Source: Microbacterium sp. (lineage in GTDB: Bacteria; Actinomycetota; Actinomycetes; Actinomycetales; Microbacteriaceae). Taken from it: a stretch of DNA of 33,612 nucleotides. The stretch covers positions 1 to 33,612 of the forward strand of contig JAITUD010000233.1 in assembly GCA_031286555.1 (NCBI GenBank), given 5' to 3'. The notes below the pieces were generated by a model. The model was not told the DNA's origin and ran no database searches. It saw only the letters and a list, made by a program, of their open reading frames with translations. The position numbers and the translations under genes were made by a program. Positions 1 to 33,612 of this stretch are shown here, piece after piece. The stretch's first letter is position 1. Every line of letters begins with the position of its first letter.

Positions 1-957
1 GGCTGGTACGGCGAGGAGACGCTCGACGTCGAGGCCGTGCACGCGATGGCACCGGCAGCGAAGGTCCGCTACTACGCGGGCAAGAGCTGCCTGGATGCCG
101 ACCTGCTCGACACCTTCAACAGGATCAACGACGAGAACGTCGCGAACATCGTGACGAACTCGTGGGGCGGCGTGGGCGATGTCACCCGACCTGCGCTGCT
201 GCTCGCCTATGAGAACGCCTTCCTGCAGGGCGCCGCGCAGGGCATCAGCTACGTGTTCTCCAGCGGCGACAACGGCGACGAGGTGACCTCGCTCGGCACT
301 GCGCAGACCGACTACCCGGCATCCGATCCGCTGGTCACCGCCGTCGGCGGAACCTCGACGGCGATCACGCCCGACGGCCTGGTCGGCGAGACCGGATGGC
401 AGACGTCGAAGTACGCGCTGACGGGCGGGGCGTGGGCGCAGACCGACGCCTTCCTGTACGGAGGCGGCGGCGGATACTCGTCGAACATCCTCGAGCCGAG
501 CTACCAGAAGGATGCCGGGATCGTCAGCCCGAACGGCGGACGGGCCGTGCCCGACGTCGCGATGGACGCCGACCCCACCACGGGAATGCTCGTGGGGCAG
601 ACGCAGACCTTCACCGGGAAGGCGGCGTACGACACCTACCGGATCGGGGGCACCAGCCTCGCCTCGCCGCTGTTCGCGGGAATGACGGCGCTGAAGATCC
701 AGGCGAACGGCGGCAAGGGATTCGGCCTGCTGAACCCGCTGATCTACAGCACTCAGGGCGACGGATTCCACGACGTCACCGGTGCGGGGATCGGCACCGG
801 TGCGATCCGGGTCGACTTCGTCAACGGCGTGGATGCCACGGGCGGCTACGCCTACTCGGTCCGCACCTTCGACAAGGCCACGACGACCCTGAAGGTCGGC
901 ACCGGCTGGGACGACGAGACCGGCTGGGGCAGCCCGCGCGCGGGCTGGATCGGCTGA
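1..957 (+). CDS. S53 family (sedolisin-type) peptidase, C-terminal part; 5' end outside window
   Basis: Open frame from base 1 (GWYGEETLDVEAVHAM...); GGTSLASPLFAGM catalytic Ser region; SSGDNGD; C-terminal Ca-site-like HDVTGAG...GTGWDDETGWGSP. Confidence 0.9.
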   Translation, partial: GWYGEETLDVEAVHAMAPAAKVRYYAGKSCLDADLLDTFNRINDENVANIVTNSWGGVGDVTRPALLLAYENAFLQGAAQGISYVFSSGDNGDEVTSLGTAQTDYPASDPLVTAVGGTSTAITPDGLVGETGWQTSKYALTGGAWAQTDAFLYGGGGGYSSNILEPSYQKDAGIVSPNGGRAVPDVAMDADPTTGMLVGQTQTFTGKAAYDTYRIGGTSLASPLFAGMTALKIQANGGKGFGLLNPLIYSTQGDGFHDVTGAGIGTGAIRVDFVNGVDATGGYAYSVRTFDKATTTLKVGTGWDDETGWGSPRAGWIG

Positions 958-978
958 TCACGTCGCGCTGACAAGATT

Positions 979-1014
979 GATGCCGCGCCCCGAGAGCTCT
1001 CGGGACGCGGCATC
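979..1014 (-). terminator. Hairpin between convergent genes, candidate terminator
   Basis: GATGCCGCGCCCCGAGAG/CTCTCGGGACGCGGCATC, 18-bp half-sites with one mismatch (C.A on +, G.U on - transcript); 6 nt past the DUF2127 stop; no U-tract. Confidence 0.65.
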
Positions 1015-1020
1015 CGTCTC

Positions 1021-1563
1021 TCAGCGCCGGTTCCGTCCGCGCGCCAGCCAGGGCATGCGGAGGCGGATCACGTCATGCAGGGAGCGACCTTCGCGCCATT
1101 CCCGGATGGTGAGCCAGATGATCACCGCGTCGAGCACGGTGAGCACGAGCACCCCGACCGAGAAGGCGAGCGCGAGGTCGACCAGCTGCACGATCAGAAG
1201 GATCGTCAGCGCACCGACTGCCCAGGGATAGACGCGCTTCGAGCCCAGCAGAAGTGCGACCACGATCGCGACCTTCACCGCGCCGTGCACGACCAGATAG
1301 ATTCCGCCGATCAGGAGAGTCCCCGTCGCGAGCCTCGCCGACTCGTGCAGGATCAGGTTTGCGATCAGGTCGTGAGGGTCCTCGGCCAGCTCGCCCGAGG
1401 TCAGCGCGCGCACCAGCGAGGTCAGCTGGACGTGGGTGATGAACAGCGCAGGGATCCCGACCAGCAGCTCGACGAGCCCGTCGAGAGCTTTGAAGAGCAA
1501 CCCGATCAGGAAGACCCAGTCCAGGACCAGGTCTCGTCGTGCGCTGGACCCGCGCGTTCGCAT
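1021..1563 (-). CDS. DUF2127-like membrane protein
   Basis: MRTRGSSARRDLVLDWVFLIGLLFKALDGLVELLVGIPAL...; several hydrophobic helices; start within a longer track ORF. Confidence 0.7.
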   Translation of the reverse strand: MRTRGSSARRDLVLDWVFLIGLLFKALDGLVELLVGIPALFITHVQLTSLVRALTSGELAEDPHDLIANLILHESARLATGTLLIGGIYLVVHGAVKVAIVVALLLGSKRVYPWAVGALTILLIVQLVDLALAFSVGVLVLTVLDAVIIWLTIREWREGRSLHDVIRLRMPWLARGRNRR

Positions 1564-1607
1564 GCTCCGACTCTGGCACCCGCGCGCTGAGAGCGCACGG
1601 CGAAAGT

Positions 1608-2369
1608 TCAGTGAGTTGGCACCGGCTCGTCGGGGCAGGTCGTGAGCACACGTGCGATCGCGTCGTGCTCGGCGGGCGTGACCCACAGGTCGTAGCGGGA
1701 CTTCACCGCGACCTGCCGGGCGACGTACGCGCAGCGGAAGTCCTTGTTCTTCGGCAGCCAGGTCGCCGCGTCGCCGTCGCGCTTCTGGGAGTTCGACGCG
1801 CCCTCGACCGCCAGCAGGTTCAGCGGATCGTTCGCGACGGCCGCCCGCTGCTGGGCGGTCAGCGCCTGTGCGCCCTTCTGCCAGGCGTCGCTGAGAGCGA
1901 CGACATGGTCGATCTGCACCAGCTCCGACGTGCCCTGGCCGCGGACGAAGTCGATCGTCGTGCCGGTGTACGGATCGTGCAGTGTGCCCGCGGTCACCCG
2001 GCAGCGGCCGTCGCGGACAGGACCAGTGAGCTGCGCGCCGAGGATGTCGTTGCGGGTGTCGCATCCGTTGTGGTCGACGTCCTGCCAGCGCGGGCCGAAC
2101 TGCGCCCGGTCGTAGCCGGTCTTCGCTGCGCGACCCTTCACGGGGAGCGTGGCGAGCAGCTCGAGGGCGGATCCGGGAGCAGCGCTCGGGCCTGGGCTGG
2201 GCGCCGAGGACGGCGTGGCGGTCGGCGCGGTCGGCGCGGGAGCGGCATCCGTCTGCTGATCGAGGACGCCGGAGGCCAGGCCGATGGCGAGGAGGAGCAC
2301 GATCACGGCGACGCTCACAACGCCCGAGGTCCGGCGGGCACGGCTCTTCTGCGTCGTCCGTCTGCCCAT
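1608..2369 (-). CDS. Exported or anchored HNH endonuclease family protein (DUF1524-like)
   Basis: N-terminal TM/signal segment; ELVQIDHVVALSDAWQKGA...NDPLNLLAVEGASNSQKRD...WLPKNKDFRCAYVARQVAVKSRYDLWV. Confidence 0.85.
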   Translation of the reverse strand: MGRRTTQKSRARRTSGVVSVAVIVLLLAIGLASGVLDQQTDAAPAPTAPTATPSSAPSPGPSAAPGSALELLATLPVKGRAAKTGYDRAQFGPRWQDVDHNGCDTRNDILGAQLTGPVRDGRCRVTAGTLHDPYTGTTIDFVRGQGTSELVQIDHVVALSDAWQKGAQALTAQQRAAVANDPLNLLAVEGASNSQKRDGDAATWLPKNKDFRCAYVARQVAVKSRYDLWVTPAEHDAIARVLTTCPDEPVPTH

Positions 2370-2476
2370 CCTCTCCAGCCTATTCGTACGGCCGATCGCC
2401 CTGGCACCGTGCCCGGGGCGCGGCATACGATGCTGGCGTCAGGCGTTGTGCCCAGTGACGGACGAAAGGACGGAAC

Positions 2477-3379
2477 GTGGAGAACATGCAGAAGGTGGCC
2501 GTGCTCGGCACCGGAGTGCTCGGATCGCAGATCATCATGCAGGCGGCGTATCACGGCAAGGATGTGACGGCGTACGACATCTCGGACGAGATCCTCGCCA
2601 AGCTGCCGGCGAGGTGGGAGTGGATGCGCGGGCACTACCGCACCGACCTTCCCGACTTCACCGACGAGAAGTTCGACGCGGCGATCGGTCGCATCTCCAC
2701 GACGACGGTGCTCGCCGATGCGGTCGGCGATGCGGATGTCGTGGTCGAGGCCGTGCCGGAGAACCTCGAGCTGAAGAAGAAGGTGTGGGCGCAGGTCGGA
2801 GAGGCCGCGCCGGCGGGCGCGATCTTCGCGACCAACACCTCGTCTCTCATGCCCAGCACCTTCGCCGACGCGACGGGCCGGCCGGAGCGACTGGGCACGC
2901 TGCACTTCGCGAACATGGTGTGGCGCTTCAACACCGGCGAGGTCATGGGGCACCCGGGTACCGACCCGGCCGTGCTGGATGCGCTGGTGCAGTTCGCGAC
3001 CGAGATCGGCCTCGTGCCCTACCGCGTGCGCAAGGAGTCGCCCGGCTACCTGCTGAACGGCCTGCTCATCCCGTTCCTCGACGCCGGTGCGCGGCTGTAC
3101 GTGAACGGCGTCGGCTCTGTCGCCGACATCGACGGCATCTGGCGCAAGGCGACCGGTTCGCCGCAGGGCCCGTTCGAGATCTACGACGTGGTGGGCTTCA
3201 ACGTCGCCTACAACATCCAGGCGAACAACCCGCAGCCCAGCCCGTTCATCGAGGTGCTCAAGCGCGGCATCGACAACGGCAAGACCGGCATCGCCGACGG
3301 CGAAGGCTTCTACACCTACGACGCCGAGGGGCGGAACACCGGCGTCTCGTCGCAGTTCCCCGAGGTCTGGGGCAGCTGA
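2477..3379 (+). CDS. 3-hydroxyacyl-CoA dehydrogenase, NAD-binding family
   Basis: VAVLGTGVLGSQI Rossmann motif; VVVEAVPENLELKKKVW; TNTSSLMPS; RLGTLHFANMVWR; GTG start. Confidence 0.85.
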   Translation: MENMQKVAVLGTGVLGSQIIMQAAYHGKDVTAYDISDEILAKLPARWEWMRGHYRTDLPDFTDEKFDAAIGRISTTTVLADAVGDADVVVEAVPENLELKKKVWAQVGEAAPAGAIFATNTSSLMPSTFADATGRPERLGTLHFANMVWRFNTGEVMGHPGTDPAVLDALVQFATEIGLVPYRVRKESPGYLLNGLLIPFLDAGARLYVNGVGSVADIDGIWRKATGSPQGPFEIYDVVGFNVAYNIQANNPQPSPFIEVLKRGIDNGKTGIADGEGFYTYDAEGRNTGVSSQFPEVWGS

Positions 3380-3399
3380 GCACGCTTCCTGTGACGACG

Positions 3400-3433
3400 G
3401 ATGCTGCTCCCGAGACTTCTCGGGGGCAGCATC
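3400..3433 (+). terminator. Hairpin between convergent genes, candidate terminator
   Basis: GATGCTGCTCCCGAG-ACTT-CTCGGGGGCAGCATC: 15-bp stem with one G.U wobble on the + transcript; abuts the SDR stop codon at 3434. Confidence 0.7.
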
Positions 3434-4222
3434 TCAGTCCACGCTGAGGCCGAGGCGCGCGCGATACTGGCGGCGGGTCACCGTCGCGCCGCCGAGCAGG
3501 CGCGCGCCGCCGTCGACGACGAGATCTGCGCCGGCGATGCGCCGCGCGGCCGGGCTGAGAAGCCAGGAGACGGCCTCGGCGATGTCGGTCGGCTCGACCA
3601 GTTCACGCAGCGGAGTGGCATCCAGTAGAAGGTCCTCGTCCTCGGGTGCGAGTCGGCCGGCGGTGTGCGGCGCCCTGGTCCATCCCGGCGTCACCGTGTT
3701 GATGCGGATTCCGAGGTGCCCGTACTCCGCTGCGGCCTGAGCCGCCAGCGCCGCGACGGCGGCCTTGGCTGCTCCGTACGCCGGATAGCCGGGCTGCGGA
3801 TCGGCGGCGTGAACGGAGCCGATGACCACGATGCTGCCGCCGCCGCGCGGGAGCAGCGCGCGGATCCCGGCGCGGAGCGACTGGAAGACCGTCGTGAGGT
3901 TCGAATCGATCACGTCGTGCCACTGATCGTCGCTGATCTCGTGCAGTGATGCGCCGCTGGTGGTTCCCACGCTGATCACAAGGGCGTCGAGTCCGCCGGC
4001 CTGCTCGATGCGGCCGAACGCCTCGTCCATCTGGACTCGAGACGCGGCGTCGGCGGGGAGCACCAGGGTGTCGGCGGGAAGAGAGGCGGCGCTCGCGGTC
4101 AGATGTGCGGGGTCTCGCCCGATCAGCGCCAGGCGATGGTCGTGCGACAGCAGATCGGCGATGGCGCCGCCGATCGAGCCGCCCGCTCCGATCACGGCGG
4201 CGAGGGGACGGGGCTGGGTCAT
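3434..4222 (-). CDS. SDR family oxidoreductase
   Basis: AAVIGAGGSIGGAIADLL; YPAYGAAKAAVAALAAQAAAEYG (YxxxK); INTVTPGWTRAP. Confidence 0.9.
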   Translation of the reverse strand: MTQPRPLAAVIGAGGSIGGAIADLLSHDHRLALIGRDPAHLTASAASLPADTLVLPADAASRVQMDEAFGRIEQAGGLDALVISVGTTSGASLHEISDDQWHDVIDSNLTTVFQSLRAGIRALLPRGGGSIVVIGSVHAADPQPGYPAYGAAKAAVAALAAQAAAEYGHLGIRINTVTPGWTRAPHTAGRLAPEDEDLLLDATPLRELVEPTDIAEAVSWLLSPAARRIAGADLVVDGGARLLGGATVTRRQYRARLGLSVD

Positions 4223-4284
4223 CTGTGCTCCTTGGAAGGATGCCGGGCCGGAGACGGGGGAGGGGAAGCCGACCCGGCGGTCTT

Positions 4285-5487
4285 TCATTCTGCCCGGAAC
4301 TCGTCGACGAGATCCCAGTCGAGTTCGATTCCGAGGCCGGGGCCGGTGGGGACGGCGAGAGTGCCGTCCGAGAAGTCGAACCGGTCGACGGTCAGCTCGT
4401 CCCGCAGCGGGTTGGGCAGACGGTTGTACTCGTAGATGCGGAAGTTCGGCACCGAGGCCGACAGCTGCAGGGCGGCCGCGAGCCCGACGGCTGATCCGAC
4501 TCCGTGCGGAGCGATGTCGACATGGAAGGTCTCGCACAATGCGGCGAGCTTGCGCGACTCGGTGATGCCGCCGGCTCGGGCGAGGTTCGGCATGACGACG
4601 TCGACGGCGCCGTTCACGAGGAACTCCCGCTGATCCCACCGGGTGAACAGCGTCTCGCCGTTCACCAGGGAGACCGGGAGGGAATCGCGGATGCGGCGGT
4701 AGCCCGCCACATCGTCGACCGCGCACGGCTCCTCGATCCAGGTGATCCCGAGGTCCACCAGCCGGCGGACGACGTCGACGGCGCGATCGGCCGTGTACGC
4801 GCAGTTCAGATCGACGAGCAGTTCGCGATCCTCGCCGATGGCCTCCCGCACGGCCGCGGCATGGGCGACATCGGTGCGAGCACCTCGCCCGAGCTTGAGC
4901 TTGATCGCGTCGAAGCCCTGGTTCGCGAACCCGAGCGCATAGTCCGCCGAGGCGGCGGGCTGGTCCAGCATCGGCACCGGGCTGGCGTACACCGAGACAC
5001 GGTCGCGGTGCGGGCCGCCGAGCAGGCTGTGCACGGGCACGCCGTAGGCCTTGCCCTTGAGATCCCAGAGGGCGATGTCCACGCCGCTCATCGCCTCGAG
5101 GAAGTAGCCGCGGGTCTGGCCGCCGCCGCTCATCGACGAGAACACCTTCGACCACAGCCGGTCGATGGCGTCCGCGTCCTCGCCGATGAGCAGCGGCTCG
5201 ATGATGTCGCGCACGATCTGCGCGGTGACTCTGGGCGCGGGGAGCCCGTAGCACTCGCCGATCCCCTCCAGGCCGTCCTCGGTGCGCAGCCGGATCAGCG
5301 TCGAGTACTGGCCCTTCCGCTGCAGAGTCCGGTGACTCGCGGCCGGCTGCAGAAGCCAGGACGGAACGTCTCCGCCCGGATACAGGCGCGTGAACGGCGC
5401 GATGATCGGAATCGCTTCGACCGATGCGATGCGGCGCTCCGCGTCGCGTCGCATCGAGAGGGAGGGAGGGGTGTCGACGGTGCTCAT
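4285..5487 (-). CDS. Mandelate racemase/muconate lactonizing (enolase superfamily) enzyme, probable acid-sugar dehydratase
   Basis: AIKLKLG (KxK), VDLNCAYT, ITWIEEP, VNGETLF, DIAPHGVGSAVGLAAALQL. Confidence 0.85.
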   Translation of the reverse strand: MSTVDTPPSLSMRRDAERRIASVEAIPIIAPFTRLYPGGDVPSWLLQPAASHRTLQRKGQYSTLIRLRTEDGLEGIGECYGLPAPRVTAQIVRDIIEPLLIGEDADAIDRLWSKVFSSMSGGGQTRGYFLEAMSGVDIALWDLKGKAYGVPVHSLLGGPHRDRVSVYASPVPMLDQPAASADYALGFANQGFDAIKLKLGRGARTDVAHAAAVREAIGEDRELLVDLNCAYTADRAVDVVRRLVDLGITWIEEPCAVDDVAGYRRIRDSLPVSLVNGETLFTRWDQREFLVNGAVDVVMPNLARAGGITESRKLAALCETFHVDIAPHGVGSAVGLAAALQLSASVPNFRIYEYNRLPNPLRDELTVDRFDFSDGTLAVPTGPGLGIELDWDLVDEFRAE

Positions 5488-5492
5488 GGTTC

Positions 5493-6800
5493 TCAGTCAG
5501 CCAGCTTCTGCATCGCGGCCTGTGCCGTGTCGAGGGCGTCCTGTGCGGACTTCTGCCCGGTGAGGGCGGCCTGGATCTGCTCGGCGAGCTTGGCCTCCAT
5601 CTGCGAGTAGTTCGAGAACTGCCACAGCGGGTTGGGGGATGCGGTGTCGGTGATCGCCGTCTGCCAGGCGGAGGCGTACGGGTCGGAGGTGAAGGACTCG
5701 TCGGCGAGCGCGGTCTCGGTCGTGGGCACCGATCCGATCTCCTTGTAGCGGTTGATGCCGACCTCGGGCGTCGAGGTGTAGTACTTCGCGAACTCCGCGG
5801 CCGTCTGGGTCGGGCCCTTCTTGTAGACGACGATCAGTCCGCCCCACGCCAGGGACTGGGGCGCATCGCCGGACTTGACCACCGGACGGGCCACGGGGAC
5901 GGTGCTGTCCATCAGCGCAGGATCCGCCGCCTGAGAGATGAGCGTCCCGCGCACCTGGTTGGCGTCGTCGAAGAACGCGGTCTTGCCCTGCGAGTACAGC
6001 GTGCGCGCTTCGGGGCGTCCGAGCCCGAGCGAGATCAGCCCTTCCTCGTTCAGCCGGGTCAGCCACTCGAGTGCCTCGACGGCACCCTTGTCGTTGACGG
6101 CGATCTTGTCGCCGTCGACGACCTTCGAGCCGAAGGTCTTGAACCACGGGATGAAGTCCTTGATGGTCTCCGGCTTCGTCGCGAGCGCGTAGGGGACGAT
6201 GTCTCCGCCGAGCGCCTTGACGGCCTTGAGCGCTTTCTCGAACTCGTCGACGGTGGTCGGCGCCGAGGTGATGCCCGCCTTCTCGAGGAGCTGCTTGTTC
6301 TCGATGAGGCCGATCGAGCCGGTGTACCAGGGCAGGCCGTACTGCTTGCCGTCCACCTGTCCGTTCTTGAGGGATGCCTCGGTGTAGTCGACGCCCTTCG
6401 CGTATTCGGAGAGGTCGACGAGCACGCCGAGCCTGCTCATCGACTGGATGTCGGCGATGTCGAGCTGTGCGGCGCCCGTGGTCGAGCCGTCACGGGAGCG
6501 CAGCAGCAGCTGGTTGCGGTACTCGGCGAAGGGGAACGACACGAGATCGGCTTCGACGTCGTGCTGCGAGGTGAACCCGTCGACCTCCTGCTCGATGAGC
6601 GCCTTCTGCGCGTCCTCGCCGTAGTTCCAGCTGGTGAAGGTGAAGTCTTCGTAGGTCACCTTCTCTCCGGGCTTCGGGGCCGGGGCGGCGCCGGTTCCGC
6701 TGCAGGCGGTGAGGGAGAGTGCGGCGACGAGGCCGATCCCCACCGCGGTGATGAGGGTCCGATGCCGGGCGATGCCGGTTCGGCGCTGAACTGCAGACAT
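5493..6800 (-). CDS. Sugar ABC transporter extracellular solute-binding lipoprotein (importer A)
   Basis: Lipobox LSLTACSGTG; family-1 SBP pattern (YGLPWYTGSIGLIENKQLLEKAGI). Confidence 0.93.
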   Translation of the reverse strand: MSAVQRRTGIARHRTLITAVGIGLVAALSLTACSGTGAAPAPKPGEKVTYEDFTFTSWNYGEDAQKALIEQEVDGFTSQHDVEADLVSFPFAEYRNQLLLRSRDGSTTGAAQLDIADIQSMSRLGVLVDLSEYAKGVDYTEASLKNGQVDGKQYGLPWYTGSIGLIENKQLLEKAGITSAPTTVDEFEKALKAVKALGGDIVPYALATKPETIKDFIPWFKTFGSKVVDGDKIAVNDKGAVEALEWLTRLNEEGLISLGLGRPEARTLYSQGKTAFFDDANQVRGTLISQAADPALMDSTVPVARPVVKSGDAPQSLAWGGLIVVYKKGPTQTAAEFAKYYTSTPEVGINRYKEIGSVPTTETALADESFTSDPYASAWQTAITDTASPNPLWQFSNYSQMEAKLAEQIQAALTGQKSAQDALDTAQAAMQKLAD

Positions 6801-6860
6801 GTCTGTCCTTTCGGGTTCTTGCAGGGTGTGGTGCGGAGGGCGTCGTCGGGCCTGACGGGA

Positions 6861-7787
6861 TCAGCCCTTGACAGCGCCGGAGCTGAGACCGGCGACGAAG
6901 TAGCGCTGCAGCGCGAGGAAGATGATGATCACGGGCAGCGAAGCGACCAGCGACGCCGCCATGAGCTCGGGCCATCGGTCGCTGAACTCGCTGAGGTAGG
7001 TGTTCACGAGCCCGGGCGGCAGCGTCCGGGTCGCGTCGCCCGAGAGCGTCAGGGCGAAGGCGAAGTCGTTCCAGCCGCGGATGAACGCGAACAGGCCGGC
7101 CGCGATCATGCCGGGGGCGACGAGCGGCATCAGGATGCGGTGGATGATCACGCCCTGCCCGGCGCCGTCCACCTTCGCGGCCTCGATGATCTCGTCGGGA
7201 AGGTTGTCGAAGATGCCCTTCATCATCCAGACGCACAGCGGCAGGGTGAAGGTCGTGAACGAGATGATCAGCGCCAGGTAGCTGTCCAGCAGGCCGAGTG
7301 AGCTGAAGATGCCGTAGATGGTGATCAGAAGCAGGATCTGCGGGAACAGCTGCGACACCAGGAGCAGGAACATGAAGGACCTGCGGCCGCGGTAGCGGAA
7401 CTTCGAGAACGAGTACGCGCAGTACATGCCGATGATGACGCTGCCGACGGCGGTGACAGTGGCGACGAGGATGCTGTTGCCGAGGTAGTGCAGGATGCGG
7501 CCGTCGGCGAACACGCGCTCGTAGGCACTGAAGTCGAAGCTCGTCGGCAGCAGCTTGGGTGGGAACTCGAAGACCTCGGCGCCGCTGCGCAGGCTGGTCA
7601 GCAGCATCCAGTAGATGGGGGCGAGCGCGAACAGCGTGATCAGCAGCAGCGAGAGCCGCCGGCCCCATGCGACCGGCTTGGTCTCGGCATCCGCTGAGCG
7701 GACACGGCGGGCCCGCTGCGGCGCTGCGGCGGCCGTGACGAGCGTCTCGGTGGCGCCCCGGGACTCCCTGGTGACGGTGGTGGTCAT
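6861..7787 (-). CDS. Carbohydrate ABC transporter permease, MalG-like (importer A)
   Basis: EAAKVDGAGQGVIIHRILMPLVAPG (EAA loop); GLSSGAVKG C-terminus; start MTTTVTRESRG inside a longer track ORF. Confidence 0.92.
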   Translation of the reverse strand: MTTTVTRESRGATETLVTAAAAPQRARRVRSADAETKPVAWGRRLSLLLITLFALAPIYWMLLTSLRSGAEVFEFPPKLLPTSFDFSAYERVFADGRILHYLGNSILVATVTAVGSVIIGMYCAYSFSKFRYRGRRSFMFLLLVSQLFPQILLLITIYGIFSSLGLLDSYLALIISFTTFTLPLCVWMMKGIFDNLPDEIIEAAKVDGAGQGVIIHRILMPLVAPGMIAAGLFAFIRGWNDFAFALTLSGDATRTLPPGLVNTYLSEFSDRWPELMAASLVASLPVIIIFLALQRYFVAGLSSGAVKG

Positions 7788-8677
7788 GATTCGCGCTCCA
7801 TTCCACGCAGGTAGAGGACGACCACCGGCAGCAGGAGCAGCATCCAGAGGATGCCGAGGGCACCGGCCATGCCGAGATCGAATCCCTTGAACGCGGTCTC
7901 GTAGACCGCGAGGGAGAAGGTGGTGGTGGCTCCGGCAGGGCCGCCCTGAGTGAGCACGTAGAGCAGGTCGAACTGCTGGAAGTTCCAGATGAACTCGAGC
8001 AGCACGACCACGCTGGCCACGGGCGCGAGCCCGGGTGCCGTCACGTAGCGGAACCGCTGCCACGAGTTGGCGCCGTCCATCCGGGCAGCCTCGTACACGT
8101 CGTTGGGGAAGGACTGCAGTGCGGCGAGCAGCATGACCATCATCCAGGGGAAGGTCGCCCAGGTGCGTGCGACGATCACCGCCGTCATCGCGCCAGGGCC
8201 CGACTGCAGCCAGGCGACGTTCTCGCCGATCGCGCCCATGCTGCGCAGCACTCCGTTGAGCACGCCGTAGTTCGCGTCGAAGATCCACAGCCAGAGGAAG
8301 CTGACCACGACTCCGGGCAGCACCCAGGGGAAGAGCAGGACGCTGCGCAGGGCCGCTCGGCCCCGCATCCTCTGGTTCAGGCCGAGCGCGGCGACCAGAC
8401 CCACCAGGAACGGCAGGATCGTGGCGGGAATCGCGAAGGTGAGTGTCGTGATCGCCAGCGGCAGGAACTCGCCGGTGAGCGCGTCGATGACGTTCGCGAG
8501 CCCCACGAAGGTCTTCTCGGGGTAGAGCAGGCTGCTCTCGAAGAACGCATCTCCGAGTGCGGCGAGGAGCGGGTAGATCAGGATCGCGACGAGCAGCGTC
8601 GCGGCGGGGGCGATGAGCAGCAGCGGGAACAGATTGCGCTGCCGGCGGCGCGGCGTCGTAGGGATGGCGACTGCCAC
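7784..8677 (-). CDS. Sugar ABC transporter permease, MalF-like (importer A)
   Basis: YEAARMDGANSWQRFRYVTAPGLAP; GTG start (VAVAIPTTPRRR) behind AAGGAG; overlaps the next gene by 4 bp. Confidence 0.92.
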   Translation of the reverse strand: MAVAIPTTPRRRQRNLFPLLLIAPAATLLVAILIYPLLAALGDAFFESSLLYPEKTFVGLANVIDALTGEFLPLAITTLTFAIPATILPFLVGLVAALGLNQRMRGRAALRSVLLFPWVLPGVVVSFLWLWIFDANYGVLNGVLRSMGAIGENVAWLQSGPGAMTAVIVARTWATFPWMMVMLLAALQSFPNDVYEAARMDGANSWQRFRYVTAPGLAPVASVVVLLEFIWNFQQFDLLYVLTQGGPAGATTTFSLAVYETAFKGFDLGMAGALGILWMLLLLPVVVLYLRGMERES

Positions 8678-8741
8678 GAGTCCTCCTTGACATCGGGTCG
8701 CGGCGGTGGAGCGGCTGCGATCGGCGGGGTAAGTGAGTAAC

Positions 8742-8772
8742 ACGATATACGAAATGCGAAAGGTGTCAACCT
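8742..8772 (-). promoter_or_regulatory. Candidate promoter of importer A operon with overlapping GntR-type inverted repeat
   Basis: Minus strand TTGACA (8764-8769), 16-nt spacer, TATCGT (8742-8747); AGGT-GTCA-ACCT (8761-8772) overlaps the -35. Confidence 0.55.
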
Positions 8773-8831
8773 GTGGCAGAATTCCTCGTGAGAACGCGCC
8801 GGGCAGCGACCGGCGGGCTGGAGGATGTGGC

Positions 8832-9521
8832 ATGGGTGAACTGTTCAGTGCGAAGCCGCTCGTCGTGGACACGAAGGCGGCGCAGATCCGACAGCAGCTC
8901 GCCGACGCCATCGTGAACGGTGAGCTGCAGCCCGGGGATCGGCTCGTCCTCGACGAGATCGCCCGTCAGCTGGGCGTCAGCAAGATCCCGCTTCGGGAGG
9001 CTCTGTCGAGTCTCGAGGGCGCGGGGCTCGTCGTCACGACGCCGCACGCAGGGCCCCGGGTGGCGCCGCTCCCGTTCCACGAGGTCCGCGGGATCTATCT
9101 CCTCCGCGAGTCGGTCGAGACTCTGGGGATGACGCTCGCCCTGGACGGCCTCGACGCCGATGCGGTGGAGCGGCTTCGCGACATCAACGAGCAGATGAGG
9201 CGGGGGCTGCGGCGACCGGATGTGGTCGCGCTGAGTGATCTGAACGCCGAGTTCCATCTCGCCATCGCCGGCGCGAGCGGCTACTCGTCGATCGTGGAGG
9301 TCGTCGGCGACCTTCTGATCAAGGTCCGCCGCTACCGTGCCGTCGTGCCTGCACTGGCCGCCAACTGGGAGCTCGCCGTCGCCGAGCACGATCAGCTGAT
9401 CGAGGCGATCGAGTCGGGCGACCGCGACGCGGCGATCGAGCACATGCGCGCGCACGTGCACAACCAGGGTCAGCTCGAGGCGGCCGACGCGCTCGTACGT
9501 GAGGCGGGCGAGGCCTCCTGA
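8832..9521 (+). CDS. GntR family regulator, FCD-type ligand domain
   Basis: IRQQLADAIVNGELQPGDRLVLDEIARQLGVSKIPLREALSSLEGAGLV; FHLAIAGASG; EHDQLIEAIESGDRDAAIEHMRAHV; RBS GGAGG. Confidence 0.92.
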   Translation: MGELFSAKPLVVDTKAAQIRQQLADAIVNGELQPGDRLVLDEIARQLGVSKIPLREALSSLEGAGLVVTTPHAGPRVAPLPFHEVRGIYLLRESVETLGMTLALDGLDADAVERLRDINEQMRRGLRRPDVVALSDLNAEFHLAIAGASGYSSIVEVVGDLLIKVRRYRAVVPALAANWELAVAEHDQLIEAIESGDRDAAIEHMRAHVHNQGQLEAADALVREAGEAS

Positions 9522-9560
9522 GTGCCACGACGTTGGCGAGTCTCCGGTAGATCTCAGTCT

Positions 9561-9585
9561 AGCTATTTAGCTTGAGTGCTATATT
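9561..9585 (+). promoter_or_regulatory. Candidate ArsR operator (AGCTA-TT-TAGCT) and -10 (TATATT)
   Basis: Perfect 5-2-5 inverted repeat 9561-9572; TATATT 9580-9585, six nt before the ATG. Confidence 0.55.
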
Positions 9586-9591
9586 GCGAAC

Positions 9592-9933
9592 ATGACCGAT
9601 GAGGTGAACAGCGTCTTCGAGGCGCTCGCGCATCCGACGAGACGGCAGATCCTGCAGGATCTGAAGGACGGCGAACAGGCCGCCGGCGAGATCGCGGCGC
9701 GATTCGCCGTGAGCGGGCCGACGATCTCGCGGCATCTTCGCATCCTCCGCGGCGCCGGCCTCATCGCCGAGCGGCGCGACGCGAACCGCATCCTCTATTC
9801 GCTCGCCGAGGAGCGCCTCGCGCTCTCGGTGGGGGACTTCCTCTCCACGGTCTGCCCCGAGCAGATCGTGCTGCGCGAGGTGCGGCGCCGGCGAAGCCCG
9901 GCATCCGGCGAACCGACGGCGGCGCAGCCGTGA
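9592..9933 (+). CDS. ArsR family winged-helix regulator (SdpR-like)
   Basis: VFEALAHPTRRQILQDLKDGEQAAGEIAARFAVSGPTISRHLRILRGAGLI. Confidence 0.92.
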   Translation: MTDEVNSVFEALAHPTRRQILQDLKDGEQAAGEIAARFAVSGPTISRHLRILRGAGLIAERRDANRILYSLAEERLALSVGDFLSTVCPEQIVLREVRRRRSPASGEPTAAQP

Positions 9934-10655
9934 CCGTGGTGCGCGGAGTGCGCGCGCATCTGCGCCGTCGGCTGCTGGTCAGTTACCGGGTGGACCCGGA
10001 GGTGGCGCGGGCGATCGTGCCCGCGCCGCTGCGTCCGCAGCTGGTGGCAGGTCAGGCACTCGGCGGGTTCTGCGTGCTGGGCCTCGACGCGATCCGGCCC
10101 GGATGGATGCCGGGCGCGCTCGGCCTGCGTTCGGAGAACACCGCGCACCGGATGGCTGTCGAGTGGGATGAGGACGGCGAGACCCGCACCGGCGTGTACA
10201 TACTCGAGCGGCACAGCACGGCGTGGCACGCGGTGCTGTTCGGCGGGCGGCTCTTCCCGGGCGTGCACCGGCACGCGCGATTCACGATCGATGAGAGCGG
10301 GGACCGGTACGCGCTGACGATGGATGCCGGCGACGCACGCCTCGAGGCCGACGTCGAGGTCGGCGGGGAGTGGGAGAGCGACTTCTTCCCCACCGTCCAG
10401 GCCGCCTCGGACTTCTACCGGTCGGGGCGGATCGGCTGGTCGCGCGGGACGGACGGCAGCACCCTGGAAGCGGTCGCGCTCGCCGCGGACGGCTGGAGCG
10501 TCGAACCTGCGCAGATCCACAGCGTGCACTCCTCGTTCTTCGATTCGCTGCCCGCCGGCTCGGCCGTGCTCGACCACGTGGTGGTCATGCGCGATCTGCC
10601 GATCCGGATGGATGCTCCTGAGCGGCCGGCACTCGCCGCGAACGCCGGCCACTGA
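9930..10655 (+). CDS. DUF2071 (YqjF-like) family protein
   Basis: LLVSYRVDPEVARAIVPAPLRPQLVAGQALGGFCVLGLDAIRP; GTGA overlap with the ArsR stop. Confidence 0.75.
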   Translation: MTVVRGVRAHLRRRLLVSYRVDPEVARAIVPAPLRPQLVAGQALGGFCVLGLDAIRPGWMPGALGLRSENTAHRMAVEWDEDGETRTGVYILERHSTAWHAVLFGGRLFPGVHRHARFTIDESGDRYALTMDAGDARLEADVEVGGEWESDFFPTVQAASDFYRSGRIGWSRGTDGSTLEAVALAADGWSVEPAQIHSVHSSFFDSLPAGSAVLDHVVVMRDLPIRMDAPERPALAANAGH

Positions 10656-10705
10656 CGCTGTTCCCCACCGTCGCTGCAAGCTCGAGCTGCCGCCGGAGGG
10701 CTATC

Positions 10706-11182
10706 GTGGGCATCGTGACCGCAGACGAGGTGAGGCCGGCGGCCCCGAGTGACGTCCGTGACCAGGCGCAGCTGAAGGCCGAATCTGCGGGGCTGTCGCT
10801 GACGGAGGCCGAGATCGACGAGTATGCGGCGGCGCTCGGTGCCTGGATCGAGCGGCAGGGCGACGCGCTCGAGACGCGTGTCGCGGTCGTGGACGGCGTG
10901 GTCGTGGGCATGGCCTGGATGGTCGTGTTCGAACGGGTGCCCGACTTCGACGATCGGCGTCGGCGGACCGCTGACGTCCAGAGCGTCTTCGTGAAGCCGG
11001 AGCATCGCGGGCGCGGTCTCGGCCGACGCATGGTCGAAGAGCTGTGCCTCGTGGCGGATGCCCGTGGCGTGCCGCGGACCGTGGTCGGGTCGAGCGCCGG
11101 TGCGATCACGCTCTACGAGCGGATCGGTTTCGAGCACTCCCCGAAGCTGATGCTGAGGCCCGCGGGCCTTTCTCACGCCTGA
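10706..11182 (+). CDS. GNAT family N-acetyltransferase
   Basis: VQSVFVKPEHRGRGLGRRMVEELCLVADARGV...LYERIGFEHSPKLML; start may be GTG 10706 or 10715. Confidence 0.88.
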   Translation: MGIVTADEVRPAAPSDVRDQAQLKAESAGLSLTEAEIDEYAAALGAWIERQGDALETRVAVVDGVVVGMAWMVVFERVPDFDDRRRRTADVQSVFVKPEHRGRGLGRRMVEELCLVADARGVPRTVVGSSAGAITLYERIGFEHSPKLMLRPAGLSHA

Positions 11183-11223
11183 AAGCCGAGCCCGGAGCAT
11201 CCGTCCGGTGGTGGACTGGAGTC

Positions 11224-11694
11224 ATGGAGGCTCGCGACATCCCGATGGTGCCGGTGTACTTCTCCTCGAGTTCGTCGGGGATGGTGCGCAGCTTCGCCCT
11301 GCGACTGCAGCGCCCCGTCTTCGACCTGAGTCGGCGCGAGGTCAGGCAGTCCGTTCCGGACGGGCCGTGGGTGCTGCTGACGCCGTCCTACGTGACGGGC
11401 AATCCGCTGAACGACACGATCCCCGAGCCGGTGCGGCGGTTCCTGTCGAGGCCCCGCACGAGGCGGCTGATGGTCGGTGTGATGGGCTCGGGGAATCGCA
11501 ACTTCGGTGCGCACTACCAGGCGGCGTGCCGGCACATCGCTCGGGCGTCCGGGCGGCCGGTGCTCTTCGAGTTCGAGCTGCAGGGCACGCCGGAGGACGT
11601 CGAGGAGGCCCGCCGCATCCTCGCGGCGCTGGATCGCCGGATGGCGGGGCTCACAGCCCCCGCATCCGGTCCAGCATCAGCATCCCCTCGATGA
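11224..11694 (+). CDS. NrdI-like flavodoxin-fold protein, orphan and divergent
   Basis: VPVYFSSSSSGMVRSFALRL; WVLLTPSYVTG; VGVMGSGNRNFGAHYQAACRHIARASGRPVLFEFELQGTPEDVE. Confidence 0.75.
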   Translation: MEARDIPMVPVYFSSSSSGMVRSFALRLQRPVFDLSRREVRQSVPDGPWVLLTPSYVTGNPLNDTIPEPVRRFLSRPRTRRLMVGVMGSGNRNFGAHYQAACRHIARASGRPVLFEFELQGTPEDVEEARRILAALDRRMAGLTAPASGPASASPR

Positions 11695-12358
11695 GCGGAC
11701 CGGCGGTGACGATGTACATCAGGGCGAGGAAGACCGCGTAGGTCAGGGTGAACCCGACGCACGCGGCGATGTTGCCCCGGTCGCTGAAGTGCGTGCGCAG
11801 CTTGCGGACGAACTGCCCGGGATGCCGCACGTCCCAGCTGTTGAAGCGCGGGTAGCGGCCGAGATACATGCCCAGGCCGAGCAGGATGAGGATGACGGCG
11901 ACGGTGATGAGTCCGCCCGGGCGCAGGAACGACCGGGCGAAGTCGCCGTAGATCGTGATCGACAGGATCGCGTGCGCGAGGAAGACGTTGAGCACGGTGT
12001 TGAGCACGCCCGACATGGCGAGGGTGATGACCAGGATGATGTCGTACCAGAACGGCACCGGGTCGTTCTCGCGGCGGTGCGAGTGGTTCAGCTCGGTGAT
12101 GAGGTAGCTCGCGTTGGGCAGGAGCAGCAGCCAGATGATGCCCGTGACGATGAGGACGGCGATCGCGAGCGGCCGGGCCGGGATCAGCAGCAGGATGCCG
12201 GTGGCGCCGCCGACCAGCAGCACGAGCAGCGGCACGATCGAGAGCCAGATGTTCCACAGCATCGGCCGGTACAGCTTCGTGCGGTACACGAGCGCGCGGC
12301 AGAGGATGAGACCGATCGCATAGACGTTGAGCAGCGCGGCGCCGAGGAAGACGAACAT
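11651..12358 (-). CDS. DUF1361-like integral membrane protein
   Basis: MFVFLGAALLNVYAIGLILCRALVYR...LLLPNASYLITELNHSHRRE; multiple TM helices. Confidence 0.75.
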   Translation of the reverse strand: MFVFLGAALLNVYAIGLILCRALVYRTKLYRPMLWNIWLSIVPLLVLLVGGATGILLLIPARPLAIAVLIVTGIIWLLLLPNASYLITELNHSHRRENDPVPFWYDIILVITLAMSGVLNTVLNVFLAHAILSITIYGDFARSFLRPGGLITVAVILILLGLGMYLGRYPRFNSWDVRHPGQFVRKLRTHFSDRGNIAACVGFTLTYAVFLALMYIVTAGPLIEGMLMLDRMRGL

Positions 12359-12427
12359 GTCTCAGATTCTCCCGGACGAAGCGAGGTCCCGCGATGTAGA
12401 AGCCACACGGGGGTTCCTAGGGCTCGT

Positions 12428-13906
12428 TCATTTGGGCGACTGGCTGAACTGCTGAACTCCTTCGCCCCAATCGGGGTGTGGCGTGTCCGGTCCGTCGTAT
12501 GGCGTGTCGTCGTAGTGCGCCTGAATCTGCGCCAGACGTTCGCGCAGCGCGAGGAGAACGCCTGCTCGGCTCGGATCGTCGATGACGTTCTGCAGCTCCT
12601 GCGGATCCTCTTCCAGGTCGTAGAGCTCCCATTCGATGGGGAAGCGGCGGTCGGACGATCCTGGGACCCCGAGCGGGTCGTTGTAGTAGCAGATCAGCTT
12701 GTGGGTGCGGGTGCGGAGGCCGTAATGGGCAGGCACATGGTGGTTGGGGTCGTCATGCTCCCAGTACCGGTAGTACATGGCATCCGGCCAGTCCGTGACA
12801 CTCTCGCCCCGCAACTGGGGCGCGAAACTGCGGCCCTGCGACGCGGGCAGGCAGGATGCCGCATCGATGCCGCACAGGTCCAGCAGCGTCCCGGCGATGT
12901 CAACGTTCGTGAGGATGTCCGACACGGCTGTGTCCGGCGCGATTCCGGCGGGCCAGCGGATGAGCGCAGGCATCTGGAGCGACTGCTCGAACATGAGTCG
13001 CTTGTCGTACCACCCGTGGTCGCCGAGGAAGAATCCCTGGTCGGACATGTACACGACGATCGTGTTCTGCGCATCGCCGGTGGCATCCAGAGTGTTCAAG
13101 ACGCGACCGACGTTGTCGTCGATCGCCTGGATCACCTGGAGGTAGTCGCGCATGTAGCGCTGATACTTCCAGCTCGCGCGCGCCTCGCGACACTCAGGAC
13201 CCTCGAGGCCCGCAGGCATCGGCTCCTTGATGTGGCGCTCCTGCAGGTCGTCGGCGATGCTCATCGTCGTGCGGTCGGACCACGCGCCGAGCGTGCGATG
13301 GTCATCATGCAGGGTCTCGGGCTCGGGAATGCTCCCCACCGGATACATGTCGAGGTGCTTGTCATCGGGTATCCAGGGGGCGTGCGGCGCCTTGTGGTGG
13401 ATGAAAAGGGCGAAGGGGCGTTCCGTGTCGCGCGTCGTCATCCAGTCCAGGGCGAGGTCCGTGATGATGTCGGTGGCGTAGCCGTTCATCGTCCGCTCGC
13501 CGGCGGGTCCGATCATCTGCGGGTCGATGTACGCGCCCTGCCCGGGGAACACCAGCCAGTCGTCGAAATCCCGCGGCTGCGCCGATGCCGATTCACCGAG
13601 GTGCCATTTGCCGTAGAGAGCGGTGGCGTAGCCGTGCTCACGGAGCCCGGCGACGAACGTGGGCACTCGGTAGTCGAACTCCGCGAAGATCCCCGGTGTC
13701 CCGTTGACGTGCGAGTAGGTCCCGGTGAGGATCGAGGCTCGCGACGGGGTGCAGATCGAGTTCGTGCAGAACATCGACTCGAGCAGTGCTCCCTCATGTG
13801 CGATGCGGTCGATGTGAGGGGTCTTGTTGACGCGGCTCCCGTACGCGGAGATCGCGTGCGGCGCGTGGTCGTCCGACAGGATGAATATGAGGTTCGGCTT
13901 CGTCAT
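12428..13906 (-). CDS. Sulfatase (PF00884-type), GlcNAc-6-O-sulfatase-like, no signal peptide
   Basis: MTKPNLIFILSDDHAPHAISAYGSRVNKTPHIDRIAHEG; NSICTPSRASILTGTYSH (CxPxR); GKWHLG; SDQGFFLGDHGWYDKR. Confidence 0.93.
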   Translation of the reverse strand: MTKPNLIFILSDDHAPHAISAYGSRVNKTPHIDRIAHEGALLESMFCTNSICTPSRASILTGTYSHVNGTPGIFAEFDYRVPTFVAGLREHGYATALYGKWHLGESASAQPRDFDDWLVFPGQGAYIDPQMIGPAGERTMNGYATDIITDLALDWMTTRDTERPFALFIHHKAPHAPWIPDDKHLDMYPVGSIPEPETLHDDHRTLGAWSDRTTMSIADDLQERHIKEPMPAGLEGPECREARASWKYQRYMRDYLQVIQAIDDNVGRVLNTLDATGDAQNTIVVYMSDQGFFLGDHGWYDKRLMFEQSLQMPALIRWPAGIAPDTAVSDILTNVDIAGTLLDLCGIDAASCLPASQGRSFAPQLRGESVTDWPDAMYYRYWEHDDPNHHVPAHYGLRTRTHKLICYYNDPLGVPGSSDRRFPIEWELYDLEEDPQELQNVIDDPSRAGVLLALRERLAQIQAHYDDTPYDGPDTPHPDWGEGVQQFSQSPK

Positions 13907-13931
13907 CGGGTATCGCTCCGAGTGGGTCCGG

Positions 13932-15482
13932 TCAGGATCTGTCGGTGGGGCCGACCCAGGTCGGCGAGCTCCAGGCATACTGGTCGTTCGCCTGACGGAC
14001 GCGGGCGTAGTACCAATCCGTGCCCTCACCGGTACCGGCGTCCTCGAAGTCCATCCGCACGGTGCGTGCCGCACGATCCACCGCGCGATGCAGCAGGATC
14101 GCAGGACTCACGAAACCACCCGTGTATGCGCTCTTCGAGCCTCTGCGCAGTTCTGCGATGGTCGCCTGGACCTCGCGCCCATTCGCCATCACCTCGAGCA
14201 CGGTGTTCTCGTCGCCGATCACCTGAAGGCCGAGCTGCTGAGTGGCATCGGTGAGCACCGTCGGGTTGCCGCGCGTCTTCGAGGCCATCGTGATCGTGTG
14301 GTCATCCTCCTGCACCCAGCGGGTCGTCGGGCCATCGGTGTCGGTGCCCTTGCGCAGCGGGTCGACGATGTCCTCGCCGTGCAGCCGCGGATCCACCGAG
14401 AGGATGCGGCCGCCGCGCACGCGGATCGACACGTCCCAATCCACTTCCACGCCGTACTCGCCCCAGCCGAAGCTGACCGCCAGGACGCCGTCGAAGTCCG
14501 GGCCGGCCGAGGAAGCGGCGGGACGTCCGACCGCGATGACTTCGTTGTTCCGGAGCACCTCGACGAAGTCGACCTGGTCGCCACCCAGAACGTCGACCTC
14601 GATGCGCCGTGCACCGGCAGCACCGGCCTCGGAGCCCATCGGCATTCCGTTGACCGCGGTGGCGAGCATGATCCGATCACCTGTGACGGCATAGGTGCGC
14701 CGCGCCTGGATGGCGTCCCAGATCCCGGCGCGCGTGAGGGAGTCCGCCCAGACCATCGCCTTGCCGTAGCCGTAGCTGCCGGGGTGGGCGCTGTGATGGT
14801 CCGTGGAGCCGATGAAGCCGAATCGGTGCCCCTGCGTCAGTCCGTGTTGGGCGGTGCTTGCACCGTCGCGAGGGCCCATGGTGTGCAGATACTGTCGCAG
14901 GCCAGGCTCGACCTCACCCGAGCCATGCATCGACACCAGCTCGACGACAGGGGAGAGCTCTTCGGTGTAGGTCGACCAGTTGATGCCGCGGTGACCGGTG
15001 CCGTAGCCGATGTGGTGCGGAAGGACCATGGTCGGCACGCCTGCTGCGGCGATGTCGCGAAGGCGTCCCCGGAGATCTTCGAGGGACTGCGCCTGTGCAA
15101 CCTCCAGCGGACCGTGGTCGGACTGGTAGTAGACGCAGTGATCCCCATACGTGAGGCTGTGCCATTCCAAGGAGAGGAAGCTGACGAACTCGCCGTCTTC
15201 ATGGGCAGCGGCGGTGATCTCCTGCACGTGGTCCCATTGCGACGACAGGCGCGCGAAGCCCTCGATGTGGTAGTCGTGCACCTCTCGGGGCTCGGCGGGA
15301 ATGTCGTGCCAGGCGGCGTGCCCGGTCACGCTCGCGAAGTCGAGCTGCTGCTTCGCGTTGGCGAACGCCGTGTCGATCGACCCGTGGCCGTAGCTGATCC
15401 CGCAGTGGTTGTGCAGATCTCCGGCGTAAGCGGTCAGAGCGTCATAGCCGTCGAGATCGGTGGTGGGTCGGAACAAGGTCAT
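13932..15482 (-). CDS. PHP-domain (CehA/McbA-like) metallohydrolase
   Basis: DLHNHCGISYGHGSIDTAFANAKQQLDFASVTGHAAWHD; LEWHS; VLPHHIGYG; GSTDHHSAHPGSYGYG; RBS GAAGGAG. Confidence 0.85.
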   Translation of the reverse strand: MTLFRPTTDLDGYDALTAYAGDLHNHCGISYGHGSIDTAFANAKQQLDFASVTGHAAWHDIPAEPREVHDYHIEGFARLSSQWDHVQEITAAAHEDGEFVSFLSLEWHSLTYGDHCVYYQSDHGPLEVAQAQSLEDLRGRLRDIAAAGVPTMVLPHHIGYGTGHRGINWSTYTEELSPVVELVSMHGSGEVEPGLRQYLHTMGPRDGASTAQHGLTQGHRFGFIGSTDHHSAHPGSYGYGKAMVWADSLTRAGIWDAIQARRTYAVTGDRIMLATAVNGMPMGSEAGAAGARRIEVDVLGGDQVDFVEVLRNNEVIAVGRPAASSAGPDFDGVLAVSFGWGEYGVEVDWDVSIRVRGGRILSVDPRLHGEDIVDPLRKGTDTDGPTTRWVQEDDHTITMASKTRGNPTVLTDATQQLGLQVIGDENTVLEVMANGREVQATIAELRRGSKSAYTGGFVSPAILLHRAVDRAARTVRMDFEDAGTGEGTDWYYARVRQANDQYAWSSPTWVGPTDRS

Positions 15483-15538
15483 GTCTAGGGTCTCCTTCGA
15501 CTGAGAGGACCGGGAGGCCTCGGCGGATCACTCTACGC

Positions 15539-15550
15539 TAGATCGATCTA
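15539..15550. promoter_or_regulatory. Candidate LacI-family operator TAGATCGATCTA
   Basis: Perfect 12-bp palindrome in the divergent PHP/lacI intergenic region. Confidence 0.6.
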
Positions 15551-15649
15551 CCGCGCGAGAGGACGCGGCATCCTCTGCCTCTCTCGCACCGGCCGGGGAC
15601 CCGTTCTGGCAGCACAGGCAAGGCCGCGCGGCCCGGATATACTCGGCCC

Positions 15650-16663
15650 ATGCGCCGTGTGACTCTGCAGGATGTCGCTGCTGACGCCGGTGTCTCACGG
15701 GCCGCCGCCTCCATGGTGGTGCGCGGGACGGGTCGGCTCAGTGACCAGACCCGCGAACGGGTCCGGCGCTCGATGGAGAAGCTGGGCTACATCTACAACC
15801 GAAACGCGGCCTCGCTGCGCAGCAATCGGAGCTGGACCCTCGGCTTCATCGTCACGGACTTCTCCAACCCCTATTTCTCGGCGATCGCACTCGCGTTCGA
15901 GAAGGCCGCTTCTGCTGCCGGCTACATGACGCTGATCTCCAACACCTTCGATGACCCCGGGCATCAGGACGGCTTGGTCACGACGATGCTGGAATCGCCG
16001 GTCGCGGGGCTCGCCTATGTGCCTGCCCTTGGCGCGGCCCCTGTTCACCTGCCGATCCCGACACTCGCGCTGACGCGGCCGGCGGCGGACGGTGGGCCGG
16101 CGCTCAGCAGCGATGCGTATGTCGCCGGCGAGATGGCGGCCGCGCACCTGGCGGGAGAGCACGGCTTTCGCCGGATCGCCTACCTCGGCGGTGCGGCGGC
16201 GGCGGTCCCCACTCAGGAGCGCATCGCCGGAGTGCGCGCAGCGATGGGCCGATATCCGGACGCGGAGCTCGCCGCAGTCGTGCACGGTCAGACCAGCATC
16301 GACGGTGGAGCTCGGCTGGCTGAAGAGCTGCTGCGTTCGGGCGCGGCGTTCGACGCGGTGATCTGTCACAGCGACGTGATCGCCTACGGGGTGCTTCGCG
16401 CGCTGCATGATGCCGGACTCGGGCTCGGTCGCATCGGAGTGATCGGGTTCGACAGCCTCGCCGCGTCCGAGGTGTTCATTCCGAGCATCACCTCCGTCTC
16501 CGTCGGGACGGCGGATCTGGGGCGACTGGCCGCTGAATGGCTGATCCGTGCGGTCGACGATGACGCGATCGAGGCTCCACTGCCGCTCTCCCCGCATCTG
16601 GACGTCCGCGAGTCGTGCGGGTGTGCGACGTCGCAAGAACGCTTCACGCCGATCACGGCATAG
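15650..16663 (+). CDS. LacI family transcriptional regulator
   Basis: VTLQDVAADAGVSRAAASMVVRGTGRLSDQTRERVRRSMEKLGYIYNRNAASLRSNRS; FIVTDFSNPYFSAIA; IGVIGFDS. Confidence 0.95.
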   Translation: MRRVTLQDVAADAGVSRAAASMVVRGTGRLSDQTRERVRRSMEKLGYIYNRNAASLRSNRSWTLGFIVTDFSNPYFSAIALAFEKAASAAGYMTLISNTFDDPGHQDGLVTTMLESPVAGLAYVPALGAAPVHLPIPTLALTRPAADGGPALSSDAYVAGEMAAAHLAGEHGFRRIAYLGGAAAAVPTQERIAGVRAAMGRYPDAELAAVVHGQTSIDGGARLAEELLRSGAAFDAVICHSDVIAYGVLRALHDAGLGLGRIGVIGFDSLAASEVFIPSITSVSVGTADLGRLAAEWLIRAVDDDAIEAPLPLSPHLDVRESCGCATSQERFTPITA

Positions 16664-16809
16664 GGCCATCGCGCGATCTCGCCTCCATCGGCATCCGCCT
16701 GCTCGGCGCGCACCGGGCGCTGTGCGCACTTCGGGGTGTGTCCGGTGAACGCGTGTGTCGTCTGACGCTTGCATTCGGGATGCCCATGACTGATACTGAT
16801 CTCCGATGC

Positions 16810-16823
16810 TGTATCGATCTACC
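16810..16823. promoter_or_regulatory. Second candidate LacI operator (TGTATCGATCTACC)
   Basis: Shares the 11-mer ATCGATCTACC with 15542-15552; upstream of the importer B operon. Confidence 0.45.
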
Positions 16824-16879
16824 ACGATGCGGCCACACCCGAACTCGTAGTTGACGAAGCCGTGACTCGCGGAGGAACA

Positions 16880-17797
16880 ATGACGTCCAGCGCACCCCCG
16901 ATGCCTCGAAGCGCGGCCCGTTCGCGCCGTCCTCGCCGGCGAGCACTGCTTCCGGCGCTCGCCCTGGCGCCCTTCGTGCTGTTCTGCCTCGCGATGGCGG
17001 CCTATCCGTTCGCGCACGTGGTGCAGATGGCTTTCTCCGAAGTCACTCTGACGGCAGCGGGCTTCGACTTCCGGTGGACGGGATTCGCGAATCTCGCAGC
17101 GGTGTTCGCCGATCCGCTCGCCGCGCAGGCCGTGATCAACACCGTGGTGTTCACGATTCTCAGCGTCGTCGGCAGTCTGATCTGCGGGATCATCGTCGCG
17201 ATCCTCGTGGACCGTGCCATCGCTCTGCTCCCGCTGGCAAGGAACGTCATCATCTGGCCCGCGATCATCACGCCCGTGGTCGTCAGCGTGATCTGGCTGC
17301 TCATTCTCAGCCCGACCGCAGGTGGCCTGAACAAGGTGCTGGAGACGATCGGGCTTCCCGCTCAGAACTGGCTGAACTCCGGCCCCGGTGCCATGGCCAG
17401 CCTGGTCGTGGTCGACGTGTGGCATTGGTCGCCCATCGTCTTCCTGTTCGTCTACGCGGCGCTGAAGGCGCTCGACACCGAAGTCCTGGAGGCGGCCAGG
17501 GTGGACGGGGCCTCCGAGGGAACGATCGTGTTCCGGATCGTGCTGCCGCTGGTGATGCCCGCGATCGCGGCCGTCTCGCTGATCCGGATGGTGATGGGGA
17601 TCAAGGTCTTCGACGAGATGTACGTGCTGACTGCCGGTGGACCCCAGGGAGCGACCACTCTTGTCTCGCAGCGCATCCAGCTGTGGTTCTTCAAGGATCT
17701 GAACTTCGGGGAGGCGGCTGCCTTCGGGCTGCTCATCATCGTGGCTGTGGTTCTGGTGCTCACCGTTGTGCTCGTCCTTCGAGGAGCACGACGATGA
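16880..17797 (+). CDS. Sugar ABC transporter permease, MalF-like (importer B)
   Basis: LEAARVDGASEGTIVFRIVLPLVMPA; RBS GGAGGA before ATG. Confidence 0.92.
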   Translation: MTSSAPPMPRSAARSRRPRRRALLPALALAPFVLFCLAMAAYPFAHVVQMAFSEVTLTAAGFDFRWTGFANLAAVFADPLAAQAVINTVVFTILSVVGSLICGIIVAILVDRAIALLPLARNVIIWPAIITPVVVSVIWLLILSPTAGGLNKVLETIGLPAQNWLNSGPGAMASLVVVDVWHWSPIVFLFVYAALKALDTEVLEAARVDGASEGTIVFRIVLPLVMPAIAAVSLIRMVMGIKVFDEMYVLTAGGPQGATTLVSQRIQLWFFKDLNFGEAAAFGLLIIVAVVLVLTVVLVLRGARR

Positions 17798-18642
17798 GCC
17801 CGCGGAACCGCCGGGTCCGGATGGGCGCCAGGCCGAAGATCGCAGTCGAGATCGCACTGCTGATCGTCGTGATCAGCGTGGTTCTGCCGATCGCCTGGCT
17901 GGTGCTGCTCTCGTTCCTGCCCAACAGGGCGATCACCAGCCACGACTGGATCTTCCCGTTCTGGATGGGGAACTTCACCTCGATCTTCGAGGACGGGACG
18001 TTCGCGATCCAGCTGCTGAACAGCGTCGGGATCGTGCTGGGCACTGTTGCCGTGTGCATCCTCATCGGCAGCATCAGTGGATACGCGCTGGCGCGGCTCT
18101 CGCCCCCGAGATGGATCAGCATCCCGACGCTCGCCCTCGCCGCGATCATCCCGCTGATCCCGCCGGCGACCCTCGTGCCCGGACTCTACGAGCTCCTCAA
18201 CGACGTCGGACTCCTGGGGTCCGTGACAGGTCTGATCCTCGTGAACAGCCTCTTCAACCTGCCGTTCGCGACACTGCTGATGGCGTCCTACTTCTCGGGC
18301 ATCCCCGTGCAGCTGCGCGAGGCTGCTCTGGTCGACGGAGCGAATGAAGCGGGCGTGTTCGTCCGGATCATGCTGCCGCTTGTCAGGCCCGGTCTCGCGG
18401 CGACGAGCATCTTCGTCGGGATCATGGCGTGGAACGAGTTCCTGATGGGCCTCACCCTCACCTCGGGAGGACCCACCGCACCGATCACCGTGGGCATCGC
18501 CGGGTTCGTTCAGGAGTTCGCGGTGACCTGGGGCCAGCTCGCTGCAGCCGGCACCGTGGCGGCTGTGCCCCTGATCATCCTCGCGGTCTTCGCGAACAAG
18601 CAGATCATCGCCGGGCTCACCGCCGGTGCCGTCAAAGGGTGA
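17794..18642 (+). CDS. Carbohydrate ABC transporter permease, MalG-like (importer B)
   Basis: REAALVDGANEAGVFVRIMLPLVRPGL; AGLTAGAVKG; ATGA overlap with the previous gene. Confidence 0.92.
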   Translation: MSPRNRRVRMGARPKIAVEIALLIVVISVVLPIAWLVLLSFLPNRAITSHDWIFPFWMGNFTSIFEDGTFAIQLLNSVGIVLGTVAVCILIGSISGYALARLSPPRWISIPTLALAAIIPLIPPATLVPGLYELLNDVGLLGSVTGLILVNSLFNLPFATLLMASYFSGIPVQLREAALVDGANEAGVFVRIMLPLVRPGLAATSIFVGIMAWNEFLMGLTLTSGGPTAPITVGIAGFVQEFAVTWGQLAAAGTVAAVPLIILAVFANKQIIAGLTAGAVKG

Positions 18643-18676
18643 GCTGCGGCGCACCCCTGAGTACAAGGAGGACATC

Positions 18677-20062
18677 ATGACTGGTTCGAATCTCTCCCGG
18701 GTCCGGCGCGGGATCCGTCCATTGGCCGTCGTAGTGGCGGTCAGCGCCGCCCTGCTCGGCGTGACCGCCTGCAGCAGCAGCAACAAGGGGGCATTGGGAG
18801 GAGGCGGAACCGACGCATCCGGGTCGGTGACGCTCGTCGTACCCACAAGCCAGGCACCCTGGAACCCGGCCTACGCGAAGCTCGTGAAGGAGTACGAGGC
18901 TGAGACCGGCAACAAGGTCGAGCTGCGACCGTTCCCCAATCCGGACGTGAAGACGCAGGAGATCAACGACATCCAGAGCCAGAAGCACACGTTCGACGTG
19001 TTCCAGGTGAACGGGGCGGATCTCGGTCAGTTCAACGAGAGCGGTCTGCTGCAGCCGCTGACGGACATCGACCCGTCCTATGAGATGGACTCGCACATCT
19101 ACAGCTTCGGCAACCTGGCGCGGTGGGACTCCGCGAAGAAGAGCTTCGCCGAGTCCGGCGAGGTGGTCGATCTGCCGTTCTCCGGCAACCTGGACATCTT
19201 CGTGTATCGCAAGGACATCTACGACAAGCTCGGGCTGGAGGTTCCCAAGACCTGGCCGGAGGTCATTGCGAACAGCGAGAAGATCGCGAAGGCGAAGGCC
19301 GCGAAGTACCCGGTCGTGTTCCGCACCCAGGGCATCCCCGGCTCCTCGGCGAACACCTTCGACTTCCAGGCTCTTCTCGGGGCGGCCGGCGGCTCCTGGT
19401 ACGCGGATCCCGGTACGGACTGGAAGCCGACGGCAGACACTGCGGCAGGCATCCAGGCGGCGACGTGGATGCGGAAACTGGCGGAGTTCGGACCCGAGGC
19501 GGTGTCGACGATGGGCCAGGCGCAGGTCATCGCCGAACTGCAGAACGGCGATGGCGCGCAGAGCTTCCTCGTCGCTGCGGCGGCGTCTCAACTGGAGGAT
19601 TCGGCGAACTCCGGACAGGCCGGCAAGTTCGGATACGCTCCGCTTCCGCTGGCCCCTGACGGCAGTGCGGCACCCGGTACCGGGATCTGGTTCCTCGGCG
19701 TTCCCGCCGGTCTTCCGAAGGAGCGTGCCAAAGCAGCGCTCGACTACATCACGTGGATGACCTCTGAAAAGGCGCAGTCGCTCTTCGCTCAGAACGGCGG
19801 CATCCCGATCCGCGACGATTTCTCGACCGACGGAGTGCCCGCACCTCAGAAGGAGGCGCTTGCCGCCTACGACGAGACCGCCAAGAAGCTTCCCGGAGCC
19901 TCCACATCGATCTGGTACCCGTTCGCGTCGGAGATGCTGAACATCACCGAGCCGGGGCTGGAGAGCATCGCCGCCGGGACGGTGACCCCCGAGGCCGGTA
20001 TGAAGCAGATGCAGGCTGCGCTGGAGGCGATGGTCACCAAGCTGGACCTCCCGCAGAAGTAG
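18677..20062 (+). CDS. Sugar ABC transporter solute-binding lipoprotein (importer B)
   Basis: Lipobox LLGVTACSSSN; SBP fold pattern; AAGGAGG before ATG. Confidence 0.93.
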   Translation: MTGSNLSRVRRGIRPLAVVVAVSAALLGVTACSSSNKGALGGGGTDASGSVTLVVPTSQAPWNPAYAKLVKEYEAETGNKVELRPFPNPDVKTQEINDIQSQKHTFDVFQVNGADLGQFNESGLLQPLTDIDPSYEMDSHIYSFGNLARWDSAKKSFAESGEVVDLPFSGNLDIFVYRKDIYDKLGLEVPKTWPEVIANSEKIAKAKAAKYPVVFRTQGIPGSSANTFDFQALLGAAGGSWYADPGTDWKPTADTAAGIQAATWMRKLAEFGPEAVSTMGQAQVIAELQNGDGAQSFLVAAAASQLEDSANSGQAGKFGYAPLPLAPDGSAAPGTGIWFLGVPAGLPKERAKAALDYITWMTSEKAQSLFAQNGGIPIRDDFSTDGVPAPQKEALAAYDETAKKLPGASTSIWYPFASEMLNITEPGLESIAAGTVTPEAGMKQMQAALEAMVTKLDLPQK

Positions 20063-20071
20063 CCGGGGCAC

Positions 20072-20109
20072 CGCGGGTCCTGCGACGACTCTTCGCCGCA
20101 GGACCCGCG
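20072..20109 (+). terminator. Intra-operon hairpin 3' of the importer B SBP gene
   Basis: CGCGGGTCCTGCG / CGCAGGACCCGCG, 13-bp perfect stem, 12-nt loop. Confidence 0.65.
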
Positions 20110-20172
20110 CACCCGATGCGCGCCGGAACGTGCCCGGCGATGATCGTGACGCGAAATCGAAGGACCCTTGAG

Positions 20173-21507
20173 ATGACACCGGACATCGTTCTCTTCCACT
20201 GCCATGACCTCGGGCGCTGGCTGCCGACTTACGGGATGCCCGCCGTACCGGCGCCGCAGATCTCAGCGTTCGCGGATCAGTCGGTCGTCTTCGACGACGC
20301 GCACGCGGCTGCGCCGCTGTGCTCGCCCTCACGCGGCGCGCTGTTCACCGGCATGCCGCCGTACCGCAACGGCATTCAGGGGCTTGCGCACGACGGATGG
20401 CGTTACCGGGCCGGCGTCGCCACTCTTCCTGAGCGTCTCGAGCCGCTCGGCTACCACACGGCGCTCATCGGACTTCAGCACGAGAACGTCGATCCAACGG
20501 TTCTGGGGTTCGCGGAGTACCCCGGGCAGGGTTTCCTCCCGCGCACCGCACAGGTCGTCGAGGCCGCGTCTTCGTGGTTGCAGGGACTGGTCCCCAGGGC
20601 AGAGCGGAAGCCGATCTTCCTCACCGTCGGTGTGTGGGAGGTGCATCGCCCGTGGCCGGCCCCCGATTACACCCCGGCCGACCAGGCGAGCGTGGACGTG
20701 CCCGGCTTTCTCCCTGACAACGCCGACACCCGTGCCGACATCGCCGACTTCTATGGGTCGATCGCCCAGCTGGATGCCGGGTTCTCGGCGCTGCTCGGCG
20801 CGATCTCGTCGACGATCGGCGACGAGAACACGATGATCGTCTTCACGACCGACCACGGCGCGGCGTTCCCCCGAGCGAAGAGCACTCTCTATGACGCCGG
20901 CACGGGGGTGGCGCTGATGGTGCGCCCGCCCGCCGCCTGGCAGGTCGACCCCCACCGCGTCCCCGAGCTGGTCATCCATCAGGATCTGTTGCCCACGTTC
21001 CTCGAGATAGCCGGAGACGCCGGTCCTCACGACCGCGAGCTCGAAGGGCGCAGCATCCTGCCGCTGATCACCGGCACCGACGGCGGCTCACCGACGTCGG
21101 AGCGCATGGTCTTCACCAGCAAGACCTACCACGACTCCTACGACCCGAAGCGGGCAGTCCGCACCTCCGACTACGTCTACATCCGCAACTACAGCGAGGG
21201 GCCGATGCTCGAGCTTCCGGCTGATCTCGAAGGCAGCCGCACGCGGAAGGGCCTCGGGGACGAACATCTCGCTCCCCGCTCGGAGGAGGAGCTCTATGAT
21301 CGGCGGATCGATCCGTTCGAGCTCGATGATGTCGCTGGGCAGGACGCCTATGCCGATGTCCGGGCGCGATTGGCCGAGGCGCTGCACGACCGTCTGGTCA
21401 GCATCGGCGACCCGGTCGAGTCGGAGCCGATTCCCCGCGCGCCGTGGCGCTCGCGTCACGTGGATGACCTACCGGGTCTGCCAGGCCTGTCTGGCCCCAT
21501 CGACTGA
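20173..21507 (+). CDS. Sulfatase, heparan-N-sulfatase (SGSH)-like, no signal peptide
   Basis: MTPDIVLFHCHDLGRWLPTYG; APLCSPSRGALFTGMPPYRNGIQGLAHDGW (CxPxR); FTTDHGAAFPRAKSTLYDAGTGVALMVRPP. Confidence 0.9.
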   Translation: MTPDIVLFHCHDLGRWLPTYGMPAVPAPQISAFADQSVVFDDAHAAAPLCSPSRGALFTGMPPYRNGIQGLAHDGWRYRAGVATLPERLEPLGYHTALIGLQHENVDPTVLGFAEYPGQGFLPRTAQVVEAASSWLQGLVPRAERKPIFLTVGVWEVHRPWPAPDYTPADQASVDVPGFLPDNADTRADIADFYGSIAQLDAGFSALLGAISSTIGDENTMIVFTTDHGAAFPRAKSTLYDAGTGVALMVRPPAAWQVDPHRVPELVIHQDLLPTFLEIAGDAGPHDRELEGRSILPLITGTDGGSPTSERMVFTSKTYHDSYDPKRAVRTSDYVYIRNYSEGPMLELPADLEGSRTRKGLGDEHLAPRSEEELYDRRIDPFELDDVAGQDAYADVRARLAEALHDRLVSIGDPVESEPIPRAPWRSRHVDDLPGLPGLSGPID

Positions 21508-21530
21508 GGCGGCGCAGGTGGAGAAGCGTT

Positions 21531-22535
21531 TCACGCAGTGATCGCGAGAGCGGCGGCGTCGATGCCGTGCTCGAGCGGAAGGTCCTCGCTGAGGCGCAGC
21601 AGCTCCCGCAACACCGAGTCTGCGAGCCGCCCGAGCTCATTGCCCTGAGAACCGGCGATGTGCGGAGTCAGCAGCGCGTTCTCCGACGAGTAGAGCGGAT
21701 GCTCCTGCTCCAGGACCCACGGCACCGTCACATCGAGGATCGCGTAGATCTCGCCGGCGATCACCCGCTCCGTCAATGCGACCTGGTCGACGATCTCGCC
21801 CCGCGCCGTGTTCACCAGGGTGGTCCCATGCCGCATGAGCCCGATCCCCCGGCGATCGATCAGATCGAGAGTCGACGGCAGCGACGGCGCGTGCACCGAG
21901 ACGACATCGCTGGTCGCGAGCAGCTCGTCGAGCTCCACCGCGACGACGCCGAGGGAAGCTGCATCCTCGACTGAGAGGTACGGGTCGTAGACCACCACCT
22001 CCATGTCGTAGCTGCGAAGCATCCCGATCACCAGACGGCCGATCTTCGAGGCACCCACGATGCCCACGCGGACGTCGTAGTTGCCCATCTCCGGGAACAC
22101 GGCATCTGCTGCGAAGCTCGTGCGCGACTCTCGATAACGGGCAGCGATGGGAAGCACCTTCTTGCCGGCCAAGACGATCATGGCGACGGTGTACTCGGCA
22201 ACCGGGACCGCGTTCGCCGCGGCAGCGGAGCTGACCTTGATGCCGCGCTCGAGGACGCCGTCGCCGATGTAGGGCTTCACGGTCCCCGCCGAATGCAGCA
22301 CCGCACGCAGCCGAGGCGCGGCGCGGACGACGTCGAGGTCCACGACCGGGGCGCCCCAGCCGGTGATGAGCACGTCCGTCTCAGCGAGCACAGCCAGAGC
22401 GGCTGGCGAGTCGAACTCCGTGAGGACGCCCGCTACATCCGCGATCTGCTCGATCCCCGCCCGTCGATCAGCGGGAAAGATCCGCGGGAGGACAGCCTCA
22501 CGCATCGCGAACGCGACTTTCAATCGTTCAATCAC
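21531..22535 (-). CDS. D-isomer-specific 2-hydroxyacid dehydrogenase family protein
   Basis: VGIVGASKIGRLVIGMLRSYDMEVVVYDPY; LVNTARGEIVD; LLTPHIAGSQG. Confidence 0.92.
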   Translation of the reverse strand: MIERLKVAFAMREAVLPRIFPADRRAGIEQIADVAGVLTEFDSPAALAVLAETDVLITGWGAPVVDLDVVRAAPRLRAVLHSAGTVKPYIGDGVLERGIKVSSAAAANAVPVAEYTVAMIVLAGKKVLPIAARYRESRTSFAADAVFPEMGNYDVRVGIVGASKIGRLVIGMLRSYDMEVVVYDPYLSVEDAASLGVVAVELDELLATSDVVSVHAPSLPSTLDLIDRRGIGLMRHGTTLVNTARGEIVDQVALTERVIAGEIYAILDVTVPWVLEQEHPLYSSENALLTPHIAGSQGNELGRLADSVLRELLRLSEDLPLEHGIDAAALAITA

Positions 22536-23446
22536 TTGACGCTCCCTGCGGACAGGCCCGCTCGCCAGAAGCGCTGCAGGAAGATGAATGCGATCAGCAG
22601 AGGCACGACGGACAGGAAGGAACCGGCGATGACCAGAGTTCCGAAATCCGGGTTCTGCTGCGCCTGGGACTGCCAGAGGAAGATGCCGACGCTCGTCGGG
22701 AAGAGCTCCCGGTTCTGCAGCATGATCAGCGGCAGCATGAAGTTGTTCCAGACGCTGACGAACTGGAAGAGGGCGATCGTGACGAAGCCGGGGGCGATCA
22801 TCGGCATCGCCACCTGGAGGAACGTGCGGATCGGCCCGGCGCCGTCGACGCGTGCCGCCTCGAGCACTTCACCGGGTACATAGCCGGCGCTGAAGATCCG
22901 GGCGAGGTAGACGCTGAACGGATTGCACAGCGAGGGGATGATCACGGCCCAGATGGTGTTGGTCATGCCGGATGCCGCCGCGAGAAGGTAGAGGGGGATG
23001 ACCGTGGCGGTGTGCGGGATCAGCACGCCGAGCAGGACGGCACCGTACAGGACGGGCTTGGCGCGGAACTGGAACTTGTCGAAGGCGTACCCTGCCATCA
23101 CCGAGATGAACCCGCCGACGACGGCACCGATGCCGGCGTACAGGATGCTGTTCAGAAGCCAGCGCAGGAAGAGGCCGTCGTCGGTGGTGATCAGGTTCGT
23201 CATGTTCGCGACGAAGGCGTCGCCGAACTGGAAGGGGTTGCCGTCGAAGAGGCCGGAGGCGGTCTTGGTCGCGGCGAACACGAGCCAGAGAAGCGGCAGC
23301 ACCATGTACGCCGAGCCGACGATGAGAAGTCCGTTGACGGACATCATCGCCGAAGGACGTGATGCCGCGTCGCGACGGGTGCGCTCGGGGCGGCGCTCGC
23401 GCGGCGGCGAGACCGGGGGAGCGGCGCGATCAAGAACGGCGGTCAT
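22532..23446 (-). CDS. Carbohydrate ABC transporter permease, MalG-like (importer C)
   Basis: LEAARVDGAGPIRTFLQVAMPMIAPGF; AGLSAGSVK. Confidence 0.92.
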   Translation of the reverse strand: MTAVLDRAAPPVSPPRERRPERTRRDAASRPSAMMSVNGLLIVGSAYMVLPLLWLVFAATKTASGLFDGNPFQFGDAFVANMTNLITTDDGLFLRWLLNSILYAGIGAVVGGFISVMAGYAFDKFQFRAKPVLYGAVLLGVLIPHTATVIPLYLLAAASGMTNTIWAVIIPSLCNPFSVYLARIFSAGYVPGEVLEAARVDGAGPIRTFLQVAMPMIAPGFVTIALFQFVSVWNNFMLPLIMLQNRELFPTSVGIFLWQSQAQQNPDFGTLVIAGSFLSVVPLLIAFIFLQRFWRAGLSAGSVK

Positions 23447-24366
23447 CAGTGGGCCCCCTTGGAGGTGAATCGGGTGACGAACCAGGAGAGCACAGCGGCG
23501 AGGAGAGCGAGCAGAATCGATGCCGCCGCAGCCTGCGGGAGGTTGTTTCGCACGAAGGCGGCTTCATACGCCCACATGTTCGGCACCCACGTGCTGGTGA
23601 CGTTCGTGGTGACGGAGCTCAGGATCTTCGGCTCGGTGAACAGCTGAAGGGAGCCGATGACCGTGAAGAGCAGCGCGACGCTGATCGCCGGCCAGACCAG
23701 CGGAGTCTTGATCGACACTGCCGTGCGGATCTCACCCGCGCCGTCGACGCGCGCGGCCTCGAGCACCTCACGAGGCACGGCCTGAAGCGCGGTGAAGAGG
23801 ATGATCACGTTGTAGCCGGTCCATTCCCAGACCGAGATGTTCACCATCGAAGGCAGGACCAGATGGACGGACAGGAAATCGATCGAGATGCCTCCCGAGG
23901 CGAGCACGTTCACGATCGGACTCACTCCGGGCGAGTAGAGGTATGCCCAGATCAGGGCCGCGATGACGCCCGGGACCGCGTGGGGGAGGAAGAGCAGGAG
24001 CTGGAAGACACGGCGCAGCCGCGCGGCGGCGGCATCCAGCAGCAGAGCGAGGAGGAGCGCGGTGATCAGCAGCACCGGCACGTACAGCAGGCAGTACACG
24101 GCGAGCCTCGCGAAGCCCTGCACGAAGGTCTCGTTCGACAGGATCGTGGCGTAGTTCTCGAACCAGACGAACTCGGTCGTCGTTCCGCCGAAGCCCAGGC
24201 CGCTTCGCCGCTCGATGAACAGGCTCATCCCCACGGCGTAGATGATCGGGGTGATCATCGTGAGCACGAAGAGGACGAAGAACGGCACCAGGAAGAGCGC
24301 CGCGGTGCGTCCGCCGGTTCCGCGCAGACCACGCCGAGGTCGAGCGGCACGTGTGATGGAAGTCAT
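23446..24366 (-). CDS. Sugar ABC transporter permease, MalF-like (importer C)
   Basis: LEAARVDGAGEIRTAVSIKTPLVWPA; multiple TM helices. Confidence 0.92.
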   Translation of the reverse strand: MTSITRAARPRRGLRGTGGRTAALFLVPFFVLFVLTMITPIIYAVGMSLFIERRSGLGFGGTTTEFVWFENYATILSNETFVQGFARLAVYCLLYVPVLLITALLLALLLDAAAARLRRVFQLLLFLPHAVPGVIAALIWAYLYSPGVSPIVNVLASGGISIDFLSVHLVLPSMVNISVWEWTGYNVIILFTALQAVPREVLEAARVDGAGEIRTAVSIKTPLVWPAISVALLFTVIGSLQLFTEPKILSSVTTNVTSTWVPNMWAYEAAFVRNNLPQAAAASILLALLAAVLSWFVTRFTSKGAH

Positions 24367-24386
24367 GTCGAACCTTCAGATCTGAC

Positions 24387-24422
24387 CGGTGTGGCCCGGG
24401 ACTCGGTGCCCGGGCCACACCG
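24387..24422 (-). terminator. Intra-operon hairpin 3' of the importer C SBP gene
   Basis: CGGTGTGGCCCGGG / CCCGGGCCACACCG, 14-bp perfect stem, 8-nt loop. Confidence 0.7.
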
Positions 24423-24430
24423 ATGGGCTG

Positions 24431-25735
24431 TTACTTCGCGATTTCCAGGCCGAGCTGCTTCAGCCCGGTGACGGTCGCCTTCTGGGTCTTCTCGACGGCG
24501 TCGCCGATGGTCGGCTCGCTCGCGACAGCGTCCGTCATGGCCGTGTAGGTCACCGAATAGCTCGGGCCCCAGGCCCAGGGGCGCAGGTGGGAGTACGCCT
24601 CATCGAACACCGCGTAGATGTCGTTCGCGTAGTAGTCGGTCGGAGCCACGGCCTTGGCGGCGTCGTTGAGGCCGGGGTAGGCGAGGTATGTCGTGCCCAC
24701 GGCGCCACGCGCTGTTACGGATTCCGGCGTGGTGGTCAGCCACTCGAGAAAGACGGCAGCCGCCTCGGGATTCTTGCTGGTCTTCGGGATGGTGAAGCTC
24801 GTGCCGCCGTTCAGTGCGCCGCCGGGCTTGCCACTCTCGGTCGGAGGAAGCGCGGCGATCCACTTGCCCTGCTGGTTCGCCGGTTCGGTGCGGCGTTTGA
24901 GTGACGATGCGCTCCAGGAGCCGGCCAACCAGCTCGCGACGGTGTCGTTCTGCAGGTCCGCGACCCACTCGTCGTTCAACCCGGGCTGCTTCTTCACGAG
25001 GCCCTCATCGATGAGTTTCTGCCACCAGTCGGCGGCCTTCATGGTCTCCTTGTCGTCGATCGTGACCTTCCACTTGTCGTCCTTGACAGCGAACCAGGTG
25101 GCCCCGGCCGTCCAGGCGATCGAAGCGAGCTGAGGCTCGCTGGTGAAGAAGCTCCCCAGGTACGCGTCGGGGTTCCAGGCCTTGACGGCCTTGGCGGCCT
25201 GTTCGTACTCGTCCCAGGACTTCGGCACCTCGTTCACGCCGGCCGCCTCGAGGATGTCCTGGCGGTACCACATGATGCTCGGGGGTGCGTCGTAGGGCAT
25301 GGCGTAGGTCTGGTCGGCGAAGCTGACGAGGGATCGGATGTTCTTCGGGTACTTGCCGAGGGTCTTCGCGGAGATGAGTTCATCGAGGGGCGTCAACTGC
25401 CCGGAAGACACGAAGTCGGTGAGGCTGGGGTACTCGATTCCCACGACGTCGGGGCCGGTGCCCGAGCCGATCGCAGCCGAGAGCTTGGTGTAGCCGCCGG
25501 ATGCCGCCTGTGGGATCTCCTCGAATGTGACCTTGATGTCGGGATGGGTGGCATTGAAGGCCGCGGCGACGTCAGCCATCCCGCTCAGCGAGGACCAGAA
25601 GGTGATGTCTCCCTTCGGTGCTTCCTTCGCGCTCTTCGAAGCAGGCGGTGAGGCAGCGGGAGAGGAACAGCCGGCCAGCAGCGCGCCGGTGGCGACGGCT
25701 GCCGTGACGGCGACGAGGACTCGGCGCAATGACAT
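24431..25735 (-). CDS. Sugar ABC transporter solute-binding lipoprotein (importer C)
   Basis: MSLRRVLVAVTAAVATGALLAGCSSP lipobox; SBP pattern. Confidence 0.93.
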   Translation of the reverse strand: MSLRRVLVAVTAAVATGALLAGCSSPAASPPASKSAKEAPKGDITFWSSLSGMADVAAAFNATHPDIKVTFEEIPQAASGGYTKLSAAIGSGTGPDVVGIEYPSLTDFVSSGQLTPLDELISAKTLGKYPKNIRSLVSFADQTYAMPYDAPPSIMWYRQDILEAAGVNEVPKSWDEYEQAAKAVKAWNPDAYLGSFFTSEPQLASIAWTAGATWFAVKDDKWKVTIDDKETMKAADWWQKLIDEGLVKKQPGLNDEWVADLQNDTVASWLAGSWSASSLKRRTEPANQQGKWIAALPPTESGKPGGALNGGTSFTIPKTSKNPEAAAVFLEWLTTTPESVTARGAVGTTYLAYPGLNDAAKAVAPTDYYANDIYAVFDEAYSHLRPWAWGPSYSVTYTAMTDAVASEPTIGDAVEKTQKATVTGLKQLGLEIAK

Positions 25736-25829
25736 GAAGGGGTTCTCCTTTGAATCGAAACCTTGCTGTGCCTCCCTCATCCTGGGGGAGGTGCAGTCGG
25801 ACGCAAAGGTGAACGTGTCAAAGTTAACA

Positions 25830-25846
25830 GAACCCAACATTTGGTC
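25830..25846. promoter_or_regulatory. Candidate operator GAACCCAACATTTGGTC upstream of importer C
   Basis: 13/17 identity to the reverse complement of the site at 27015-27031. Confidence 0.45.
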
Positions 25847-26924
25847 AGCGCACAGTGGACTCCCGGACATGCAGTGTCGGGAGGAGCGACATTCTCATCA
25901 CGGTGCTCGCGGCGCCCTCCTGCTGCCGCAGGCGGTCGACGCACAGCCGGAGGGCCGCGTGACCGAGTTCGCGCTTGGGCGGCGCGATCGCCGTCAGCGG
26001 CACGGTGGCGAAGGCCGCGACGTCGTCGTCGTAGGCGAGCACAGCGAAGTCCTCGGGTATGCGCAGTCCTCTCTCGAGGACCAGATCGGTGAAGGCCATG
26101 GCGACGGCGTCCCCCAGCAGGATCGCTGCGGTCATGCCAGAAGTGAGGCAGTCGTCCAACAGCGCCTCCAGCTCGGGCAGGATGACACCGTTGACCGAGG
26201 GGCGGGAGATCATGCGGGTCAAGCGGGACGAGGGCGCACCGGCGCTCATGGCGCGGTCGTATCCCGCCATCAACCCGGTCGTGGTGTTCGACCGACCGGC
26301 GGCGAGGGCGATTCTCTCGTTGCCGTTCTCCAGCAGGTGCCGGACTGCGATCTCGGCGCCATAGGCATGATCCGTACGGACCCATTCGAGTCGTCCCGCA
26401 ATCGCCTCGTCGACGGATCGCTCGACGATGACCACGGGGATGCGCGCGTTCTCGAGCAGCTGCTGCAGCGGAGTCGTCTCCTGGATGGGGTCGCGCGGCG
26501 TGACCATCAGCGCATCGACTCCGGAGGCGATGAGGCGCGTGGCCTGCCGGAGCTCCTCGTCCGGTGAGTAGCTGGTTCCGCCGACCACGAGTCGGCAGTT
26601 CGACTCGTTCGCGGCCTGACTCGCACCGCGGATGACTTCGGGGTAGTAGTAGTGCATGTTGGGGACGATCATGCCGATCGTCGCGACGGGTCTGCTCAGC
26701 ACATGTCCGTCGTTGCGGGCTTCAGGGGACTGCTGCTGGGCGACGGCCAGCGAGACCGCCCCGCCGTGCACCCGGGTCAGCAGGCCGCTTTCTTCGAGCG
26801 CGACGAGATCGCGCCACAGGGTCATCGTCGTGACCCCCATGCGCGCGGCGAGGGAAGTGGTGTGCAGGGATCCGCGCAGTTCAAGCTCACGCAGGATCCC
26901 GTCACGACGGGCGGCGGCGTGCAT
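25845..26924 (-). CDS. Transcriptional regulator: DeoR-type HTH plus LacI-type periplasmic-binding sensor domain
   Basis: RRDGILRELELRGSLHTTSLAARMGVTTMTLWRDLVALEESGLLTRVHGGAV followed by IGMIVPNMHYYYPEVIRGASQAANESNCRLVVGGTSY... and FAVLAYDDDVAAF. Confidence 0.88.
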   Translation of the reverse strand: MHAAARRDGILRELELRGSLHTTSLAARMGVTTMTLWRDLVALEESGLLTRVHGGAVSLAVAQQQSPEARNDGHVLSRPVATIGMIVPNMHYYYPEVIRGASQAANESNCRLVVGGTSYSPDEELRQATRLIASGVDALMVTPRDPIQETTPLQQLLENARIPVVIVERSVDEAIAGRLEWVRTDHAYGAEIAVRHLLENGNERIALAAGRSNTTTGLMAGYDRAMSAGAPSSRLTRMISRPSVNGVILPELEALLDDCLTSGMTAAILLGDAVAMAFTDLVLERGLRIPEDFAVLAYDDDVAAFATVPLTAIAPPKRELGHAALRLCVDRLRQQEGAASTVMRMSLLPTLHVRESTVR

Positions 26925-27014
26925 AGGTCTCCTCCGGGCCGAGAAAGCAACAATATACAACACGACGTTCGACGGGATCGGAACGGCTGATGAGCCGTGC
27001 AGGTCTGCTCGCGG

Positions 27015-27031
27015 GAACCGATGTTCGGTTC
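27015..27031. promoter_or_regulatory. Candidate operator GAACCGA-TGT-TCGGTTC
   Basis: Perfect 7-3-7 inverted repeat between the regulator and the divergent beta-propeller gene. Confidence 0.6.
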
Positions 27032-27145
27032 TGTTAGGTATCGGCCGGTTCGCTTGCCTTCGCGCAGCGCCCTGACTTGAGTGGCCTGAACCTCCGGCTC
27101 TTCAGCGGCCGGTCGATGACGACCTCGAGGAAGGACCACGACGCT

Positions 27146-29167
27146 GTGAACGAGATGAGCATCTCCCGGCGACAGTTGATCAAGATGACCGGAGCAGGCG
27201 TGACCGTGGCCGCGCTCGGCGTGGCGGTGGGCGCGCCATCCGCCTTCGGAGCGTCGAGTGGGGTGGGGCAGGCCCCGCGCACGACGATCACGGATCTGGG
27301 TCCTGCACACGTGGCGTTCTCCCTCATGAGCGGAGTGAAGGTCGGCGAGGTGATGTACATCGGCTCACGGAATCTGTCGCCGACGCGTATAGCGGCTTAT
27401 CACCTCCCCTCGAAGAAGGTCATCGCGAGCACAACTCTCGGGCCGGGCAAATTCGTGCAGGGCATGGCCGCCGATCCTTCAGGCCGCCACCTCTATGCAG
27501 GCATCGTGTACGACAAGGACACGGATCAGCCGAATCTCTTCTGCTGGGATCTCACGACGCCAGAGGTCCCGGCGACGGCAGTCGCGCGGATCCCCGGGCT
27601 CGACGTCCGGCGAGTCACCGTCGCGCCGGACGGCATGGTCTACGTCGTCGGCATGGAGGCTGATCCCGGTATCTGGGAGGTTGATCCGCGCACCGGCTCA
27701 TTCATGAACATCGGCATTCCCGACCCGAACGCGACCCAGTCCCGCGCAGTCGCCGCCACTGATACGACCGTGTACTTCGGCGCGGGCAGCAATCTCTCCG
27801 GAGGTGACGGCGCGAGCAAGGCGTCGCTGTTCGCCGTGGATCGCGCCACTCATCAGATCACCCCGATCCTGCCTGCCGCGATGGCGGAGGCCGATGCTGT
27901 GCGCGACATCGAGGTCATCGGAGACCGCCTCTACGTCGGCACCGAGGGGTCGAGCGAATTCGGAAAGTTCGGTTATGTCGAGCTCGCGAATCCGACGGTG
28001 TCCGGGGTCTTCGAGACGGACGGGAAGAGTGTCAAGCTCTTCCGCGAGCACGACGGGACCATCTACTTCGCCGCCGGCGGAGGCGTGAGCGGCTTCTCCG
28101 TCGCGGAGCGCGTCGTCGTCGATGTCGATACCCAGGGAATCAGCCTGGGCGAGATCTGGGGGCTCGACTACGACGCCGGGCAGGTCGTCGTGGTCTCGGC
28201 AGGCGGGTACATCGCGGAGGTCGACCCGACGAGCGGAGGCGTCCTCAAGACGGATCTGGTCGAGGCGGGGGCGCCATCGGATCTTCAGCTCGGCATGAGC
28301 ATCGCCGTCGGTGGCGGCTACATCTATGTCGGTGGAAACGGCAGCATGGCCCGGCATTCACTGGCAGACGGTGTCGTCACGAGCCTGGAGTTCCCCGGCG
28401 AATCCAAGGACGGGGTGGTTGTCGACGGCGTCCTCTACACGGGGCAGTACAGCTCGGAAGGCATCTGGAGCTACGACCCGCGCACCGGGGAGCCCCCGCA
28501 CCAGGCGATCGACCTGCCGCAGGAGCAGAACCGCCCGCAGGACGTGTACTGGGATGACGTGAATCGTCTCCTGCTCGTCGGCGTGCAGTGCGACAGTCAG
28601 GGCGGTGGCTCGCTGGCGATCTACGACCCCGTGACGGATCGCGTCGACCTCCACGTCAATCCCTTCGATCAATATCAGATGGTGCGCACCGTCACGGCGA
28701 GCAAGGGAATCGCCTACCTCGGAGGCGAGAACCCCTACAAGACTGGGCCGCGCGGTGAGGTCTCCGCGTGGGATCCGGTGTCGGGGAAGCAGCTCTGGCG
28801 AATCGATCCCGAGGTGGAGCGCGGAGGCATCACCAACATCGTCGTCAATGGTCGCTACCTGTACTGCCTGTGTGTGAAGGGCGAGTTCTTCGTGGTCGAC
28901 CTGCCGACGCGGCAGATCGTGCACCGGGCCGATCTCGGCAAGTCGCTCGTGCCGGGTCAGGCCACCCTCATCCTCAGCCGCGGCACCGTGTACGGGGTGT
29001 CTGCAGCGTCGATGTTCGCGTTCGATCGTAAGACGTTCGAGATGTCGGTCGTCATCCCGGACCTGAATGGTGAGTGGTACAGCATGCCGCGAGTCGATGC
29101 GGATGCCGATGGCGTGCTGTACACGCTGCGGCATCGCAACCTGGTCAAAGTCGACGACCATCGATGA
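27146..29167 (+). CDS. Tat-exported PQQ-like beta-propeller protein, function unknown; start uncertain (27077/27116/27146)
   Basis: SRRQLIKMTGAGVTVAALGVAVGAPSAFGA Tat-type signal; repeated blades such as GGYIYVGGNGSMARHSL, GVLYTGQYSSEGIWSYDPRTG, GEVSAWDPVSGKQLWRID. Confidence 0.82.
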   Translation: MNEMSISRRQLIKMTGAGVTVAALGVAVGAPSAFGASSGVGQAPRTTITDLGPAHVAFSLMSGVKVGEVMYIGSRNLSPTRIAAYHLPSKKVIASTTLGPGKFVQGMAADPSGRHLYAGIVYDKDTDQPNLFCWDLTTPEVPATAVARIPGLDVRRVTVAPDGMVYVVGMEADPGIWEVDPRTGSFMNIGIPDPNATQSRAVAATDTTVYFGAGSNLSGGDGASKASLFAVDRATHQITPILPAAMAEADAVRDIEVIGDRLYVGTEGSSEFGKFGYVELANPTVSGVFETDGKSVKLFREHDGTIYFAAGGGVSGFSVAERVVVDVDTQGISLGEIWGLDYDAGQVVVVSAGGYIAEVDPTSGGVLKTDLVEAGAPSDLQLGMSIAVGGGYIYVGGNGSMARHSLADGVVTSLEFPGESKDGVVVDGVLYTGQYSSEGIWSYDPRTGEPPHQAIDLPQEQNRPQDVYWDDVNRLLLVGVQCDSQGGGSLAIYDPVTDRVDLHVNPFDQYQMVRTVTASKGIAYLGGENPYKTGPRGEVSAWDPVSGKQLWRIDPEVERGGITNIVVNGRYLYCLCVKGEFFVVDLPTRQIVHRADLGKSLVPGQATLILSRGTVYGVSAASMFAFDRKTFEMSVVIPDLNGEWYSMPRVDADADGVLYTLRHRNLVKVDDHR

Positions 29168-29238
29168 GCACACGCGCGACGAGCACGAGGGTTCGCCCCT
29201 TCGGAACGATCGCGTGCCGCGTGGCAGGCATGACGAGA

Positions 29239-30132
29239 TCAGTGAGTCGGTGCGACGGCGCACCCTGACTGTCGACTCCGGTACGCGGCCTCCACGATCG
29301 AGACGGTGGTGAGGACTTCCGCGGACGGCACATTCGGAACTCCTGTGCGGCACGCGTTCACGATGCTCTCCAGCAATCCATGCAGCATCGCAGGTCTCGC
29401 TTCGATGTCGAACGCGGCCGCGCGAGCATGGCCGTTGATCGTCCCTCTCGTATGCGCATGCCAGACCGAGGAGCCGCTGAGAGTTGCGCTTCTGCCGTCT
29501 GCCCAGCCCAGCACCGTCGTGTCGCCCGTGGCATCGACCGTCGTGCAACCTGGACCGAGTGCAGCGACAGCGAGGTCGACGAGGTGCACTCCGTACCAGG
29601 CGAGCAACGGATGGTGGGGCATCGTCGGGAGCGCGCCGTCCAGTTCGATCCGCATTGCGGGGCCGTCGAGCCGGCCGAGGGCCGTGCGGAACTCGGATGC
29701 GAAGCGTTTGGGCGAGCCGGCGAGCATGAGCGTTCCGTACTCGCGCGCGAGGGCGAGCATGTCCACAGCCTCGCTGGTGGTGGCGGCGAATCTCGTGTCG
29801 ATGTACACAGGTCTGCCCGCCGGGGCCACCTGCCGCAGCAGCTCTGGATGCGTGCGCTGGTCGCTTGAGACGATGAGCAGCGCATCGCAGATGTCGGCGA
29901 CACCTTCGGGGTCGTCGAGGAACGGGACACCGAGGCGTGCGAGGTCGGACGCGAACTGATCGTTGCGGTCGCGGCTGGGCGGGAAGTCACTCACGGTCGG
30001 CCCCTGCCAAGCGGCGGCGATGCGGGCGCCGGGGACGGCGCCGTGGACGCCGTCGCCAAGCAGCCTCGTGAACGATGGAGCGTGCGACGAGTCCACCCCG
30101 ATCAGCCCGAATCGCAGCGGCTCGGTCGTCAT
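29239..30132 (-). CDS. Gfo/Idh/MocA family protein, atypical
   Basis: LRFGLIGVDSSHAPSFTRLL; PVYIDTRFAATTSEAVDML at the usual EKP position; LAWYGVHLVDLAVAALG. Confidence 0.78.
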   Translation of the reverse strand: MTTEPLRFGLIGVDSSHAPSFTRLLGDGVHGAVPGARIAAAWQGPTVSDFPPSRDRNDQFASDLARLGVPFLDDPEGVADICDALLIVSSDQRTHPELLRQVAPAGRPVYIDTRFAATTSEAVDMLALAREYGTLMLAGSPKRFASEFRTALGRLDGPAMRIELDGALPTMPHHPLLAWYGVHLVDLAVAALGPGCTTVDATGDTTVLGWADGRSATLSGSSVWHAHTRGTINGHARAAAFDIEARPAMLHGLLESIVNACRTGVPNVPSAEVLTTVSIVEAAYRSRQSGCAVAPTH

Positions 30133-31010
30133 CCCTTCACCCCGGATGATGTGATGCTGTCGACGATGTGGCGCTGCAGGAAGAGGAAGATGATCAGGCA
30201 GGGGATGAAGCTGATCAGCGCCGCCGCCATGATGTTCGACGTCGAGATCTGTTCGGTGTCGAGCGAAGCGAGTCCGACGGTCAGCGTTCTCGCTGCATCC
30301 GATTGGCCGATGATGAGCGGCCAGAGCAGGTCATTCCAGTGCCAGAGGAACACGAAGATCGCGAGCGTCGCGAGCACCGGCTTGATCAGGGGAAGCACGA
30401 TCGTGACGAACGTGCGCCACTCGCCGGCGCCGTCGATGCGCGCGGCGTCGAAGATCTCCTCCGGCAGGTCGCGCACGAACTGACGGATCAGGAACACCGC
30501 CTGCGCGTTCGCCAGAGTGGGCAGGATCAGACCCCACAACGTGTTCACGCCACCCCACCCCGCGACCATGATGAACATGGGGATCAGGCTGGCCTGCATC
30601 GGAACCATCAGCGTCGCGATGATCGACCACAGCAGCACATTGCGTCCGGGGAACCGCTTGCGTGCGAGCGCGTAAGCGGCCATCGACGCGGTGAGCAGGA
30701 TGACGACGACGGAGACGACAGAGTAGGCGATCGAGTTCCACAGCCAGAGCGGGAATGCACCGACGTTGAAGATGCGCAGCAGGTTGTCGAACGTGAGTGT
30801 CTCGGGCCACGCGTAGGGGATGGTCCGTTCGTGCTCTGGAGAGAGGGCCAGGATGACGATCGCGATCAGTGGAGCCACCGTGAACAGCGAGATGACTGAT
30901 AGGGCGAGCACCGGCATCCAGCGCTTTCGCGGTCGCCGCCGCGGGGCGGACGCACCTGCGCGCGGTGCCGGGGGTTCGGTGGTCGGGGCGGGGATCAGGG
31001 TCGAGGTCAT
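30129..31010 (-). CDS. Carbohydrate ABC transporter permease, MalG-like (importer D)
   Basis: FDAARIDGAGEWRTFVTIVLPLIKPVL; 4-bp overlaps with both neighbours. Confidence 0.92.
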   Translation of the reverse strand: MTSTLIPAPTTEPPAPRAGASAPRRRPRKRWMPVLALSVISLFTVAPLIAIVILALSPEHERTIPYAWPETLTFDNLLRIFNVGAFPLWLWNSIAYSVVSVVVILLTASMAAYALARKRFPGRNVLLWSIIATLMVPMQASLIPMFIMVAGWGGVNTLWGLILPTLANAQAVFLIRQFVRDLPEEIFDAARIDGAGEWRTFVTIVLPLIKPVLATLAIFVFLWHWNDLLWPLIIGQSDAARTLTVGLASLDTEQISTSNIMAAALISFIPCLIIFLFLQRHIVDSITSSGVKG

Positions 31011-31918
31011 TTCTCCTCCTTGCCCTCGAAGAAGTACCTCTGCACGAGCGAGAGGATCAGCACGATGGCGAACAGAACAAGCCCGATGGCCGCTGCGTAC
31101 CCGAAGTCGAAGAAGCGGAAACCCTGATCGAACAGGAAGTAGATCAAGCTGTAGCTGGCACGGGACGGCCCGCCTCCGGTCATGACGTAGATGGTGTCGA
31201 AGACCTGGAAACCCACGATCGTCTCAATGACGAGAACGAAGAACAGGACGGGTTTCAGCAGGGGGAGCGTGATGTGCCAGAAGCTCTTCCAGCCGCCCGC
31301 GCCGTCGATGCGCGCGGCCTCGTGCACCTCGGCGGGTTGGGCCTTGAGCCCGGCGAGGAAGATCAGCATCGAGTACCCGAATCCTTTCCAAGCGGCGACC
31401 GCCGCGAGGCTCGCCAGCACAAGCCACTGGTCGCCCGTGAGGAAGGGGACGGGGCCGAGGCCGGCGCCTGCGAGGGCGGCGTTCAGCGGGCCGTCGATCG
31501 CGAAGATCCACTTCCAGATGATGCCCGCCAGCACGAAGGAGCTGAGGTACGGGACGAACAGGAGAGCGCGGAAGAGGGCGCTCCCACGCACGATCCGGCT
31601 CAGCAGGAGGGCGCCGACGAGGGCGACCACGATGATCAGGGGAACGAACAGGACGACGTACATGAGGGTGACGCCGAGAGATTGCCAGAAGTGCGGGTCG
31701 CCGAAAAGCCGCGTGTAGTTGTCACCCCCGATGAATTCCACGTCCCCGTTCAGCCTGTAGCGGGTGAGGCTCATCGCGCCGGCTCCGCCGATCGGGATGA
31801 ACTTGAAGACGACGAAGATGACGATCGTCGGCAGTACGAACAGGAGGCCCGCTATCGCCTCGCGGTGTCGCGCCGCTCGCCCCGGAGCCTTCGTGGTCCG
31901 TGTGATGGTGCTGGACAT
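31007..31918 (-). CDS. Sugar ABC transporter permease, MalF-like (importer D)
   Basis: HEAARIDGAGGWKSFWHITLPLLKPVL. Confidence 0.92.
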   Translation of the reverse strand: MSSTITRTTKAPGRAARHREAIAGLLFVLPTIVIFVVFKFIPIGGAGAMSLTRYRLNGDVEFIGGDNYTRLFGDPHFWQSLGVTLMYVVLFVPLIIVVALVGALLLSRIVRGSALFRALLFVPYLSSFVLAGIIWKWIFAIDGPLNAALAGAGLGPVPFLTGDQWLVLASLAAVAAWKGFGYSMLIFLAGLKAQPAEVHEAARIDGAGGWKSFWHITLPLLKPVLFFVLVIETIVGFQVFDTIYVMTGGGPSRASYSLIYFLFDQGFRFFDFGYAAAIGLVLFAIVLILSLVQRYFFEGKEEK

Positions 31919-31938
31919 GGGTCAGCCCTTCCAGGTGG

Positions 31939-31973
31939 TGCGGGACCGGGCGCGGGTCGGGCCCGGCCCCGCA
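31939..31973 (-). terminator. Intra-operon hairpin 3' of the importer D SBP gene
   Basis: TGCGGGACCGGGC / GCCCGGCCCCGCA: 13-bp stem, 9-nt loop; the single A.C mismatch on + is a U.G wobble in the minus transcript. Confidence 0.6.
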
Positions 31974-31978
31974 GCGGT

Positions 31979-33256
31979 TCAGTTGCGGTCGAGGATCGCG
32001 CGGCCCGCGGTCGCGGCCGTGTCCAGCGCCTCCTTGGGCGAGAGGTCCCCGCGCAGCGCGGACTGGATGTAGGGGGCGAGAGCCGCCATCACCTGGCGGG
32101 CGACGGGGCTCGCCTCACCGGGGTTGGCGACGGAGAGCGCCTCTTTGAAAGTGTCGTAGTCGGGGCCTTCGGCCGGGGCCGCGACATCGGTACGCGGCGA
32201 GAAGTTGCCTGACGCCTTGCTGAGCTTCGCCTGGAAGTCGGGAGTCGACAGGTAGTTCAGCACCGCGTAGGCGGCGGCTCGGTTCTCCTTCTTGTTGATC
32301 GAGGTGAGCGCGATCAGACCGGGATTGCCGAAGGTCGCCTGCTCCTTGCCGGTGAACGGTGCCCCGACTTCGACACCTTCACCGCCTACCGCGGCCCGCA
32401 GCGGCCCCAGCTCGGACGGCCCGGCGTTCGTGCGGATTCCCACCTTGCCGGCGGCCCACTGAGAGCCATCGATCGCCACTCCCGCTGTCGCGGCGTCCGG
32501 CGGCAGACCGCCCTCCTTCATCAGATCGACGAGGAAGGTCAGAGCATTCACGCCTTCCTTGGAGTCGAAGGCGATGTCCTTGCCATCCTTCGTGAACACC
32601 GATCCACCGGCTTGCCACAGGAAGGGGTAGAACGTCAGATTCAGGGTCTGCTGGGCGCTGCCGGCGTAGTCCATCACTGCGATGCCCTTCTTCGCGAGCA
32701 CCGGTGCGGCTGCGTCGATCTCGTCCCAGGTCTTGGGGACCTCGAGCCCCGCCTCCTTGAAGAGCTTCGTGTTCACGACGTTCGCCGCGACATTCTGGAA
32801 GATCGGCAGGCCGTAGAGTTCGCCGTCGAATGTCGCCGCGTCGAGCGAGCTCGGGAAGAAGGCCTTCCGGTCCTTCTCCGGGAGGGCGTCGTCGATGGGC
32901 AGAACGCCGCCGACGTTGAGGTAGGTCGCCGCCATGTCGGGGGTGACCAGTGCGAGGTCGGGACCGGAGTTCGCCGCGAGGGCGGCGGAGATCTGCTCGT
33001 CACGCTTCGCGAAGGGCTGCAGTTCGATCTTCAGGTCCACATCGGGATAGGCCTTCTCGAAGTCCTTCTGGGTCTCGGTCCAGAATTCCTTGCTCGCGGT
33101 CTCGTCCTTGATCACCGGATACATCCACATGGTGACGGATCCCTTCGCCTCCTTCACGTCCTTGGCGTCAGGAACGGCGTTGGCGGATGAGCAGGCGGTC
33201 ACGGCGAGGGTGGCGATCGCGGCGATCGCTGCGCCCTGGAGGATGCGATGCTTCAT
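31979..33256 (-). CDS. Sugar ABC transporter solute-binding lipoprotein (importer D)
   Basis: MKHRILQGAAIAAIATLAVTACSSAN lipobox; SBP pattern. Confidence 0.93.
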   Translation of the reverse strand: MKHRILQGAAIAAIATLAVTACSSANAVPDAKDVKEAKGSVTMWMYPVIKDETASKEFWTETQKDFEKAYPDVDLKIELQPFAKRDEQISAALAANSGPDLALVTPDMAATYLNVGGVLPIDDALPEKDRKAFFPSSLDAATFDGELYGLPIFQNVAANVVNTKLFKEAGLEVPKTWDEIDAAAPVLAKKGIAVMDYAGSAQQTLNLTFYPFLWQAGGSVFTKDGKDIAFDSKEGVNALTFLVDLMKEGGLPPDAATAGVAIDGSQWAAGKVGIRTNAGPSELGPLRAAVGGEGVEVGAPFTGKEQATFGNPGLIALTSINKKENRAAAYAVLNYLSTPDFQAKLSKASGNFSPRTDVAAPAEGPDYDTFKEALSVANPGEASPVARQVMAALAPYIQSALRGDLSPKEALDTAATAGRAILDRN

Positions 33257-33287
33257 TGCAGTTCTCACTTTCGGGTAGGTACTGGTT

Positions 33288-33612
33288 TCAGGGATTGGAG
33301 GCGGGCGGGGCCGATGCCAGCCCGATACGCGCGAGTGTGTCGAGTGCGAGGGCATGCCGTGGGGACGCGGGCTCAGTCAGCAGCGGGTCGTCGACAGAGC
33401 TCATCCAGCGCCGCAGTGCGGACGCATGGTCGCTGATCTGCGAGATGCGGGAGGGGTCGTCGATGAGGTTTTCGAGTTCGTGCGGATCCCGCTCGAGGTC
33501 GTAGAACTCCATCAACGGACTGGTTCCGACGGTGGGACCGGTGAGATCGATCGGGGTGGTCCGATGCGTCCAAGACTGCGTCGGGTCCATGCTCTTGGGC
33601 GCATTCGAGAAG
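33288..33612 (-). CDS. Sulfatase, C-terminal fragment (N-terminal part outside window)
   Basis: LMEFYDLERDPHELENLIDDPSR, typical sulfatase C-terminal motif; frame stays open to the window edge (FSNAPKSMDPTQSW). Confidence 0.8.
   Translation of the reverse strand, partial: FSNAPKSMDPTQSWTHRTTPIDLTGPTVGTSPLMEFYDLERDPHELENLIDDPSRISQISDHASALRRWMSSVDDPLLTEPASPRHALALDTLARIGLASAPPASNP

Follow-up and report, generated by a model that had tools for sequence, protein, structure and literature searches.

The regulator encoded in the window, by which we mean the whole 33,612-nucleotide stretch of Microbacterium sp. DNA analysed here, is likely to be a local, autoregulated repressor of a sugar-uptake cluster, which would bind 10-bp direct repeats and be released from them by an imported saccharide. 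The sequences themselves establish the domain architecture, the presence and positions of a conserved direct repeat, and the co-occurrence of its motif with the regulator. The analysis also corrects the operator assignment of an earlier note on this DNA, which had pointed to an inverted repeat. The gene and its domains are laid out as follows.

25845-26924, minus strand: gene for the hybrid regulator (359 aa), which opens a conserved operon
26748-26909, minus strand: DeoR-type winged HTH, residues 6-59, with recognition helix MTLWRDL (relatives have Arg in place of Trp)
25854-26681, minus strand: LacI-type, periplasmic-binding-protein-like sensor, residues ~82-357

The reading frame includes the peptide TLWRDLVALEESGLLTRVHGGAV, quoted in the earlier note in support of a DeoR-HTH/LacI-sensor hybrid, and domain searches bear that assignment out. 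In Pfam, HTH_DeoR (PF08220) covers residues 6-59 with E=4e-14, which exceeds the curated cut-off, Peripla_BP_3 (PF13377) matches at 194-357 with E=2e-24, and Peripla_BP_1 spans residues 82-330; the RbsR, PurR and CytR models of NCBIfam match the sensor as well. Neither the LacI HTH (PF00356) nor the DeoRC sugar-phosphate sensor domain has a Pfam match in the regulator, and the full-length DeoR models of NCBIfam match its N-terminus only, residues 1-86 at most. Ordinary DeoR-family regulators carry the DeoRC sensor, and its replacement here by a LacI-type sensor agrees with the departure from the usual DeoR C-terminal domain that had been claimed. The combination of a DeoR HTH with a LacI sensor is far above chance. 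Likewise, in the AlphaFold2 model (mean pLDDT 84) a linker of low confidence (~residues 60-80) joins a winged HTH to a LacI-type sensor, and the latter matches CcpA, PurR, RbsR and AraR. The linker is variable outside the ortholog group; in the orthologs, residues ~57-65 read SLAVAQQQ or SPAVAQQQ, with a hinge-like AVAQQQ stretch that lacks the hinge leucine. This sequence is similar to the PurR hinge, but without that leucine and ~10 residues farther from the sensor.

The solved sensors nearest by sequence are those of AraR, which gives the best match (3tb6, E=3e-20), and RbsR. Since in addition the gene lies within a sugar ABC cluster, it is plausible that the sensor binds a free sugar or an oligosaccharide. 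The cluster and the divergent gene next to it comprise the following.

24431-25735, minus strand: substrate-binding lipoprotein SBP1, ABC sugar type (SBP_bac_1)
23446-24366, minus strand: ABC permease 1 (BPD_transp_1)
22532-23446, minus strand: ABC permease 2 (BPD_transp_1)
21531-22535, minus strand: D-2-hydroxyacid dehydrogenase-like enzyme (2-Hacid_dh_C)
27077-29167, plus strand: secreted beta-propeller protein with a Tat-like signal; the start codon is possibly 27116 or farther downstream

Complete clusters in the orthologs run regulator, SBP, permease, permease and D-2-hydroxyacid dehydrogenase, and in many cases the propeller gene comes next; two orthologs (L095, L098) have a reduced cluster. 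The propeller proteins form a family of Tat-type secreted double beta-propellers that is repeatedly linked to the regulator, the window copy being 44-51% identical to its relatives. A fold search with the propeller returned generic double beta-propellers only, which point to no function, and a profile search against the PDB gave no match.

An alignment of the regulator-SBP gap in the orthologs revealed the direct repeat TGTTRGGTTYTGTTA, in which the TGTT half-sites start 10 bp apart. Three predicted operators in the window carry this repeat, and one of them overlaps the palindrome of the earlier note.

25825-25839, minus strand: predicted operator O1, TGTTGGGTTCTGTTA, between the regulator stop and the SBP1 start; conserved in orthologs
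26948-26962, minus strand: predicted operator O2, TGTTGTATATTGTTG, 23 bp 5' of the regulator start codon, suggesting autoregulation
27022-27036, plus strand: predicted operator O3, TGTTCGGTTCTGTTA, ahead of the divergently transcribed propeller gene and overlapping the palindrome; in genome G311 a matching site lies ahead of a propeller gene
27015-27031, no strand: perfect 7-3-7 inverted repeat GAACCGA-TGT-TCGGTTC of the earlier note, probably incidental

Against an expectation of 0.04, the window has three occurrences of the pattern TGTT-N6-TGTT, all of them intergenic and within the regulator's cluster. O1, as TGTT + TGTT or TGTT + TGTG, is found in all ten MTLWRDL orthologs at the same place shortly 3' of the regulator stop, and over its 15 columns it carries a mean of 1.75 bits per column as compared to 0.85-0.98 in the flanks (nine non-redundant orthologs). 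Around the ortholog genes, period-10 direct repeats number 30 against 7.6 expected (z=6). The TGTT-N6-TGTT scan did not find O2 in several orthologs (L038, L091-L093, L095, L096). Paralogs at greater distance (31-48% identity) share no 10-bp direct-repeat signal, and a generalisation of the motif to them was rejected; some of their loci are minus-strand as filed, with up- and downstream labels swapped, which leaves the direct-repeat counts unaffected.

The inverted repeat itself is perfect and sits exactly where it had been reported, ~90 bp 5' of the regulator start. A role as the operator, with a symmetric dimer bound to it in the manner of LacI-family repressors, would be favoured by the two-fold symmetric dimerisation of LacI-type sensors if this were considered alone, and AraR, the best studied LacI-sensor chimera, does bind palindromes (PMC4218819). 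However, perfect 7-3-7 inverted repeats occur in the window at the rate of chance (5 observed against 4.95 in Markov shuffles), and inverted repeats show no enrichment around the ortholog genes. Conservation at orthologous loci had been set beforehand as the check on this assignment, and the repeat is not conserved: its exact sequence is absent from 14 of 14 relative loci, that is, from 13 orthologs and the paralog of the same genome. We therefore reject the palindrome as the operator, on both its chance-level frequency and its non-conservation, and regard that role for it as very improbable. Its right arm is merely part of the direct-repeat site at 27022-27036, and so the earlier note had the right place but the wrong symmetry. 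It is instead the conserved repeat TGTTNGGTTYTGTTA, with its 10-bp period, that we take as the candidate operator at this position.

But when a LacI-type sensor acquires a foreign DNA-binding head in the evolution of repressors, does the symmetry of the operator come from the head or from the sensor? Known systems speak to both sides. AraR of Bacillus subtilis resembles the hybrid regulator in combining a winged HTH from another family with a LacI-type sugar sensor, and in controlling sugar-uptake and catabolic genes, just as the hybrid regulator lies in a sugar ABC cluster; with its sugar-regulon setting, the protein described here thus has all the marks of an AraR-like chimera. AraR, however, is a GntR-LacI chimera that binds palindromic boxes (PMC4218819), whereas the hybrid regulator has a DeoR-type head and a predicted direct-repeat operator. 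From the LacI/GalR family (RbsR, CcpA, PurR, LacI), the members of which have palindromic motifs (PMC3870299), the hybrid regulator takes sensor fold and sequence, but it lacks the LacI HTH and hinge helix, has a longer and variable linker and shows no palindromic operator signal. Then again, the motifs of DeoR-family RhaR regulators consist of two imperfect direct repeats with a periodicity of 10-11 bp (Rodionova et al. 2013, PMC3870299), and with these regulators the hybrid protein shares the DeoR-type HTH, direct repeats of this period, as judged by comparative genomics alone, and a predicted local control of a sugar operon. Because RhaR motifs are direct repeats and those of the LacI family and of AraR are palindromes, the operator of the hybrid regulator seems to take its geometry from the DeoR-type head and not from the LacI-type sensor. 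The comparative evidence thus favours the head as the source of operator symmetry. We give an even chance to a model in which a two-fold symmetric dimer of LacI-type sensors drives two DeoR-type heads bound to a direct repeat in head-to-tail order, the geometry being set by the grafted head; if true, this would require either that a flexible linker break the symmetry or that two dimers sit side by side.

The predicted sites are nearly unique in genomes of ~4 Mb, a scan with TGTTNGRTTYTGTKR giving 0-2 matches per genome in 11 ortholog-carrying genomes. In G311 the second site is remote from the regulator, on another contig, where it precedes a propeller homolog by ~110-130 bp. The genome of the window also encodes a paralog (C309) with sites ahead of itself and of its own propeller gene. 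Within the genus (298 genomes), a stricter motif is present in 8 of the 13 genomes that have an ortholog as compared to 4 of the 285 that lack one (Fisher p=4e-10, a value that ignores shared ancestry). One of the eight, G141, in itself lends no support to the link with the regulator, since its match lies away from the regulator. Orthologs that read MTLRRDL, with Arg for Trp, have half-sites of the TGTGC or TGTTC type at unchanged spacing and position. As the Trp/Arg switch in the recognition helix occurred only once on the tree, its tie to the half-site change is suggestive only. The direct repeats might of course be sites of another factor, such as a global regulator, and the motif matches in the four genomes without an ortholog are in keeping with this. 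Such a factor would not, however, be expected from a motif that is almost unique in each genome and tracks the presence of the regulator, that marks both the regulator's operon and a distant propeller gene, and that differs where the recognition helix of the orthologs differs; we consider this explanation unlikely and favour the hybrid regulator as the protein that recognises the repeats.

Other matches were judged individually. Those to TGTTCGATTCTGTGA in three relatives were taken as chance, the neighbouring ORFs looking flagellar by reading and no cluster gene being nearby. A weak two-mismatch site in G124, 10 kb from the regulator operator, precedes a propeller gene, yet on the other strand, and was set aside. 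In the window's own genome, the near-match TGTTGGGTTACGTT (L070, 1501-1514; G000:C497:4535) is located between divergent ABC permease and dehydrogenase genes and is a possible further target, and in a genome with no ortholog above the cut-off TGTTTGGTTCTGTTA adjoins sugar ABC permease genes (L124; G173:C10:93414).

We infer that the repeats are physically bound, that binding represses rather than activates, and that the ligand belongs to the sugars. In this model each site consists of two TGTT(R/C) half-sites in head-to-tail order, spaced by one helical turn (10 bp), to which the DeoR-type winged HTHs would bind. O2 would control the regulator's own gene, O1 the SBP-permease-permease-dehydrogenase genes and O3 the gene of the divergent secreted propeller. 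Binding of an imported saccharide to the LacI-type sensor would then release the regulator and induce the cluster. The same protein could act at the same repeats as an activator or dual regulator, a reading left some room by operator-to-promoter placement, as no consensus promoter was found near the predicted sites. Against this, the first half-site before the regulator gene is overlapped, by eye, in several relatives by a sequence similar to an actinobacterial -10 box (TATGTT or TACGTT), an arrangement that suits repression, and sugar regulators of the DeoR and LacI families are repressors for the most part. Activation or dual control is thus rather unlikely, if slightly less so than recognition of the repeats by another factor, and repression is the mode of action we propose.

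The architecture is common, since many genomes of the order, and four others in a sample of the phylum, have full-length hybrid homologs (31-48% identity), both HTH_DeoR and Peripla_BP_3 being present in 23 of 23 homologs scanned. Numerous paralogs in the genus, in the order and in parts of the class share this architecture. Orthologs (58-75% identity) are found in 12 other genomes of the 298-genome genus sample and also in named Microbacterium strains, two of which are apparently the same genomes. No description of a DeoR-LacI chimera was found in the literature searched, which takes in few of the subscription journals; within it, these regulators are an undescribed yet widespread class in Actinobacteria, for which a testable motif is now given.

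Further sugar-related genes flank the region described. A second sugar ABC cluster at 29239-33355 on the minus strand consists of a Gfo-like oxidoreductase, two permeases and an SBP; its closest relatives, in G005 (L054), are found next to another hybrid regulator (38% identity), together with genes for a sulfatase and a hydroxyacid dehydrogenase. At 20116-21507 on the plus strand, after another ABC cluster, lies the gene of a sulfatase whose CSPSR motif reads as formylglycine-type; it may hint at sulfated sugars as substrates of the region.
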